Below are positions 1 through 64,000 of a stretch of 64,000 nucleotides of DNA, one piece after another. A program made the translations under genes and the position numbers. Origin of the DNA: Flaviflexus ciconiae (GTDB lineage Bacteria > Actinomycetota > Actinomycetes > Actinomycetales > Actinomycetaceae); assembly GCF_003971195.1 (NCBI RefSeq), contig NZ_CP034593.1:496001-560000 (forward strand), in the 5' to 3' direction. The number at the start of each line of letters is the position of its first letter. Positions within the stretch are counted from its first letter, which is position 1. A model generated the notes under the pieces. The model made no database searches. It was given only the letters and a program-made list of their open reading frames with translations, and had not been told where the DNA came from.

Positions 1-1198
1 GCTAGCCATGACCGGTTTCGGCACGATCTTCGGTTCGGTTAACTTCATCGCCACGATTATCGGCATGAGGGCGCCGGGCATGACGATGTTCCGCATGCCG
101 ATCTTTACCTGGAACATCCTCATCACTTCGATCCTTGTCCTCATGGCGTTCCCGGTCCTCGCAGCGGCCCTCTTCGGCCTTGCATACGACCGCATCCTTG
201 GCGGACAGATCTACAACCCCGAAGCGGGCGGCGCGCTTTTGTGGCAACACCTGTTCTGGTTCTTCGGTCACCCCGAGGTTTACGTCATCGCCCTGCCGTT
301 CTTCGGCATCATCTCCGAGGTCATCCCGGTCTTTTCCCGTAAGCCAATCTTCGGATACAAGGGCCTTGTCTACGCAACGATCACCATTGCTGCCCTGTCC
401 GTCACCGTGTGGGCGCACCACATGTTCACGACCGGCGGCGTCATGCTTAACTTCTTCTCGCTACTGACAATGGCGATCGCCGTCCCAACGGGCGTGAAGT
501 TCTTCAACTGGATCGGCACGATGTGGCGAGGAAAACTGAGTTTCGATACCCCGATGCTGTGGGCTATCGGCTTCCTTCTCACCTTCGTCCTCGGTGGCGT
601 TACGGGCGTTATTCTGTCCTCGCCGGCCATGGACTTCCACATCCACGACACGTACTTCGTCGTCGCCCACTTCCACTACGTGGTCTTCGGAACCGTTGTG
701 TTCGCCATGTATGCGGGCTTCTACTTCTGGTGGCCCAAGTTCACCGGCCGAATGCTTAACGAGACGATCGGTAAGTGGCACTTCTGGCTGACCTTTGTCG
801 GCTTCCACCTCACCTTCATGATTCAGCACTGGCTGGGTGTGCAGGGCATGCAGCGCCGTATCCCGGACTACATGCCGGAGGATGGCTTCCAGACCTACAA
901 CCAGATCTCCACGATCGGTGCGGCAGTCCTTGCCATTTCCACCCTCGTGTTCCTCTGGAACGTCCTGAAGACGCACACCGGTCCCAAGCCGGCACCGCTT
1001 CCGAACGACCCGTGGGGCTTCGGTGGCTCGCTCGAGTGGGCAACGGCTTCGCCGCTCCCCGCGCACAACTTCACCTCGCTCCCGAGGATCCGTTCCGAGC
1101 GTCCCGCCTTCGACCTCCACCATCCCGAGGTCGCGGCCATGGACCGCATCTCTGGAGACCCCGTTACGACCCTGATTTCTGAGGGAGAGAAGAAGTGA
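1..1198 (+). CDS. ctaD: Cytochrome c oxidase subunit I (aa3 type), 5' end cut by the window
   Basis: This is the catalytic heme a/a3-CuB subunit of the terminal oxidase in the plasma membrane; it reduces O2 to water and pumps protons. The frame is open from the window edge, so the N-terminal third is missing. Visible motifs are WFFGHPEVY (CuB histidine and the cross-linked tyrosine), AHHMFTTG (the two further CuB histidines) and FVVAHFHYV (heme ligands), with many hydrophobic segments. The C-terminal soluble tail is rich in charged residues, as in actinobacterial CtaD. The stop overlaps the GTG start of ctaF by 4 nt, so the two are translationally coupled. It works with ctaE and qcrCAB, which lie 12 kb away on the other strand. 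Confidence 0.97.
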
Positions 1199-1623
1199 CC
1201 GAAAACAAGAACGAGAAGCGCGGTCTCGTCGCCGAGACACTATTCTTTATTCCGCCGGGAGCATTCTTCTTCATTGTCGCTATCGCATACGCGATCGTGG
1301 CGGATGCGGAACCAATCGGAACGATGACCCTCGTTTCCCTCGGCTTCATGTTCTTCTTCGTTGCAGGCTACCTGTGGTTGACGTCACGGAGGATCGACTT
1401 CCGTCCGTCCGATGATGAAGACGGCGAGATCGAAGAGGCAGCGGGCGACGTTGGCGAGTTCAACCCGCACTCCTGGTGGCCCCTTATTGCAGGCGTCGCC
1501 GCATCTGTTGTTGCAGCCGGCTTTGCCGTTGGCTGGTGGATGTTCGGCATCGGTATCGCAATCGGCATTATCGCCGTGATCGGATACGCCTTTGAGAACA
1601 ACACCGGCGTCTACTCGCACTGA
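1195..1623 (+). CDS. ctaF: Cytochrome c oxidase subunit IV (actinobacterial CtaF type)
   Basis: A 142-residue membrane protein that matches the small fourth subunit found in actinobacterial aa3 oxidases. It starts at GTG inside the ctaD stop (GTGA overlap). It has four hydrophobic segments, at about residues 12-32, 42-60, 95-112 and 115-135, with an acidic loop ([13 protein letters not shown]) between the second and third. No catalytic residues are expected, because the subunit is structural. A strong terminator follows directly, so ctaD-ctaF closes an operon whose upstream part lies outside the window. Confidence 0.9.
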
Positions 1624-1640
1624 GTAAACCGCACATGAGA

Positions 1641-1662
1641 AACGGGCCCTTCGGGGCCCGTT
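1641..1662 (+). terminator. Rho-independent terminator of ctaD-ctaF
   Basis: Perfect 9-bp stem AACGGGCCC / GGGCCCGTT closed by a stable TTCG tetraloop and followed by TTCTTTTC. It begins 17 nt after the ctaF stop. Confidence 0.93.
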
Positions 1663-1838
1663 TTCTTTTCGTTAGTTGTGCATAGTCCGACTATTCATCA
1701 TGCTCATGAGACCGGACTGTGCGCCAAGATGTGTCTCAAGTGGGAGAGTACTCAGACAGGAAGTGTCTCAAGCTTCATCGTCGGGTGCTCGTCGCCTCTA
1801 GCCGTGGGTGGCGGACTGTGACGGTACACAGACAAACG

Positions 1839-1866
1839 GAAGACCCGCGACGAATCGCGGGTCTTC
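1839..1866 (-). terminator. Terminator of the small acidic protein gene
   Basis: Perfect 12-bp stem GAAGACCCGCGA / TCGCGGGTCTTC with a CGAA loop. It lies 16 bp beyond the stop of the minus-strand gene and on that strand is followed by CGTTTGTCTGTG. Confidence 0.85.
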
Positions 1867-1881
1867 GGTTAGTTCGACAAG

Positions 1882-2145
1882 TTAGCTGTCTTCGCGTCCG
1901 GGCCGTCCGGCCTCACGGTCGCGGAAGTTCTTCTGGTCGTACTCGCCACGATCATCCGGATCGGGCTCAGTATCCTTCTTCTGCTCGACGTACGGCTCCT
2001 GGTCGTATTCGCCGCCGTGTCCAACACGCCCCTCCTCATGGGTCGGTGCCGGCTCGTAAGCGGGATCGTCGGCATGTGGGGAGAGGGGATTGTAGGGCGC
2101 ATTCTCCTCAGGATGCTCTGATTCCTTGCTGTGCTTGTCATTCAT
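1882..2145 (-). CDS. Small hydrophilic acidic protein of unknown function
   Basis: An 87-residue protein that I do not recognise. It is made almost entirely of charged and polar residues plus proline and glycine, with no hydrophobic segment, so it is probably soluble and disordered. The short motif GEYDQ occurs twice (about residues 45 and 68). The start is supported by GGAGAG six nt before the ATG, and the stop is followed by a strong hairpin terminator, so this looks like a real single-gene unit. It lies at the edge of the paralog array on the same strand but shares no sequence with the array proteins. Confidence 0.7.
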   Translation of the reverse strand: MNDKHSKESEHPEENAPYNPLSPHADDPAYEPAPTHEEGRVGHGGEYDQEPYVEQKKDTEPDPDDRGEYDQKNFRDREAGRPGREDS

Positions 2146-2488
2146 GATTGCTCTCCAATCTCCTGTGTGTTACCACACTACTCTCTGCTGCCCGCAAGTG
2201 CGAGCCGAATACTTCAGGAATTCAGCCGACATCCAGCTAGTCCCCTGAGGTCTCTCCGGGCAGTCTCGGTAGAAGCAAGATCAGCTTTTATGAAGGCGTG
2301 GATGCGCCTACTGGTCATGAGATTGAGGTGGATCTGGTTCCCAGGAATCACCTTCCCGGAGTCCGGAGGCTATGCATGCGAGGTGATGGGCCGTGCTAGA
2401 CCGTCAGGGACAGAAAGCGTGGGAGCGGGTGGTGGAGTTGTGTCTGGCCGCTGTCAGGCGGACAGAGCCCAGGCTCGCTATCACCGAG
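2146..2488. other. Gene-free stretch, about 340 bp
   Basis: I find no supportable gene here. One plus-strand frame is open from about 2238 to 2398 and contains GHEIEVDLVPRNHLPGVRR. It has no convincing start or ribosome site and could be a remnant of something lost. The promoter of the small acidic gene must lie near 2150-2200. Confidence 0.4.
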
Positions 2489-2523
2489 ATTGCCCCTCCA
2501 CAGTTTTCCTGTGAAGGGGCAAT
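2489..2523 (-). terminator. Terminator of array gene 1
   Basis: A 15-bp stem with one mismatch (ATTGCCCCT.CACAG / CTGTG.AGGGGCAAT) and a TTTTC loop. It sits 20 bp beyond the stop of array gene 1. Confidence 0.88.
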
Positions 2524-2543
2524 CGGTGCTGTTGTGAGTGTGC

Positions 2544-3248
2544 TTAGAGGGTTCCGGCCTCGGTGCCACACTGCGTCGCAATGTCGGAGAGAGTGTCAAC
2601 CGAGTGCGAATCATAAACGTCGTTGCCAGCCGAGATCGACTCGATGGCCTCAGGGCTAAGGCGCTGGAGCGACTCATCGGTGACGCATTCCAGGTACATG
2701 TTCCACTGGTCCTCGGAGATGCCCTGAGCTTCCGCCGTCTCCTGGGTGAGACCAGTCTGTTCGAGGATGTCCTCCATGCCCTGGCGGAATGCTGCCGGAT
2801 CGGCATTCGGATCACCGTATTGCTGATCATCGCCACCGTCAGTGCCGTCGGTGAGGGAATCCTCAGTCTCGTCGGTGCCGTCGGTGAACGGATCGTCGGT
2901 GTCAGTATCGTCCGTGTCGGTCGTCTGCTCCGTCGTGGTCTGATCGCCGTCGTTTGAATCGTCATCATCGTCGCCAGCGAAGACGAAGAAGTAAAGAAGG
3001 GCGCCTGCTACGAGGAGAATGACAACGACTGCGGCAATAATGATACCGGTCTTGTTGCCGTCACCCTGCTGAGGAGGCTGGCCGTACGGACCGGGAGCTC
3101 CGTAGCCTTGGTCGTAAGGTGCATTGCCGTACTGTCCCGGCGCTCCGTAGCCAGCGGGCTGTCCGGAGGGAGCTGACGGGGGCTGCTGGCCCTGCCAGTT
3201 GCCCTGGCCGCCATGAGGATTTCCGTAGTTGTCGTTCCCTGTGGTCAT
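2544..3248 (-). CDS. Array protein 1: Q/G/P/Y-rich tail, one TM helix, two-cysteine outer domain
   Basis: A 234-residue single-pass membrane protein of a family I do not recognise. Residues 1-65 are a low-complexity Gly/Gln/Pro/Tyr tract that begins MTTGNDN. Residues 70-95 are a hydrophobic helix (GIIIAAVVVILLVAGALLYF). An Asp/Thr/Glu-rich stalk with runs of acidic residues follows, then a C-terminal domain of about 85 residues with two cysteines (YLECVTDE and TQCGTE). By charge, the N-tail should be cytoplasmic and the C-domain outside. The start was set at 3248 because AGGTGA precedes it and MTTGN is shared with the other copies. It is the most divergent copy in the C-domain, lacking the RPSK and TLEAIA motifs. 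Confidence 0.85.
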   Translation of the reverse strand: MTTGNDNYGNPHGGQGNWQGQQPPSAPSGQPAGYGAPGQYGNAPYDQGYGAPGPYGQPPQQGDGNKTGIIIAAVVVILLVAGALLYFFVFAGDDDDDSNDGDQTTTEQTTDTDDTDTDDPFTDGTDETEDSLTDGTDGGDDQQYGDPNADPAAFRQGMEDILEQTGLTQETAEAQGISEDQWNMYLECVTDESLQRLSPEAIESISAGNDVYDSHSVDTLSDIATQCGTEAGTL

Positions 3249-3324
3249 AGTTTCACCTCGTACGGACTGGAATAGTGCGAAGACTAGGCTGTCCGCCATA
3301 TCTGTGATTCGGTGTACGCGTAAC

Positions 3325-3330
3325 AACTTA
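3325..3330 (-). promoter_or_regulatory. Promoter box of array gene 1 (-10-like TAAGTT)
   Basis: TAAGTT on the minus strand, 77 nt before the ATG, preceded by CTCGGTGC. All five array genes have a similar TAnnTT hexamer (TAAGTT, TAGGTT, TAAGTT, TAGTTT, TAAATT) 65-77 nt upstream. That placing suggests a shared -10 and a 5' leader of about 55-65 nt. Confidence 0.5.
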
Positions 3331-3567
3331 GCACCGAGAGTTCATGCAGTGATAGCAGATCGTAGGGGTGTATTCCCCAGGCCCAACCAGCGGAAACGCC
3401 CTGATGCGCTTGACTCCACGGCTAGGCCGCACTCCCTGATCGTTGCCGAGCAGCGTTGCCAACCCGTGGTTGGGAATGATGGATCTCTAGGAAGACGCTC
3501 CTTGCCTGCCTTACCGGGGTAGAGGAATGCACTTGAGACGGACGGACCAGTCCGGAACGAGAAGAGG

Positions 3568-3591
3568 GGCGGGACGCGGTCGCGTCCTGCC
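3568..3591 (-). terminator. Terminator of array gene 2
   Basis: GC-rich hairpin GGCGGGACGC / GCGTCCTGCC (one G-T pair) with a tight loop, 25 bp beyond the stop of the broken copy. The 240 bp between here and the array gene 1 promoter hold nothing recognisable. Confidence 0.75.
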
Positions 3592-3616
3592 ACTCAAGCA
3601 AATTGATGCGGATTGC

Positions 3617-4392
3617 TTACAGGAGTTCACCCATGCACTGGTTTGTGGCTTCGCCCATTACAATCATGTCCTGCTCATTGGTTGCAACATTCGGGTCACG
3701 GTTAGCCAGCGCTTCCTGGGTCTCAATCGAGACATCATCGTAAATGTTGTCGACAATGCAGGTGATATAGCTATCGATCTGTTCGCGGGTCCTGCCGGCT
3801 TCCGCGAGCTCTTCTTCGCTAATGCCTTCCTGGTACATCATGTCTGAGAAACTCTCGGTAACCTCTTGCTTAGACGGACGACCGTCACCGCCACCCTGGC
3901 CACCGCTGTCCGGCCCCGGTGCAACGTTCGGCCCCTGACCGCCGATCGGTCCCTGATTCTGGCTTGTGCCGTTAGGGCTCTCATCACCGTCGTCGTCCCC
4001 ACCGAGCGTTAGCACGAGCACGACAGCGACGATAACGACAACCGCAGCAATGACACCGCCGATGATCCACCCAGTCTTCATAGACTTCTGGGGAGGTATA
4101 CCGTACTGGTAGCCACCCTGTCCGTAGCCTTGTGGAGCACCGTAGCCCTGCTGAGGGTGTTGGCCCTGCTGCGGGGCATATTCTGTTGCTGAGGGGCATA
4201 GCCATGCTGCTGGGACGGTTGCTGACCGTAACCAGGCTGATTAGCCGACTGTGCTTGCGGCGCTTGCTGACCATAACTCGGCTGGTTAGCCGACTGTGCT
4301 TGCGGCGCTTGCTGACCATAGCCCGCCTGATGAGCCGACTGGCCCTGTGGCGGCTGCTGGTTGCCGGGTTCGCTATTGTTTCCAGTTGTTAT
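3617..4392 (-). pseudogene. Array gene 2, broken: start codon ATA and a frameshift
   Basis: Same architecture as its neighbours, but damaged twice. At the conserved start the sequence after AAGGGTCATC reads ATA ACA ACT GGA, where the other copies have ATG; the ribosome site is still present. The Q-rich tail contains an imperfect 15-residue repeat (QAPQAQSANQP). The frame then fails near 4190, where CAGCAACAGAATATGCC is one base short of a frame that continues as YAPQQGQHPQQGYG. The rest, from the membrane helix ([20 protein letters not shown]) to the two cysteines (YITCIVDN, NQCMGEL), is intact in one frame to 3617. An internal ATG at 4081 (MKTGWIIGG) could still yield a 154-residue membrane protein without the tail. 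The intact promoter box and terminator argue for recent damage. Confidence 0.8.
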
Positions 4393-4456
4393 GATGACCC
4401 TTATCAGTTGGGGCTCAGGCGGATGCTCCGAACCGTCGTCAATCTTTCTAGGCACA

Positions 4457-4462
4457 AACCTA
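4457..4462 (-). promoter_or_regulatory. Promoter box of array gene 2 (TAGGTT)
   Basis: TAGGTT preceded by GAACACGCTGT, 65 nt before the ATA that replaces the start codon. The preceding bases resemble those of array gene 3 (GAACACTGT before TAAGTT). Confidence 0.5.
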
Positions 4463-4649
4463 ACAGCGTGTTCACGTGCTGTGGTGAAAATGCGTGGGGT
4501 GAACAACCCAAGCGACCCCGCCTGAAGGGAGGTCAGTGCCGAACACAACCGCCTTATGACCCTTGGGCATTTCCAGAGATGTTTCAGCGGTGACCGGGTT
4601 TCGAGTAATTCCTTGGGTTTGCTGATTGAGGGAACTGCGGAAAACAGAA

Positions 4650-4689
4650 GGGTGGCTGACACGCGGAATCACCCGCATATCAGCCACCC
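4650..4689 (-). terminator. Terminator of array gene 3
   Basis: 10-bp stem GGGTGGCTGA / TCAGCCACCC with an inner GCGG/CCGC stem, 13 bp beyond the stop. The same arm sequence (GGGTGGCTG) recurs in the terminator of array gene 4, which suggests that duplication carried the terminator along. Confidence 0.88.
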
Positions 4690-4701
4690 AGCTGCGTTGA
4701 A

Positions 4702-5478
4702 TTAGTATCCGAGTTCGGAAAGGCAGGCGTTGGCCGCATTGTTGAACGTGGACTCCTCGCCAGCGGGCATGGGTGCGTTCGGGTTGTTGGCTGCAATGGC
4801 CTCAAGCGTATCGACCGAGACCTCGTCGTAGATTTCGTCGACAACGCAATCGAAGTAGGCATCCACTGCATCAGCATCAACGCCGAGGCTGGAGAGCTCG
4901 TCCTTACCTAGGCCCTGATCTTCAAGCATCGATTCCATGCCTGAAAGGACCTCGTCCTTGGAAGGACGACCATCGGAACCACCTTCATCATCGCCTCCGA
5001 GGACGAAGAAGAGGACAACGCCGACAATGACGAGGAGAGCGACAATGACGCCGCCAATAATCCACCCGTTCTTGTTCGACTTCTGCGGAGGATAGCCGCC
5101 GGGCTGACCCGGGTATCCGTAACCCTGGTTGCCGTAAGCCGGGGTAGCACCGTATCCCTGGGGAGCTCCGTAACCCTGCCGGGCGCCCTGTGGCGCGCCA
5201 TAGCCCTGCTGCTGGGCCTCGTAGCCCTGCGGTGCGCCATAGCCAGGCTGACCGCCCTGCGGGCTACCGTAGTTCTGGTCTGCGCCATATCCCTCGGGTG
5301 TGCCGTAGCCCTGCTGAGCACCGTAACCTTCCGGTGCGCCTTGTGGCTGGTTCGGCTGCGGCAGATCACTCGGTGACTGCTGCCCGGGGTCTGGCTGGCC
5401 CTGGCCGTAGTTCGGCTGGTCCTGACCATTATTTGGCTGGTTCTGTCCCCAGCGCTGATTGTTGTTTCCCGTGGTCAT
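4702..5478 (-). CDS. Array protein 3: Q/G/P/Y-rich tail, one TM helix, two-cysteine outer domain
   Basis: A 258-residue protein and the best preserved long-tail member. Residues 1-130 are low complexity with many copies of [13 protein letters not shown] units (also [10 protein letters not shown]). A conserved [14 protein letters not shown] junction leads into a membrane helix at about 137-160, and [10 protein letters not shown] forms a short acidic stalk. The C-terminal domain of about 85 residues starts [11 protein letters not shown] and carries [27 protein letters not shown] and a second cysteine in NACLSELGY. The two cysteines are about 45 residues apart and invariant in the family, so a disulfide outside the membrane is likely. 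The ATG is preceded by AAGGGAG. Tyr/Gln/Gly tracts like this can phase-separate or bind proline-recognising partners, but no function is known to me. Confidence 0.88.
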
Positions 5479-5545
5479 GATCTCCCTTATCGAAGTCTGC
5501 GGCTATGGCACTTATGCCAGGTTTTCCAACGAATGTACTGCCACT

Positions 5546-5551
5546 AACTTA
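5546..5551 (-). promoter_or_regulatory. Promoter box of array gene 3 (TAAGTT)
   Basis: TAAGTT preceded by CGAACACTGT, 68 nt before the ATG. Downstream, GTGGCAGTACATTCGTTGG resembles the leader of array gene 4 (GGTGCCAGCACATTCGTCC), so part of the 5' leader is conserved too. The leader can also form TGGCA-TAAG-TGCCA near 5503-5516. The remaining 5552-5752 holds nothing else I can name. Confidence 0.5.
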
Positions 5552-5781
5552 ACAGTGTTCGACTGACGTTTGGGCGTCCCGTCCACGGACAATTTGCTAC
5601 GTTAACCGGTGGTTAAGATGCGTTGCGGGATGACATGCGACGAGAGGGTGTGCGGACGGCTTCGTCCCTAGTTGATGAGGAATGAACGGTCCTTGGCTGA
5701 GAACCTTGTAGGGCGGTGTGGATGACCACGGTAGGTTCTTGTGACAGAGAGGAGGGTGGCTGGCGTACGGATTGCTCCATG

Positions 5782-5805
5782 TGATTCGGCCTGGGTTTAG
5801 TTCCG
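5782..5805. repeat. IS left inverted repeat
   Basis: 24 bp, TGATTCGGCCTGGG...TTCCG, identical to the reverse complement of 7067-7090. It is flanked outside by the duplicated ATG at 5779-5781. Confidence 0.95.
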
Positions 5806-5818
5806 GCCGTTTTTCCTG

Positions 5819-6730
5819 TCACCGGACTGGTGTCAGGCGGGATTCTTGTTCAGTGTAGTAGGCGTCCTCGACCTCGAGCGGGCTGCGGTAGCCAAGTTCA
5901 CCGTGGAGGCGTTTGTTGTTCCACCACCACACGTATTCCAAGGTTGCCAGCTCAACTTCTTCCACGGTCTTCCACGGCCCGCGCTGACGAATCAGTTCGG
6001 CCTTGTAGAGAGCATTAACCGATTCAGCCATCGCGTTGTCAAAACTATCGCCGACGGTCCCGGTAGAGGGCTTAGCGCCGAGTTCATTGACCCTGCTCGT
6101 GTAGACCAGGGACATGTAGTTCGAGCCGTGATCGCTATGATGGATCACTCCATCAAGGTCACCGCCGTTTTGCCAGGCAGCCATCTCCAAAGCTTGCAGT
6201 GGCAGCACGTCAGCTTTCAATGTCGAGGCAACATTCCAGCCGGCGATACGACGAGCGAAGACGTCGATGATGAAAGAGACGTAGGCGAACCCGGACCAGG
6301 TGGCGACATAGGTGATGTCGCAGACCCACAATTGGTTAGGTCGGTCAGCAACAAACCGGCGCTCCACCAGGTCCCCGGGCAGCGCTAAGCCGGAATCAGG
6401 GATCGTGGTGAAAGCCTTCTTCGACCTGCGAACACCTTCAACGTCGGCGAGTTTCATGAGCCTGTGGGTCTGATCGCGGCCGATGTCCCAGCCCTGTCGT
6501 TTCAGGAGCGCATGCATCTTGCGTCGTCCGTAGACGCTGTAATGCTCTTCGTGCAGGCGCTGGATTTCTGGGATCAGCAGCTCGTCTTTCAGCTGACGGG
6601 CTGACGGGGGCCGGCTCTTCGCGGCACGGTATCCACGAGAGGTGATAAATCCACGGACTGCTCCACGAAGCGTGGCGCAGAGGAACTCAACTCCGAAACG
6701 ATCACGATAAGTATCGATGAAAGCGATCAT
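5819..6730 (-). CDS. IS3-family transposase OrfB (DDE integrase core)
   Basis: The catalytic part of the transposase, 303 residues. An HTH_21-like segment (SARQLKDELLIPEIQRLHEE) is followed by the rve integrase core. The catalytic triad is visible as D138 (VCDITYV), D200 (HHSDHGS) and E236 (NAMAESVNALYKAE), with the 35-residue D-E spacing usual for IS3. It overlaps the end of OrfA by ATGA (6727-6730) in the -1 frame. OrfB could thus be made by translational re-initiation, or as an OrfAB fusion by -1 frameshifting as in other IS3 elements. Full length with no stops. Confidence 0.95.
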   Translation of the reverse strand: MIAFIDTYRDRFGVEFLCATLRGAVRGFITSRGYRAAKSRPPSARQLKDELLIPEIQRLHEEHYSVYGRRKMHALLKRQGWDIGRDQTHRLMKLADVEGVRRSKKAFTTIPDSGLALPGDLVERRFVADRPNQLWVCDITYVATWSGFAYVSFIIDVFARRIAGWNVASTLKADVLPLQALEMAAWQNGGDLDGVIHHSDHGSNYMSLVYTSRVNELGAKPSTGTVGDSFDNAMAESVNALYKAELIRQRGPWKTVEEVELATLEYVWWWNNKRLHGELGYRSPLEVEDAYYTEQESRLTPVR

Positions 6731-7041
6731 TTCGTCCGTGGCCGGTCGAGTTCCTTCGCGAAAAATATACTCGCAGCTTTAAGCACCTCGTTAGCCTTGC
6801 GCAGCTCAGCGTTCTCACGCTCCAGTCGTTTATTCTCTGCGACTAAGTCGGTCGTCACGCCGGGCCTTTTACCTTGGTCGACTTCGGCCTGCCGGTGCCA
6901 GGTTCGCAGGGCCTCTGCGCCTACCCCGAGCAGGTCCGCGACATGACGGACCGCGGCTGTGCGAGTGGGGTGATCGGGAAGTGCCTCGGAAACCATCCGC
7001 ACCGCACGCTGCTTCAGTTCGGGGTCATACTTTCTGGGCAT
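6727..7041 (-). CDS. IS3-family transposase OrfA (DNA-binding)
   Basis: A 104-residue protein with an N-terminal helix-turn-helix that binds the IS ends (RKYDPELKQRAVRMV, then VADLLGVGAEALRTWHRQAEVD). A leucine-zipper-like heptad stretch follows (LVAENKRLERENAELRKANEVL), and it ends in the typical FFAKELDRP. The sequence closely parallels IS6110 OrfA. It ends in the ATGA overlap with OrfB. Confidence 0.94.
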   Translation of the reverse strand: MPRKYDPELKQRAVRMVSEALPDHPTRTAAVRHVADLLGVGAEALRTWHRQAEVDQGKRPGVTTDLVAENKRLERENAELRKANEVLKAASIFFAKELDRPRTK

Positions 7042-7066
7042 AGTGTTCCTATTCTGCTATAAAGCT

Positions 7067-7090
7067 CGGAACTAAACCCAGGCCGAATCA
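7067..7090. repeat. IS right inverted repeat
   Basis: 24 bp, the exact reverse complement of 5782-5805, followed by the target duplication ATG at 7091-7093. Confidence 0.95.
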
Positions 7091-7127
7091 ATGCGCCAGC
7101 CACCCTGTCAGTTAGCTTGTGGCTTGT

Positions 7128-7892
7128 TTAGAATTCGAGTTCAACCAAGCAGGAGTCGACTGCCGTGGTGAATGTCGTCTGCTCACCGGGAGCCATCGGA
7201 GCATTCGGGTCGTTCGATGCGATTGCCTCGAGTGTCTCGGCCGAAACGTCGTCGTAGATTTCATCGACAACGCAGGAGAAGTAGGAGTCAACGACGTCCC
7301 CCTCAAGGCCCATGGCGATGAGATCATCCCGGCCTGCGCCCTGGTCGGCGAGCATGGCCTCCATGCCGGAAAGGACCTCCTCCTTGGAAGGACGATCGCC
7401 GGAAGGCGTGTCGGAGGTTTGCGTGTCAGGTTCCGTGGGGTCCGGCTCCACGGGTGTCGGAGTGGTGGGAACCGGTGTCGTCGGGCTTGGGTCGATCGGA
7501 GCTGGCTCAACGGGTGAGGGCTCGTCCGTAATGGGCTCGGTCGGATCCGGATCGGCAGGCTGGGTTGTTTCGGTGTCGGTCCTGGTATCCGTGTCATCGT
7601 CATCGTCACCGAGGACGAAGAAGAGGACGACACCGACCGCGATGAGAATAACGGCGATGATTCCGCCAATGATCCACCCGGTCTTGTTGGACTTCTGCGG
7701 GGGATAGCCACCGGGCTGGCCCTGGTAACCGTAACCCGGGTCTCCGTAGCCCTGAGGTGCGCCATAACCCTGTGGCTGGCCGTAACCCGGAGCACCATAG
7801 CCCGGGTTACCCTGGGGCGGGTGGCTCGGGGGCCGCTGTCCGTAGTTGGGCTGATTCTGTCCCCAGCCCTGATTATTGTTCCCGGTTGTCAT
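7128..7892 (-). CDS. Array protein 4: G/Q/Y-rich tail, TM helix, long Pro/Thr stalk, two-cysteine outer domain
   Basis: A 254-residue protein. Residues 1-66 are a Gly/Gln/Tyr/Pro tail ([19 protein letters not shown], then [20 protein letters not shown]). The PPQKSNKTGWIIGG junction and a membrane helix lie at about 67-95. It differs from array protein 3 in having a stalk of about 75 residues made of Pro, Thr, Asp and Glu (PSPVEPAPIDPSPTTPVPT), which looks like a wall-spanning spacer. The C-domain ([51 protein letters not shown]) is the closest match to array protein 3. The start is preceded by AAGGGAC. It has its own promoter box and an IS-split terminator. Confidence 0.88.
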   Translation of the reverse strand: MTTGNNNQGWGQNQPNYGQRPPSHPPQGNPGYGAPGYGQPQGYGAPQGYGDPGYGYQGQPGGYPPQKSNKTGWIIGGIIAVILIAVGVVLFFVLGDDDDDTDTRTDTETTQPADPDPTEPITDEPSPVEPAPIDPSPTTPVPTTPTPVEPDPTEPDTQTSDTPSGDRPSKEEVLSGMEAMLADQGAGRDDLIAMGLEGDVVDSYFSCVVDEIYDDVSAETLEAIASNDPNAPMAPGEQTTFTTAVDSCLVELEF

Positions 7893-7961
7893 GATGTCCC
7901 TTAAATGTATTCCGTGGCTTTAGCGGTGGTGCGAGCCTTGTGGACGAATGTGCTGGCACCC

Positions 7962-7967
7962 AAACTA
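7962..7967 (-). promoter_or_regulatory. Promoter box of array gene 4 (TAGTTT)
   Basis: TAGTTT preceded by AACCGCTGT, 70 nt before the ATG. The CTGT immediately before the hexamer is shared with array genes 2 and 3. Confidence 0.5.
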
Positions 7968-8103
7968 ACAGCGGTTTTTACTTGGTTGGTCTCGTTGCCT
8001 GGGGTGAAGTTCCCAAGGTGGCTCGATGGTGTCCGGTTGTGGCCGGTAGCGATGCTTTCAGGAAGCGTGAATGTAGCGCGAGAGCGCTGGTAGTTGTATC
8101 AAT

Positions 8104-8141
8104 GTCCAGGTCAGGCGGTTGATAGGCAGCCTGACCTGGAC
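8104..8141 (-). terminator. Terminator of array gene 5
   Basis: Perfect 13-bp stem GTCCAGGTCAGGC / GCCTGACCTGGAC with a 12-nt loop, 64 bp beyond the stop. Confidence 0.85.
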
Positions 8142-8205
8142 CCGGCTCGGGGATGCTGGGGGAGCGGATATCGATACTCCGGGGCGGACTCCCCACTCTG
8201 GATAG

Positions 8206-9045
8206 CTACAGCTGAGAGTCGATGCACGAATCCGATGCTTCGGTCAGCAAGGTGTAATCGGAGCCGAAGATCCACGCATCGGGGTCGCCCGCGACAATAG
8301 CCTCGAGAGTTTGGGGACGAGCCGCGTCGTAGATGCTGTCGATTACGCAGTTGTAATACTCGTCCATCGATACACCTGCGGCTTCAATGTCCGCCATCTC
8401 CAGACCCTGGTTTTCGAACTCTGCTTGGAGGATGAGCTCGAGGCCGACACGTACGTCTGCGCGACTGGGTTTGCCGTCGGGGCCGGGACTGCTGTCCGCG
8501 GGGTCCATCGTGGGATTGCTGTCGACCGTTGTGGGATTCTGGTCAGGAGAATCGGTTCCCTGACCGCTTCGGTTGTCGACGGTATCGCTCGGAGCACCCG
8601 AGATGTCGGAGCCTGCGGTGCGATCGTCGTCTCCACCGAGCACAAAGAAGATCGCTGCACCGGTTGCGAGGATCGCGACGATGACGATGCCGAGGATAAT
8701 CCAGGCCGTGGCGTTTGAGTTGTGGGGCGGCTCGTTATTCGGCGCTGAGCCGTAGGCCTGTCCGTAAGGTTGCTGACCGTACGACTGGTTGCCAAACCCT
8801 TGCTGTGCTCCGGATGGCTGCGGGCCGTAGGGCGACTGTTGTTGCTCGTACGGATTCCCGGCGAGCAAGCCACCGTCATCCGGATTCGAGGCAGACTGTC
8901 CCTGGTCATGGTTCTGGAAGGTACCGGGCTGCTGGTGGAAGCTCTGATCGTAGCCGGGCTGCTGGTGGAAGCCCTGATCGTAGCCGGGCTGCTGGCCATG
9001 GTGTTGGCCCTGCCCCCAGAACTCGTTATTGTTCCCCGTGGTCAT
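8206..9045 (-). CDS. Array protein 5: Q/H/G-rich tail, TM helix, stalk, two-cysteine outer domain
   Basis: A 279-residue protein. The low-complexity tail (about 1-110) includes three near-identical Gln/His units (GYDQGFHQQPGYDQSFHQQP). A membrane helix (AWIILGIVIVAILATGAAIFF) lies at about 117-137 and is followed by a Ser/Asp/Pro stalk. The C-domain (KPSRADVRVGLELIL, YYNCVIDSIYDAAR, TLEAIVAGDPDAW, SDSCIDSQL) keeps both cysteines. It lacks the PPQKSNK junction of copies 3 and 4 and is an early-diverged member. The start MTTGNNN is shared, with AGAGAAAACA upstream as a weak ribosome site. It is first in the array in the direction of transcription. Confidence 0.85.
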   Translation of the reverse strand: MTTGNNNEFWGQGQHHGQQPGYDQGFHQQPGYDQSFHQQPGTFQNHDQGQSASNPDDGGLLAGNPYEQQQSPYGPQPSGAQQGFGNQSYGQQPYGQAYGSAPNNEPPHNSNATAWIILGIVIVAILATGAAIFFVLGGDDDRTAGSDISGAPSDTVDNRSGQGTDSPDQNPTTVDSNPTMDPADSSPGPDGKPSRADVRVGLELILQAEFENQGLEMADIEAAGVSMDEYYNCVIDSIYDAARPQTLEAIVAGDPDAWIFGSDYTLLTEASDSCIDSQL

Positions 9046-9079
9046 TGTTTTCTCTCTATACGGAACACGCCTAAAACAA

Positions 9080-9095
9080 CGGGACGAAAGTCCCG
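9080..9095 (-). other. Hairpin in the leader of array gene 5
   Basis: Perfect 6-bp stem CGGGAC / GTCCCG around a 4-nt loop. It lies between the promoter box and the start codon, so the mRNA leader should carry it. It could affect translation or RNA stability. Confidence 0.4.
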
Positions 9096-9110
9096 GATGG
9101 TGTTTACGTC

Positions 9111-9116
9111 AATTTA
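9111..9116 (-). promoter_or_regulatory. Promoter box of array gene 5 (TAAATT)
   Basis: TAAATT preceded by GTGCACGGT, 66 nt before the ATG. Same position as in the other copies. Confidence 0.45.
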
Positions 9117-9633
9117 ACCGTGCACTCCCACCGAATAGCCAGGATCGCGAGGGTGAGTATTCCAACGTGCATTGAGAAATAGAGATTTCTCTGCGCAGAA
9201 TTCGGTGGGTCTCTTGAAGCATATCCACCGAAGTGGCTTGTTACCGCCGTAAACATCGTGCGCCATTGGGCTTGATACTGCTACTATCGCGGCACTTTTC
9301 GGAGCACGGTTGTCCTGTTGAACTTGCCACAATGCGATAAGTCGCAGCGGCTCTGGCTCGGCTGGGCATTTGACCGAAGCAAGATCTGGACCGCGGGGTT
9401 TGACGTAGCATTTCGGCCCACCTGCAACGGCGGCAAATTTGGTTAAGAGAGCGTACCGGGTGCCGGATTACTGTCAGTTGCTATGGCACTACCGATAACA
9501 CTGCTGTGGTGAATGGACTGTGGGAACCGAGAGCCGCCGGGCTTTGTGACCGGGTGCAAGCCGTCGGTCACGAGGAGCGACAGTTCGACATGAGCTACGT
9601 GTAGAGATAGAGATCAGGATTGTGTAGAGACGA
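9117..9633. other. Gene-free stretch, about 515 bp
   Basis: The longest gene-poor gap in the window. I see no supportable frame, RNA gene or mobile-element ends. Base composition is lower in GC than the flanking genes (for example 9158-9215). It lies just upstream of the first array gene and could hold regulatory sites for it, or decayed sequence. Confidence 0.4.
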
Positions 9634-9666
9634 CTGTGGGCGGCTGGCTAAGCCAACCGCCCACAG
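9634..9666 (-). terminator. Terminator of sodA
   Basis: Stem CTGTGGGCGG / CCGCCCACAG continued after one mismatch by TGG/CCA, 33 bp beyond the sodA stop. Confidence 0.88.
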
Positions 9667-9699
9667 TGGAGTCAGTGTCCGGTTTCCCGGGTATTCACG

Positions 9700-10314
9700 C
9701 TACTTGACGATAACGGTCTTCTTGGCGTCCTCGAGGCGGCTGGCAACGTCCTGCCAGTTGACGAGATTCCAGAATGCCTTGACGTAGTCAGCCTTGACGT
9801 TCAGGTAGTCGAGGTAGAAGGCGTGCTCCCACATGTCGAGCATGAGGATCGGCAGGGTGCCGACGGGAACGTTGTTCGCCTGATCGTAAAGCTGGAAGGT
9901 GGTGAGCTTACCTGCGACCGAGTCGTAGGCAAGGACGGACCAGCCGGAGCCCTGGATCCCCGTGGCAACTGCGGTGAACTGCTTGACGAAGGTGTCGAAG
10001 GAGCCGAATGCGTCCTTGATGGCCTCCATGAGCTCGCCCTCGGGCTCGCCGCCACCGTTGGGGGAGAGGTTCTTCCAGAAGATCGAGTGGTTGATGTGAC
10101 CACCGAGGTTGAAGGTCAGGTTCCTCTGGGCCAGGTTCAGCGATGCGAAGTCACCGGACTCCTGAGCGGCAGCGATGGCTTCCAGAGCCGAGTTTGCGCC
10201 GGTTACGTAGGTGTTGTGGTGCTTGCTGTGGTGCAGCTCCATGATCTTGCCGGAGATGTGCGGCTCGAGAGCAGCGTAATCGTAGTCGAGCTCAGGCAGT
10301 GTGTACTGTGCCAT
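9700..10314 (-). CDS. sodA: Superoxide dismutase (Mn/Fe family)
   Basis: A cytoplasmic enzyme of 204 residues that dismutates superoxide to H2O2 and O2. The metal ligands are visible: H28 (MELHHSKHH), H76 ([10 protein letters not shown]), D160 and H164 (LDMWEHAFY). GGHINH with QGSGWSVL fits the Mn-type pattern, though metal use cannot be settled from sequence. Length is normal, there is no signal peptide, and the start is preceded by TTGGAGGAATG. It is a single-gene unit between its own terminator and that of the qcr operon, next to the respiratory genes that generate superoxide. Confidence 0.97.
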
Positions 10315-10364
10315 GGTGTCATTCCTCCAAGTCTGCCCAGTCGTTCGTATTGACCGGGACCTTT

Positions 10365-10382
10365 GTCTTACTAGTCTTACTC
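10365..10382. repeat. Direct repeat upstream of sodA
   Basis: GTCTTACTA GTCTTACTC: two 9-bp units differing at the last base, about 50-70 bp before the sodA start. This is a possible promoter or operator element. Confidence 0.4.
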
Positions 10383-10417
10383 ATGAGCGGGCCTGCTATC
10401 TAGCAAACCCGCTCATG
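10382..10417 (-). terminator. Terminator of the ctaE-qcrCAB operon
   Basis: Stem CATGAGCGGG / CCCGCTCATG with an inner TGCTA/TAGCA stem, 6 bp beyond the qcrB stop. Confidence 0.85.
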
Positions 10418-10423
10418 GCGAAA

Positions 10424-12115
10424 TCAGGACTCGATCTCGTCCTGGTCCGTGCGCTCAAGCTGAGCAACGGATGTGGACTGCGAACTGTGGTCCAACTGGT
10501 GATGCGATGCCTGTGCGGCCGCGAGTTCGCTCTTCGTGACCGGCTCAACGCGGTCTTCGAAGAAGAACCGGGAGACGGCCGAGCGGCGCTTGAGCGACTT
10601 GTAATCGCTGCGGACGATTCCGTCTGCGTCGGTGTCCGAACCGACCTCGAGCGGGCGGTGCAGATCGTGCTGGACGAGGGTCCACAGCTCGTAGTCGTCG
10701 AGGGGACGGTGAACCGAGTGGAATGCGCCATCCGGGGTCTGCACGACGCGTCCGGTTGCTCGTCCGTGCATGGCGAGTTCGCGGTCTCGCCTCTGGAGGG
10801 ACAGGCAGATGCGCTTAACCAACCAGAAGGTGATGAACGGTGCGATGAGGAACGCTATTCGCAGAGCCCACGTAATGCCGTTAAGAGACAGCTCGAAGTG
10901 GGTTGCCAAAATGTCGTTACTTCCCGCGATCACGAGAATGAAGAACTCGACAATGATGATGCAGCCGATAGCGGTACGTACGGGGACGTTTCGGGGACGG
11001 TCGAGGATGTGGTGCTCCCGCTTGTCGCCTGTCGCATATGCCTCGATGAAGGGGTATGCGGCAAGCGCGGTGAACAGAATTCCGGGGATGACTACGCCGG
11101 GGATGAGAATGCTCATCGAGAACGTGAAGCCAAGCCACTCGAATTCCCAACCTGGCATGAGGCGTAGTGCCCCTTCCAAGAACAGCATGTACCAGTCAGG
11201 CTGGGCGCCGGCAGAGACGGGGGATGGGTCATACCCGCCGTAACTCCACACGTTGTTGATCGACAACGTGGCGCCCAGTAGCGCGATGAAGCCAAACACG
11301 ATAAAGAAGAATCCGCCTGCCTTCGCCGCGTACACCGGGAATACGGGATATCCGACCACGTTATCTTCCTTGTGGCCCGGGCCGGGGTACTGGGTGTGCT
11401 TGTGGATGACAACCATGAGGAGATGCAGTCCAACAAGTGCCAGGATCAGGCCGGGAACAACGAGGATGTGAAGCGTGAACAGCCTGGGAATGATGTCCAT
11501 GCCCGGGAATTCGCCACCGAATAGCCCAAACGACACCCACGTACCGAGGATTGGTATTGCTTTCGCAACGCCGTCGGCAATGCGCAGGCCGTTGCCTGAC
11601 AGGACGTCATCGGGCAGGGAGTAGCCGGTGAAGCCGGCGAGCAGGCCAAGGATGAGAAGCGTGAAGCCAACGACCCAGTTGAGCTCGCGGGGCTTGCGGA
11701 ACGCGCCGGTGAAGAACACGCGGAACATGTGGGCCACGATCGATGCCATGAACAGCAGTGCCGCCCAGTGGTGCATCTGGCGCATGAGGAGGCCGCCCTT
11801 GACCTCGAACGAGATCTTCAGGGTGGATGCGTACGCCTCCGACACGTGGTTGCCCTGTTCGGTTACGGGAAGAGCATCCAGCGGATATGTTGTCGTCGCC
11901 ATCGAAGGGACGAAGAACATTGCGAGGAAGATACCCGTGAGGATGAGGGTGATGAACGAGTAAAGCGCTACCTCACCGAGGAGGAACGACCAGTGGTCGG
12001 GGAACAGCTTGCGCGCAAACCCCTTGATGACACCGGACATGCCGACGCGTTCGTCAACATAGTTGTACGCTCCGCCGGACTGCTTCGGCTTTTGTGAATA
12101 CTTCGGAGTGGTCAC
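10424..12115 (-). CDS. qcrB: Cytochrome bc1 complex, cytochrome b subunit
   Basis: The menaquinol-oxidising membrane subunit of the actinobacterial bcc complex, 563 residues. It carries two b-type hemes: heme-ligand histidines appear in MRQMHHWAALLF and IVAHMFRVFF and again near LFTLHILVVPG and LVGLHLLMVVIHKH. The Qo-site loop appears as PDWYMLFLEGALR (PEWY-like, here PDWY). Eight or more hydrophobic segments are followed by a long C-terminal cytoplasmic extension, typical of Actinobacteria. The GTG start overlaps the qcrA stop (GTGA). Last gene of ctaE-qcrC-qcrA-qcrB, ending at a hairpin. Confidence 0.97.
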   Translation of the reverse strand: MTTPKYSQKPKQSGGAYNYVDERVGMSGVIKGFARKLFPDHWSFLLGEVALYSFITLILTGIFLAMFFVPSMATTTYPLDALPVTEQGNHVSEAYASTLKISFEVKGGLLMRQMHHWAALLFMASIVAHMFRVFFTGAFRKPRELNWVVGFTLLILGLLAGFTGYSLPDDVLSGNGLRIADGVAKAIPILGTWVSFGLFGGEFPGMDIIPRLFTLHILVVPGLILALVGLHLLMVVIHKHTQYPGPGHKEDNVVGYPVFPVYAAKAGGFFFIVFGFIALLGATLSINNVWSYGGYDPSPVSAGAQPDWYMLFLEGALRLMPGWEFEWLGFTFSMSILIPGVVIPGILFTALAAYPFIEAYATGDKREHHILDRPRNVPVRTAIGCIIIVEFFILVIAGSNDILATHFELSLNGITWALRIAFLIAPFITFWLVKRICLSLQRRDRELAMHGRATGRVVQTPDGAFHSVHRPLDDYELWTLVQHDLHRPLEVGSDTDADGIVRSDYKSLKRRSAVSRFFFEDRVEPVTKSELAAAQASHHQLDHSSQSTSVAQLERTDQDEIES

Positions 12116-13140
12116 TTCTTACGCTCCCAGTAGCTCGGGCCGACAGGTTCGGGGAAATCGCCCTCGGCAATGAGGTAGCCCTCTTCGTCAACGGTGATCG
12201 GCAACTGCGGTAGGGGCCGCTTAGCCGGGCCGAACACAACCTTCGCGCCGTCGGAGACATCGAATGTCGACTGGTGGCAGGGGCAGAGCAGATGGTGGGT
12301 CTGCTGCTCGTAGAGAGCCACGGGGCAACCAACGTGCGTGCAAATCTTCGAGAAAGCAACGATGCCATCGAGTGAGTTCTCGGGCTGCTTGAGGTCCTTC
12401 TCATCGAGACGGATCACAAGAACGACGGCCTTGGCTTTCTCGTCCGCGTAGCCCTCCTCGTGGGAGAGATCGTTGAGTCCCTCGGGAATGACGTGGAAGA
12501 CCGAACCAATCGTTACGTCATCCATCTTGATGGGGCGCGACATGTCGTGCGGCCCGTCAGTCATGAGGCGCTTGCCCCTAGCCCACATGGTGTGCTTCAG
12601 CTTGCTGATGTCCCAGCCGTCCTCTTCACCCAGGTTCGCGACCAGGGGAACAAGGAAGGGCAGGGGAACGAGGGCAAGGGCACCGCCGAGAGCGGCCGTG
12701 ATGAACGGGCGGCGAGCGACGCCGGAATCGGCGACGCCCTGGCGCATGATCTCCATGGCCTCGGCGCGCTCCTCGGGGGACGTGCGGGAGGTGTGACGCT
12801 CCTCAACCATCTCCTCGTCGTTCATGAGGGCCTTCGCCCAGTAGACGGCTGCGAAGCCAATACCGCCGAAACCGATGGCAAGCCCCAGTCCAAGGACGAG
12901 GTTGCCGAGGCGGATATTGCCGAGCGTCGAGTAGTCCGGGAGCACGAAGTAGAGGACGACCGCTGCGAGCGACGCGAGTGCCGACAGCGAGAAGACACCC
13001 GTGACGATTGCGGAGTCGAGCTTCTTCAGGCCCGGCTTCGACTCATTCTTCCGAGGAGTGTGCGGGGGCAGCCCCGGGTTCTCAAACCTCTCCTCGGGGT
13101 CATTGCTCAGCGTCGATGCTGACTGAATGTCCTTGCTCAA
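12112..13140 (-). CDS. qcrA: Cytochrome bc1 complex, Rieske iron-sulfur subunit
   Basis: The [2Fe-2S] subunit that passes electrons from menaquinol to the diheme cytochrome c; 342 residues. The cluster-binding motifs are CTHVGC and CPCHQS in the C-terminal third. Three hydrophobic segments in the N-half (about residues 45-65, 75-95 and 150-170) match the actinobacterial three-helix form rather than the usual one-helix Rieske. The start is TTG at 13140, overlapping the qcrC stop as TTGA and giving MSKDIQSAST; an upstream frame extension would run deep into qcrC and is rejected. It is coupled to qcrB by a GTGA overlap. Confidence 0.95.
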   Translation of the reverse strand: MSKDIQSASTLSNDPEERFENPGLPPHTPRKNESKPGLKKLDSAIVTGVFSLSALASLAAVVLYFVLPDYSTLGNIRLGNLVLGLGLAIGFGGIGFAAVYWAKALMNDEEMVEERHTSRTSPEERAEAMEIMRQGVADSGVARRPFITAALGGALALVPLPFLVPLVANLGEEDGWDISKLKHTMWARGKRLMTDGPHDMSRPIKMDDVTIGSVFHVIPEGLNDLSHEEGYADEKAKAVVLVIRLDEKDLKQPENSLDGIVAFSKICTHVGCPVALYEQQTHHLLCPCHQSTFDVSDGAKVVFGPAKRPLPQLPITVDEEGYLIAEGDFPEPVGPSYWERKK

Positions 13141-13922
13141 GACTTCTTCGCTCCAATCCAAACGGCAATGAGGCAGAGTCCGCCAATGCCGACGATCCAG
13201 ATCCACATGCCTTCAACAACGGGGCCAACAGAACCCAGGTTGTTGCCGCCGATCGACTCGGCGTTCTGCTGGTGGTCGATATAGGAAATGATGTCCTGCT
13301 TACCCTGTTCGGTGATGTTGGCGTCATTGAACACAGGCATCGACTGCGGGCCGGTCACCATGGCCTCGTAGATCTCCGTCGGAGTGGAGTCCATGAGGGA
13401 CGGGGCGACCTTGCCCTCGGAAAGTGCGCCACCGGCACCAACGGCGTTGTGGCACATGGAGCAGTTCGTGCGGAAGAGCTCCATGCCGGAAGCCGGATCG
13501 CCCTTCGCGGGATCGACCAAGTCTGCGGACGGAATTGCCGGGCCGGGGCCAAGCGTTGCTACGTACGCGGAGACGTCGTAAATCTGCTCTTCGGTGAACT
13601 GAACGTCCTTCACTTCGGCCTGGGGCGAGTTATTCGCCATCGGCATGCGACCCGTGATCATCTGGAAGTGGACGGAGGCAGCTCCCACACCGGTGAGTGA
13701 CGGTGCGATATCGGTGCCGGCAGCATCCGGGCCGTGGCAGGAGGCGCAGTTCGCCTCAAAGATGGCCTCGCCCTCCTGGACGTTAGCTTCCGAGGTGCCC
13801 TGGGTGGCGGTAGCGCTACCGGGGGCCACGAGTGAGTAGATTCCGGCCGTCAAGAACAGTGCAAACAGCAGAAGGACGACCGGGGCGTACCGGTTCCTTC
13901 TGACCATGGCGGAGATCTTCAC
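13137..13922 (-). CDS. qcrC: Diheme cytochrome c of the bcc complex
   Basis: A 261-residue protein that links the bc1 part directly to the aa3 oxidase, replacing soluble cytochrome c. It has an N-terminal signal anchor (about residues 12-30), two cytochrome c domains with CASCH and CSMCH heme sites, and a C-terminal membrane helix (about 236-256, MWIWIVGIGGLCLIAVWIG). All are typical of actinobacterial QcrC. It follows ctaE by 52 bp on the same strand. Confidence 0.97.
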   Translation of the reverse strand: MKISAMVRRNRYAPVVLLLFALFLTAGIYSLVAPGSATATQGTSEANVQEGEAIFEANCASCHGPDAAGTDIAPSLTGVGAASVHFQMITGRMPMANNSPQAEVKDVQFTEEQIYDVSAYVATLGPGPAIPSADLVDPAKGDPASGMELFRTNCSMCHNAVGAGGALSEGKVAPSLMDSTPTEIYEAMVTGPQSMPVFNDANITEQGKQDIISYIDHQQNAESIGGNNLGSVGPVVEGMWIWIVGIGGLCLIAVWIGAKKS

Positions 13923-13974
13923 GATGAGGGCCTCGCTTCTTCAGTGATTGAGTAGGGACGGGAAACGGTGATCA

Positions 13975-14619
13975 TCATTTGAGAACGTAAATGATGAAGA
14001 ACAGGGCGATCCAGATGACGTCAACGAAGTGCCAGTAGTAGGACGTGACGACTGCGGTGGATGCCTCGCGGTGGCTGAACTTCCTCGTGATCGACGTGCG
14101 GCCGATAATCAGAAGGAAAGCAATGAGACCACCGATAACGTGGATGGCGTGGAAACCGGTCGTGATGTAAAAGACCGATCCGTAGCTGCTTCCACTGATC
14201 GTTACGCCGTGCGTGACGAGCTCGTAGTACTCGAAGATCTGGAGGCAAACGAAGATCGCTCCGAGGAAGAAGGACAGCATGTACCACTCGGTCATGCCCC
14301 ACTTCCGAAGGTCAAGGAAAGACCCCTCGCGGCGGGCGATCATCTTCTCAGCCTTCCACACGCCGAACTGGCACGTGATGGACGAGGTCATCAGGATCAG
14401 GGTGTTGATGGCTGCAAAGGGCACGTTCAATGACTCGGCCGCCTGGCTCCACGCAGCTTCGCCCGCAACGGAGCGGTGCGTGAAGTACATGGCGAACAGG
14501 CCCGCGAAGAACATCAGCTCGCTGGAAAGCCAGACGATGATGCCCACGGACAGGACATTGGGACGCGTTACGTGTGGCGCACGATGGGCAGCCGAAGTTG
14601 CTGTACTCACAGTGGACAT
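13975..14619 (-). CDS. ctaE: Cytochrome c oxidase subunit III
   Basis: A 214-residue integral membrane subunit of the aa3 oxidase with five hydrophobic segments. Visible signatures are [17 protein letters not shown] and [13 protein letters not shown], the latter matching the conserved FHxxHVxxG of subunit III, and the C-terminal [15 protein letters not shown]. It is the first gene of the ctaE-qcrCAB operon. The promoter must lie in the 14620-14870 spacer shared with the divergent receiver-like gene. Subunits I and IV are encoded separately at the start of the window. Confidence 0.96.
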
Positions 14620-14882
14620 TATGTCTTAAAAATCCCTGGACTTCTGCATTTCTTGGGATGAAAGTCCCAGATCCGCGTGAAATGTCCCATTAGTCGCAGT
14701 TAAATCTCATCAAACAAGCGAATTAGTCCGATCTTTGAGGCTTACACCATAGTTGTTTGGCGTTTCCTTAGTAAATTGCGCAGTGTTCCGTTGCGAAAGA
14801 CGCGTACGGACGGCGTGCCCTGAATTGTCCCGTTCGCGATAGGATGGCACCTGCATAGAAACGTTTCCGGATGGAGGACAGA

Positions 14883-15320
14883 ATGTCGGATCTCGTACGA
14901 TCTCAGGACGCGGCTGTCGCGACGACCAAGGCAACCGCCAAGGTCATGATCTACAGCGATGACCGGGCAACGCGCGATGAGGTGCGGATGACCGTTGGCC
15001 GCAGGCCTGGCAAGGGCGCGCCCACAATCGAGTGGTTTGAGGCAGCGACCGAGTTTGGCATCGAGGACCTTCTCGAGAAGGAAACGTTCGACCTGCTGAT
15101 CTTCGATGGTGAGGCCAGCAAGGTTGGCGGCATGGGTCTCGCCAAGCAGCTCAAAGACGAGGTCGAAGCATGCCCGCCGGTTCTCCTCCTCATTGCCCGC
15201 CCGCAAGACGAGTGGCTGGGCCGCTGGTCGCAGGCGGAGGAAATGACGACCTTCCCGATTAACCCCCGCGACATCCAGCAGAAGGTGACAAAGCTCCTCA
15301 TGGGAGCGAACGCACGATGA
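14883..15320 (+). CDS. Receiver-like (CheY-fold) protein of unknown role, coupled to trpD
   Basis: A 145-residue soluble protein. After about 20 residues it follows the alternating strand/helix pattern of response-regulator receiver domains: VMIYSDD, then FDLLIFDGEASKVGGMGLAKQLKD (compare DxxxxDxxMPxxxG), then VLLLIARPQDEW, and a lysine-rich end. The proline and some phosphorylation-site residues of true receivers are missing, so it may be a pseudo-receiver. The start at 14883 is preceded by GGAGGACAG; an ATG at 14871 lies inside that site. Its stop overlaps the trpD start (ATGA), so both are made together. No output domain and no kinase nearby. Confidence 0.75.
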   Translation: MSDLVRSQDAAVATTKATAKVMIYSDDRATRDEVRMTVGRRPGKGAPTIEWFEAATEFGIEDLLEKETFDLLIFDGEASKVGGMGLAKQLKDEVEACPPVLLLIARPQDEWLGRWSQAEEMTTFPINPRDIQQKVTKLLMGANAR

Positions 15321-16363
15321 GTGACCGCACCTGGTCTGAACTCACTTCCCGGTTGATCCGGCGCGAGGACCTCGCGCTGGAAGACACTCGTTGGGCCATG
15401 GACGAAGTCATGTCCGGGCAAACGTCCCCGGTGATCCTCGCAGGGTTCCTCACGGCGCTTGCCACGAAGGGCGAGACGATCGCGGAACTCCGGGGTCTTG
15501 CCGACGCCATGCTGGAGCATGCGACCCCGATTGAACTTGACCGCGACACGCTCGACATCGTGGGAACGGGTGGCGACCGCCTGAAGACGGTCAACATCTC
15601 GACGATGTCCTCGCTCGTCATTGCGGCAGCGGGTGTCAAGGTCGTCAAGCACGGCAACCGTGCCTCCTCGTCGTCATCGGGTTCGGCGGACTGTCTGGAG
15701 GCTCTCGGTGTTGATCTGAACCTTCCGAAGGAACGCGTGGTCGACAACTTCTCCGAGCTTGGTATCACCTTCCTGTTCGCTAACCTGTTCCACCCGTCAA
15801 TGCGACACGCTGCGGTCGCCCGCCGCGAGCTTGCGGTCGGTACAGCGTTTAACGTTCTTGGCCCGCTGACCAACCCGGCACGGCCCCGTGCCGGGGCCAT
15901 CGGCGTGTCGTCCGCTCACCACGCCCCGATTGTTGCCGGCGTTCTTGCGGACCGCGGTAACGATGCTCTCGTGTTCCGCGGCGACAACGGCATGGACGAA
16001 CTGAACGCGGTTGCCGTCAACCACGTGTGGGAAGTGCGGGACGGCGCCGTCGAATACACCGCGGTTAACGCGCCGGCCGATCTCGGACTCGACCCCGCCA
16101 CGGTTGAGGATCTCCGAGGAGCGGACGCCACGTTCAACGCCGATGTAGCGCGCAGGGTTCTTGCGGGGGAGAAGGGCGCCGCTCGCGACGCCGTTCTTCT
16201 CAACGCGGCGGGTGCGCTGGTCGCCGACGGAAGGCTCGTCGCACCCGACTCGGGCTCCCTTATCGAGCGCCTGGGCAAGGGCCTTGAGATTGCGCGGGAG
16301 ACGATCGACACGGGCAAGGCCGACGACCTGCTGCGCCGCTGGGTCGAACTCTCACACGCCTAG
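15317..16363 (+). CDS. trpD: Anthranilate phosphoribosyltransferase
   Basis: The second step of tryptophan synthesis: it joins anthranilate and PRPP. 348 residues, normal length. It has the N-terminal helical domain followed by the PRPP-binding GTGGDRLKTVNIST (about residues 83-96), KHGNRASSSSSGSADCLEALG-like anthranilate-channel residues and NVLGPLTNPARP. It is translationally coupled to the upstream receiver-like gene. No other trp gene is present in the window; the same isolated placement beside ctaE is seen in mycobacteria (Rv2192c-Rv2193). A strong terminator follows. Confidence 0.96.
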   Translation: MSDRTWSELTSRLIRREDLALEDTRWAMDEVMSGQTSPVILAGFLTALATKGETIAELRGLADAMLEHATPIELDRDTLDIVGTGGDRLKTVNISTMSSLVIAAAGVKVVKHGNRASSSSSGSADCLEALGVDLNLPKERVVDNFSELGITFLFANLFHPSMRHAAVARRELAVGTAFNVLGPLTNPARPRAGAIGVSSAHHAPIVAGVLADRGNDALVFRGDNGMDELNAVAVNHVWEVRDGAVEYTAVNAPADLGLDPATVEDLRGADATFNADVARRVLAGEKGAARDAVLLNAAGALVADGRLVAPDSGSLIERLGKGLEIARETIDTGKADDLLRRWVELSHA

Positions 16364-16426
16364 TCGCGGCTCGTTTGCGGCGGCAGTCGCGCCGGCACAG
16401 CCGGACGACGACATCTTCATAGAACT

Positions 16427-16469
16427 GCTCCCCGGGTAGGAACTGATTGTCAGTCCTATTCCGGGGAGC
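16427..16469 (+). terminator. Terminator of trpD
   Basis: Stem GCTCCCCGG / CCGGGGAGC with an inner TAGGA.CTGA / TCAGTCCTA stem, followed by TTTTCGG. Confidence 0.9.
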
Positions 16470-16519
16470 TTTTCGGTTAGGTGGCCCTGCTGCGCAGGTC
16501 GATCACGCGGGCACCATCA

Positions 16520-16798
16520 TCAGTCGAGTCCGATGTGGAAGGCCGCCTCGAGGTCGTGCTGGGAGTAGGCGCGGAACGCGATGTAGGTGACGGTGTCGAT
16601 CACGCCCTCAACCTTGCCCATCTTGTCCGCTATAACGTCGGCAAGCCTGTCATGGTCGGAGACCCGGACGACGGCGATCAGGTCGCGGTCACCGGTTGTG
16701 GAGTACACCTCGGAAACGCCCTTAATTTGGGTGAGTTCCTCGGCAACCTCCGGGATGCGGCCACTGTCGGCGTCGATGAGCACAATTGCTGTCAGCAT
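16520..16798 (-). CDS. Lrp/AsnC-type ligand-binding (RAM) protein without DNA-binding domain
   Basis: A 92-residue protein made only of the C-terminal RAM domain of Lrp/AsnC regulators: strands LTAIVLIDAD, VSEVYSTTGDRDLIAVVRV and VIDTVTYIAFRAYSQ around two helices. The usual helix-turn-helix half is absent and no sign of it lies upstream, so it is a stand-alone amino-acid-binding module. It is convergent with trpD. Such single-domain proteins beside trpD are common in Actinobacteria. The start has AAAGGAATCTGC before the ATG. Confidence 0.88.
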   Translation of the reverse strand: MLTAIVLIDADSGRIPEVAEELTQIKGVSEVYSTTGDRDLIAVVRVSDHDRLADVIADKMGKVEGVIDTVTYIAFRAYSQHDLEAAFHIGLD

Positions 16799-16831
16799 GC
16801 AGATTCCTTTCGCTTCCTCAATGGCTCCAGC

Positions 16832-18583
16832 TTACGCTCTCGAACGGGATGGAGTGCGTTCGACTGCCACGTCGATCGTGAATCGCAAAGGTGAGAAACG
16901 AGAGACAGCGAATGGCTGGTCGGGGGAGTTCAGCAGGCGAGCTGTTGGCGACGTGATCCAGTTGTAGAGAAGCTCGGTCTCTTCGACCGGGGCAGCCCCG
17001 CAGGCGGTCTCCGGCCGCTCAACGGCCTTTGTTGCAGAGGCAAGCGCCTCCACGGTTCCCAGGACCTCGTGGACGGAATTCGCAACGGCTGATCCGGCGA
17101 GCCTTCCCCACCGCACGACGATGATTTCCCAGCCGCGATCGGCGGGACGGGAGGCTCGCAACTCCGGGATGTTCGACAGGAGGGAGAGTCTTTCGTGCCG
17201 TGCCGCCGTACGGACGAGAGCGGACAGCCGATCCCGTTCATCCGCGGCGCGTTCGAACTCTTCGCGGGAGGACAGTGTCCGGAGGTTGTCCATTGCGGAC
17301 TCAACGGCCCGGTCTACGGTTCCCGAGAGCAAACCCCGGGTTTCGGGAACGGCATCTTGGGAGATTCCGGTGACACACGGGGCAGAGCACATCCCCATGT
17401 CTAACAGCGAGCAGGCGCGAGCATTCGGCTTAGGTACTGTCGGTAACCGCGTCGTGCACGTGCGGATCCGGGTAACGCGTTCGAGGAGGTCCTTGGCTCG
17501 CCGGGCCGCCTTAGCGGAGGTGAATGGCCCGAGTGCATGTGCCATGTTGTCCGTCGGGACGGAGCGAACGATGGAGAGCCTGGGATGTGGTTCGTTGGTG
17601 AGAACGATCCAGGGGCGCTTCTCCGGGCTCTTTGAGCGGCGGTTGTAGGGCGGGCTGTACTGCTGAATGTCGCGAAGCTCGAGAACCTGGGCTTCGAGCC
17701 TGGTTGCGGTCGATGTGGCCTCGACCCGCACGGCAAGGTCGACCATTTCCCCAATTCGGGACCTTTTCTCGGCAGCGGTGAAGTACTGGCGGACCCGCTT
17801 GTAGACGTTGACTGAGGTGCCGACGTACATGACTTCGTTCGACGGGCCAATGAACCGGTACACGCCCGGGGTGCGGGGCAGGTCGTCCGCGAGATGAGCT
17901 TTCGTCCGCCTGCGGTACGGCACGTTATCGGTCGCGGTCTTCAGGTCCTCGAGGTGGGTGACGCCGAGCGGCCCGAGCCGTCCGAGCATGAACTGGAGGA
18001 GCTCTTCGGTTGCCTTCGCATCATCCAGAGCCCGGTGGTTCGGCTGAGTTTGTGTTCCGATGACACGGGCAAGAGTTCCCAGCTTGTAGTTCGGGGTCTC
18101 GTCCTTGCTGATCGTGCGGCGTGCCAGTTGCACGGTGTCCAGCGTCATGAGCTTCGGGAAGGGAAGGTCAAGGGCAGCTGCCGCTGCCTTGAGGTGGCCC
18201 ACGTCGAATCGAGCATTGTGGGCGACAAGGACCGTGTCGGGGGAGTTGCCCAAGAATTCGAGGAAGGCGGGAAGGACCTTGGCGATTCGTGGGGCGTCGA
18301 TAACCATGGCGGTGGTGATACCGGTGAGGACGGTAATGAACGGAGGAATGGGCTGATTCGGGTTCACGAGGGTGGCGAACTCGCCGATGACTTCGCCGCC
18401 GCGGGACTTCACCGCCCCGATTTCCGTGATCTCTTCGGACCCCGGCGCGCCGCCGGTTGTTTCGAGGTCGACAACGACGAACGTTGCCTCCCGCAGGTCC
18501 GTTCCCAGTTCCGAGAACGACATTTGAACGGGAATGCCCTCGTGGGCGCGCCTACTGTCTTCGAGGATTAGCCGTCCTGCCAC
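16832..18583 (-). CDS. DEDDh 3'-5' exonuclease fused to a UvrC-like GIY-YIG domain
   Basis: A 583-residue fusion seen across Actinobacteria (Rv2191 type). N-terminal part: a DnaQ/Pol III epsilon-like exonuclease with VVVDLETTG, HNARFDVGHL and HRALDDAKAT giving the D-E-D-H-D residues. Middle part, from about residue 235: a GIY-YIG nuclease domain (TPGVYRFIGP, VMYVGTSVNVYKRVRQYF). The C-part follows UvrC up to the cysteine-bearing CSLLDMGMCSAPC but lacks the UvrC RNase H-like and HhH domains. A role in DNA repair is likely but unproven. The GTG start at 18583 shares one base with the stop of the upstream gene; ATG at 18523 is an alternative, though it lacks a well-placed ribosome site. Confidence 0.9.
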   Translation of the reverse strand: MAGRLILEDSRRAHEGIPVQMSFSELGTDLREATFVVVDLETTGGAPGSEEITEIGAVKSRGGEVIGEFATLVNPNQPIPPFITVLTGITTAMVIDAPRIAKVLPAFLEFLGNSPDTVLVAHNARFDVGHLKAAAAALDLPFPKLMTLDTVQLARRTISKDETPNYKLGTLARVIGTQTQPNHRALDDAKATEELLQFMLGRLGPLGVTHLEDLKTATDNVPYRRRTKAHLADDLPRTPGVYRFIGPSNEVMYVGTSVNVYKRVRQYFTAAEKRSRIGEMVDLAVRVEATSTATRLEAQVLELRDIQQYSPPYNRRSKSPEKRPWIVLTNEPHPRLSIVRSVPTDNMAHALGPFTSAKAARRAKDLLERVTRIRTCTTRLPTVPKPNARACSLLDMGMCSAPCVTGISQDAVPETRGLLSGTVDRAVESAMDNLRTLSSREEFERAADERDRLSALVRTAARHERLSLLSNIPELRASRPADRGWEIIVVRWGRLAGSAVANSVHEVLGTVEALASATKAVERPETACGAAPVEETELLYNWITSPTARLLNSPDQPFAVSRFSPLRFTIDVAVERTPSRSRA

Positions 18584-19002
18584 TACACTCTCATCCCATC
18601 GTCGCCATCATCCCCGGTCGCAAAAGCAACGACCCAGGCAACCCCGGCACCCGCCGCGGCTATGACGACAACGATAAAGAGCGTCGGGGACAGAGTGAGG
18701 ACGGAAACTTCGTTGAGGACGATGAGAACAAGCCCGATACCCACAATGGCGAGCAGGACCTTTCCGAGTGTCGAAAGGGGCCGTTTACCCATGGCCTCAT
18801 ACGTGGCGTCCAACACGTCGTCGGCCGCTTCCGGTTGCTCGTCATCGAGCTCGGGCTGCACCCAGTCACGGGGACGAGCGGCTCGCTGAGCCGGAGGAAC
18901 AGCCGAAATCGGCCAATCGGCACCATCGAACGCGTCACCGAGTTCTGCCGCGTAGCGGTCCCAGTCGGTCTCATCCATTCCGTCTTTGTTCTCAGGGCCC
19001 AT
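18583..19002 (-). CDS. Two-helix membrane protein of unknown function
   Basis: 139 residues. The N-terminal 75 are soluble and acidic (WDRYAAELGDAFDGADWP, VQPELDDEQPEAADDVLD); two membrane helices follow at about 82-100 and 106-128, with a short acidic end. I do not recognise a family. It overlaps the nuclease gene by one base, so they share a transcript. The promoter may be leaderless: TACGAT lies 7 nt before the ATG, and there is no ribosome site. Confidence 0.7.
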   Translation of the reverse strand: MGPENKDGMDETDWDRYAAELGDAFDGADWPISAVPPAQRAARPRDWVQPELDDEQPEAADDVLDATYEAMGKRPLSTLGKVLLAIVGIGLVLIVLNEVSVLTLSPTLFIVVVIAAAGAGVAWVVAFATGDDGDDGMRV

Positions 19003-19060
19003 GATTTACATCGTATGACAGATAGAATGAATCGGTACTGTTCCCAATGGAAGGTTAATC

Positions 19061-20272
19061 ATGGCATTGAACCGTGTTGCTATCTTGACTGCGGGCGGCT
19101 TCGCCCCCTGCCTTTCTTCCGCTGTTGGCGGGCTCATTGAGCGCTACAACGAGCTGGATCCCGAAATCGAGATTGTCGGCTACGAGTACGGCTACCACGG
19201 CCTGCTCACCGGCACGAAGATCGTATTCGACGAGGAGGCACGCAAGAACGCAGGAGTTCTTCAAAACTTTGGCGGTTCCCCCATTGGTAACTCGCGGGTC
19301 AAGCTCACGAACGTTGACGATCTCGTCAAGCGCGGCCTCGTCAAGGAAGGCGAGAACCCGCTCGAGGTAGCTGCGGAGCAGCTCCGCAAGGACGGCGTTG
19401 ACGTTCTTCACACCATCGGTGGTGACGACACGAACACGACCGCCGCTGATCTCGCTGCCTACCTGCACGAGCACCAGTACGAGCTGACCGTCGTTGGTCT
19501 TCCCAAGACGATCGACAACGACATTGTTCCGATCGCCCAGTCCCTGGGCGCCCTCACGGCGGCTGAGGAGGCTGCCGAGTATGCGATCAACATCATCGGT
19601 GAGCACCGTTCCTCGCCCCGCATGCTCATCATCCACGAGGTCATGGGACGCGCCTGCGGCTACCTGACGGCACGCGCCTCCTACGACTACCGTCGCTGGG
19701 TTGACGCCCAGGAGTGGCTGCCCTCGGCCGGCCTCAAGAAAGAACGCTGGGACATCCACGCCGTGTACCTGCCGGAAATGGATATCAACCTTGAGACCGA
19801 GGCAGAGCGTCTCCGCGGTGTCATGGACGAGCAGGGCAACGTCAACATCTTCCTCTCGGAGGGTGCCGGCGTCGACGAGATCATTGAAGAGATGGAAGCG
19901 GCCGGCGAAGAGGTTCCCCGCGATCCCTTCGGCCACGTCAAGCTTGACAAGATCAACCCTGGACAGTGGTTTGCCGACAAGTTCGCCGAGCGCCTCGGTG
20001 CCGAGAAGGTCATGGTCCAGAAGTCCGGCTACTACTCGCGTGCAGCCAGCGCGCGTGCCGAGGATCTGCGCCTTATCAAGGGCATGGTCGACTACGCCGT
20101 CGAGTCCGCACTCCGCGGAGACTCGGGCGTTGTCGGACACGACGAGGAGGACGGCAACAAGCTGAAGTCCATCAAGTTTGACCGCATTGCAGGCCACAAG
20201 AAGTTCAACATGTTTGTTCCGTGGTTCGAAGAGGTCATGGAGACCATCGGCCAGCCCCTCAAGGCTGACTGA
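19061..20272 (+). CDS. pfp: 6-phosphofructokinase, pyrophosphate-dependent type
   Basis: Interconverts fructose 6-phosphate and fructose 1,6-bisphosphate in glycolysis; 403 residues. GGDDTNT at 120-126 has the second Asp (GGDD) that marks PPi-dependent enzymes instead of the GGDGS of ATP-dependent ones, and PKTIDND at 148-154 carries the matching lysine. MGRACGYLTA binds the sugar phosphate. PPi use makes the step reversible and saves ATP, as known in other actinomycetes. The start is preceded by GGAAGG. A strong hairpin follows before the DAHP synthase gene. Confidence 0.93.
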   Translation: MALNRVAILTAGGFAPCLSSAVGGLIERYNELDPEIEIVGYEYGYHGLLTGTKIVFDEEARKNAGVLQNFGGSPIGNSRVKLTNVDDLVKRGLVKEGENPLEVAAEQLRKDGVDVLHTIGGDDTNTTAADLAAYLHEHQYELTVVGLPKTIDNDIVPIAQSLGALTAAEEAAEYAINIIGEHRSSPRMLIIHEVMGRACGYLTARASYDYRRWVDAQEWLPSAGLKKERWDIHAVYLPEMDINLETEAERLRGVMDEQGNVNIFLSEGAGVDEIIEEMEAAGEEVPRDPFGHVKLDKINPGQWFADKFAERLGAEKVMVQKSGYYSRAASARAEDLRLIKGMVDYAVESALRGDSGVVGHDEEDGNKLKSIKFDRIAGHKKFNMFVPWFEEVMETIGQPLKAD

Positions 20273-20306
20273 GCAACTCATCTGACTGACTCAAATTAAC
20301 GAAAGG

Positions 20307-20343
20307 GTGACCGCGTGGCGGACGGATTCCGCCACGTGGTCAC
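20307..20343 (+). terminator. Hairpin between pfp and the DAHP synthase gene (terminator or attenuator)
   Basis: A 16-bp stem (GTGACC, one G-T pair, CGTGGCGGA / TCCGCCACG, GGTCAC) with a CGGAT loop, 34 bp after pfp and 20 bp before the next start. The tail TTCTGTATAGG is only weakly T-rich. Confidence 0.75.
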
Positions 20344-20363
20344 TTCTGTATAGGATCGGTGTC

Positions 20364-21725
20364 GTGGAATCGCAACCAGTACATGAGATTTACCAGTCGC
20401 TCGAACGCTGGCGGGAACTGCCCGCCAAGCACCAGCCTGCCTGGCCGGATGCTGACAAGGTGCGGGGCGTTGGCGACTATCTGCGCTCCATGCCGCCCCT
20501 CGTCTTTGCTGGCGAGGCCGATACGCTCAAGGAAGAGATCGCCAAGGCGGGCCGCGGAGAGGCTTTTATCCTCCAGGGCGGCGACTGCGCCGAAACGTTT
20601 GTGGACTCCGTGTCCGCGGCTCGTATCCGCGCAAAGATCCAGACCATCTTGCAGATGGCGATCATCCTGACCTACGGGGCTGCACTCCCGGTTGTGAAGA
20701 TTGGGCGCATGGCGGGTCAGTACGCGAAGCCGCGTTCCAACCCGCTGGAGACCCGCGATGGCGTTGAGCTGCCCTCCTACATGGGAGATGCTGTCAACGG
20801 TCACGACTTCACGCCCGAGCAGCGGATCCCGGATCCGCAGCGCATGGTGGATGCCTACCATCGCTCGGCAACAACCCTGAACCTGATTCGGGCCTTCACC
20901 GGTGGCGGCTTTGCCGACATGTCGAAGGTGCACGAATGGAACAAGGGCTTTACGGAGAACCCGGCGTACAAGAAGTACGAGAAGATGGCGGAAGACATCG
21001 ACTGGGCACTCCGCTTCATGAGTGCCGCGGGGATTGACTCCCCGAACCTGCGTACGGTGGACATGTACTCCTCTCACGAGGCGTTGCTACTCGAATACGA
21101 GACGGCAATGACTCGTATCGACCAGCGCACCAGCAAGCCGTACAACACGTCCGCGCACTTCCTGTGGATCGGTGAACGCACCCGCGACGTCGACGGTGCC
21201 CACGTCGACCTGCTTTCGCACGTCCGCAACCCCATTGGTGTCAAGCTTGGACCGACCTCAACAGTCGATGATGCCAGGCGCCTCATGGACAAGCTCAACC
21301 CGGACGGTGAGGAAGGCCGCCTGACCTTTATCACCCGCATGGGTGCTTCGAAGATCAGGTCGATCCTTCCCGACCTCGTCGAGGGCATTACGAGCGACGG
21401 GCGCCCGGTTACGTGGATGACGGACCCGATGCACGGCAACACAATCACCGCGTCGAATGGCTACAAGACGAGGCGCATGGAAGATGTTGTCGATGAAGTC
21501 CGCGGCTTCTTCGACGTCCACATCGGACTTGGCACGGTGCCCGGCGGTGTTCATATCGAACTCACCGGTGACTCCGTCACCGAGGTTCTCGGCGGCTCTG
21601 AAGAACTGTCTGAAGAGATCCTTTCTCAGCGGTACGAGACGCTCGTTGATCCGCGCCTCAACCACAGGCAGTCGCTCGAGCTAGCGTTCCTTGTCTCCCA
21701 GATGTTGCGAGACAGCGACAAGTAG
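20364..21725 (+). CDS. aroG: 3-deoxy-7-phosphoheptulonate synthase, class II
   Basis: The first step of the shikimate pathway: it condenses phosphoenolpyruvate and erythrose 4-phosphate. 453 residues of the plant-like class II type usual in Actinobacteria. Visible motifs: FILQGGDCAETF, VVKIGRMAGQYAKPRS, THFLWIGERT-like SAHFLWIGERT, RNPIGVKLGPT, TWMTDPMHGNT and PGGVHIELTGDSVTEVLGG. The start is GTG at 20364 with AGGATCGG upstream; an earlier GTG at 20307 lies inside the hairpin stem and is rejected. It is convergent with pknL, as is aroG/pknL in M. tuberculosis (Rv2178c/Rv2176). Confidence 0.95.
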   Translation: MESQPVHEIYQSLERWRELPAKHQPAWPDADKVRGVGDYLRSMPPLVFAGEADTLKEEIAKAGRGEAFILQGGDCAETFVDSVSAARIRAKIQTILQMAIILTYGAALPVVKIGRMAGQYAKPRSNPLETRDGVELPSYMGDAVNGHDFTPEQRIPDPQRMVDAYHRSATTLNLIRAFTGGGFADMSKVHEWNKGFTENPAYKKYEKMAEDIDWALRFMSAAGIDSPNLRTVDMYSSHEALLLEYETAMTRIDQRTSKPYNTSAHFLWIGERTRDVDGAHVDLLSHVRNPIGVKLGPTSTVDDARRLMDKLNPDGEEGRLTFITRMGASKIRSILPDLVEGITSDGRPVTWMTDPMHGNTITASNGYKTRRMEDVVDEVRGFFDVHIGLGTVPGGVHIELTGDSVTEVLGGSEELSEEILSQRYETLVDPRLNHRQSLELAFLVSQMLRDSDK

Positions 21726-21770
21726 CAGACTAAAGATTGCCGGCTGTAACCGGCGGGCCTTCTAACCAAA

Positions 21771-21806
21771 GAAGAAGCGGCAGACCATGCAGGTCTTCCG
21801 CTTCTT
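21771..21806. terminator. Bidirectional terminator between aroG and pknL
   Basis: Stem GAAGAAGCGG / CCGCTTCTTC with an inner AGACC/GGTCT stem and an ATGCA loop. It serves both convergent genes. Confidence 0.9.
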
Positions 21807-21896
21807 CCGTTATCTGATTTGTCGCGATGGGACGCCTTTACCCATATTGAAGTGCGTGGGGGTCCTGGACTTCGTTTGTCGAAGACTGCGCTTGTC

Positions 21897-23861
21897 CTAG
21901 ACGACGATGAGGGTGATGACGGTGCCACGAGGGTGTTCTTCACCTGCGGGAATCGATTGTTCGCGGACCCGGTTGAAGACGCCTCCGAGGAAGTCTTCGT
22001 ACTCGACAACAAAGCCCAATTCCTCGAGCACGTCCGTTGCGTCGCCGCGAGACATGCCGTAGACGTCCGGAACTTCGAACAGCTCGGGGCCAAGGGAGAT
22101 CGTGAGCGTCACCGAGTCACCGCGGAAGGCTGAGCCTGAGGTCGACTGTGCAATCACGTTGCCCTCGGGAACTTCGTCGGAGTAGGCATTGTCGGTATCG
22201 ACCTCCAAGCCGACCTCGGTAAGGGTCTCGGTTGCTTCTTCAAGCGGCTGGCCGGTGACGTCGACAATCTCGACGGGCTCCCGACCGAGCGAGACGGTCA
22301 GGGTAACAACGGAGGAATGGTCGACCTCGGTGGAAGCCTCGATCGACTGCTCGATAACGTTGCCTTCGAGGACGGTCTGGGAGTAGTCCTCGTCGTATTC
22401 CACCTCGAGACGGTTGTCCGTTAGCTGCTGCGTGGCCGTCTCCCGGGGAAGTCCAACGACCGAGGGAACGGTGACCTGTTCGATTCCGAGGGAAACCGTG
22501 AGCGTGACTTCCTCGTTCTTTGCCATCTGCGTGGCAGGCTCGGGATCGGAAGAGATGACGTAGCCTTCGCGGATATCGTCCGAGTAGTCCGTTTCGATCA
22601 CCGGGGTAAGTCCGACGGTCTCAATGATGGTGACGGCAGCGTCCTGCTGCCTGCCAGCGACGTCAGGCACGGCGATTCTCATGCCGGGTCCGGCGGTGAA
22701 ATACCAGTAGACGCCGGCAGCGGAGGCGCCGATAAGGAGGAGGATAATGAGCCACCGCCATATCGTCGACGTGGTCGAGGAAGCGACCTCGTTGGAGCCA
22801 GAGCGGCGCTTGGCGATCTCATGACCGCGGGAAATCTTCCGTTTCGTCTGCTCCGGGGGAGCCGTGAGAACAGCTGTCTTGTGGGCGGGCGTGAACGTGC
22901 GGGTGTCGTGCGAACCGGTCTGTGCAAGCTTGTTTCGCTCGGACGAAGTGCGGTCAAGGTTCGTGGGGGTAACGGCGACCCGTCGCTTGGCGATGATGTC
23001 ATCAAGATCGTTGAGTACGGCCTGGACGCGGTCCCGGGCCTCGGTACCGTTAGCGGGGCGCTGCTCAGGGTTCTTGGCGGTGAGCAAACCAATGAGGGAG
23101 TCGACAGAGGACGGGATCCACGGTGCCATCGTCGACAGGCGTGGCATGTTGTCGTTGACATGCTTGTATGCCAGGGCAATGGGAGTTTCAGCGGTGAACG
23201 GCACATCACCGGCGATGAGCTCGTAGAGCATGATGCCGGCGGCATAAATGTCCGATCGGGCGGTCGCCTGCTCCTGGAGCACTTCGGGTGCCAGGTAGGC
23301 CACGGTGCCGAGCACGGTGCCGGCGGTTGTTGACCGGGCGGCCGCAACGGCGCGGGCGAGGCCAAAGTCGGTGACTTTCGCGTTCACGTCGTCACCGTTG
23401 ACGAGCATGACATTCTCGGGCTTCACGTCGCGGTGAATAAGGCCCGCCTGGTGCGCGGAACCGAGGGCGGCAAGAACCTGGCGAATGATTTCCAGAGCCA
23501 TACCGAGGGGCAGAGAGCCGCGCCTGCTGAGTTCGGTACGCAGATCGTCGCCGCTAATGTATTCCATGACGAGGTAGGCCATGGCGTTGACGGTGTCGGA
23601 CTCGACGGTGCCCTCGTCATAGACGGAGACAACGTTCGGGTGGGAAAGCTTTGCGGCGGCGAGTGCTTCCCGGTGGAAACGCTGGACGAACTCGTCCTGG
23701 TCGGCCAGGTGCGGATGCATGACCTTGACGGCCACGTCCCGGTCCAGTCGCTGATCCTGGGCCTTGTAGACGGTGGCCATGCCGCCCCGCGCCACGCGGG
23801 CACGAATGAGGTACCGTCCATCGATGACGGTCCCCAGAAGCGGATCAGGCACAGTTTTCAC
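21897..23861 (-). CDS. pknL: Membrane Ser/Thr protein kinase with four PASTA domains (PknL-like)
   Basis: 654 residues. Kinase domain at about 12-280: glycine loop VARGGMATVY, K46 (VAVKV), D145 in HRDVKPEN, DFG at 165-167, APE at 191-193. A basic, Thr-rich juxtamembrane segment (about 290-366) is followed by a membrane helix at about 367-389 and four PASTA repeats outside (about 393-654), which bind peptidoglycan fragments. By position (aroG on one side, the Rv2175c-like gene on the other) it is the PknL orthologue. The start is GTG, with TAGTCT placed exactly 6 nt upstream and no ribosome site, so the mRNA is probably leaderless. Confidence 0.93.
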   Translation of the reverse strand: MKTVPDPLLGTVIDGRYLIRARVARGGMATVYKAQDQRLDRDVAVKVMHPHLADQDEFVQRFHREALAAAKLSHPNVVSVYDEGTVESDTVNAMAYLVMEYISGDDLRTELSRRGSLPLGMALEIIRQVLAALGSAHQAGLIHRDVKPENVMLVNGDDVNAKVTDFGLARAVAAARSTTAGTVLGTVAYLAPEVLQEQATARSDIYAAGIMLYELIAGDVPFTAETPIALAYKHVNDNMPRLSTMAPWIPSSVDSLIGLLTAKNPEQRPANGTEARDRVQAVLNDLDDIIAKRRVAVTPTNLDRTSSERNKLAQTGSHDTRTFTPAHKTAVLTAPPEQTKRKISRGHEIAKRRSGSNEVASSTTSTIWRWLIILLLIGASAAGVYWYFTAGPGMRIAVPDVAGRQQDAAVTIIETVGLTPVIETDYSDDIREGYVISSDPEPATQMAKNEEVTLTVSLGIEQVTVPSVVGLPRETATQQLTDNRLEVEYDEDYSQTVLEGNVIEQSIEASTEVDHSSVVTLTVSLGREPVEIVDVTGQPLEEATETLTEVGLEVDTDNAYSDEVPEGNVIAQSTSGSAFRGDSVTLTISLGPELFEVPDVYGMSRGDATDVLEELGFVVEYEDFLGGVFNRVREQSIPAGEEHPRGTVITLIVV

Positions 23862-23867
23862 GTATAT

Positions 23868-23873
23868 AGACTA
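23868..23873 (-). promoter_or_regulatory. -10 element for a leaderless pknL transcript
   Basis: TAGTCT, then ATATAC, then the GTG start. It sits directly beside the terminator of the LysM gene, so the -35 region overlaps that hairpin. Confidence 0.6.
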
Positions 23874-23879
23874 AACGAC

Positions 23880-23915
23880 GCTCCCCAGCTCCGACGGTAA
23901 GCGGGGCTGGGGAGC
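23880..23915 (-). terminator. Terminator of the LysM transglycosylase gene
   Basis: Perfect 10-bp stem GCTCCCCAGC / GCTGGGGAGC, followed on the minus strand by GTCGTTTAGTCTATATA. Confidence 0.85.
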
Positions 23916-23929
23916 AGTGACCATTGAGA

Positions 23930-25333
23930 TTAACGGAACTGTGCCATGGAGGCCTTGACACGCTGGACGTACTGCTGGGTGTCGGAGAACATGCCGTAGC
24001 GGCGCACGGATCCGAGGCCCTGGTAGTAGCCAGCAATGCCGGCGTCAAGCGAGCCGGCGCTTGCCTGGAGCTGACGGATGATGACAACACCGGCCACGAT
24101 GTTCTCGTACGGGTCAAGCAGGTTCAGGTCGCGGCCGACCAGGTCCGAGGCCCATTCGCCCGAAGAGGGAATGACCTGCATGGTCCCGATAGCGTTTGCG
24201 GGGGAGACCGCGCGAGCATCGAAGCCCGACTCCCGGAAGGCGTGTGCCTGGGCCAGTGCCGGGTCGACCCCATACTGAATCGCTACCTGGCGGACCATGG
24301 CCTGAGTCTCCGCACGCGAGGGCACGGCGATCGAGTTCAGGTATGCCTTGTTCTCATTGGCGGAACGAACCGTGGCATCCGGGTACGTGTAGTGCAGGAA
24401 AGTGTTCGGGACGAGATCGTAGGATCCGCCGCCCGTGTTCGATGCGGTGCCCGCCACGGTCAGGACCTGACCCGGGTAGATCACGGTCGAGGACAGGCCC
24501 GAGGCCCGCATAATTGCCGAAACTGTGGTGCCGTGCTTTGAGGCAATTGCTCCGAGGGTATCGCCACGCTTGACGGTGTAGGTCGTGGACTCCGCGCTCG
24601 GGGCGGGAGTGCTTGGAGTGGAGCTCGCCGGGGTCGACGTGCTTGCTGAACCGCTGAGCTTCAGGACCTGACCGGGGTAGATCATGTTTGCGTTCTTGAG
24701 TCCCGACGCCGTAACGATCGCGGAGACCGTCGTGTTGTGGCGAGCGGCAATGGCTCCGAGAGTGTCTCCGCGCTTCACCGTGTAGGTCGACGCCGATGAG
24801 GAACCGTTCGATGCTGAAGAAGAGGAAGAAGAGCTCGCAGAATTGCTCGAGGAGGACGCCGTGAGCGACAGCTTCTGTCCGGGGTAGATGATGTCCGAAG
24901 AGAGTCCGTTGTTCGACTTCAGAGCGGACACGGACGTGCCGTTCTTCAGAGCGATTCCCGACAGTGTATCGCCGCGCTTCACGGTGTAGGTCTTCGCCGA
25001 CGCACTCGAACCGGTGGTGTTCGATCCGGACGAAGCGGCAGGTGCAGTCGACTGGGTGGAACCGGAGGACGGGATCTCGAGCCGCTGTCCCGGGTAGATC
25101 ACGGCGCTGCGGCCGAGACCGTTCGCTTCAATGATCGAGTTCATCGAAACGCCGAAGCGCTGCGAGATCTCCCAAACCGAATCGCCGCTGGCGACCTGGT
25201 ATGTCGCGGTCGGGAGCTTGAGTGCCGGATTGTCGGCGGGAAGGTCAGTTGCTGAGGCGGGAAGGGGAGCAAGAGCTCCGATGGCGGCCGTTGCAGCCAT
25301 GGTTACGCCGAATGAGCGCCGTGAGTACGACAT
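23930..25333 (-). CDS. Secreted lytic transglycosylase with four LysM domains
   Basis: A 467-residue exported cell-wall enzyme. It has an N-terminal signal peptide with arginines (MSYSRRSFGVTMAATAAIGALA; possibly Tat-type) ending near ASA-TD. Four LysM peptidoglycan-binding repeats follow, each starting YxVxxGD(S/T) and ending VIYPGQ, separated by Ser/Thr/Ala-rich linkers. The C-terminal SLT domain begins near DPALAQAHAFRESGFD, with the catalytic glutamate in FRES, then NAIGTMQVIP and GYYQGLGSVRRYG. The start at 25333 was chosen because GGAGGATCG precedes it. It sits upstream of the PASTA kinase and could be under the same wall-sensing control. Confidence 0.93.
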   Translation of the reverse strand: MSYSRRSFGVTMAATAAIGALAPLPASATDLPADNPALKLPTATYQVASGDSVWEISQRFGVSMNSIIEANGLGRSAVIYPGQRLEIPSSGSTQSTAPAASSGSNTTGSSASAKTYTVKRGDTLSGIALKNGTSVSALKSNNGLSSDIIYPGQKLSLTASSSSNSASSSSSSSASNGSSSASTYTVKRGDTLGAIAARHNTTVSAIVTASGLKNANMIYPGQVLKLSGSASTSTPASSTPSTPAPSAESTTYTVKRGDTLGAIASKHGTTVSAIMRASGLSSTVIYPGQVLTVAGTASNTGGGSYDLVPNTFLHYTYPDATVRSANENKAYLNSIAVPSRAETQAMVRQVAIQYGVDPALAQAHAFRESGFDARAVSPANAIGTMQVIPSSGEWASDLVGRDLNLLDPYENIVAGVVIIRQLQASAGSLDAGIAGYYQGLGSVRRYGMFSDTQQYVQRVKASMAQFR

Positions 25334-25470
25334 CGATCCTCCGAGACAGGTCACGTTACCGATGAGCTTAATGATTATGTTGTTCACCGTGATAAATTTG
25401 TGACAGATGGTTCAGATGTGACACTAGTCGATGATGCGGCGTGTCGCCAACCGAAATGAAAAATTGGTCC

Positions 25471-25476
25471 TATCAT
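25471..25476 (+). promoter_or_regulatory. -10 element for a leaderless Rv2175c-like transcript
   Basis: TATCAT, then CTTCCT, then the GTG start; the same geometry as pknL, and no ribosome-binding site. Confidence 0.6.
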
Positions 25477-25482
25477 CTTCCT

Positions 25483-25833
25483 GTGAACTCTGTCTTGCCC
25501 GATCAGATGTCCCTTCCCGAGGTTGCAGACGCGCTCAATGTGCGGCTCCGAGACGTGCGAACGATGATTTCTGACCAACGTCTTCTCGCTACGCGGCCTA
25601 GCGGTCCTCTTGTTGTCACAAGCGATCAGCTTGTCGAATCTGATAACGGCTGGGAGGTTCTTGGTAACCTCCGTGGCACGCTGGTCCTGTTGGCCGACAG
25701 TGGCTTCAGTGATGACGAAGCGCACGACTGGCTACACCGCTTTAATAATGAGCTTGAGGCAACCCCCATGGATGCCCTGCACGACGGGAAGCACCGAGCC
25801 GTGCGCCGGGTAGCCTCGGCCCTCGCCTACTGA
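25483..25833 (+). CDS. Rv2175c-like winged-helix DNA-binding protein
   Basis: A 116-residue soluble protein. N-terminal helix-turn-helix (SLPEVADALNVRLRDVRTMISDQRLL) with a short wing (TRPSGPLVVTSDQLV), then a C-domain (LRGTLVLLADSGFSDDEAHDWLHRFN) as in M. tuberculosis Rv2175c. In that species the protein is phosphorylated by PknL and this changes its DNA binding (established); here it lies next to pknL with only the LysM gene between. The start could also be GTG at 25441 or ATG at 25456, which would add a few residues. 25483 is preferred because of the leaderless promoter spacing and the family N-terminus. The known regulatory Thr near the N-terminus of Rv2175c has no clear match. Confidence 0.82.
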   Translation: MNSVLPDQMSLPEVADALNVRLRDVRTMISDQRLLATRPSGPLVVTSDQLVESDNGWEVLGNLRGTLVLLADSGFSDDEAHDWLHRFNNELEATPMDALHDGKHRAVRRVASALAY

Positions 25834-25938
25834 GCAATGCGTGACTGTGCAAGGCCAGTTTGCTGCCTGGGCGCCGGTGCTTACGTGCCCGCGTTGGCAC
25901 GCGAAACTTTAATTTCATGAACGACATCATTTAATTGA

Positions 25939-25974
25939 GATCGGGTCCCGCTGAAATGTGAGCGGGACCCGATC
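25939..25974. terminator. Bidirectional terminator between the Rv2175c-like gene and the prenyl synthase gene
   Basis: Perfect 14-bp stem GATCGGGTCCCGCT / AGCGGGACCCGATC with an 8-nt loop; TTTAAT follows on plus and TCAATTAAAT on minus. Confidence 0.92.
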
Positions 25975-26089
25975 TTTAATTGGCCGATGTCCTAATGGAT
26001 GCATCTAGGCGCGAGGTTCAGACGCAGTTACACCCGGGAAGTCACTCGCAACCTGTGCGCCTACCTGGTGTCGGTACTTGGCGGCTGTC

Positions 26090-27163
26090 TCAGTGCTTCC
26101 TGTTGGTTAGCCGCTGCATGAGCTGGTCGAGCAGGTCCTTGCCGGGGCCGGCAGGGAGTTCCTCCCACGCGAGCTGGGCGGCACGTTCGCGTTCGGCAAT
26201 GAGTTCCTCGTGCTCGTCCCAGGCGCCGCAGTCGACAATGGCTGCCGTTATGTCCCGCACCTGGGTGTCGGTGAGATCCTGGCCGAGCGCGCGTGCGATC
26301 TCGGTTGCTTCCGGAGTTCCTGCGAGGCGAGCAAGCGTGGTGAGGATAAGGACGGTTCGCTTACCTTCGCGCAGATCGCCACCGGTGGGCTTGCCGGTCC
26401 GTGCCGGGTTACCTGCAACACCGAGGGCGTCATCCCGTAGCTGGAAGGCCTCACCGAGGGGTGAGCCGATTCTGTTCAGGGTGTCGAGCAACGTTTCGTC
26501 TGCTCCGGCGGCGTCCGCACCAATGAGGAGGGGATCGCGCACCGAGTAGCGCGCCGACTTGTGGCGAAGAACTGAGAAAGCATCCTGCCGGGCCGCAAGA
26601 AGGGCCTCGCGCGGATTGTCTCCGTCCAGGAGTGCAATGAGATCGATGTTCTCGGCGCGAATGTCGAGGAACTGTCCGAACGCCACCTCGGCGCACATTG
26701 TTTGGAAACGCTGATTGGCCGGCATCGAGGCATGCTTCAGCATGTGGGAGGAAGCGAGGGCGAGAAGGAAGTCGCCAGAGCAGATTCCCGCATCCCGTCC
26801 AAACATTGCCGAGTCGCCAACAAGGTCCGAGTTCTCAAAGTTGCTGGCAAAGGCCACGTGAACGGCTGGCTGTCCGCGCCTCGTGGGGGAATCATCCATG
26901 ATGTCGTCATGGACAAGGGCCGCGCCCTGGAAGATTTCGACTGCAGCGGCCACTTCAAAAGCGCTGTCAGAGGGTTCGATCCCGGTTGTGCACATGGCGC
27001 CAGCGATCGACAGGAGTCCGCGCACCCGCTTACCGCCACCCAGGAGGTTCAACGTTGGGTCGGTAAAGGACTGGAGCAGAGCCCGATCCGCGTCCGGAAA
27101 ACCATACCCTTTCAAAGCGTCAAGGGTGCGATCGGAAATTATCGAGGGAAGGGACTCATGCAT
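26090..27163 (-). CDS. idsA: Polyprenyl (geranylgeranyl-type) diphosphate synthase
   Basis: Chain-elongating trans-prenyltransferase, 357 residues, using IPP to build C15-C20 or longer allylic diphosphates for menaquinone, lipid carriers or terpenoids. The first Asp-rich motif is VHDDIMDDSPTRRG (about 85-98); the second is reduced to RDDALGVAGNP, followed by TGKPTGGDLREGKRT. GGKRVRG near residue 43 binds IPP. Exact product length cannot be told. It is placed as idsA2 next to Rv2175c in M. tuberculosis. Divergent from the DUF4192-like gene. Confidence 0.92.
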   Translation of the reverse strand: MHESLPSIISDRTLDALKGYGFPDADRALLQSFTDPTLNLLGGGKRVRGLLSIAGAMCTTGIEPSDSAFEVAAAVEIFQGAALVHDDIMDDSPTRRGQPAVHVAFASNFENSDLVGDSAMFGRDAGICSGDFLLALASSHMLKHASMPANQRFQTMCAEVAFGQFLDIRAENIDLIALLDGDNPREALLAARQDAFSVLRHKSARYSVRDPLLIGADAAGADETLLDTLNRIGSPLGEAFQLRDDALGVAGNPARTGKPTGGDLREGKRTVLILTTLARLAGTPEATEIARALGQDLTDTQVRDITAAIVDCGAWDEHEELIAERERAAQLAWEELPAGPGKDLLDQLMQRLTNRKH

Positions 27164-27267
27164 GCCCCCACTCTAACGTGAAAGGGCACTCTTATCGGCA
27201 CCCGACTGTATCCACAGCTTCGCTTCCTCGAGCTTTCTCGGTGCGGCATTCGCGGTTTTATCGGGGC

Positions 27268-28185
27268 ATGAGAGCAACGCAACCCGGGGTCATCCCCCTC
27301 GCACATTTGTCATACGCAGCCGTCGAAGCCATGGACTACGAAACCAGCGGCAAGCTCGCACTGATCCGAACGAATGATCAGCTCGTTGCCGAGGTCCGCA
27401 TCCTCGACATGGAGTACTGGAAGGAAGTGGAGGCCCCCGAACCAGCCGAAAGCGCAATTGCATTAATTTTCCCCGACACGCACGACCTCAGCGACCCGGA
27501 GCTTCTCAAGATCACACGAGCGCTTCACAAACTCAAGGGAGAGGGCGGCTTCTCCTGGGATGTCATCATCTCGCACGGCGGTGTCCGCTTCCGCATCTAC
27601 TCCAATCACGGTTGGCTTGACGAACCAGAATCTGACGCGATGACGAACGACCGCCTCGACACCTTGATCGAGGCCTTCGACGGGCCACGGCCGGAAGGTA
27701 GCGGCCCAATGTTCAGCCTCGACGATGCTGAAGAAGCTGACGATCAGTGGCGTCTCGCGCTCCAAGAAGAATTGGAGGGCACACCACCCACGGCCACTCC
27801 CGCCACCGGATCGCTGCAAATGGGGTCAATAAGGGACACGATCATCGTCTGGGCCGTCGGCAAGCCCGGTGCGGACAACATCGAAGTGGGCCAGGCCTTC
27901 GTGCCGCCCAGCTATCCACCCGACCGAACCCGCATCGACGCCGCCCTGACGCTCCTCGCCAAAAGAGTAGGAGAACCCGACGGAGTACACGCCCTCGCGT
28001 GCGCCGCGTACCTCGCCTGGTGGTGCGGCTACTCCCGGCTCGCCACTCATCTCTACTTCCGTGCCAAATCGACACGCGTCAAGAGCCGATTGGCAGACCT
28101 CGTGTGGACCGCCCTGCAACAGGGAATCGTCCCGCCTTGGTGGAAGTCCGAAGACGAGGAAGAAGACCGCCCTCCGCGCGAATAG
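27268..28185 (+). CDS. DUF4192-like protein
   Basis: 305 residues, soluble. The C-terminal half (RTRIDAALTLLAKRV, ALACAAYLAWWCGYSRLATHLYFRA, LVWTALQQGIVPPWW) follows the pattern of the actinobacterial DUF4192 family, and the N-half is a weaker match (GVIPLAHLSYAAVEAMDYETSGKLALIR). Function unknown. ATG at 27268 is preferred; a GTG at 27178 in the same frame would add 30 residues of unusual Arg/Ser/His composition and start only 14 bp from the divergent idsA start. The protein ends in an acidic tail. No clear terminator before gcvT. Confidence 0.65.
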   Translation: MRATQPGVIPLAHLSYAAVEAMDYETSGKLALIRTNDQLVAEVRILDMEYWKEVEAPEPAESAIALIFPDTHDLSDPELLKITRALHKLKGEGGFSWDVIISHGGVRFRIYSNHGWLDEPESDAMTNDRLDTLIEAFDGPRPEGSGPMFSLDDAEEADDQWRLALQEELEGTPPTATPATGSLQMGSIRDTIIVWAVGKPGADNIEVGQAFVPPSYPPDRTRIDAALTLLAKRVGEPDGVHALACAAYLAWWCGYSRLATHLYFRAKSTRVKSRLADLVWTALQQGIVPPWWKSEDEEEDRPPRE

Positions 28186-28300
28186 TAGCTTCACCCATCC
28201 GCCCGGAGGTGGCGCCCCACCCCACAGCATCGGCATCCCCTGGGACAACGAGTCGGGCAATTGCGTCGCGCGCCATACAAAAAGCGGGAATAATGACCGT

Positions 28301-29401
28301 ATGAGCTTGAATGTGACTGCCCTGGAGACCAAGCACCTCGAACTTGGTGCGACGATGACGGATTTTGCGGGATGGAACATGCCGCTCCGTTACACCTCCG
28401 ACAGGGAGGAACACACCGCGGTCCGTGAACGGGCTGGCATGTTCGACCTGTCCCACATGGGCCAGATTAGAGTGGAAGGCCCCGACGCGGGAGCGGTCCT
28501 CGACTATTCGCTCGTCAACATCCTGTCGGGAATGCCGATTGGTCGAGCCCGCTACTCGCTCATGGTCGACCAGGCCGGCGGCATCATCGACGACCTCATC
28601 GTCTACCGCAATGACGACACCGACTTCCTCGTCATAGCTAACGGCGCCAACCGGCTCACGGTCGCCGACGAACTCACCAGCCGCTCCGCCGCCATCGAAG
28701 CCCGCGTCGCCATCCAGGACAACACCGAATCCCGCTGCCTCATCGCCGTCCAAGGCCCCGCCAGCCTCGACATCCTCCTCTCCATCATCGACGAAGAGGA
28801 CCGCGCAGCGGTCGCTGAACTCGGCTACTACCGGCACGGCAGGTATGCGCTCGCGGGCGTCCCGATCCACCTCGCCCGCACCGGTTACACGGGTGAGCGC
28901 GGCTACGAGGTGATGGCGGACGCGAACGCAGCGATCCAGTTGTGGGACATCATCGCCACGGCGGGGGAGGCTCACGGATTGCAGCCGTGCGGCCTGTCGG
29001 CACGCGACACGCTTCGGCTCGAGGCAGGCATGCCGCTGTACGGCAACGAACTCTCTCGTGACGTTACCCCGGCGGGTGCCGGGCAGGGTCGGGTCGTCAA
29101 GCTCGACCACGAGTTTGTTGGCGCTCAGGCCCTTCGGTCCCACGGTGATCCCGCCACATCGCTGTACGGTCTCGTAGGAGAAGGCAGGCGAGCTGCTCGA
29201 GCGGGCTCACTAATACGTATCGACGGAGAGGACGTTGGGGAGATTACGTCCGGCGTGCTATCCCCAACGCTCGGGTACCCGATCGCGCTTGCGCTGCTGA
29301 AGCCAGGAATCGGCGAAGGCCAAGCCGTCGTCGCCGACGTGCGAGGTAAAGACCAACCCATGACCGTCACAGCGCTACCGTTTTACCAGAGCAACAACTA
29401 A
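28301..29401 (+). CDS. gcvT: Glycine cleavage system T protein (aminomethyltransferase)
   Basis: Moves the methylene unit from the lipoyl arm of GcvH to tetrahydrofolate and releases ammonia; 366 residues. Conserved signatures: MPLRYTSDREEHTAVRERAGMFDLSHM split across the N-domain, YSLMVDQAGGIIDDLIVYR, and ARTGYTGERGYEVM, LRLEAGMPLYGNEL in the C-half. The start at 28301 gives the standard N-terminus (VTALETKHLELGATMTDFAGW). No glycine riboswitch is visible in the 115 bp upstream. First gene of the gcvT-gcvH-gcvP operon. Confidence 0.96.
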   Translation: MSLNVTALETKHLELGATMTDFAGWNMPLRYTSDREEHTAVRERAGMFDLSHMGQIRVEGPDAGAVLDYSLVNILSGMPIGRARYSLMVDQAGGIIDDLIVYRNDDTDFLVIANGANRLTVADELTSRSAAIEARVAIQDNTESRCLIAVQGPASLDILLSIIDEEDRAAVAELGYYRHGRYALAGVPIHLARTGYTGERGYEVMADANAAIQLWDIIATAGEAHGLQPCGLSARDTLRLEAGMPLYGNELSRDVTPAGAGQGRVVKLDHEFVGAQALRSHGDPATSLYGLVGEGRRAARAGSLIRIDGEDVGEITSGVLSPTLGYPIALALLKPGIGEGQAVVADVRGKDQPMTVTALPFYQSNN

Positions 29402-29418
29402 GAAAGAGGAAGGTGCCC

Positions 29419-29793
29419 ATGTACCCCAACGATCGCAAGTACAGCCCGGACCACGAATGGCTGACGGAGACAAGCCCCGCACGGGTCGGAATCACCGAGT
29501 TCGCGGCCACCTCCCTCGATGAGGCCGTTTATGTTGAACTCCCCGACGTCGGTGACGAAGTCACGGCTGGAGAAGCCTGCGGAGAAATCGAATCGGTCAA
29601 GTCTGTATCCGACCTCGTCGCACCCGCCTCCGGAACGGTTACCGCCGTCAACGAAGCAGTCGTTGATGACCCGAAGCTCGCGACCGATGATCCGCACGGA
29701 GAGGGCTGGCTCTACGAACTCGACGTGACCGCCGCAGGAGATGACCTCATGGACTCTAAGGCCTACCGGGCACTGATCACGGAGACGAAATGA
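29419..29793 (+). CDS. gcvH: Glycine cleavage system H protein (lipoyl carrier)
   Basis: The mobile lipoyl carrier between GcvP, GcvT and lipoamide dehydrogenase; 124 residues. The lipoylated lysine is in [12 protein letters not shown] (near residue 60). ATG at 29419 has AGGAAGG at the right distance; a GTG at 29413 would sit too close to it. The stop overlaps the gcvP start (ATGA). Confidence 0.96.
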
Positions 29794-32675
29794 CAGAATT
29801 TCTTCCCCGGCACATTGGAACGTGGGGGAGTGACCGTCAGGCCATGCTCGCCAAGGTCGGCGTTGCCAGCCTCGACGAGCTAACCGACATTGCCCTCCCG
29901 CACGGGCTCACGAGAAGCGCCACCGAGGGACTTCCCGAGGCGGCCTCCGAGCAACAGGTCCTCGCGCGGCTTACTGAGCTTTCGGAAAAGAACACGGTCA
30001 GAACCTCGATGATCGGGCAGGGTTACTACGACACCGTCACGCCCGCCGCGATCCGCAGGAACATTCTTGAAAACCCTTCCTGGTATACGGCATATACGCC
30101 CTACCAGCCCGAAATCAGCCAGGGCAGACTGGAAATGCTCGTCAATTTCCAGACCGTCGTCTCCGAACTGACCGGGATGGACATCGCGGGCTCCTCGATG
30201 CTCGACGAAGCAACGGCCGTTGCCGAAGCCATGCTGCTCGCCAACAGGGTTGTTAAGAAGCGCAGCACCGTCCTCATCTCACCCGACGTCTTTGACGCCA
30301 CCCGCGCAGTGGTCCAAACCCGCGCTCGGGCCGTTGATATCAACCTTGTCGAATCCGACTTCTCCGAGATTGACGACACCGTCGCGGCGATTATCATTCA
30401 GTACCCCGGTGCATCTGGACATCTGCCCGAGCTCGCCGAACTGGAAGAAGTCACGGCACGCGCCCACGAGGCGGGAGCCCTCGTCATCGTTGCCGCCGAT
30501 CTCCTCGCACTCACCATCCTGGCCAGCCCGGGAAGCTGGGGCGCAGACATTGTCGCCGGTAACTCCCAGCGATTCGGAGTGCCCATGGCCGGAGGTGGGC
30601 CACACGCAGGCTTCCTCGCCGTCAAGGACGCACATAAGCGGCAACTACCCGGACGCCTCGTTGGAGTATCCAAAGACGCAGATGGATCGGTCGCATATCG
30701 CCTCGCACTCCAAACCCGCGAACAGCACATCCGCCGCGAAAAGGCCACGTCCAACATCTGCACCGCCCAGGTCCTCCTCGCCGTGACGGCTGCCGCCTAC
30801 GCCGTCTACCATGGGCCGGACGGGCTTAAGCGAATTGCCGAAACCGTACACGAACACACTGTGGACCTTGCCAAGAAGCTCGGTAGCGTCGGTGTGCCCG
30901 TGAACACCACCTCGTTCTTCGACACGATCGAACTTGAAATACCGGGCGGGGCCGACCGGGCACGCCGCAACCTCCTGGCCGCCAACATCACCGCCTGGAA
31001 GGTCGATGAATCCACCATCCGGCTCTCCTGCGACGAAACCACCACGTCGGACGTTATCGACGAGGTCGTAGCCGCGCTCGAAGACTGCGGGACGCAGGCG
31101 GACATGACCGGAATCGATGCCGGATACCCCGTCTCACTCACCCGTGACGATGACTACCTAACGCACCCGACGTTCCATCGGTACCGCACCGAAACCCTTC
31201 TCATGCGCTACCTCAAGACGCTTGCGGACAAGGACTATGCGCTCGACCGCGGCATGATCCCCCTCGGGTCGTGCACGATGAAGCTCAACTCGGCGATCGA
31301 AATGTCGCCAATCACGTGGCCCGGCTTCGCAAAGATCCACCCGTTTGCTCCCGAAGCGGACCGCGTTGGATATCTTGAACTCATCGATGAACTGGAAAGC
31401 TGGCTAGCCTCGGCCACCGGTTACGACGCGGTGAGCCTCCAACCGAACGCCGGATCACAGGGTGAGCTTGCCGGGTTGCTTGCGATCCGTAAATACCACA
31501 TCGCCCGCGGGGAGGAAGATCGCCGGATCTGCCTGATCCCGGCATCGGCCCACGGCACGAATGCCGCGTCCGCGGTACTCGCTGGCTTCAGCGTCGCTGT
31601 TGTGGCCACCGCTCCCGATGGTTCCGTTGACCTTAATGATCTCGACAAGAAGATCGAGGAGGCCGGGGATCGGATTGGTGCGATCATGATCACATACCCA
31701 TCCACGCACGGCATCTACGAAGATTCCGTCGGGAAGGTGTGCGCCAAGGTGCGCGATGCTGGGGGACAGGTCTACATCGACGGTGCCAACCTCAATGCTC
31801 TCGTCGGCGTTGCGGCGCCGGGCGAGTTTGGTGGCGATGTTTCCCACCTCAATCTCCACAAAACCTTTGCGATCCCGCACGGTGGTGGAGGTCCCGGCGT
31901 GGGACCGGTCGCCGCACGCAGTCACCTGGTTCCGTTCCTGCCTTCGCATCCGTTCACGGAGAATAAGGTGACGGGAAGCGAATCGGCGAAGCGCCCCGGT
32001 CACGGTGCCGTCTCGCAGGCCCCCTACGGTTCGGCAGGAATCCTTCCGATTTCCTACGCCTACATTCTCCTCATGGGAGGAGAGGGACTCCGGATGGCAA
32101 CCCAGTCGGCGGTCCTCGCAGCAAACTATGTCGCCGCGCGCCTCGACAAGATCCTGCCGGTGCTCTACCGCGGACCGGGTGGCCTTGTTGGGCACGAATG
32201 CATCATTGACCTGCGGCCGCTCCGGGAGGAAACCGGGATTACCGTTGACGATGTTGCGAAGCGTCTCGTTGACTATGGCTTCCATGCCCCGACGATGTCG
32301 TTTCCGGTCCCCGGGACTCTCATGATCGAGCCAACCGAATCCGAAGACCTCGGGGAAATTGATCGGCTATGCTCGGCGCTCGAAAAGATTCACGACGAGG
32401 CTCGTTCCGTATCCGAGGGCCGCTGGCCCGCGGATGACAACCCGCTCGTCAACGCCCCGCACACGGCAGCTTCCGCTCTTGTGGGTGAATGGAATCACTC
32501 CTATTCGCGCGAAGAGGCTGTCTATCCGGGCGTTTCCGACGACGCGCTTTCCGACCCCGCAAAGCTCGGGACTGCGGTTGCCTCGAAGTACTGGCCTCCG
32601 GTCCGCCGGGTCGACGGTCCGTACGGAGATCGGAACCTCGCCTGCTCGTGCCCGCCGATCGATGCGTATGTATGA
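29790..32675 (+). CDS. gcvP: Glycine dehydrogenase (decarboxylating), P protein
   Basis: PLP enzyme that decarboxylates glycine and loads the aminomethyl group on GcvH; 961 residues, the fused homodimer form. The PLP lysine is K691 in [18 protein letters not shown]; the N-half has the paired pseudo-domain ([18 protein letters not shown] [35 protein letters not shown]). Complete, and coupled to gcvH by overlap. Lipoamide dehydrogenase and lipoate genes are not in the window. Confidence 0.97.
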
Positions 32676-32725
32676 TTGAGCGAGCAAGAGCCGTCACCTG
32701 CTGAGGTGACTCAGCAAAGATCACT

Positions 32726-32758
32726 GTTCCCATGCCACAAAAAATCGGGTATGGGAAC
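32726..32758 (+). terminator. Terminator of the gcv operon
   Basis: 11-bp stem GTTCCCATGCC / GGTATGGGAAC (one G-T pair), extendable by AAAGAT/ATCTTT outside, with T-rich sequence downstream. The sigma factor promoter must lie in the remaining 80 bp. Confidence 0.88.
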
Positions 32759-32837
32759 AAATCTTTGATCTTTAGCGTTGTAGCTCTACAGGTCCTCATA
32801 TTTTCGGAAGACCGTCCTCTACTTTGGAAGGCAATAA

Positions 32838-34361
32838 GTGTCTGAAGCGACTACGGCAAGCACCCCGTCGACCGACGCGAAGGGAGATGGCGGCACGTCT
32901 GCGCGTCGTACCACCGCACGGAAGACGGGCACCACCAAGACCGCTGCGAAGAAGGCTCCTGCCAAGACCACCGCGGCCAAGTCCACAGCCGCAAAGACCG
33001 CGAAGCCCGCCGCGACCAAGTCCGCAGCATCAAAGACCACCGCGTCGAAGACGGCGGCTAAGGCGCCCGCGAAAAAGGCCGCTCCGGCCGCAAAGAAGAC
33101 CACGACTCGCAAGACCGCGGCCCAGAAGGCTGCGGAGGCTGAGAAGGTCGTCACTCCCGTCGAAGACTCGGCTGAGGAAGTCAACTCCGCCGTCACGCCC
33201 GATCTTGAGGGTGACGATGTTGAAGACGTCGACGACGTCGAAATCGAAGACGAGGACGAAGACCTCGACGAAGATGCTGACGCGGAAGAGACCGACGAGG
33301 ACGACGACGCCAAGGCGAAGCCCGTTGACGCCGATGATGAACCGAGCCGCAGGACGATGTTGCACGCGGAGGAGCGTTCCGGCCAGTTCGTCGTTAAGGA
33401 CTCCGATAATGCAGACGAGCCGGCTCAGCGCATCCACGTTGCTGGCGCCACGGCTGACCCTGTCAAGGACTACCTCAAACAGATCGGTAAGGTCGCACTT
33501 CTGACTGCTGAGGAAGAGGTCGAGCTCGCCCGCCGTATCGAGGTGGGCCTCTACGCGAACTACATCATCACCGAGGATCGCGACAAGATTAAGGACAAGG
33601 CCTACGAGCGCCGCCTTAAGTGGATGGTGCGCGACGGTCAGCTCGCCAAGAACCACCTTCTCGAGGCAAACCTTCGTCTCGTCGTGTCACTCGCCAAGCG
33701 CTACACCGGCCGCGGCATGCTCTTCCTCGACCTCATTCAGGAAGGCAACCTGGGTCTCGTTCGCGCAGTTGAGAAGTTCGACTACACGAAGGGCTTCAAG
33801 TTCTCGACGTACGCAACCTGGTGGATCCGTCAGGCAATTACGCGTGCCATGGCGGACCAGGCCCGTACGATCCGTATCCCGGTCCACATGGTCGAGGTCA
33901 TCAACAAGCTCGCCCGTGTTCAGCGCCAGATGCTTCAGGATCTGGGCCGCGAGCCCACGACGGAGGAGCTGGCAAAGGAACTCGACATGACCGAGGAAAA
34001 GGTCATCGAGGTCCAGAAGTACGGTCGTGAGCCGATCTCCCTCCACACGCCGCTCGGCGAGGATGGTGACTCCGAGTTCGGTGACCTCATTGAGGACTCC
34101 GAGGCGGTTGTCCCGACCGACCGCGTTGCCCACATCCTGCTCCAGGAGCAGATCCACCAGGTCCTTGACACGCTTTCTGAGCGTGAGGCAGGCGTTATTA
34201 CGATGCGGTTCGGCATCAATGACGGTCAACCCAAGACGCTGGACGAGATCGGCAAGAAGTACGGCGTGACCCGGGAACGTATCCGACAGATCGAGTCGAA
34301 AACCATGTCGAAGCTCCGTCACCCGTCCCGGTCGCAGGTGCTCCGCGACTACCTTGACTAG
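32838..34361 (+). CDS. rpoD: Primary RNA polymerase sigma factor
   Basis: The housekeeping sigma factor (SigA/HrdB type), 507 residues. Residues 1-105 are an Ala/Lys/Thr tract with histone-H1-like AAKK units and 106-165 are very acidic, both common in actinobacterial SigA. Region 1.2 starts [16 protein letters not shown]. Region 2 has [34 protein letters not shown] and [16 protein letters not shown]. Region 4 has [11 protein letters not shown] and [24 protein letters not shown] start with GGAAGG upstream. Its stop shares the palindrome CTAG with the stop of the convergent exonuclease gene. Confidence 0.97.
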
Positions 34362-35019
34362 GAATTAAGGGTTGCCGGCCCAAGGTCGGCAATGTCGAGC
34401 CACTGGATGGAACGCGCCGCTTCTGCGGCGCGTTCCCATTCCCGGGGTAGAACAAGGTTGCCGTGCCGGTCTTGGGCGGTGTCTGCGTACCGTACGCCGC
34501 TCAGCTCGGTTTCTAGATAATGGGCAAGAAGAGCAGCGGAACACTGGGCATCGGCAATGCTCCGATGCTTCACGGGCAGCGTAATTTCCGCACGTTCCAG
34601 ACAGGCGGCAAGGTTATGCCGGCCCGGCGGGAGATAGATTCGCGACTGATCCATCGTGCATACCCCCGCTGCCCGGGGAATCGTCACGGGATATCGTGCG
34701 CGAGCAAACTCGGCGTTGAGGAACCCGATATCGAATGACGCGTTGTGCGCAACGACTGCGCGCCCCGAAGGAGCTCAACAACGCGGGGAAGCAGCAAACT
34801 GAATGCAGGGGCGGACTCCACATCCTCGTCCGTGAGTCCGTGAATAAAGGTGGCGTCCACGGGACGCTGCGGATTGACGAGGCTCGACCAGTCACCCTGC
34901 ACCAAACCGGTGGAGTCGACCAGGAGGATACCAATATCGATGACTCGGTCCCTTGTCGGATCGAGCCCGGTTGTCTCCACATCGACGACGGCATACTCCA
35001 CCTGCCGATTCTCTCCCAT
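34358..35019 (-). pseudogene. DEDDh exonuclease (Pol III epsilon-like), frameshifted
   Basis: Two frames together make one exonuclease of about 220 residues. The first frame has the YAVVDVETTGLD motif and FIHGLTDEDV. The second frame carries VVAHNASFDIGFL, GRHNLAACLERAEI and KHRSIADAQCSAALLAHYL (His and Asp of the DEDDh set). The switch occurs at 34763-34766, where CTC CTT CGG GG(C) lacks one G: with five Gs the frame would read LLRGRAVVAHNASFD without a break. Either the gene is dead in this strain or the G run was undercounted. Start ATG 35019; GTG 35001 has a better ribosome site (GGAGAA). It overlaps rpoD's stop in the opposite direction. Confidence 0.82.
34409..34436 (+). terminator. rpoD terminator embedded in the convergent exonuclease gene
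   Basis: Perfect 12-bp stem GGAACGCGCCGC / GCGGCGCGTTCC with a TTCT loop, 48 bp beyond the rpoD stop. It lies inside the opposite-strand coding sequence, where it encodes WERAAEAAR. T-tail weak. Confidence 0.65.
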
Positions 35020-35157
35020 TTCTGGTGGCGGCCCAAGTATTGCCGAAGATGAGAGGTAGGTCCCAAAGCTGTACTGGAATAGTTCAAGATTTGGGCCGCA
35101 AGCGAACTCACACGAACATCTGGATGAAATCCGGGTGAACTGTGGTTGTATGTAAAT

Positions 35158-35367
35158 GTGAGTACATCAGTAGTAGAACCCATGCAGTTGACGGCCATCG
35201 ACCGTTGCGACGCCTGTGGCGCGCGCGCCTACGTGCGCGTCGAACTTGAATCTGGCTCGCTGCTGTTCTGCGGACACCACGCGAACCAGCACCTCGAGAA
35301 GATCGCTCCCACAGCGAAGAACGTCATCGACGAAAGGTCGAAACTGACCGAGGAGAGCACAAACTAG
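35158..35367 (+). CDS. DUF7455-type small zinc-ribbon-like protein
   Basis: About 69 residues. Contains RCDACGARAYVRVELESG and LLFCGHHANQHLEK: two cysteines in CDAC, then C and HH, a likely Zn site. The family is regularly found between sigA and the topoisomerase IV genes in Actinobacteria; function unknown. The start is uncertain: GTG at 35158, TTG at 35146 or ATG at 35182; none has a ribosome site, so a leaderless message is possible. Followed by a strong terminator. Confidence 0.82.
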   Translation: MSTSVVEPMQLTAIDRCDACGARAYVRVELESGSLLFCGHHANQHLEKIAPTAKNVIDERSKLTEESTN

Positions 35368-35434
35368 CGACGAGGACGCCCGCGCGTCCAGCTAGTAGAT
35401 CGGGTGCAGACGCGCCCGATCCCCACGACAATGG

Positions 35435-35461
35435 TGCGGACCCATCAACGATGGGTCCGCA
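35435..35461 (+). terminator. Terminator of the DUF7455 gene
   Basis: Perfect 12-bp stem TGCGGACCCATC / GATGGGTCCGCA with an AAC loop, then CTTTCTC. Confidence 0.9.
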
Positions 35462-35509
35462 CTTTCTCACATCGGCGAGGGAATACCGCGGTTTTGGAGG
35501 GATTTATCC

Positions 35510-35515
35510 TAATAT
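35510..35515 (+). promoter_or_regulatory. -10 element for a leaderless parE transcript
   Basis: TAATAT, then CGAACG, then the GTG start; no ribosome-binding site in between. Confidence 0.65.
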
Positions 35516-35521
35516 CGAACG

Positions 35522-37615
35522 GTGCCTGAATATACCGCCCGACACCTGTCCGTCCTCGAAGGCCTCGAGGCGGTCCGTAAACGACCCGGCATGTACATTG
35601 GATCCACGGATTCCCGTGGTCTTATGCACTGCCTGTGGGAAATCATTGACAATGCCGTAGACGAATCGCTGGAAGGCCACGCTGACCGCATCGGCGTCAC
35701 TCTGTTGCCCGACGGTTCTGTCGTCGTGGAAGATAATGGCCGAGGAATTCCCGTCGACGAGGTCCCCGGCGTGGGACTCTCCGGCGTCGAGGTCGTGTAC
35801 ACGAAGCTGCACGCGGGCGGTAAGTTCGGTGGCGGCTCCTACGCGGCCTCCGGCGGCCTGCACGGCGTCGGTGCGTCCGTCGTTAACGCACTGTCCCACC
35901 GGCTCGACGTTGAGGTCGATCGCGATGGAAAAACCCACCGGATGACATTCCGCCGGGGCGAGCCCGGCCAGTACAAGGATGGGCGCAAGCCCACCCCGGA
36001 GAACCCGTTCACACCGTTCACGAAGGACTCGGCTCTCGAAATCAAGGGCAAGGTGGCGAAGAAGAAAACCGGCACCCGGGTGCGCTTCTGGCCCGATCCG
36101 CAGATCTTCCCCGAGGGCACGAAGATGGACCTCGATCAGATCCTCGGCAGGGCCAAGCAGACCGCGTTCCTCGTTCCCGGTCTCACACTCGTGATTCGCG
36201 ATGAACGGGGTGAGGAAGCCGTTGAAGAGAACTACCGTTACGACGGTGGTGTCGTTGACTTCGTCGATGACATTGCGCCCGATGCGGCGATTACCCATAC
36301 GCTCCACATCGAGGGCAGCGGGACGTTCACGGAGACCGTGCAGACCCTCGACAAGAAGTCCGGTCACCTCGTTCCGAAGGAAATGGAGAGGACCTGTCGC
36401 GTCGACGTGGCTCTCGCGTGGGGGCAGGGCTACGAGACGACGATGAAGTCGTTCGTCAACATCATCGCTACCCCGGTGGGTGGCACTCACGTCCAGGGTT
36501 TCGAAGCGGGCGTCACGCGCGCTCTTCGTAAGCTCATCGACAACAACACGCGCAGGCTCAAGATCACGGCCAAGGATCCCAAGATCGAGAAGGAAGACAT
36601 CATGGCGGGCCTGACCGCCGTCGTTACCGTCTCGCTACCGGAGCCGCAGTTCGAAGGACAGACGAAGGAAATCCTCGGAACGGGCCCCGTCCGTTCCATC
36701 GTTAACCGCGTAATCGGCGACGGCCTCATGGAGATCCTCGGGTCCTCCAAGCGCTCGCAGCGCGATGAGACAAATCGCCTGCTTGAGAAGATCGTGGCGG
36801 AGATGCGAGCGAGGGTTGCGGCGCGTCTTCACAAGGAGATCTCGCGCCGCAAGAACGCGCTCGAAACGTCAACGATGCCGGCAAAGCTGTCCGACTGCCG
36901 GTCCGAAGCAGTCGAGAACACCGAACTGTTTATCGTGGAGGGAGACTCGGCTCTTGGCACGGCAAAGCTGGCTCGCAACTCCGAGTTCCAGGCGCTCCTG
37001 CCGATCCGAGGAAAGATCCTCAACGTTCAAAAAGCATCTCCGGCCGATATCCTCAAGAACGTAGAAGTCTCTTCGATTATCCAGGTGATTGGCGCAGGAT
37101 CGGGACGCACCTTCGACCTGGACGTGGCGCGCTACGGGAAGGTCATTCTCATGACCGACGCCGACGTTGACGGTGCCCATATCCGCACCCTGCTGTTGAC
37201 CCTGTTCTTCCGGTACATGAGGCCACTGGTGGAAGCTGGCCGTGTCTACGCTGCGGTTCCGCCCCTTCACCGCGTCGATGTGATCGGCAGAGGGAAGGCA
37301 AAGAACGAGGTCATCTACACGTACTCGGAAGCCGAGCTCAATGCGCTTCTCAGAAAGCTGGAGAAGCAGGGTCGTTCCTACAAGGAACCCATTCAGCGCT
37401 ACAAGGGTCTTGGCGAGATGGACGCGGACCAGCTGGCAGAGACAACGATGGATCCCACGCACCGAACTCTCCGTCGCGTGTCCATGGCCGACGAAGAATC
37501 GGTGAAGGCGGCCGAAGAAGTCTTCGAGCTCCTCATGGGCAACGAGGTAGCCCCGCGCAAGGAATTCATTGTTGAAGGCTCGGACGATGTTGACCGGGCA
37601 AGGATTGATATTTAG
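35522..37615 (+). CDS. parE: Type IIA DNA topoisomerase subunit B (topoisomerase IV ParE-like)
   Basis: The ATPase/TOPRIM subunit, 697 residues; with the ParC-like subunit 4.4 kb downstream it should form topoisomerase IV for decatenation. GHKL ATPase: EIIDNAVDESLEGH, VEDNGRGIPV, KLHAGGKFGGGSYAASGGLHGVG. TOPRIM: EGDSALGTAK (E473) and MTDADVDGAHIRTLLL. C-terminal RYKGLGEMDADQLAETTMDP. A true gyrB would normally sit near dnaN/recF; the position by sigA is that of the second, topo IV-like pair (gyrB2/parE) in Actinobacteria. Leaderless GTG start. Confidence 0.93.
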   Translation: MPEYTARHLSVLEGLEAVRKRPGMYIGSTDSRGLMHCLWEIIDNAVDESLEGHADRIGVTLLPDGSVVVEDNGRGIPVDEVPGVGLSGVEVVYTKLHAGGKFGGGSYAASGGLHGVGASVVNALSHRLDVEVDRDGKTHRMTFRRGEPGQYKDGRKPTPENPFTPFTKDSALEIKGKVAKKKTGTRVRFWPDPQIFPEGTKMDLDQILGRAKQTAFLVPGLTLVIRDERGEEAVEENYRYDGGVVDFVDDIAPDAAITHTLHIEGSGTFTETVQTLDKKSGHLVPKEMERTCRVDVALAWGQGYETTMKSFVNIIATPVGGTHVQGFEAGVTRALRKLIDNNTRRLKITAKDPKIEKEDIMAGLTAVVTVSLPEPQFEGQTKEILGTGPVRSIVNRVIGDGLMEILGSSKRSQRDETNRLLEKIVAEMRARVAARLHKEISRRKNALETSTMPAKLSDCRSEAVENTELFIVEGDSALGTAKLARNSEFQALLPIRGKILNVQKASPADILKNVEVSSIIQVIGAGSGRTFDLDVARYGKVILMTDADVDGAHIRTLLLTLFFRYMRPLVEAGRVYAAVPPLHRVDVIGRGKAKNEVIYTYSEAELNALLRKLEKQGRSYKEPIQRYKGLGEMDADQLAETTMDPTHRTLRRVSMADEESVKAAEEVFELLMGNEVAPRKEFIVEGSDDVDRARIDI

Positions 37616-37629
37616 GGAGCACTGGTAAG

Positions 37630-38688
37630 GTGGCGAACATGGAATCGAACCGCGTGACTGCGCGTGCTGGCTCTCTCGATCAGAGGCTTCGCGTACCCGA
37701 CGTCATGAATTTCCCGGGCGCCCACCTGGGCCTGTCATGGGGGATGCTCGGAGCAGAAGACGTCGGCGATGTCACCGCTCTTGACGAGCGATGCAGGCCC
37801 GTGGACCGGCCCTCGACACTCCGCCGGCTCGAGGTGATAGCCCCGATCCTTGGGCTCGCCCCTACCGCCCACCGGTACGAGGTTCTGGGTGGTCGTGACT
37901 CTCAGGGCGAGCTCCGGGCAGTTGGCGTTGTGGGACTGATGGCCGGAGCCGATTCCGAGCATGTTTGCACCATTGAAGCGTTCGTTGACCCCACCTGGCG
38001 GGGCCGGGGAATCGGCCGCGCACTCATTGACTGGCAGGACGGACGCGCCCGCCAGCTCATCTCTGAGGACGGGCGGGACCTGCCCGTGTCCATCGAATCC
38101 CGCGTTGTTTCGCACCTGACAGAGCGCCGCCGCCTCCTTGCGGCAGCCGGCTTCAGCCCGCACCGCACCATCGAATACCTGGTGCGAACCGTGGATGGCT
38201 CTGAGGGACCAAGTCCGATCGTTGCGGCGAAGCTGGAAGCCGCGGGTGTTTCTCTCATCCCGTTCGATCCGTCGCTCAACGAGGAAGTTCGAACAGTGTT
38301 CAACCGTTCGCAGTCGCTGAGCCTGGGCGGGCGGCTGATGCCGGCGGAGGACTTCGCTCGCCGCGCCGATGAGATCGATCCTGCACTGTCGTACGTCGCT
38401 GTCACCGACAGTGATCGGATCGTTGTTGGCTTCCTGCTGGCACGCGTGGAGAACGGCGACTACGGCCACGAGTCATGGATCGAGTACCTTGCGATTGAAC
38501 GGGGGTGGCGTAACCGCGGAATAGCGGATGCTCTCATGTCGGAGCATCTGCGCCGATGCAATGAGCAGTCGATACCACAAACTGGGATTTCGATTGACAC
38601 GAATCTTAACGAGACTTCGAAGAGCTGGGTGACCCGCTGGGACTTTTTCCCCCGCTCGACCGATATTGTCTACGCGATCGAAATGTGA
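37630..38688 (+). CDS. Tandem-GNAT acetyltransferase 1
   Basis: 352 residues with two GNAT halves, an arrangement seen in MshD-like enzymes. The N-half motif A is VDPTWRGRGIGRALIDW; the C-half is IERGWRNRGIADALMSEHL with TNLNETSKSWVTRWDF. Substrate unknown; mycothiol synthase cannot be claimed from these motifs alone. GTG start 14 bp after parE, preceded by AGGGAG, so it is likely co-transcribed with parE. It overlaps the next GNAT gene by 4 nt. Confidence 0.85.
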   Translation: MANMESNRVTARAGSLDQRLRVPDVMNFPGAHLGLSWGMLGAEDVGDVTALDERCRPVDRPSTLRRLEVIAPILGLAPTAHRYEVLGGRDSQGELRAVGVVGLMAGADSEHVCTIEAFVDPTWRGRGIGRALIDWQDGRARQLISEDGRDLPVSIESRVVSHLTERRRLLAAAGFSPHRTIEYLVRTVDGSEGPSPIVAAKLEAAGVSLIPFDPSLNEEVRTVFNRSQSLSLGGRLMPAEDFARRADEIDPALSYVAVTDSDRIVVGFLLARVENGDYGHESWIEYLAIERGWRNRGIADALMSEHLRRCNEQSIPQTGISIDTNLNETSKSWVTRWDFFPRSTDIVYAIEM

Positions 38689-39611
38689 TGCGGATTGAGT
38701 TAACGCGGGAGCGTCTGCCCGAGCTCATCAGCATGGTTGCCGCCATTGAGCAGCATGACCGTGCTCCGTTTCGTACGCTCCCCTCCGAGCTGGAAGACTA
38801 CTTTGACTCCTCAATGGAGATGGAGTCGCTCGGTCTTGTCGTGGACGGCGTGCTAGCCGGTTACGGGGTCGTTCGGGTCCCGCGTGACGGTGGGCCGCTT
38901 CGGTGCTCCGGCGGAACGCATCCAGACTTCCGCGGGTATGGTCTCGGACGTCAAGTCATCCAGTTCTTTGATACGTCCGCGAAGAAGCTTGCACGCGGTA
39001 ACCCGAACGCGATCATGGAAATCCATGTCGACGAGGGCCGAGACAGCCTCATTGATCTGCTTCAGCGTGCCGAGTTTGAGCCAAGCGGCGGCTACGTTCA
39101 GCTCCGCAGGGACCTGGCCGAGCCTCGCTCCGAGGTTGAGCTACCCGGCTTCTACCAGTTGCACACCTGGGCGGATGTCATGGACACGGAGATTGGCAGG
39201 ACGTACCGTGAGCAACTTGTCGAGCTCAGCGACGCACTGGAGTCCCAGTTCTTTGTGCCCGAATGGTCGTTCATTGTTGTCGACGCCAAGTCCGATCGCG
39301 CGAAGCTCGCGGCCTACATCCTGTCGCACAAGTACCAGCAGGACTGGTCCGCCTTTGGATGGTCGGAGGGCTACACGGAAGAACTCGTCGTGCTTCCCGA
39401 CTATCGAGGCCTGCATCTTGCCACCGTTCTTCTTAATGCGGCGGCAGATATCTACCAGGAATCGGGTATGGAATACGCGGGGCTCGACATCAGCGTGGAT
39501 ATGGAGGGGGAGTCTCCGATGCTCGACCTCTTTACCCACTTTGGCTACGAGCCGGTGCGGAATACGACCCTGTACACGAAGCCCGTTTACCCGGGCGGGG
39601 AAGTTAGCTGA
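38685..39611 (+). CDS. Tandem-GNAT acetyltransferase 2
   Basis: 308 residues with two GNAT halves: GGTHPDFRGYGLGRQVIQF in the first and VLPDYRGLHLATVLLNAA in the second, whose glycine motif is weaker. It begins at GTG 38685 or ATG 38688 inside the end of GNAT 1. The two proteins share architecture but little sequence, so an old duplication or parallel recruitment is possible. Substrate unknown. Convergent with the HAD gene, 18 bp away, and no terminator is visible between them. Confidence 0.83.
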   Translation: MMRIELTRERLPELISMVAAIEQHDRAPFRTLPSELEDYFDSSMEMESLGLVVDGVLAGYGVVRVPRDGGPLRCSGGTHPDFRGYGLGRQVIQFFDTSAKKLARGNPNAIMEIHVDEGRDSLIDLLQRAEFEPSGGYVQLRRDLAEPRSEVELPGFYQLHTWADVMDTEIGRTYREQLVELSDALESQFFVPEWSFIVVDAKSDRAKLAAYILSHKYQQDWSAFGWSEGYTEELVVLPDYRGLHLATVLLNAAADIYQESGMEYAGLDISVDMEGESPMLDLFTHFGYEPVRNTTLYTKPVYPGGEVS

Positions 39612-39629
39612 CCGCTCCGCCGACGATGA

Positions 39630-40247
39630 CTATCCCAGGTACGGGATCAGGTCAGTCAGATAGGTGACGGTGACAACGCCATCGCGCTTTGAGTCCACGG
39701 GGTCGCTCACGAGCAGAAAGCCCGTGGTGCCCGCTGCCTGAGCCGCTTCCACGTCGATGGGACGGTCTCCTACGGCAATGCAGGATGCCGCTTCCACTCC
39801 GTTCCTGTTCATGATTTCAAGCATCATTGTGGGATCGGGCTTGCGGGGAAAACCGTCGCCGGGGCAGATGAGGTCATCGAACCGTAGCCCCGTCGATGAC
39901 AGGAGCTGCTGGGCCGATTCACGGTCGCGGTGCGTGGCTATGAGATTGCGGCCGCCTGAGTCCTGACAAATCTTGAACAGCTCCCGAGCGCCATCCATGA
40001 GCGGTGCAGGAGACACCTCCCAGCTGGCCTTCACGTCCTCGTACACTGACTCGAATTCTTCCTTGGGGATACTGAACTTTTCTGACAGGACGTTGATGGC
40101 GTGGCCGCGTGTGACACGCGTCAGAGCCGCGGTTTCGCTTAGCGCGATGTTTTTGCCTTTGCTCTTGACAAGGTTGGTGAACGCCGCGTCTATCTGCGGG
40201 TATGTGTCGAAGAGTGTGCCGCCCATGTCCCAGATAATCGAAGTCAT
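39630..40247 (-). CDS. HAD-family phosphatase
   Basis: 205 residues, cytoplasmic. HAD motif I is IIWDMGGTLFDTYP, where the second Asp of the usual DxD is replaced by Gly; motif II is NLIATHRDRESA, motif III is in FPRKPDPTM and motif IV CIAVGDRPIDVEAA. The first Asp, the nucleophile, is present. The missing general-acid Asp makes phosphatase activity uncertain; in phosphonatase-like members the residue also differs. The start at 40247 removes an unlikely basic extension. Divergent from the GNAT-racemase pair, whose promoter it shares. Confidence 0.85.
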   Translation of the reverse strand: MTSIIWDMGGTLFDTYPQIDAAFTNLVKSKGKNIALSETAALTRVTRGHAINVLSEKFSIPKEEFESVYEDVKASWEVSPAPLMDGARELFKICQDSGGRNLIATHRDRESAQQLLSSTGLRFDDLICPGDGFPRKPDPTMMLEIMNRNGVEAASCIAVGDRPIDVEAAQAAGTTGFLLVSDPVDSKRDGVVTVTYLTDLIPYLG

Positions 40248-40317
40248 TCTTACACTATTCCAGAATGTCGTGGTTTCTCGCTCGGTTCTCGGTAAGCTTC
40301 TGCGCTGGAGGTTATAA

Positions 40318-40743
40318 ATGGACATACAGTCCCAAAACTTGTCCACCCACCCATTAACGAAGGAAGAGACCGAGAGATACGCGCGCTTCCTCTACAATCA
40401 CCTCGAGGAGTACGGAGATCCCCTCGATGATGTCTTGGCTTGTTTCGATTACGCCGCTCACCGGGGCGGGCTATTAATTACCGCCGTGGACGATGACGAA
40501 CTGCTTGGCGTTGCCATGACGAATGAGACCGGGATGTCCGGCTACATTCCCGCCAATATTCTCGTCTACCTGGCTGTCTCACCGAATGCTCGCCGTAGGG
40601 GCGTTGGATCCGCCCTGATGAATGCCGTGAAGGCCGAGACGACAGGCGGGATCGCCCTGCATGTGGAAGAAAACAATCCTGCCAAATCGCTGTACGAGAG
40701 AAGCGGATTTGACGTGAAGTACCTTGAGATGAGGAGCGCCTGA
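40318..40743 (+). CDS. Single-domain GNAT acetyltransferase
   Basis: 141 residues with motif A LAVSPNARRRGVGSALMNAV, then HVEENNPAKSLYERSGF, close to the RimI/amino-acid acetyltransferase pattern. GGAGG stands eight nt before the ATG. The stop shares one base with the start of the racemase gene (TGATG), so both proteins are made together; a linked action on the same amino acid is a fair guess but not shown. Confidence 0.87.
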   Translation: MDIQSQNLSTHPLTKEETERYARFLYNHLEEYGDPLDDVLACFDYAAHRGGLLITAVDDDELLGVAMTNETGMSGYIPANILVYLAVSPNARRRGVGSALMNAVKAETTGGIALHVEENNPAKSLYERSGFDVKYLEMRSA

Positions 40744-41864
40744 TGGCACGCGTGACACTGTCGCGCTCAAAGCTCCGCACCAACTACAAAAACCTGGAAG
40801 ATCTGTTTGAGGGGGAGGACGTTTCCTGGGGAGCTGTCTCGAAGCTCTTCTGCGGTGACATGTCCTTTATCGGAGAAGTCCTGGACCTTGGAATCGCCGA
40901 GGTTCATGACTCGAGGATCGCCAATCTCCGGGCAATTAAGGAACAGCATCCCGAGGTTCGCACGGTCTACATCAAGCCCGCTGCTCACTCCGCGATTTCG
41001 GACGTTGTGGCCTGGGCCGATGTTTCCTTCCAATCCGAAATATCGACTCTGGAAGAACTCAATGGGGAGGCCCGCCGCCAAGGCGCCACTCACGAGGTCG
41101 TCATCATGGTTGAGATGGGGGATCTAAGGGAGGGAGTTCTCCCCGAAGACCTCCTTGGTTTCTATCGACAAGCCCTGCAATTCCAACACATTAGAGTTTC
41201 GGGGATCGGCACGAATCTGAACTGTCTGAGCGGCGTCCTGCCCAGCGAAGAGGCCCTTGATGAGCTGGTGACGCTCCGGGATCTCCTGGAGAAGGAAACC
41301 GGGGAAACACTCGACCTCATTAGCGCGGGAACAACCGTGACGCTTCCGCTTCTGGAGAGCGGCGACCTGCCCGACGGAATCAATCACTTCCGGATCGGTG
41401 AGGCCCTCTACTTTGGTCAGAATCTTGTTGAGGAGAAGACATTTGACGGCTGGCATGATGACGTCCTTGAGCTACACGCCGACGTTATCGAGCTCCGAGA
41501 AAAGTCCATGGCACCGTCCGGTCCGATGGGAACTAATCCGTTCGGTAACGTAGCCGAGGAAACCGACGATAGGATCGCGCACCGAGCGATCGTCGACATT
41601 GGCTACCTCGACGTCAACCCGGACTTCATTGTTCCCTCACTCCCGGGGATCAAGATCATCGATGCGGCATCGGACATGCTTGTCCTTGACTTGGGGGAGA
41701 ACCCGAGGGACATCGCGGTTGGTGACACCATCACGTTCCGACTGGAATACATGGGTGCCCTGCACGTGATGAGCTCCAACTATATCGGTAAGGAAGTTGT
41801 CGACACGGAAGCAACAGGTGCCGGCATTGCTGCATGCGACATGGAGATAGCTGTCGCCAGTTAG
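40743..41864 (+). CDS. PLP-dependent alanine/ornithine racemase-family protein
   Basis: 373 residues, alanine-racemase N-domain fold (type III PLP). The best family match by motif is the ornithine-racemase (Orr/YhfX) branch: VHDSRIANLRAI, VVIMVEMGDLREGVLPEDL, VSGIGTNLNCLSGVLPSEEAL, LISAGTTVTLPLL, NHFRIGEALYFGQ, then AIVDIGYLDVNPDFIVPSLPGI. The likely PLP lysine is in SWGAVSKLFCGD (about residue 34), in the place of the VVKS motif of Orr. Probably converts an L-amino acid to the D-form or the reverse. A perfect 18-bp hairpin terminates the unit. Confidence 0.85.
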   Translation: MARVTLSRSKLRTNYKNLEDLFEGEDVSWGAVSKLFCGDMSFIGEVLDLGIAEVHDSRIANLRAIKEQHPEVRTVYIKPAAHSAISDVVAWADVSFQSEISTLEELNGEARRQGATHEVVIMVEMGDLREGVLPEDLLGFYRQALQFQHIRVSGIGTNLNCLSGVLPSEEALDELVTLRDLLEKETGETLDLISAGTTVTLPLLESGDLPDGINHFRIGEALYFGQNLVEEKTFDGWHDDVLELHADVIELREKSMAPSGPMGTNPFGNVAEETDDRIAHRAIVDIGYLDVNPDFIVPSLPGIKIIDAASDMLVLDLGENPRDIAVGDTITFRLEYMGALHVMSSNYIGKEVVDTEATGAGIAACDMEIAVAS

Positions 41865-41916
41865 TTCGCTATTGCCAGCGAAGAATCGCCACGAGACAAT
41901 TTCACCGCAGTAACAA

Positions 41917-41957
41917 TGAGGGGGCGTGCCCAGGGAAATCCTGGGCACGCCCCCTCA
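41917..41957. terminator. Strong bidirectional terminator between the racemase and parC
   Basis: Perfect 18-bp stem TGAGGGGGCGTGCCCAGG / CCTGGGCACGCCCCCTCA with a GAAAT loop; TTAGCT follows on plus and TTGTTAC on minus. Confidence 0.95.
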
Positions 41958-42021
41958 TTAGCTACTCGGAACAGTTATTGCCAAGCAGCAACACTGCAAG
42001 GTGCTGTGACGGATCGCAGGC

Positions 42022-44430
42022 TTAGCCGATTCCGCCGATGATGGTCGTCAGCGGGGTTCCGGAGGCGTCGCGCTTCTCGTTGACCTCGGGAAGCTCAATG
42101 GGCTGTCCGCCGGTGCCGACGGCACGCGGGTCGAGTCCGACCCAGGCGAGTGACAGCATGTCTTCGCCACGCAGGAACCGGTGGGTACGGACACCGAGCG
42201 TGCCGCGTCCCTTGGCCGGGTAGCGGTCGAGCGGTGAGACCTTGATCGAACCCGTCTCTGTTCCCGGAATGGCGTCGAAGGAGCCCGTTACCGTGACGAC
42301 ACGTGCCTCGGCTAGGAGATCTCCCGGGACGACACCGAGGGCGCGTACAACGGCATCCTGGGCAAGCTTGATGCCGGCAACACCCTGTCCGGTCCTGCCC
42401 TGCGGGCGGACAGCGGAAGAATCGAAGCGCAACAGGTACGCATCCGAAGTGACGAGGACAAGCTGGGCGCTATCTGCGGCATGGGAGACACCAATCACGG
42501 AGTCGCCCTCGGACAGCGTGATGATCGACCAGGTGTCCGACTTCGGATGCGTGGGGGTTACCCTCTTGATCTTGCCAAGAGACGTAGCGAGAGCGATCGG
42601 CTCCGCATCTTCCGCGAGCGAGATAAGCCCAACGGGCTCGGTGCCGGGTGGCATGAGTTCACGTATGGGAACGCCTCCCGCAAGAGAGCGGCTACCGAGC
42701 GGCAAAGCGGGCGTGTCCACCACGTCGAGGCGGTGGACTTCGCCCGTGGTGTCGACAATGCCGATTTGGCCGCGGGTGGTCGCCGCTACGGAGGACACGA
42801 TTGCGTCGTGCGACTGCCTGTCGGGGGAGTCGGGGATTTCTGCCGCGCGTGCAATAAGGCCGGTGACCGACAGGGCAACGTGGCAGGGTTCGTCGCTCAC
42901 CTCGACGTCCTGAATAGCGACCTGTTCGCTTCCGTCGGACTCGAGCAGAATCGTGCGGCGCGGGGTGGCAAACTTGCGGGAAACTTCGGTTAGCTCATCC
43001 GAAATGAGCTCATAAAGACGAGCCTCGGACGCCAGGATCTCCTCGAGATCCGCAATGGACTTCTGAAGTTCGTCACGCTCTGTTTCCAGCTCGATGCGAG
43101 AGAACTTCGTGAGCCTGCGGAGCCTGAGTTCAAGAATGTAGTCGGCCTGGAGTTCGGACAGGTCAAAGACAGCCATGAGCCGCTCACGGGCTGTCGCAGT
43201 GTCGTCCGACGACCGGATAACGGCAATGACTTCGTCGATGTCGAGGATCGCAATGAGGAGGCCCTCGACGAGGTGCAGGCGGTCCTTTGCCTTGCCAAGT
43301 CGGAAGCCGGTGCGGCGTTTTGTGACATCGATGCGGTGATTGACAAATACTCGCAGGAGCGGAAGGAGACCCAGTGTCTGAGGCGTTCCCTCTACCAGGG
43401 CAACGTTGTTGATTCCGAACGAGTCCTCCATTGGCGTCAGCTTGAACAGCTTCGCGAGGATCGCGTCGGGATTAACCGTGTTCTTCAGCTCGATGACGAG
43501 CCTGAGGCCGTGATGACGGTCGGTGAGGTTTTGAACGGCGGTGATGCCTTCGATCTTTTTCGACTGGACGGCAGTCTTGATCCGCTCGATGACTTTCTCG
43601 GCACCAACCTGGTAGGGCAATTCGGTGACAACAATGCCCTTCTTGCGGGCGGTGACGTTCTCGATCCTTGTTGTTGCGCGTGTCTTGAAACTGCCGCGAC
43701 CGGTCTCGTAGGCGTCCCGAATTCCGGTGAGGCCAACGATCTTGCCGCCTTCCGGCAGGTCCGGCCCGGGAATGAACCGCATGATGTCGTCGAGTGTGGC
43801 GTCGGGATTCTTGAGAAGGTGCTTGGCACCCGAGATGACCTCACCGAGGTTGTGGGGAGGCATGTTTGTCGCCATGCCGACGGCAATGCCGGTGGCGCCG
43901 TTCACGAGCAGGTTCGGGATAGCTGCCGGTAGTACCTCCGGCTGCAGGTATGAGTTGTCGTAGTTGGGGACCATGTCGACGGTGTCTTCGTCGAGGTCTG
44001 CGGTCATGGCAAGAGCCGCTTCGGTGAGGCGCGCCTCCGTGTATCGGGAGGCTGCCGGGCCGTCATCGAGCGATCCGAAGTTGCCGTGGCCGTCGATGAG
44101 TGGCAGGCGCTGCGTGAACGGCTGCGCCATGCGGACCATCGTGTCGTAGATGGCGGCATCGCCGTGCGGGTGAAGCTTACCCATGACGTCGCCAACGACG
44201 CGGGATGACTTGACGTGGCCGCGGTCGGGTCGCAGCCCCATGCGGTCCATCTGGAAGAGGATGCGCCTCTGAACGGGCTTGAGACCGTCCCTTGCGTCGG
44301 GCAGGGCCCTGGAGTAGATCACCGAGTAGGCGTACTCCAGGAAGGAGCCTTTCATTTCTTCCGACACGTCGATATCGACGATGTTCTCGACAATATCGGT
44401 GGGTATTCCCGTGTTCTTGCTTCTTGCCAT
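42022..44430 (-). CDS. parC: Type IIA DNA topoisomerase subunit A (topoisomerase IV ParC-like)
   Basis: The DNA-cleaving subunit, 802 residues. Catalytic tyrosine Y130 in AASRYTEARL; quinolone-region sequence KSSRVVGDVMGKLHPHGDAAIYD (about 74-96). The C-terminal beta-propeller lacks the GyrA-box QRRGGRG; the region reads YPAKGRGTLGVRTHRF, which supports decatenating topo IV rather than gyrase. Partner of parE, but facing it with five genes in between. ATG start at 44430, no clear ribosome site. Confidence 0.93.
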   Translation of the reverse strand: MARSKNTGIPTDIVENIVDIDVSEEMKGSFLEYAYSVIYSRALPDARDGLKPVQRRILFQMDRMGLRPDRGHVKSSRVVGDVMGKLHPHGDAAIYDTMVRMAQPFTQRLPLIDGHGNFGSLDDGPAASRYTEARLTEAALAMTADLDEDTVDMVPNYDNSYLQPEVLPAAIPNLLVNGATGIAVGMATNMPPHNLGEVISGAKHLLKNPDATLDDIMRFIPGPDLPEGGKIVGLTGIRDAYETGRGSFKTRATTRIENVTARKKGIVVTELPYQVGAEKVIERIKTAVQSKKIEGITAVQNLTDRHHGLRLVIELKNTVNPDAILAKLFKLTPMEDSFGINNVALVEGTPQTLGLLPLLRVFVNHRIDVTKRRTGFRLGKAKDRLHLVEGLLIAILDIDEVIAVIRSSDDTATARERLMAVFDLSELQADYILELRLRRLTKFSRIELETERDELQKSIADLEEILASEARLYELISDELTEVSRKFATPRRTILLESDGSEQVAIQDVEVSDEPCHVALSVTGLIARAAEIPDSPDRQSHDAIVSSVAATTRGQIGIVDTTGEVHRLDVVDTPALPLGSRSLAGGVPIRELMPPGTEPVGLISLAEDAEPIALATSLGKIKRVTPTHPKSDTWSIITLSEGDSVIGVSHAADSAQLVLVTSDAYLLRFDSSAVRPQGRTGQGVAGIKLAQDAVVRALGVVPGDLLAEARVVTVTGSFDAIPGTETGSIKVSPLDRYPAKGRGTLGVRTHRFLRGEDMLSLAWVGLDPRAVGTGGQPIELPEVNEKRDASGTPLTTIIGGIG

Positions 44431-44501
44431 TCGACTATTGTTCCATGACGCGGGACCGCTTCCAGCGAGGCGACGCTCACTTCGTGGAGACTTTCACCCG
44501 C

Positions 44502-44507
44502 TAAGCT
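44502..44507 (+). promoter_or_regulatory. -10 element for a leaderless phosphodiesterase transcript
   Basis: TAAGCT, 7 nt before the ATG at 44515; no ribosome site. Confidence 0.5.
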
Positions 44508-44514
44508 TGCACTC

Positions 44515-45621
44515 ATGACTCCCCGCGTGACTGATGTGCTGGCCGGTGCGGTCGGCGTCCTTGGGCAGAACCTGCCCGGCCTCGATACGGCAACCTCCAA
44601 GGCCCGGCTGGGCCTACCAGATGCAAAACGAGTGATCGTTGTTCTTGTCGATGGCCTCGGGCACGCAAACCTGACTGCAAGAACGGGGCACGCGCCCTAC
44701 CTGCGTCGGCGACTTGCGAATAGCCCCGATCCCATCCGCACGGTCTCTCCATCGACAACCGCAGCTGCCATTACCGGGCTCGGCACCGGCCTCTTCCCCG
44801 GGCAGACCGCCATGGCCGGCTATTCGCTAAGAGACCCCCGCACGGGCGAGCCCTTCAACCTCATCTCCTGGAACACGGACTTGAGGGCCGAGGACTGGCA
44901 GACCCGCCCAACGATTGCCGAGAGCCTCGTGGAAGCGGGCATGGAACTGGCGGTTGTCCAGCCCGCCAAGTTCGTCGGCTCAGGGCTGACAAACGCCGCG
45001 TGGCGGGGCGGACGCCCCGTCGTTGGTGAAACCCTCGACGACCGCGTTGATGGAGCTCTGGCGGCTCTTACAACCACGAATCTGGTGTACCTGTACTGGG
45101 GCGAGCTTGACCATACCGGGCACGGTAAGGGCTGGCAGTCCGATCAGTGGATCGCAGAGCTCGAACTGCTTGACGGAGGGCTGGCCAGACTGTCCCGGCA
45201 GGCCCCGGCGGACACTCTCATTATTGTGACCGCCGATCACGGCATGATTGACGTGGAAGAACGAATCGATATTGCCGCGGTCCCGGCACTTGCCGAGGGC
45301 GTTGACCTTGTTGCCGGTGAGGAACGTGCCACCCAGGTGTACACGAAACAAGCGGATGCGGTGGCGGGCCGGTGGCGAGAATATTTGGGTGATCGAGCCC
45401 TCGTGTACACGAAGGAAGAGTGGATCGCTTCCGGCCTGCTCGGCCGAGTAAGTGACCAGACCCGCTCCGCCATTGGAGACGTCGTTGCCTTCTCTCATGG
45501 CAGACTTGGCATCGGAGATTCCCGGTTTATGAGCGCGGGAGCCCTCAGCATTATCGGCCTGCACGGGTCGCTAACCGATGAGGAAATGAATGTTCCGTGC
45601 CTAGTGGAGGTTACTTCTTGA
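44515..45621 (+). CDS. Alkaline phosphatase-superfamily nucleotide pyrophosphatase/phosphodiesterase
   Basis: 368 residues, soluble, with no signal peptide. Metal and nucleophile motifs: VLVDGLGHANL, TVSPSTTAAAITGLGTG (Thr nucleophile in PSTTAAA), GELDHTGHG and VTADHGMID, the set found in type I phosphodiesterase/NPP enzymes. It should cleave phosphodiester or pyrophosphate bonds; substrate unknown. In Actinobacteria the gene commonly neighbours sepH, as here. Its stop overlaps the thymidine kinase start (TTGA). Confidence 0.9.
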   Translation: MTPRVTDVLAGAVGVLGQNLPGLDTATSKARLGLPDAKRVIVVLVDGLGHANLTARTGHAPYLRRRLANSPDPIRTVSPSTTAAAITGLGTGLFPGQTAMAGYSLRDPRTGEPFNLISWNTDLRAEDWQTRPTIAESLVEAGMELAVVQPAKFVGSGLTNAAWRGGRPVVGETLDDRVDGALAALTTTNLVYLYWGELDHTGHGKGWQSDQWIAELELLDGGLARLSRQAPADTLIIVTADHGMIDVEERIDIAAVPALAEGVDLVAGEERATQVYTKQADAVAGRWREYLGDRALVYTKEEWIASGLLGRVSDQTRSAIGDVVAFSHGRLGIGDSRFMSAGALSIIGLHGSLTDEEMNVPCLVEVTS

Positions 45622-46271
45622 GCGAGCTCGTCTTCTTCTCGGGAACGATGGACTGCGGCAAATCGACCCTTGCCCTGCAACTGGCCTACAACCGTAATGC
45701 TCGTGGCCTGCAGGGGCTTATCTTCTCCCGCAATGACCGTGCGGGCGAAGGCAGACTCTCCTCCCGCCTCGGGCTCGACGTCCCAGCGATCGAGGTCGGT
45801 CCCGGCACCAACATTTGGAAGCTCATCACGGATCGTCGCATGGCGGGGGACCGCGTCGATTTTCTCGTGTGCGACGAGGTCCAGTTCTATTCGATCGACC
45901 AGGTCGAGCAGCTTGCCAGAATCGTTGACGAAATCGATATCGACGTCTTCGGTTTCGGCATCACCACCGATTTCCGTACGGCCCTGTTCCCGGGCTCGGC
46001 ACGCATGATGGAACTGGCGGACAGGGTCGAAAGACTTCAGGTTGAAGCCCTGTGCTGGTGCGGCGCACGAGCCACACACAATGCTCGAACCGTTAACGGC
46101 CTCATGGTGACCGAGGGTGAACAGATCGTCGTCGGCGACACCGGCTCAAAAGACAATGTTGGTTACGAGGTGCTGTGCCGAAAGCACCACCTCCGTGCGA
46201 TGACAGCGGCCTCTGTTCGTGCCACGGCGCTGACGGAAGATGCGTTGCCGCTCGGTGGGCCGGGCGAATAG
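45618..46271 (+). CDS. tdk: Thymidine kinase
   Basis: Salvage enzyme that phosphorylates thymidine with ATP; 217 residues. P-loop GTMDCGKST (9-17), VCDEVQFY carrying the catalytic Glu after the Asp, substrate loop FGFGITTDFRTALFPGS, and a zinc site with CWCGARATHNAR and LCRKHH. The start is TTG at 45618, with GGAGG 9 nt upstream, overlapping the previous stop. The dut gene usually found in the neighbouring DUF block is absent here, so this and other salvage steps are the only dTMP-related genes in view. Confidence 0.94.
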   Translation: MSELVFFSGTMDCGKSTLALQLAYNRNARGLQGLIFSRNDRAGEGRLSSRLGLDVPAIEVGPGTNIWKLITDRRMAGDRVDFLVCDEVQFYSIDQVEQLARIVDEIDIDVFGFGITTDFRTALFPGSARMMELADRVERLQVEALCWCGARATHNARTVNGLMVTEGEQIVVGDTGSKDNVGYEVLCRKHHLRAMTAASVRATALTEDALPLGGPGE

Positions 46272-46566
46272 CCCCGGCACTCCTGAAAGGCGGTCTCGAT
46301 AGCTCACATCATGCGCGGGCGAGGGAGATCGAAAGCGGGAGATCTCAAGGCCCAACGGCTCAGGTATTCGTTGGCATGCGACGGCATTACTTTTGAGATA
46401 CCCGGCTAACGCCCGTCTCTCTAGGTAACGCACTAATTGAACGCGTCCACATGGTGCGCGCGAATAACTAAGTGCTCTCGCTAACCCATGACGGTCCCGG
46501 ATAAGCAGCAGAACGTGCCCACTCGTCCGCAAAGGTGAGTGATTGCTGGCCGCGGGAATGAGAATG
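46272..46566. other. Gene-free stretch between tdk and sepH
   Basis: About 295 bp with no supportable gene, tRNA or repeat. GC is lower than in the flanking genes. The sepH terminator lies at its far end. Confidence 0.4.
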
Positions 46567-46599
46567 CCCCCCGTTTCTGTCGGTGACAGGCACAGGGGG
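46567..46599 (-). terminator. Terminator of sepH
   Basis: Stem CCCCC/GGGGG with an inner CTGTC/GACAG stem and a GGT loop, 23 bp beyond the stop. Confidence 0.75.
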
Positions 46600-46621
46600 A
46601 CATGATCGAGTGAGTGGCGCG

Positions 46622-47803
46622 CTACTTCTTGGGGTGTCCGAAGACGATCTCATCCCAGGACGGCATGGCGGGACGGTTGCCGCCGCGCTTCTTCTTGGGC
46701 TTGGGCGGTGTGGACTCCGAGAATAGAGTGTCGCCTTCGTCGGACTTGCCCTCTGCCTTGTTCTCTTCCTTCGCAGTCTCCGTCGTTGCCTCGGCTTCCG
46801 CCGCGGACTGGGAAGACTGTGCTTCGTCGGTCGTTTCGTTCGCGGTGTCTTCCGCCTGCTTGTCCGTAACTTCTGAGTCGGCCTCGGCTCCGGGCGCGGT
46901 GGCTGCCGACGGCATAGAGTCCTGCGTCGGCTCAGCGGCGGAGGCGGAGCGAGAGGCTCTGCTCGGGCGCGGTGGCAGGGAAAGTATGGTTGCGTCCGTC
47001 GCTTCCTCAGGGCGGGAAGCCGGGGGATGAGCGGCGGGTGGGAACTCGTCATCTTCCATGACAATCGGTTGCTTTGTTCCGCGGCGGGCGGACAGCGTGT
47101 CAAGCATGGAAACGATGGACTCTCCGGAGTCTTCCTTCGCCTCGGGTGAGGTCTCTGCGCTCTGCAGGACAACGACCTCGTCTTCCACGCGGGAAGGTGA
47201 GGAAGCGGGGGAGGGTGCCAGGGGGCGCCACGGGGAATCCTTGACGGGGATCTCGGTTTCAGAGAGCCAGCGGGCTTCGTCGTTGAGAGCCGTCAGGGAG
47301 CTTGTCGACTGGTTGATGGTCCACACGGACCTTGTTTCGCGGCCCGCAACGGTGTACGTGGCGGTCAGCTCCCAGTTCTTTCCAACTTCGCGTTTGGCGT
47401 CCCATTCGATCGCTTCGGGGTTCACATCGCGAGACTTGAGGCGAGATGTGACGAGTTCCTCGACGGTGAGGGAGCCGATCTCGTGACCGATCCGATAGGC
47501 GCGGGCCTGGTTCGCCGCGTATTCGCGTTCGGCGAGAATCGGATACTCGTAGGGGGAGAGCTGGGAGATCGGCATGTTTGTTAGTTCGGACAGCTCTTCG
47601 AGGGACCGGCCCGCCCGGAAGTGGGCCTGGATATCCCTGGGGGACATGGGCTTTGGCTCCTCCGTCGGGCTCGGGACGCGGTCGCGGCGCAGGGCTCCGC
47701 GAAGCTCGTCGGTAATGGGCAACGAGTACCTGTTCCCGTCCGAGTCGTTCAGCGTCATGGTGTTTCCGTCGGGCTGAATCCCGAGGAACTCGAGCTCGAG
47801 CAT
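46622..47803 (-). CDS. sepH: Septation protein SepH (DUF3071)
   Basis: Actinobacterial cell-division protein that binds and promotes FtsZ assembly (known from Streptomyces). 393 residues. The N-terminal DUF3071 domain (MLELEFLGIQPDG, MSPRDIQAHFRAGRSLEELSELT with a helix-turn-helix-like core, YEYPILAEREYAANQARAY) is followed by a long disordered Ala/Ser/Glu/Thr linker and ends with the conserved tail RPAMPSWDEIVFGHPKK. The start at 47803 has AGGAGG seven nt upstream. Single-gene unit with its own terminator. Confidence 0.95.
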   Translation of the reverse strand: MLELEFLGIQPDGNTMTLNDSDGNRYSLPITDELRGALRRDRVPSPTEEPKPMSPRDIQAHFRAGRSLEELSELTNMPISQLSPYEYPILAEREYAANQARAYRIGHEIGSLTVEELVTSRLKSRDVNPEAIEWDAKREVGKNWELTATYTVAGRETRSVWTINQSTSSLTALNDEARWLSETEIPVKDSPWRPLAPSPASSPSRVEDEVVVLQSAETSPEAKEDSGESIVSMLDTLSARRGTKQPIVMEDDEFPPAAHPPASRPEEATDATILSLPPRPSRASRSASAAEPTQDSMPSAATAPGAEADSEVTDKQAEDTANETTDEAQSSQSAAEAEATTETAKEENKAEGKSDEGDTLFSESTPPKPKKKRGGNRPAMPSWDEIVFGHPKK

Positions 47804-48000
47804 ATGTGGCCTCCTAGATGACATCTCCTCCTAGAGTGCCAGCTCAGGACATAAAAAGCGGGCAATCTTCACGGAGTGTTCACCATTCTAGCGGGCTGTC
47901 TTGACTCCGCCATTTCGGGACTTGCATAATTCGCACCAATGGGGCAATAATGTCCCCGCTACCAAGTAGGTAGCGTACCTAGGGTTTGGAAGCGTAGATA

Positions 48001-48300
48001 ATGGCGACAGATTACGATGCACCTCGCAAGCGCGACGAAGACATGGAGGAGGATTCCCTCCAGCAGCTGAAGACCAGCCGCTCGGGCTCGCAGTCCGGTT
48101 CGGTTGATGTTGACGAGGCCGAGGCCGCGGATTCCTATGAGCTTCCGGGCGCTGACCTGTCGAACGTTGAGCTGTCCGTCTCGGTTCTCCCGGCACAGGC
48201 CGATGAGTTCACGTGCTCAGAGTGCTTCCTCGTCCACCACCGTAGCCAGCTGGCTTACGAGAAGGACGGAATGCTTATCTGCTCGGAGTGTGCGTCTTAA
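48001..48300 (+). CDS. DUF4193 protein (RbpA-region zinc-finger-like)
   Basis: 99 residues. The acidic N-part (DEDMEEDSLQQLK, VDVDEAEAADSYELPGADLS) and the C-terminal CSECFLVHHRSQLAYEKDGMLICSEC-like pair of CxxC motifs, a probable Zn ribbon, are diagnostic of DUF4193 (Rv2699c type). Function unknown; broadly conserved in Actinobacteria. GGAAGCG upstream of the ATG. The 3' end overlaps the convergent DUF3093 gene by 26 nt. Confidence 0.93.
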   Translation: MATDYDAPRKRDEDMEEDSLQQLKTSRSGSQSGSVDVDEAEAADSYELPGADLSNVELSVSVLPAQADEFTCSECFLVHHRSQLAYEKDGMLICSECAS

Positions 48301-48741
48301 GAGATTCGACAAGCCTGTCGGGACGGCGGGAGCAGATCACCCAGGATTCAATGGGATCTGCGTCGTCAATGTTGTCGATCACGACCCCGGTTTTAACCCA
48401 GGGGGAGTAGCAGACAAAGTCCCGGCCGGAGGATTCGACTCCGAGCCGTTCGTGCATCCCATCCTCATCTAGTACATAGGCCTCGCCCAGATGGGCGAGG
48501 TCAATGTGTGCCCGGCCGCACTGCAACTCAATCCCGGTCGGTCCATTGCCCGCCTGGACGATCCGGACCTTGGGGACATGGCCCACAGGACAAACGGGAC
48601 AATGATGGCGAGTGCCACGATCGCAATGTAGGTGGCGGTCAGCGAAAACGGGAGCCCAAGAAGGCCGAGCATCCCGGCAATAACGGCAGCGGAAATAAGA
48701 ACGGAAGCCTTCGGGGTTAGCTTCTCTAAAAAGTACGTCAC
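48275..48741 (-). pseudogene. DUF3093 membrane protein, frameshifted
   Basis: Rv2698-type protein of about 155 residues split over two frames. The first frame gives the membrane part (YFLEKLTPKASVLIS, then two hydrophobic segments ending FVLWAMSP); the second frame gives the C-domain (KVRIVQAGNGPTGIELQCG, SGRDFVCYSPWVKTGVVI, WVICSRRPDRLVESL). The break is at 48572-48575: ATG TCC CC(A) AGG is one C short of ATG TCC CCC AAG GTC. Both parts are well conserved, so decay is recent or the run of Cs was undercounted. Divergent from DUF3710, convergent with DUF4193. Confidence 0.82.
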
Positions 48742-48826
48742 CTTTCCAGGATCCCACCTCCGGGCATCACCAACAAACCTATCTGATTGGTAGGGTAGTA
48801 CCGTTCAAGACTGAAAGGCGCGACCA

Positions 48827-49519
48827 TTGGGACTTTTCTCTCGTAAGAAGAGGCAGAACGCTGAGCCCGCAGTGGCGGACTCGGCTCAGGAATCGGCGGA
48901 GTCGGCGGTAGAAACTCCAGCAACCGACGGCCCCTTCGACATTGCGGAGGCACCCTCCGTTGAGGGAATGCACAATTTCGGCGTGCTTTACCTCCCGAAG
49001 CAACAGGGCGTCCGCGTCCAGTTCACGATCAACAAGAGAACCCGTGCAGCCATGGGAGCACTTGTTCAAATGCTCGGCTCCTCGCTGACCCTCAACGTTT
49101 ATGCGGCACCGAAGACCGCTGGCCTGTGGCCCGACGTGCGCGACGAAATGGTTGACTCTATTACCAAGGATGGCGGCAGCGCGAACTTCCGCGAGGGCCC
49201 GTTTGGTCCCGAGGTGGAGGCCACCATTCCAAAGAAGGACGTCAACGAAGTTCGACACGTCCGCTACATTGGCGTCGACGGCCCCCGCTGGTTCCTCCGC
49301 GCTGCGGTGGAAGGCCAAGCCGTCATGAACACCGAGACTCGCGAAGCCATCTACGACTACCTGCGCAAGGTCGTGGTCGATCGCGGCTCCGAGGCTCATC
49401 CCGTCCGAGATCTTCTGGCTTTGGATATGCCGGAGGCAGCTCAGCAGCGTGTCGAAGAGAAGCTCGGCAAGGTTCCCGTGAAGAAGCCGCGCGGGCCGGA
49501 GCTTCCGGAGCTTGCGTGA
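48827..49519 (+). CDS. DUF3710 protein
   Basis: 230 residues, Rv2696c type. Short basic start (MGLFSRKKRQ), acidic Ala/Glu linker, then the conserved domain (FGVLYLPKQQGVRVQFT, MLGSSLTLNVYAAPKTAGLWPDVRDEM, GVDGPRWFLRAAVEGQA, VDRGSEAHPVRDLLALDMPE). Function unknown. TTG start with AAAGGCG upstream. The dut gene that usually precedes it is missing. The stop overlaps the start of the OB-fold gene. Confidence 0.93.
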   Translation: MGLFSRKKRQNAEPAVADSAQESAESAVETPATDGPFDIAEAPSVEGMHNFGVLYLPKQQGVRVQFTINKRTRAAMGALVQMLGSSLTLNVYAAPKTAGLWPDVRDEMVDSITKDGGSANFREGPFGPEVEATIPKKDVNEVRHVRYIGVDGPRWFLRAAVEGQAVMNTETREAIYDYLRKVVVDRGSEAHPVRDLLALDMPEAAQQRVEEKLGKVPVKKPRGPELPELA

Positions 49520-49767
49520 GGATCGCCGGTGAGGTCGAGATCACGGGCAGGATCCAGGCGCTGACACTCCCGGCAGTGGGTTTCCATCCCACCTTCAAAG
49601 TGCGGCTCGCCAGTGACGAACTGACCGTCGACCTCGTCTTCGTCGGCCACCGGTCCCTCCCGGGCTTCCGGGTCGGCCGGCACATGACTGCGCGTGGCAA
49701 GATCGTCGCGGGTGACCACCCCGTTATCTACAACCCCATCTACTGGCTGAAAGCGGATGCCTCATGA
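49516..49767 (+). CDS. Small OB-fold nucleic-acid-binding-like protein
   Basis: 83 residues, all beta-strand pattern (EVEITGRIQALTLPA, TFKVRLASDELTVDLVFVG, MTARGKIVAGDHPVIYNPIYWL), typical of the small tRNA-anti/OB-fold proteins coded between DUF3710 and DUF3159 in Actinobacteria. GTG start inside the previous stop; ATGA overlap with the next gene. The ligand is unknown. Confidence 0.85.
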   Translation: MRIAGEVEITGRIQALTLPAVGFHPTFKVRLASDELTVDLVFVGHRSLPGFRVGRHMTARGKIVAGDHPVIYNPIYWLKADAS

Positions 49768-50597
49768 GCGAGCGAGATAACCCGGACAACACCGTCCCGG
49801 ATGAAACGCCGGCCAAAAAGACAGGCATAGCTTCCGTCGTTGCCGAGGACTTCTCGGTATGGCAGGCCGTCGGCGGTGTCCGCGGCCTCGCGGAGGCCGT
49901 CCTGCCTTCCGTTCTCTTTGTCATCGTTTTCCTGGTCACCAGTGAAATTGTTCCCGCCGTTGGCACGGCCATTGCCGTCGTCGTTATCTGCCTCGCGATC
50001 CGCCTGATCCAGCGCATCGACATCACGCCCGCTCTTGGCGGTGCCTTCGGTGTTGCCATATCGGGTATTTGGGCGTGGCGCTCCGGAGAGGCCGAGAACT
50101 ATTTTGCGATGGGACTGTGGACCAACGGCGCCTACCTTGCCGTCTTTCTCATTTCCCTCATTGCCACCTGGCCACTCATCGGCGTTGCCGTGGCGCTCCT
50201 GCGTGGCGAGGATCAGTCGTGGCGCACGGACCCCGAACAGGCCTCCCGGAAGCGTCGCTACTATACGGCCACCTGGCTCTGGGTCGGACTCTTCGGGCTC
50301 CGTCTCGCCGTGCAGCTACCGCTTTACCTTGCGGATGATCAGGTCGGTGCCCTCGGCATCGCCCGTATCGTCATGGGCCCCTTCCTCTTCGCCATCGTCG
50401 CCTGGCTTACCTGGATGCTCTGTCGCGAACCTTCCGAGGTCCTGGCACCCACGGCAGGCCGGGCAGAAGGCGAGCACCGCGAGGCGGGGGCAGATACTCA
50501 GCACGTCGAGCGCGGTGATCGTGCCTCGGAGCGAGTTGAAGAGGCCCCGCGCGACCCGACGAACCACCCGGATTCATCCTCCGCACCGAATTCGTAG
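49764..50597 (+). CDS. DUF3159 membrane protein
   Basis: 277 residues with five or six membrane helices (for example VLPSVLFVIVFLVTSEIVPAV, AYLAVFLISLIATWPLIGVAV). Conserved DUF3159 stretches: QAVGGVRGLAEAVLPS, ITPALGGAFGVAISG and WLWVGLFGLRLAVQLPLYL. The C-tail is soluble and acidic. Last of the coupled set DUF3710-OB-DUF3159; function unknown. Convergent with the TrkA pair. Confidence 0.92.
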   Translation: MSERDNPDNTVPDETPAKKTGIASVVAEDFSVWQAVGGVRGLAEAVLPSVLFVIVFLVTSEIVPAVGTAIAVVVICLAIRLIQRIDITPALGGAFGVAISGIWAWRSGEAENYFAMGLWTNGAYLAVFLISLIATWPLIGVAVALLRGEDQSWRTDPEQASRKRRYYTATWLWVGLFGLRLAVQLPLYLADDQVGALGIARIVMGPFLFAIVAWLTWMLCREPSEVLAPTAGRAEGEHREAGADTQHVERGDRASERVEEAPRDPTNHPDSSSAPNS

Positions 50598-50658
50598 AGA
50601 CCGCTAAGTTTCACCGTCGTCTGCATGGCTCTGCCAACGATTGACACCATACGCAGCG

Positions 50659-50696
50659 CATTGACCCCACAGGTTTTCTGTCCCGTGGGGTCAATG
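50659..50696. terminator. Terminator between DUF3159 and the TrkA pair
   Basis: Perfect 12-bp stem CATTGACCCCAC / GTGGGGTCAATG with a 14-nt loop, placed between two convergent units. Confidence 0.88.
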
Positions 50697-50737
50697 CCGT
50701 TCTTAATTGCTTGAGCTTGTTGCTACGGGTTGGGGTT

Positions 50738-51436
50738 TTACTCGTCGTCGATGTCTTCGTCGTCGGGGCCGCCGGAGCCCATGAGTTCACCGATGAGGTC
50801 GAGGTCGAGCTCGGCCTCTTCGGATAGCAGGATGAGGACCTGGTCGCCGGCTTCCAGGGTGAGGTCTCGTTCGGCTGGGAGCGGCTGACCGTCGCGCACA
50901 ACCGTGGTGAGAACGGCTCCCGGCGGGAGGACTACTTCACCGATTGATAGGCCTACCACGGGTGCACTGTCCGGCAGGTTAGTCTGGAAAAGAGAAGCCC
51001 CCGACCGGTGGAAGTTCGCCATCTTCACCAGGTTGCCTTCGGAGACGGCTTCCTCAACGAGCGACGTCATGATGCGGGGCGTTGACACCGGTACGTCGAC
51101 GCCCCAGTTCTCGTCGAACAACCACTCGTTACGGGGGTTGTTGACGCGAGCAATGACCCGCGGAACCCCGTAAACAAGCTTGGAGAGCATGGAGACCACA
51201 AGATTCGACTTGTCGTCTCCGGTAGCCGCGACAATGACATCGCATTCGTCGATCCCGGCTTCCGAGAGCGCCTTCGGATCGCAGGCATCGGCGAGGAGCC
51301 ACTCGACGTCAGGAACGGAGGCCACTCTCATCGCGGAGCGTTCTTTATCAATCAGGGTGATGTCATGAGTCTGGGAGGATAGTTCGCGAGCAATTGAACG
51401 ACCGACGGATCCGGCTCCGGCAATGATGACTTTCAT
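50738..51436 (-). CDS. ceoC: TrkA-type K+ uptake regulator (CeoC-like)
   Basis: 232 residues, cytoplasmic. The N-domain is a Rossmann RCK fold (MKVIIAGAGSVGRSIAREL, DITLIDKE, VIVAATGDDKSNLVVSML); the C-domain is TrkA-C (VGLSIGEVVLPPGAVLTTVVRDG, LTLEAGDQVLILLSEE). It ends in an acidic tail. ATG at 51436 overlaps the stop of the other TrkA gene (ATGA). Regulates a Trk/Ktr channel through NAD(H)/nucleotide binding; no channel subunit lies in the window. Confidence 0.93.
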   Translation of the reverse strand: MKVIIAGAGSVGRSIARELSSQTHDITLIDKERSAMRVASVPDVEWLLADACDPKALSEAGIDECDVIVAATGDDKSNLVVSMLSKLVYGVPRVIARVNNPRNEWLFDENWGVDVPVSTPRIMTSLVEEAVSEGNLVKMANFHRSGASLFQTNLPDSAPVVGLSIGEVVLPPGAVLTTVVRDGQPLPAERDLTLEAGDQVLILLSEEAELDLDLIGELMGSGGPDDEDIDDE

Positions 51437-52101
51437 TCGGTCACCTCCGACGGGCCGTCCGCGAGGACCGCTTCGATCCTGCGAATATGAGTGGGGGAGG
51501 CGGCCACTCTCACTTCGTCGCCCTGCTGGATAACGGTGTCGTAGCGGGGGAGAACACCCTCGCCGCCGCGTACGAGGAAAGCCACCCTGAGCGGTAGCAG
51601 GTCTTCGAGCTCTCCGATGGACCGACCAAGCCACGACTCGCCGACCTGGACGTGGTAGACGGATAGGTCGGCCGTGGAATTGCGGAGCTCGACCTGTGCG
51701 GGCAGGGGGATAAGCCTGCGCATGACCTGATCGGTTGTCCACGACACGGTGGGAACAGTTGGCACTCCGAACCGTTCGTAGATGGCGGCCCGTTCGGGAT
51801 CGTAGATCCGGGCAACAACGTTGGATACGCCGAATGTCTCGCGGACCACGCGGGCAGCGATGATGTTCGAATTGTCGCCCGAGGAGACGGCGGCGAAGCC
51901 TTCAGCTTCCGCAATACCAGCCTCTTCGAGAGCTTCGCGGTCGAAGCCAACCCCGGTAACCTGCTGGCCCGAGAAATCGTCCGGGAGCCGGGAGAAGGCC
52001 TCGGAGTCCTGATCAATGATGGAGACGGAGTGACCGCGTTCGCTCAGCTCAATTGCGAGCGTGGCACCCACCCGACCACATCCCATAATGACGTAGTGCA
52101 C
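51433..52101 (-). CDS. ceoB: TrkA-type K+ uptake regulator (CeoB-like)
   Basis: 222 residues with MHYVIMGCGRVGATLAIEL (GxGxxG), SVSIIDQD, AAVSSGDNSNIIAARV, then a TrkA-C domain (GRSIGELEDLLPLRVAFLVRGG). Sister of the downstream gene; the two-gene arrangement equals ceoB-ceoC (Rv2691-Rv2692). GTG start at 52101 without a ribosome site; TAGCGT lies 8 nt upstream, so the message may be leaderless. Divergent from the APC permease gene, as in mycobacteria. Confidence 0.93.
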   Translation of the reverse strand: MHYVIMGCGRVGATLAIELSERGHSVSIIDQDSEAFSRLPDDFSGQQVTGVGFDREALEEAGIAEAEGFAAVSSGDNSNIIAARVVRETFGVSNVVARIYDPERAAIYERFGVPTVPTVSWTTDQVMRRLIPLPAQVELRNSTADLSVYHVQVGESWLGRSIGELEDLLPLRVAFLVRGGEGVLPRYDTVIQQGDEVRVAASPTHIRRIEAVLADGPSEVTE

Positions 52102-52150
52102 GGTATGTTACGCTACCGCACCGGGCCGCGTGGCGTAGCCTGAATCCATT

Positions 52151-53959
52151 ATGAATGTCGCATCCGCACCGAGTGAATTCCGGCGGCTCCGGATCGTCAC
52201 CACGATCGGTCTCGCCTTCCTCGCTCTTATTCAGACCCCGCTGTCGATCACGCGTGCGGGGCTTGGCGCGACCATGTCGGAACGGTACTGGGGCGCCCTC
52301 GCTATCGGACTGGTTGTCCTTATCGGTATAGGTGCCGGCTACCATCTGCTGACAAAGGTTGTGCAGCGCACCGCCGACCACCAGCTGGTTGCTCGCTACG
52401 TCTCCGACAACCTCTCGGTTGTCGCCGCAGCCGCCAAGCTTGTCGGCTACGTTCTCGTTGTTGTGCTGGCCGTCGGATTCGCGGTGACCTCGTTCGTTCA
52501 CCTGCTGAATCTTGAAACCGCGTCGGTTCCAGTAATTCAGTCGATTGTCATTCTTGTTCTCGCGGTCCCGTCCTTCGCTGGCTGGCAACCCCGGTCGCGA
52601 ACCCTGTTTTTTGCCATGGTCCCGGCAGCGCTTGCGATCGTTGCTGTTCTCGTTGCCGGGCTCTTCCTCGAGCTCGTTGACGGGATCGATAGCGCAGGCC
52701 ACGCCGCGGGCGGTATAGCGGTGACGTCGACGAATGCTGGGGTGTCGTGGCCGCTCGGAGAGGCCGCCCTGGGCGCTTGCCTACCGGCGGCGCTTATTGG
52801 GCTTATGACGGAGCGATCCTTCGGTGAGGCGACCACGAGAAGGATCGAGGTCCGAGCCCTCCTCAAGGTCCTTATTCCGACGCTGCTTCTCATCACGGCA
52901 ACGATCTACCTCGTCCAGATTGCCACACTGTCACCCACGACCCGGCTTTCACCGATCCTGGTGATGGCGGAGATGTTCCTTGGCGGGGTGGCGGCTGCCG
53001 TTGCGGGAATTGCGTTCTGTGCGGGAGGGCTCGCTATCGGGCTTGCCGCATACTCGCAAGTGAATCTGCTCCTGCGTTCCCTTGCTACCGACGGGATTCT
53101 GCCAAGGCAAATGGCGGCGGCGGATGCGAGGGCGCCGAGGCGCTTCGTGGTCTCCATCATCGCGGTTCTCTGTGCCGGTGCCGCATACTTTGCCGAGACC
53201 TCTCTTGGCGTTTCAACGAGCCTCGTCCTCATCCTTTTTGCCTGCTTCGTGATGACCATGGCGGCGCTGGTGGCACGGGGTCGGAAAGTTCGGCGGGACT
53301 CGACTGTTCTCGCCGAACGCAATGGCGCGAAGGCATCAATCCGCTGGGGCCTGCTCCTCGGTGTCATGGCGCTTGTTATCATCCTCATCTCGGCCGTTGT
53401 GCAACCGGGGCACACACTCATTGCCGTTCTCGTTCTTGCGGTTCCCAGTGTTGTCCTACTCGCACAGCGCCGGGGTCGGGGCAAGATCGGCAAAACCCTT
53501 GCGGCCAGCGACCTGACCGAAGGTAGGACCCTCCCAACACGCGTCCACGCCATCGTCCTCGTTGAGCGACTTGACAGGCCCACGTTACAAGCCATCACCT
53601 ACGCCCGGGCTACCCGTCCGTCGACGCTAACCGGTCTTGTGGTTGACGTTGACCCGGCAACGACCGAGGCACTGAGCCGGGACTGGACAGAGGCGGAGAT
53701 GCCGGTGGAGCTCAGGATTCTTGGCACCCCCAGGGGCGCGGCACGCCGACCGGTCATTGAGCATGTTCGCTCGCTCCGCGCAGGCTCTCCGCGCGATATT
53801 GTCATCATCTATGCCCCGAGAGTCGTGTCCTCATCGGCCGCTTGGCAGCGGTTCTTTGTGCGGCACTCGACTCCGGCGCTATTGTCAGAACTTAAGCTCG
53901 AGCCCGGAGTGATCGTGGCCGAGGTCCCCTACCAGCTGGAAGACGTGGAAGAACAGTGA
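52151..53959 (+). CDS. APC-superfamily amino-acid permease-like transporter
   Basis: 602 residues with about 12 membrane helices up to residue 440, then a soluble C-domain of about 140 residues (RVHAIVLVERLDRPTLQAITYARATRPSTL-like USP fold, residues split here by position: about 460-600). Rv2690c type by position and by its domain order. The substrate is unknown; linkage to TrkA genes does not make it a K+ carrier. The stop overlaps the start of the RNA methyltransferase gene. The N-terminal helix retains G/T/R residues (ITRAGLGATMSERYWGALA). Confidence 0.88.
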   Translation: MNVASAPSEFRRLRIVTTIGLAFLALIQTPLSITRAGLGATMSERYWGALAIGLVVLIGIGAGYHLLTKVVQRTADHQLVARYVSDNLSVVAAAAKLVGYVLVVVLAVGFAVTSFVHLLNLETASVPVIQSIVILVLAVPSFAGWQPRSRTLFFAMVPAALAIVAVLVAGLFLELVDGIDSAGHAAGGIAVTSTNAGVSWPLGEAALGACLPAALIGLMTERSFGEATTRRIEVRALLKVLIPTLLLITATIYLVQIATLSPTTRLSPILVMAEMFLGGVAAAVAGIAFCAGGLAIGLAAYSQVNLLLRSLATDGILPRQMAAADARAPRRFVVSIIAVLCAGAAYFAETSLGVSTSLVLILFACFVMTMAALVARGRKVRRDSTVLAERNGAKASIRWGLLLGVMALVIILISAVVQPGHTLIAVLVLAVPSVVLLAQRRGRGKIGKTLAASDLTEGRTLPTRVHAIVLVERLDRPTLQAITYARATRPSTLTGLVVDVDPATTEALSRDWTEAEMPVELRILGTPRGAARRPVIEHVRSLRAGSPRDIVIIYAPRVVSSSAAWQRFFVRHSTPALLSELKLEPGVIVAEVPYQLEDVEEQ

Positions 53960-55119
53960 GAATTGACATCGAGGCAGGCCAGCCGGTTCACGGGGGATAC
54001 ACCCTGGCAAGAATCGACGGACGCATCGTTCTCGTCGAGGGCGCAGCCCCCGGAGAGAAAGTCGAAGTAGAAATCGATGACACCCAAAAGCCCTGGCGCG
54101 GCACGGTAACCGCCGTGCACGAGCCGTCCGCCGATCGTGTCCCTCATATCTGGGACGTTGCCGGCGGCGCCGAGCTTGGCTACCTCAAGCGCTCCGCGCA
54201 ACTCGATTGGAAGACCGCGGTCCTCAACGACGCGATCGACCACCTTGGGGGAGGCCTCGCAGACCACCTCAAGCAGGGTGGCCTGACCGTCAAGGTCAAC
54301 GAGGTCGGCCCGGGCCTTGGCACGAGAACCCGGCTTGACCTGGAGGTGGACGAGTCCGGCAAGCTCGCCATGTACGCGCACGGCACCAACACCCTGGTCC
54401 CGATCGATTCCATGCCGCTTGCGGCTGTCGCAATCAACGACATTATTGCCGACCAGGAAGCCTGGACGGGGACCTGGCAGCCCGGCGATAGCGTCCGCAT
54501 CCTTGCACCGAGCGGGCAGGGCCCCGCCGTAGCCGTCGGTAAGGACGTCTACCGGGCCCCGGGGCAGAAGACCTCCTCCCGCGTGATGGAGAGGGCCGCC
54601 GGTTACACGTGGGAAGTAACCGCTACGGGATTCTGGCAAACCCACGAGAAGGCCCCCGTCACTCTGCTCGACGCCGTCATCAAGGGCGCCCGCCTGCGCA
54701 AGAGCGATCGCGTTGCCGAGTTCTACGGTGGAGCCGGCCTCTTTACGCTGCCGCTTACGAAGCAGGCGCGTGCGGTCCGCATGTGGGAAGGCAATGCCGG
54801 TGCCGTGAGGGACGCCAAGCGCAACGCGCCCGATGCGAAGATCACGCAGAGCCCGATCAATGCCAAGGTATTGGCCGAAGGCTCCAGGGGAGCCGACGTT
54901 GTCATTGCCGATCCGTCCCGGTCCGGGCTCGGCATTCCAGGGGCCAAGGCACTAGCAGCATCGGATGCTCAAGCCATTGCTCTTGTGTCTTGCGATCCCG
55001 CAGCCCTGGCACGCGACGTCTCCGCGATGGTCGAAGAAGGTCGAACCGTCCAGTCGCTTGCCTCCTACGACCTCTTCCCGCACACCATGCACATTGAGGC
55101 GGTAACGATTCTCAGCTAG
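53956..55119 (+). CDS. TrmA/RlmCD-family 5-methyluridine RNA methyltransferase-like
   Basis: 387 residues, Rv2689c type. N-terminal TRAM-like RNA-binding part (VHGGYTLARIDGRIVLVEGAAPGEKV), a SAM site (VAEFYGGAGLFTLPLT), VVIADPSRSGLG, and the catalytic cysteine in LVSCDPAALARD; ends DLFPHTMHIEAVTIL. The Fe-S cysteines of classical RlmD (C...CGGC) are absent: the segment reads VPHIWDVAGGAELGYL. So it belongs to the cluster-less branch, and which U residue it methylates cannot be said. Confidence 0.88.
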   Translation: MRIDIEAGQPVHGGYTLARIDGRIVLVEGAAPGEKVEVEIDDTQKPWRGTVTAVHEPSADRVPHIWDVAGGAELGYLKRSAQLDWKTAVLNDAIDHLGGGLADHLKQGGLTVKVNEVGPGLGTRTRLDLEVDESGKLAMYAHGTNTLVPIDSMPLAAVAINDIIADQEAWTGTWQPGDSVRILAPSGQGPAVAVGKDVYRAPGQKTSSRVMERAAGYTWEVTATGFWQTHEKAPVTLLDAVIKGARLRKSDRVAEFYGGAGLFTLPLTKQARAVRMWEGNAGAVRDAKRNAPDAKITQSPINAKVLAEGSRGADVVIADPSRSGLGIPGAKALAASDAQAIALVSCDPAALARDVSAMVEEGRTVQSLASYDLFPHTMHIEAVTILS

Positions 55120-55126
55120 CCGCGGA

Positions 55127-55159
55127 GTCCACTCATGAGACAGAAGCTCATGAGCGGAC
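55127..55159 (+). terminator. Hairpin after the RNA methyltransferase gene
   Basis: GTCC.CTCATGAG / CTCATGAG.GGAC stem with one mismatch and an ACAGAAG loop, no T-run. Confidence 0.6.
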
Positions 55160-55499
55160 CCCGGCAAGCGGACAGGTCTGAGGCTAGGTGAACTGTGCGC
55201 GTGAACTGGGTAGAACCGCGGCATCGGCCCCAACCTGGGACGGGCTTCGGCCCCAGCCGGGGCGGGCACCGAAGCTGAATCAGTGCGCTTAATGTTGCTG
55301 AAAGGCACGCGGTTCCTGATGTCTGGTCACGTGCGATTGACCGGGGGAGTACCTGCACGTTTTGTGCAAAGGGTGTCCGACATTGGGAGCCTCGTGAAAC
55401 ACTGGCAGGAGCGGCCCTCCGGCACAATTTGAGTACTGGATTATGTCGTAACTTGAGCAAAGTGCGGCGGGTCTTCGGTTGTCGTAGGGCTCCAAATGA
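55160..55499. other. Gene-free stretch upstream of aconitase
   Basis: About 340 bp without a supportable gene. The region 55190-55275 is rich in short GGGC/GCCC blocks (CAACCTGGGACGGGC, CAGCCGGGGCGGGC). It probably holds the aconitase promoter and control sites. Confidence 0.4.
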
Positions 55500-55521
55500 G
55501 ATATCTTGAAATCGAGATATC
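55500..55521. promoter_or_regulatory. Inverted repeat (possible operator) before aconitase
   Basis: GATATCT-TGAAATCG-AGATATC: 7-bp perfect arms, 8-bp spacer, 33 bp before the GTG start. It does not match the AcnR or DtxR boxes I know from corynebacteria. The flanking bases also give a direct repeat GAGATATC. Confidence 0.55.
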
Positions 55522-55553
55522 GCGGTTTCGGCCGCTTGGATTGAGGAGTTAAC

Positions 55554-58349
55554 GTGAGCGTTGACAGTTTTGGAGCAAAAGCCTCCCTGAGCGTCGGGGA
55601 GAAGGAATACGATATTTACCGTCTCGACGCGGTTCCCGGTCTTGACAAGCTGCCCTACAGCCTGAAGGTTCTCGGCGAGAACCTGCTGCGCACCGAGGAC
55701 GGTGCGAACGTCACCAAGGACCACATCAATGCCCTGGCAAACTGGGACCCGAATGCTGAGCCGTCCGACGAGATTCAGTTCACCCCGGCCCGCGTTGTCA
55801 TGCAGGACTTCACCGGTGTTCCCTGTGTCGTCGACCTGGCAACCATGCGCGAGGCAGTCGTCGAGCTCGGTGGTAACCCCGAGTCGATTAACCCGCTGAA
55901 CCCGGCCGAGTTGGTCATCGACCACTCGGTCCAGATTGACGTGTTCGGCACCAATCAGGCTCTCGAGCTCAACATGGAGCGCGAGTACGAGCGCAACGGT
56001 GAGCGCTACCAGTTCCTGCGCTGGGGCCAGGGAGCCTTCGAGAACTTTAAGGTCGTCCCGCCCGGCACCGGTATCGTCCACCAGGTCAATATCGAGTACC
56101 TGGCACGCGTGACGATGGCATCCGAGGAAGACGGCAAGACCGTTGCCTACCCGGACACCTGTGTCGGCACCGACTCGCACACGACGATGGTTAACGGCCT
56201 CGGCGTGCTCGGTTGGGGCGTTGGTGGCATCGAGGCCGAGGCAGCGATGCTCGGCCAGCCCATTTCCATGCTGATCCCGCGCGTTGTTGGCTTCAAGCTC
56301 AAGGGCGAGATCCCCACCGGTGCAACCGCAACCGACGTTGTTCTGACGATCACCGAGAAGCTCCGCGAGCACGGCGTTGTCGGCAAGTTCGTTGAGTTCT
56401 ACGGCGAGGGCGTGGCCGAGGTTCCGCTCGCCAACCGCGCCACGATCGGCAACATGTCGCCCGAGTTTGGCTGCACGGCCGCAATCTTCCCGGTTGACGA
56501 CGTCACCCTGTCGTACATGCGCCTAACCGGCCGTAGCGAAGAGCAGATTGCTCTCGTCGAGTCCTACTCGAAGGAGCAGGGCCTTTGGCACGATCCGTCG
56601 GTTGAGGCCGAGTACTCGGAGTACCTCGAACTGGACCTGTCGACGGTTGTTCCGTCGATTGCCGGCCCGAAGCGTCCCCAGGACCGCGTCCCGCTGTCCG
56701 AGTCGAAGGAATCCTTCGCGGGCACCTTGCCCGACTACATTTCGGGCAAGGGCGTGGAGCCGACCGAGCTCGACCGCGAGATCGCGTCGACGATGGATGC
56801 GTCCGATCCAATTTCGCCCGAGGGCCACTCCGTTGAGGGCGACTCCCGCGAGGTCGCAGTTAAGGCAGCGACCCGTCCGCACCGCACGGTGTCAATTACG
56901 ATGCCCGATGGCACGAAGACGACCCTCGATCACGGCGATGTTGTCATTGCCTCGATCACGTCCTGCACGAACACCTCGAACCCCGAGGTCATGATGGCGG
57001 CGGCGCTGCTTGCTAAGAAGGCCGCTGACCTGGGCCTGAAGTCGAAGCCCTGGGTGAAGACCTCGATGGCTCCCGGCTCGAAGGTTGTCACCGATTACTA
57101 CGAAAAGGCCGGCCTGTGGCCGTCGCTCGAAGCGCTCGGCTTCAACCTTGTTGGCTACGGTTGCACCACCTGCATCGGTAACTCCGGCCCGCTCCCCGAG
57201 GACATCTCCCGCGTTGTCAACGAGGAAGATCTCACGGTTGTGTCGGTGCTGTCCGGTAACCGTAACTTCGAGGGTCGCATCAACCCCGACGTCAAGATGA
57301 ACTACCTGGCGTCCCCGCCGCTCGTCATTGCCTACGCACTGGCCGGCACGATGGACTTCGACTTCGACAACGAGCCCCTCGGTCAGGACCACCTCGGCAA
57401 CGACGTGTTCCTCGCCGACGTGTGGCCGAACCAGGAAGAAGTTCAGCAGACGATCGACGCCACGATCGACTCCGACATGTTCACCCGCAACTACGGTTCG
57501 GTCTTCGACGGTGACGAGCGCTGGCGCTCGCTCGACACCCCGGAGGGCAACACCTTCGTGTGGGAAGACGACTCCACCTACGTCCGCAAGGCACCGTTCT
57601 TTGACGGCATGGGCCTCGAGCCCGCACCGGTTGAAGACATCGCCGGTGCGCGGGTTCTTGCCAAGTTGGGTGACTCGGTCACAACCGACCACATCTCCCC
57701 GGCAGGTGCAATTAAGGCTGACTCGCCCGCGGGTCGCTACCTGACGGACCACGGCATTGCGCGCAAGGATTTCAACTCCTACGGCTCGCGCCGCGGTAAC
57801 CACGAGGTCATGATTCGCGGTACGTTCGCGAACATCCGCCTGCGTAACCAACTTCTCGACAACGTTGAGGGCGGCTACACGAAGAACTTGCTGACCGGTG
57901 AGCAGGAGTCGATCTTTGACGCCTCCGAGGCATACCGCGAGGCCGGTGTTCCGCTCGTCGTTCTCGGCGGCAAGGAATACGGTTCCGGTTCGTCCCGCGA
58001 CTGGGCCGCGAAGGGCACGTCCCTCCTCGGTGTCAAGGCAGTCATCACCGAGTCGTTTGAGCGCATTCACCGCTCGAACCTCATCGGCATGGGTGTCCTG
58101 CCCCTCGAGTACCCGGCTGGCAAGACCGCCGACTCGCTCGGACTGGACGGCACCGAGACCTTCTCAATCTCGGGCATCACCGCCATCAACGATGGCCCGA
58201 CCCCGAAGACCGTCAAGGTTGTCGCAGTCAAGGAGAACGGCGAAGAGGTTACCTTCGACGCTGTTGTCCGCATCGATACCCCCGGCGAGGCCGACTACTT
58301 CCGTCACGGAGGCATCCTCCAGTACGTGCTGCGTTCCCTCGTGAAGTAA
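55554..58349 (+). CDS. acnA: Aconitate hydratase A
   Basis: TCA-cycle enzyme (citrate to isocitrate) with a [4Fe-4S] cluster; 931 residues. Cluster cysteines are C471 ([12 protein letters not shown]), C537 and C540 ([10 protein letters not shown]). Other marks: [20 protein letters not shown], and in the C-terminal swivel domain [18 protein letters not shown] and [13 protein letters not shown]. Length and order of domains match AcnA/IRP-type. GTG start with GAGGAG nine nt upstream. A monocistronic unit with a strong terminator. No acnR-type regulator follows, unlike in corynebacteria. Confidence 0.97.
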
Positions 58350-58373
58350 CGAGACGCGGGTAAAAGTACCCTG

Positions 58374-58405
58374 GGTGGGCAGTGATCGTCAGGTCACTGC
58401 CCACC
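58374..58405 (+). terminator. Terminator of acnA
   Basis: Perfect 12-bp stem GGTGGGCAGTGA / TCACTGCCCACC with an 8-nt loop, then TTTCCTTTG. Confidence 0.95.
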
Positions 58406-58535
58406 TTTCCTTTGCGGTTTTGCGCCATGCCACAGTGCAGGTACCTGGCGAGGCAGGTGTGTGCTTCGAACGGGCGTGGGCTGGGTGGCCAGCTTCGATA
58501 GGGGGATGCGCTGCATAGAGTAGCCGGGGTGCCGG

Positions 58536-58607
58536 GCTCGATTGGATCGCGGAGCTTGATCGGGTCGTGGGCCTTGATCGGATCATGGAGCTCGATTGAG
58601 TTGTGAC
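58536..58607. repeat. Tandem repeat, four copies of 18 bp
   Basis: Units at 58536, 58554, 58572 and 58590 with consensus GCTTGATCGGATCGTGGA; copies differ at 3-8 positions. It lies in the 440-bp gene-free gap between acnA and the transporter gene. The rest of that gap (58406-58535 and 58608-58791) shows nothing else I can name. Confidence 0.8.
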
Positions 58608-58791
58608 GTTACTGCGATGAGCGGGCGCGGGCCGGTTAATAAGAGCGCAAAGGATGGCCCGGAGTCAGATTTATTGCGTGACTTCGTTGTTCGTTCGACA
58701 ACGCGAGGGCTCTCGGCATGGCCGGCAATCGACGCTTAGGCCTCGTGTTTAATTGACCAGTGTCAAGTAAATACAGTGAGAATCGGATGGG

Positions 58792-59762
58792 ATGCGCATG
58801 CGGCCGGTCGTGAACTGGATGGAGGAGCATCAGGTTGTGCTCTACATTACCGGGCTCGTTCTCGGTGGTTTGGTCGGGCTGGCCTGGCCCGAGGTTGCAT
58901 ACCCGGCAGAGCTCGCGATCCATCCTGTGTTGGCACTGTTGCTCTACGCCACGTTTCTCGGCATTCCATTTGGACGGATCGGCCGAGCATTCAGAGACTG
59001 GCGTTTCCTGTCGACTATTCTCGTCACTAACTTCGCATTCGTTCCGCTCCTTGTTTGGCCACTGACGCAGATTGTCGCGAATGACCAGGTCCTCCTTGTC
59101 GGCGTACTTTTCGTGCTCCTAACCCCCTGCATCGATTACGTTATTGTCTTTGCTGGCCTTGCGGGCGGCGACGCGGAGCGGCTCTTGGCGGCCACTCCGT
59201 TACTCATGATTGCCCAGATGTTCCTGCTACCACTGTATTTGTGGCATTTCGTTGGCTCGGACTTTGTCGGCTCCGTAGAGTTCGAGCCTTTCGTTGAGGC
59301 ATTCGTCCTCATGATCGCCCCGCCCCTCACGGCCGCCGCTTTCACTCAATTTGCTGCGGCCCGCTTGCGGATTGCAGGGAAGGTTCGAGCAACTGTCATG
59401 GGCTTGATGGTGCCGCTGATGGTTGTCACGCTAGCCACCGTGGTTGCCTCCCAAATAGCGCGGGTGAGTGAGAGGCTCGGGTCCGTCCTTCTCGTCGTTC
59501 CGGTCTTTGTCCTTTTCGCCGCGATCATGGTCGCAGTTGGGACCGTCGTTGGCAGGGTCGCCGGTCTGGATGTGGCCGGTCGGCGTGCTCTCGTATTCAG
59601 CGGCGTGACTCGCAACTCGCTGGTCGTACTTCCGCTGGTGCTCGCCCTTCCTCCGGCTTTGGACCTAGCGTCGCTGGTCGTGGTCACCAGACGCTTATCG
59701 AACTCGTTGCCATGGTCTTCCTTGTCCGGCTGGTGCCGCGCCTCGTGCCAACCGGTGAATAG
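58792..59762 (+). pseudogene. ACR3/arsenic-resistance-type SBF transporter, frameshifted near the 3' end
   Basis: About 323 residues expected, 9-10 membrane helices: VVLYITGLVLGGLVGLAWP, LLYATFLGIPF, VTNFAFVPLLVWPLT, and the family motif LLTPCIDYVIVFAGLAGGD (with the conserved Cys of ACR3). The frame is open to about 59685; there GTC ACC AGA is one C short of GTC ACC CAG ACG, after which the other frame continues the last helix (TLIELVAMVFLVRLVPRLVP) to a stop at 59762. As it stands, the product ends in unrelated residues at 59787. Arsenite export is possible, but no arsR or arsC lies nearby. Start ATG 58792 or 58798. Confidence 0.78.
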
Positions 59763-59772
59763 CCCGAGGCCG

Positions 59773-59812
59773 AAACACCCGAGCTAACGGAGGGGTCTCG
59801 CTTGGGTGTTTT
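59773..59812 (+). terminator. Terminator of the ACR3-like gene
   Basis: AAACACCC.AGC / GCT.GGGTGTTT stem followed by TCTTCC; it begins just after the stop reached in the corrected frame, which supports that reading. Confidence 0.8.
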
Positions 59813-60189
59813 CTTCCCTCGAAAAGATCCGAGTATGAAGCAGGGATTTGGGTGCGAAGTATCGACCTTGCGGGTAAGTGCTAAAATGGGTTGCATGTGG
59901 GTCGCGCAGGTCAAAGGTGCTACAGTGCGCACCGTTTTCCCTCGTAACGTGATGCGACACGGGGAAATGTGCCCGCGGTGAGCATCAGGTCACTGCTCAT
60001 CTTCCCTGTGCAGACTTCACGCGTGGCCGCAGGGCCGTCTTCTCGCTTCTCCTTGCGGCTTCGCGAGGGTGCTGCTTCGTGGGTGGCAGCTAAGTAGAGC
60101 CGCCACGTCCGCCGGTCAGCTAACCGGACGGGGGAGATGTCCACGTTTTACAAGTCGCGATAGAGGACTGTCGCGGTGAAGATAGGGGT
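59813..60189. other. Gene-free stretch before the serpin-like pair
   Basis: About 375 bp with no clear gene. It contains a partial copy-like sequence of the acnA terminator region (CAGGTCACTGCTCATCTTCC at 59986 versus CAGGTCACTGCCCACCTTTCC at 58390). Confidence 0.4.
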
Positions 60190-61404
60190 ATGTCGAAGAA
60201 ACAAGCAGTGTGGGCGATCGCCGCGAGCGCAGTCGTCCTCTCCGCGTGCTCGGGCGGCAATGACCCGGAGCCGACCGTCACGGTGACTGCGGAAACGGTT
60301 GCGCCTTCGACTGACCCCGAGGTCCCCTCAGACTTTAGGGACGACGCTACTCGTGCTTCGCTCGACTTCGCGATAACAGTGGTGGACGAGAGAAGGCAGG
60401 AGGGCGGCAATGCCGTTGTGTCACCAGCTTCGATCAGCTATTCGATGGTGATCGCGGGAACCGGTGCGGTCTGCACGAATGAGGAAGCGTTGGTGAGTGC
60501 CTTGGGAGTACCCGCTGAAGAGCGGGAAAACACCTACCTGTCTCTCGCAGCTGACCTGGCTGGGCGAGAAGAGGCCGATTATGCGACACGGCTCTCCGGG
60601 CTGATTCTGTCGAATTCGACGACGGGACGTGCCGACAACGAAGCACTGTCGGATCTCGCGGAACGCTACTCCCTATCCCATATGACGGTCCCTGAGAGCG
60701 AGATCGGGATAACGGCTGACATGTGGGCCCTGGATGCTTCGGACGGTCGTCGCGATGGTTTGGCGGCACCGCTGTCGGCTTCTGCCGACTATTCAGTTCT
60801 ACTCAATCTTTCTTACTGGAGTACGTGGAGCGCGAGTGCAGACGTGACAACCCTGGACTTCGAGTTTGAGGACGGCAGGCGGGAGCCGGTTCCGGCTCTG
60901 GAGTTGCCGGCCCTGGCTTGGGAGGCGGATAGTGGCACGATCCTCGAGCTTCCCACCACATCACCCGACAGCACCTATCTGTACTATCCGGATGTTGCAG
61001 GAACTCTTGGGGATCTGACGGCCGACGATTGGGCAATTCCCGGCGAGGGCCAGGAGGTTGTGTTGACCGTCCCGACCCTTTCCGCAAGTGTGACAACCAA
61101 CGTTGAAAATCTTGGGGACCAATCGTTTCTCGCCTCCGGTTGCGAGAATCCTGGCTTTGGAGCTTCGGCCGAAGGAAGCCTTGCCAGCCAGCATGCTTCC
61201 TACGAGTTCGGGGTGGACGGAATCGCAGCCGATCACGTGGGCGATGTGGTGGAGCCGGGGAGAGAAACGACCACACCAGATAGGCCTGGGACGAATGCGA
61301 AGATCATTGCGGTGGACCGCGCTTTTGCTGTCATGACGGTCGATGAGGAAACTGGATGGGCGATTCTCTACGGAATGATCGGTGACCCGACGGTGCGGAA
61401 CTAG
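60190..61404 (+). CDS. Serpin-like lipoprotein 1
   Basis: 404 residues. Lipoprotein signal with lipobox VLSAC (C20), then a Thr/Glu/Pro linker. The body has serpin marks: SPASISYSMVIAGTGAVCTNEEAL near residue 78, and the C-terminal strand set VDRAFAVMTVDEETGWAILYGMIGDP. The reactive-loop hinge is degenerate (FGVDGIAADHVGDVVEPG, with few of the small residues needed for loop insertion), so protease inhibition is doubtful. It also lacks a clear WV..T.G motif. Anchored outside the membrane. Followed after 158 bp by a paralog. Confidence 0.8.
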   Translation: MSKKQAVWAIAASAVVLSACSGGNDPEPTVTVTAETVAPSTDPEVPSDFRDDATRASLDFAITVVDERRQEGGNAVVSPASISYSMVIAGTGAVCTNEEALVSALGVPAEERENTYLSLAADLAGREEADYATRLSGLILSNSTTGRADNEALSDLAERYSLSHMTVPESEIGITADMWALDASDGRRDGLAAPLSASADYSVLLNLSYWSTWSASADVTTLDFEFEDGRREPVPALELPALAWEADSGTILELPTTSPDSTYLYYPDVAGTLGDLTADDWAIPGEGQEVVLTVPTLSASVTTNVENLGDQSFLASGCENPGFGASAEGSLASQHASYEFGVDGIAADHVGDVVEPGRETTTPDRPGTNAKIIAVDRAFAVMTVDEETGWAILYGMIGDPTVRN

Positions 61405-61562
61405 ATCGCATCGAGGTCGCAACAACAAATCGCGCCGGTAGCAATGCCGTAAGTCGGCATACCTCACGTCAAAAGCAGACCCGTTGGGCGTGCAAGCACC
61501 GTGCTTGGACAATGCATGGGCGCGGCACCAGCAGACGAGATCGACCGAAAAGGAACGAGCAG

Positions 61563-62792
61563 ATGATGAAGAAGACAGTACTGGCAACGGCACTGTTGCT
61601 GACCATTGCCGCATGTGGCACCTCGGCAGACGAACCCGAAGGCGAGGAGACAACGACGCCGGATAGCGAAACCAGTCACGTTGTCACCGATGAAGAGTAC
61701 GAGCGGGCAACCGATGCCTCGCTGGAATCTTCGATTGACGTCCTGCGGGCGCAAGACGCAGACAACGGCCTCATTTCACCTGCGTCGCTCAGCTATGCGT
61801 TGGCAATGGCGGGGGAGGGCGCCCAGTGCGAGACACTCACCGAAATCAACGAATTCCTGGGCGTGGAGGACGGCTCGCGGTCGACGATCTATCCGGGTCT
61901 TTTGCGGCCTGCCAATAAGAGCGGCGAGGAATACGTGACGGGGTTCAGCGCTGCCGTTGCACACAATACGGGGGTGCCCGATACGAGGCTGGACGTTCTC
62001 GAGAATGTTGCCGAATCCTATGATGCGGACCTGTTCTCGGACTCTCTCACCAATCTCCAGCCTGCCCTTGACTCGTGGGTTGAGGAGTCAACCGGCGGCC
62101 TCCAAACCCAGCTACCAGTTCCGCTACCCGAAAATACTGCGACGGGTTTCATCACCGCCATGCACTACGAGACCGAATGGCAGGGTGATGCGACGAAGAC
62201 GACGTTCGAGTTCACCAGCTCAGATGGTCAGGTGGAAGATGTGCGCGGAGTTTACCTGCCGGGAAACGTTACTGCCCGGGAGGCGGACCGCGGCACGATC
62301 CTGGAACTGCCAACGGACTCACCCGATACAACCTACGTGTTCTACCCGGATGAAGTCATCGATCCCGCCGACCTGACCGCCGATGACTGGGACCTGGAGG
62401 ACGCCGGAGAGCCTACGGATGTGCACCTGCGTATTCCCGCGGTTGACTTCGACTCCCAAACCGATGTCCTTAAGTACAAGGATGATATTGGCTTACCGAA
62501 CATCGACGCGAAGGAAGAAGGTTGTGGCCTGGCTGGATTCTCGAAGTCGGAGCAGCATTCGGTTGAGATCGTTGTTCAGAAAGCAACGTTCAAGCTTGAC
62601 GATGAGGGGATTGCCGCCTCGGCCGTCACCGAAATTATCGGCGAGGCAGGTGCTGCACCGGGCCAGGAAGAGCCCGTTATCATCAACGTTGACCGACCCT
62701 ACGCCGTCCTCACCGTCTCCGAAGACACCGACTGGGCACTCATGTACGCCACTATCACCGACCCCGGTGCGATCACCCCCGCCATGTACTGA
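61563..62792 (+). CDS. Serpin-like lipoprotein 2, with an intact hinge
   Basis: 409 residues, lipobox LTIAAC (C18). Serpin signatures: ISPASLSYALAMAGEGAQCETL (about 71-92), LDSWVEESTGGLQTQL (169-184), FITAMHYETEW (196-206), and a C-terminal VDRPYAVLTVSEDTDWALMY (377-396). The hinge DEGIAASAVTEI (347-358) keeps the small residues that allow loop insertion, so this copy could be an active protease inhibitor; the scissile bond would fall around GEAGAAPGQEEP (360-371). Two cysteines in the body (C89, C321) could form a disulfide. GGAACGAG stands before the ATG pair. Confidence 0.85.
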   Translation: MMKKTVLATALLLTIAACGTSADEPEGEETTTPDSETSHVVTDEEYERATDASLESSIDVLRAQDADNGLISPASLSYALAMAGEGAQCETLTEINEFLGVEDGSRSTIYPGLLRPANKSGEEYVTGFSAAVAHNTGVPDTRLDVLENVAESYDADLFSDSLTNLQPALDSWVEESTGGLQTQLPVPLPENTATGFITAMHYETEWQGDATKTTFEFTSSDGQVEDVRGVYLPGNVTAREADRGTILELPTDSPDTTYVFYPDEVIDPADLTADDWDLEDAGEPTDVHLRIPAVDFDSQTDVLKYKDDIGLPNIDAKEEGCGLAGFSKSEQHSVEIVVQKATFKLDDEGIAASAVTEIIGEAGAAPGQEEPVIINVDRPYAVLTVSEDTDWALMYATITDPGAITPAMY

Positions 62793-62873
62793 AACACCGA
62801 AGCGCTCGTTCCTGCCGCCGACAGGTACGGCACATCACCAGCCTCCTGATCGCGGGATAATGGGTGTTACGGA

Positions 62874-62879
62874 TACACT
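62874..62879 (+). promoter_or_regulatory. -10 element for a leaderless ABC-F transcript
   Basis: TACACT, then GTCACG, then the GTG start; same spacing as at pknL and parE. Confidence 0.6.
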
Positions 62880-62885
62880 GTCACG

Positions 62886-64000
62886 GTGATTATTGGCCAG
62901 AACGTCTCGATGCGAATCGGTACCCGCGAACTCCTGACGGATGCGAACTTCCGCATCGACAAGGGTATGCGGATTGGTCTTGTCGGCCGCAACGGTGCAG
63001 GCAAGACCACCCTGACCCGCCTCCTCGCCGGGGAGGGCGTTACCTCCGACGTTATTGAACACACGGGGCACATCACTCGCTCTGGCGAGATCGGCTACCT
63101 TCCGCAGGATCCCCGCACCGGCGACCTGAGCATACTGACCCGCGACAGGGTCCTGTCCGCCCGCGGGATCGACGAGACAATCCGCAGGATCCGCAAGGCC
63201 GAAACCGACATGGGAACCATGACGGGAGCGAAGCAACAAAAGGCCATGGAACGCTATGTCCGCCTCGATGCAGAGTTCACTGCGGCAGGCGGATGGGCGG
63301 CTAACTCCGAAGCAGCATCGATCATGGCTGCCCTTGGTCTTCCCGACCGCGTTATCAACCAGCCGCTCGAAACACTGTCCGGCGGTCAGCGCCGCCGCGT
63401 TGAACTTGCCAGGATCCTCTTCTCCCAGGCCGAAACTCTCCTCCTCGATGAGCCAACAAACCACCTCGATCACGACTCAATCTTGTGGCTTCGCGACTAC
63501 CTGAGGAACTACTCGGGTGGCTTCGTTGTCATCTCCCACTCCGTCGAACTGCTCGATGAAACCGTCAACAACGTGTGGCACCTGGACGCAAACAGGGCGG
63601 AGCTCGACGTTTACTCCATGGGCTGGAAGCTCTACCTCAAACAGCGCGAGACGGACGAGAAGAGACGCCGCCGCGAACGGGCCAACGCCGAGAAGAAGGC
63701 CTCAACCCTCATGGCGCAGGCCGACAAGATGAGGGCGAAGGCCACGAAGGCCGTGGCCGCCCAGAACATGGCGAGGCGAGCCCAGAAGATGCTGCAGGGA
63801 CTCGAGGCGGAACGGTCTGCCGACAAGGTGGCAGCGCTCCGGTTCCCCACCCCGGCTCCCTGCGGAAAAACGCCGCTCACCGGCCACGAGCTGTCGAAGA
63901 GCTATGGCTCGCTCGAGGTCTTCGCCGGCGTGGACCTGGCGATCGACCGCGGCTCCAAGGTCGTCATCCTCGGCCTCAATGGTGCAGGTAAAACAACGCT
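62886..64000 (+). CDS. ABC-F family ATPase, 3' end cut by the window
   Basis: At least 371 residues; the frame is still open at the window edge. Soluble, twin-ATPase protein of the Uup/EttA/Msr group that acts on ribosomes; no membrane domain. First cassette: GRNGAGKTTL (Walker A), LETLSGGQRRRVELARIL (signature), LLLDEPTNHLD (Walker B). The linker helices (KRRRRERANAEKKASTLMAQ) are Lys/Arg/Ala-rich, as in the P-site tRNA interaction motif. The second cassette begins (GLNGAGKTTL at the last bases). The start is GTG, leaderless by promoter spacing. Whether it is a resistance or a housekeeping factor cannot be told. Confidence 0.95.
   Translation, partial: MIIGQNVSMRIGTRELLTDANFRIDKGMRIGLVGRNGAGKTTLTRLLAGEGVTSDVIEHTGHITRSGEIGYLPQDPRTGDLSILTRDRVLSARGIDETIRRIRKAETDMGTMTGAKQQKAMERYVRLDAEFTAAGGWAANSEAASIMAALGLPDRVINQPLETLSGGQRRRVELARILFSQAETLLLDEPTNHLDHDSILWLRDYLRNYSGGFVVISHSVELLDETVNNVWHLDANRAELDVYSMGWKLYLKQRETDEKRRRRERANAEKKASTLMAQADKMRAKATKAVAAQNMARRAQKMLQGLEAERSADKVAALRFPTPAPCGKTPLTGHELSKSYGSLEVFAGVDLAIDRGSKVVILGLNGAGKTT

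Follow-up and report, generated by a model that had tools for sequence, protein, structure and literature searches.

A two-cysteine head domain on lipid anchors and predicted membrane helices in Flaviflexus

The stretch of DNA analysed here (the window, 64,000 bases long) corresponds to bases 496001-560000 of a single-contig 2.83 Mb Flaviflexus (Actinomycetaceae) genome. Five paralogous genes, w1 to w5, follow one another on its minus strand, all inside 2544-9045, flanked by ctaD-ctaF (plus strand) on one side and sodA-qcrB-qcrA-qcrC (minus strand) on the other. The five-gene array proposed in a first-pass annotation is thus real, but it is not uninterrupted, as an IS3-type element splits w3 from w4. 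The features are:

2544..3248, minus strand: w1, 234 aa; MTTGN tail, helix, acidic stalk, head at about 2544-2831
3325..3370, minus strand: promoter-like CACCC-N-TADDTT element before w1 (pattern search)
3617..4392, minus strand: w2; helix, stalk and head open at 3617-4081, head 3617-3898, tail up to 4392
4457-4501, 7962-8006 and 9111-9155, minus strand: the same promoter-like element before w2, w4 and w5, respectively (pattern search)
4650..4689, minus strand: terminator-like hairpin after w3, 18 pairs
4702..5478, minus strand: w3, 258 aa; long tail, helix, 8-residue stalk, head 4702-4980
5782..7090, minus strand: IS3-type element; 24-nt perfect inverted ends, transposase frames 5819-6730 and 6727-7041
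7128..7892, minus strand: w4, 254 aa; tail, helix, 70-residue Pro/Thr stalk, head 7128-7406
8206..9045, minus strand: w5, 279 aa; tail with 30-bp repeats, helix, stalk, head 8206-8505

Among the gene names used here, those of qcrA/B/C, glgX and trpS reached NCBIfam cut-offs and those of ctaF and glgE reached Pfam cut-offs, while ctaD (cut by the window edge), sodA and crp are NCBIfam model matches below cut-off. The labels trpD, nth, CpaE and TadB-like are our presumed assignments wherever they go beyond Pfam matches.

Four of the genes (w1, w3, w4 and w5) encode the same layout: a Gly/Pro/Gln/Tyr tail of 68-139 residues, a hydrophobic 19-residue segment, a stalk of 8-70 residues and a head of about 91. 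The MTTGN start attributed to all paralogs occurs in four of the five; in w2, an ATA codon (4390-4392) occupies the start position. The frame of the w2 tail differs from that of its helix and head, with no join between them, and the open stretch with a start codon is limited to 3617-4081. From its reading frames, w2 looks like a broken copy.

The promoter-like elements before w1, w2, w4 and w5 have 33-36 bases between CACCC and TADDTT. The pattern matches seven times in the window against 0.29 expected, four of the seven being these sites; since it was drawn from those four, the count describes rather than tests it. No exact match lies upstream of w3. Two helix-tail genes of genome G062 are also preceded by the element, which is absent from a lipoprotein locus (L009) and from locus L035 of genome G051. 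A near-palindrome search of the window's own genome returned 21 places, compared to six in a reversed control, with a -10-like box at only two of the 20 places examined (L103 left out), namely before w1 and w4. A common regulator was set aside, these searches having yielded no regulon.

The low-complexity tail described earlier is evident from composition: Gly, Gln, Pro and Tyr make up 53-70% of the four intact tails, and Gln plus Asn 24-30% (a measure of composition only). Its repeat unit varies at the DNA level, as claimed, from 45 bp in w2 and 18-21 bp in w3 to 18 bp in w4 and 30 bp in w5; the listing that gave these repeats contained no tandem repeat in the w1 tail. AlphaFold2 modelled the w3 tail as disordered. 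Such tails are not specific to the head family. When all 36 matches to w3 were tested, the head was present in only four, and 18 of the 32 headless ones carried PF10110/PF25231; these actinobacterial tail-plus-helix proteins share a similar low-complexity tail and lack the head.

A single strongly hydrophobic segment is present in each array protein (mean Kyte-Doolittle value 2.86-3.36 across 19 residues; 2.86-3.20 in w1, w3, w4 and w5), in agreement with the single membrane helix predicted at first pass. The full-length AlphaFold2 model of w3 places a helix at 136-151 with such low confidence (block means 39-51) that it neither proves nor refutes a membrane helix, and the assignment therefore rests on hydropathy and charge. 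Of 14 helix-tail members, 12 have a more positive net charge ahead of the helix than behind it; in the two exceptions the 19-residue segment had been set in the wrong place (mean 1.27 and 0.98). No lipobox was found in w1-w5 when an N-terminal signal with a lipobox cysteine was looked for. The stalk is as variable as had been noted, ranging from 8 residues in w3 to 70 in w4. An outer head on a variable stalk, as first proposed, is supported by this charge bias, by lipoprotein paralogs carrying the same head and by w1 alleles of differing stalk length (both below), from which we infer that the head probably faces outwards.

Eight heads are encoded in the window's own genome, and both cysteines are invariant in all of them (8/8). 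With the w3 head as sole query, the other seven matched at E 1.3e-35 to 3.7e-7, a sequence relatedness that is more than chance. The claim that this C-terminal domain is kept holds for length and cysteines but not for sequence, as the w3 head is 62% identical to that of w4 and 28% to that of w1. To define the family more broadly, we retained 84 of 146 domain matches (<70% identity, >=55 columns). Of the 84 non-redundant heads, 83 have Cys in the first cysteine column, and the second column is Cys in 80/80 heads that extend to it. In the lone first-cysteine exception, the cysteine is shifted by the alignment; three other rows stop short of the second column. The next best-kept well-filled columns are Gly14 (88%), Ser55 (83%), Asp75 and Ser7 (81% each), Asp52 (79%) and Asp48 (77%). 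The family signature is a pair of conserved cysteines around a C..D..YD..S core. AlphaFold2 predicted a head of five helices (pLDDT 89.5, pTM 0.75), with the cysteines, 41 residues apart and without a CxxC motif, in helix 3 and helix 5; the conserved acidic positions 48 and 52 lie on the same helix. The head is probably clipped by one disulfide from helix 3 to helix 5.

Searches for known relatives support the earlier view of an unrecognised family, in that Pfam, NCBIfam, PDB sequence and fold comparison gave no significant match. Among the matches listed, none over the head reached cut-off in Pfam (5 window proteins, 12 members, 8 relatives) or in NCBIfam (5 window proteins, 25 heads); cut-offs were tabulated for the first member only in the 12-member Pfam and 25-head NCBIfam scans, and the best E among the remaining members was 7.3e-05 for Pfam and 0.0034 for NCBIfam, in one member each. 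The best PDB sequence match (E 0.038) was a designed repeat protein. Fold comparison with the confident head model returned no significant match, and none of 62 viral fold matches reached E<=0.001. The profile and PDB searches made linked the C-terminal domain to no characterised family. Several other hits lay outside the head: those to NCBIfam GltJ (best 7.6e-10, 38.5 bits versus a cut-off of 450) and PADLOC PD-T4-6 (best 2.4e-09) fell almost wholly on tail, helix and stalk and were taken as composition matches, and two PHROGs matches (3.2e-4 and 5.6e-4, one protein each) covered helix/stalk or a lipoprotein signal. DUF732 (PF05305), a mycobacterial domain, resembles the head in being small and exported and having two cysteines; it appeared in none of the Pfam match lists, which ran to E 5, 1 and 1. 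The titles and abstract openings listed for Flaviflexus, for family-like descriptions, for Tad with lipoproteins, for supercomplexes and for locus names contained no description of the family. Given these literature searches and the profile scans, we hold the family to be undescribed. Judged by sequence and within the searches made, the head is an exported domain family with neither a named relative nor a library model.

The profile search proposed at first pass found relatives across actinobacterial genomes. All six Flaviflexus genomes searched match (8, 3, 2, 11, 3 and 6 matches). Occurrence is patchy in wider samples: the head is found in 18 of the 61 family-level genomes sampled and, own genome included in each case, in 15/394 of a class and 4/296 of a phylum sample, although the profile for the latter two contains rows from several matched genomes, which consequently match by construction (a narrower profile gave 9/394 in the class sample). 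Named relatives come from Flaviflexus species, other Actinomycetaceae, Trueperella pecoris and Aeromicrobium, a near-identical copy of w1 being recorded under Flaviflexus sp. Three further heads in the window's own genome (G000:C1:1553-1555 kb) belong to lipoproteins with LAAC or AAGC lipoboxes, encoded between trpS and glgE, a locus that bears head lipoproteins in G051, G062 and G021 too. Among 35 family ORFs read outside the genus, a lipobox-like start was present in 33. Of the other two, one lies beside masked bases and one (L083) combines a signal with a helix at its C-terminus; at class level, the member L069 is by inspection a multi-helix protein. 'Hypothetical protein' lipoproteins of Flaviflexus, Trueperella pecoris and Aeromicrobium sp. 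Leaf350 have the same head with both cysteines and belong to the same family; unlike the array proteins, they have a lipid anchor and no Gly/Pro/Gln/Tyr tail, and their annotation names no function.

The genomic neighbourhood offers two leads to function. The interval between ctaF and sodA-qcrB-qcrA-qcrC holds members in the window genome and in G051, G061, G062 and G063, a placement of helix-tail genes that suggests respiration. Genome G021 agrees with this placement but is split over two contigs. One reading makes w1 an accessory or assembly factor for the cytochrome bcc-aa3 supercomplex, its gene lying within the cluster for that complex; the gene names in the cluster were profile-checked. 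PMC8795186 describes clade-specific, exported extra subunits of such supercomplexes, some lipid-anchored (P29/LpqE, P20/PRSAF1, ThiX), and w1 sits in the corresponding gene region. The likeness is one of description, and unlike those subunits the head occurs without bcc in 15 genomes: of 58 sampled family genomes from other genera, 15 carry the head but lack qcrB, 14 carry qcrB but lack the head and 29 carry neither, with no genome carrying both (Fisher p 0.012, uncorrected for kinship). While the location of w1 itself fits the bcc-aa3 gene region, the family outside the genus fails to co-occur with it, which makes such a factor unlikely. As a general role, a supercomplex subunit was set aside, with qcrB in 0/15 head-bearing non-genus genomes.

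The second lead is a Tad pilus. Head lipoproteins adjoin its operon in 8 of 12 examined non-genus genomes, from four genera (G016, G017, G026 and G054 have no pilus neighbour; G024, G037 and G047 lie outside the 12). On one side of these head genes is divergent CpaE/TadA, and on the other a conserved protein that lies upstream of an alpha/beta hydrolase. Such proximity would fit heads acting as Tad/Flp pilus partners, in anchoring, adhesion or assembly at the outer face. Transcription of the head genes, however, runs away from the pilus operon; no head accompanies the same pilus locus in the window genome, and other members reside at other loci. This reading is just as unlikely as the previous one. 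Taken together, the context points to the envelope rather than to one machine.

In a tree of 33 genus heads, 12 of 30 inner branches were starred, the starred clades including w1 with four orthologues, w3 with w4, and lp3 with G062_l4. Starred branches place the helix-anchored G062_e among lipoprotein heads from the genome that encodes it. Within that genome, its head shares 68% identity with lipoprotein l6 and 27% with the w1 head. A single clade of all helix-tail heads was rejected (p-AU 0.0004, two long rows removed beforehand), as was a grouping of w3, w4 and G062_e (p-AU 0.008, the group having been named after seeing the tree). In F. massiliensis, the gene next in tandem to G062_e (L059 4235-5467) encodes a protein that aligns with it through tail, helix and stalk, 210 of 355 columns being identical (59%), but the head is present in G062_e only and the neighbour ends in another cysteine-rich repeat. 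Shared tail, helix and stalk with different ends indicate a C-terminal domain exchange. On this sequence evidence, heads have switched between lipid and helix anchors at least twice.

Orthologues of w1 are kept in four other Flaviflexus genomes, allowing ten pairwise comparisons. Heads align gap-free in 10/10 pairs at 66-86% identity; stalks are 22-60% identical with 3-29 gap columns and tails 41-80% with 10-51, the tail being more alike than the head (80% versus 73%) in one of the ten pairs, that of the window and G062. In two metagenomic w1 alleles the heads are 99-100% identical and the stalks measure 8 and 72 residues, compared with 56 in the window (the stalk being cut five residues later in these two); close w1 alleles differ mainly in stalk length. 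Head dN/dS ranged from 0.04 to 0.25 over nine pairs: 0.04-0.12 in the four w1 pairs tried, 0.09 in a single pair of the small ctaF-adjacent copy, 0.24 between lp3 orthologues and 0.23-0.25 in three paralogue pairs, values that are rough given dS of 0.88-2.77. No diversifying selection on heads was seen in these nine pairs, at their high dS. The earlier idea of diversification around a fixed head therefore stands in part: paralogous heads differ widely, but orthologous heads are under purifying selection.

These patterns bear on whether the array forms a variable surface coat of decoys or receptors altered under phage, predator or host pressure. The 2-11 matches per genus genome, the broken w2, the stalk-length alleles and the head exchange would suit such a coat; the head dN/dS values and the retention of w1 in 5/6 genus genomes argue against it, and we regard it as improbable. 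A bolder scheme, in which the same disulfide-clipped head passes between lipid anchors and helix anchors bearing condensate-forming cytoplasmic tails, outer binding clusters the tails inside and w1 organises the respiratory-chain membrane region, is quite improbable. Least probable is a redox or metal switch whose head senses and signals through the tail, as the conserved cysteines, the acidic positions on the same helix and the adjoining superoxide dismutase gene are countered by cysteine spacing that looks structural and by non-genus forms that are mostly lipoproteins without a cytoplasmic part.

Given no catalytic signature beyond the two cysteines, the head is most likely a non-enzymatic binding module on exchangeable anchors (probability roughly 0.6), binding being proposed because nothing else is visible; for sensing, the other role suggested at first pass, the analysis yielded no evidence. 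The head would be a small, exported five-helix module outside the membrane, held by a lipid anchor, as is usual outside the genus, or, in Flaviflexus, by an N-terminal helix with a disordered cytoplasmic tail, and the stalk would set its distance from the membrane. The family may expand by tandem duplication, with heads recombining onto other anchors. Each head would bind an envelope partner without catalysis; w1 may hold one conserved role, and w2-w5 and the lipoproteins may represent lineage-specific variants.

The array proteins are best read as modular surface proteins, a known kind, bearing a head without a named relative. What is gained is an exported domain family defined where the searched libraries hold no model, with a clear signature and a confident structure prediction for which no solved relative emerged; the family recurs in two genomic contexts, and its exchange between types of anchor is documented. 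The w1 orthologue and the pilus-side lipoproteins provide entry points for a partner search, and the importance of the family would be much greater if that partner belongs to respiration or pili.

At loci outside the genus, the head (the exported domain of ~90 residues with two conserved cysteines) occurs as a lipoprotein at a junction with the Tad-pilus genes CpaE/TadA (L041, L042, L043, L045, L046, L079, L081 and L084). The gene order repeats: CpaE/TadA, one or more head lipoproteins, a protein starting near STPTDPY, which has no match in Pfam, and usually an alpha/beta hydrolase.

In F. massiliensis (L059), two tandem tail-plus-helix proteins (4235-5467 and 5875-7086) have in common a cysteine-rich repeat, LYDACGGGDMAACD, without a match in Pfam. 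One protein carries two copies; the other carries a single copy followed by the head.

Between ctaF and w1, the first paralog of the array, the window holds a small ORF, at the position that a small head protein occupies in several other genomes of the genus:

Window 1882-2145, minus strand: very acidic low-complexity ORF, 87 residues
L035 8698-9054, L057 6405-6794, L060 5038-5421 and L061 6377-6778, minus strand: short head protein directly after ctaF, hydrophobic stretch at the N-terminus

These short head proteins form a single orthologous group, a member of which was sought in the window genome and not found.

Elsewhere in the window lies a neighbouring pair of serpin-like proteins with lipoprotein-like starts:

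60190-61404, plus strand: serpin-like protein 1 (Pfam Serpin, E 6.2e-6, just under the cut-off)
61512-62792, plus strand: serpin-like protein 2 (Pfam Serpin, E 1.4e-26)

Within the array, the IS3-type element between w3 and w4 is bordered on both sides by an inverted repeat (5753-5773 and 7086-7106, 86% complementary) similar to the terminator hairpin after w3. The element seems to have inserted into the w4 terminator.
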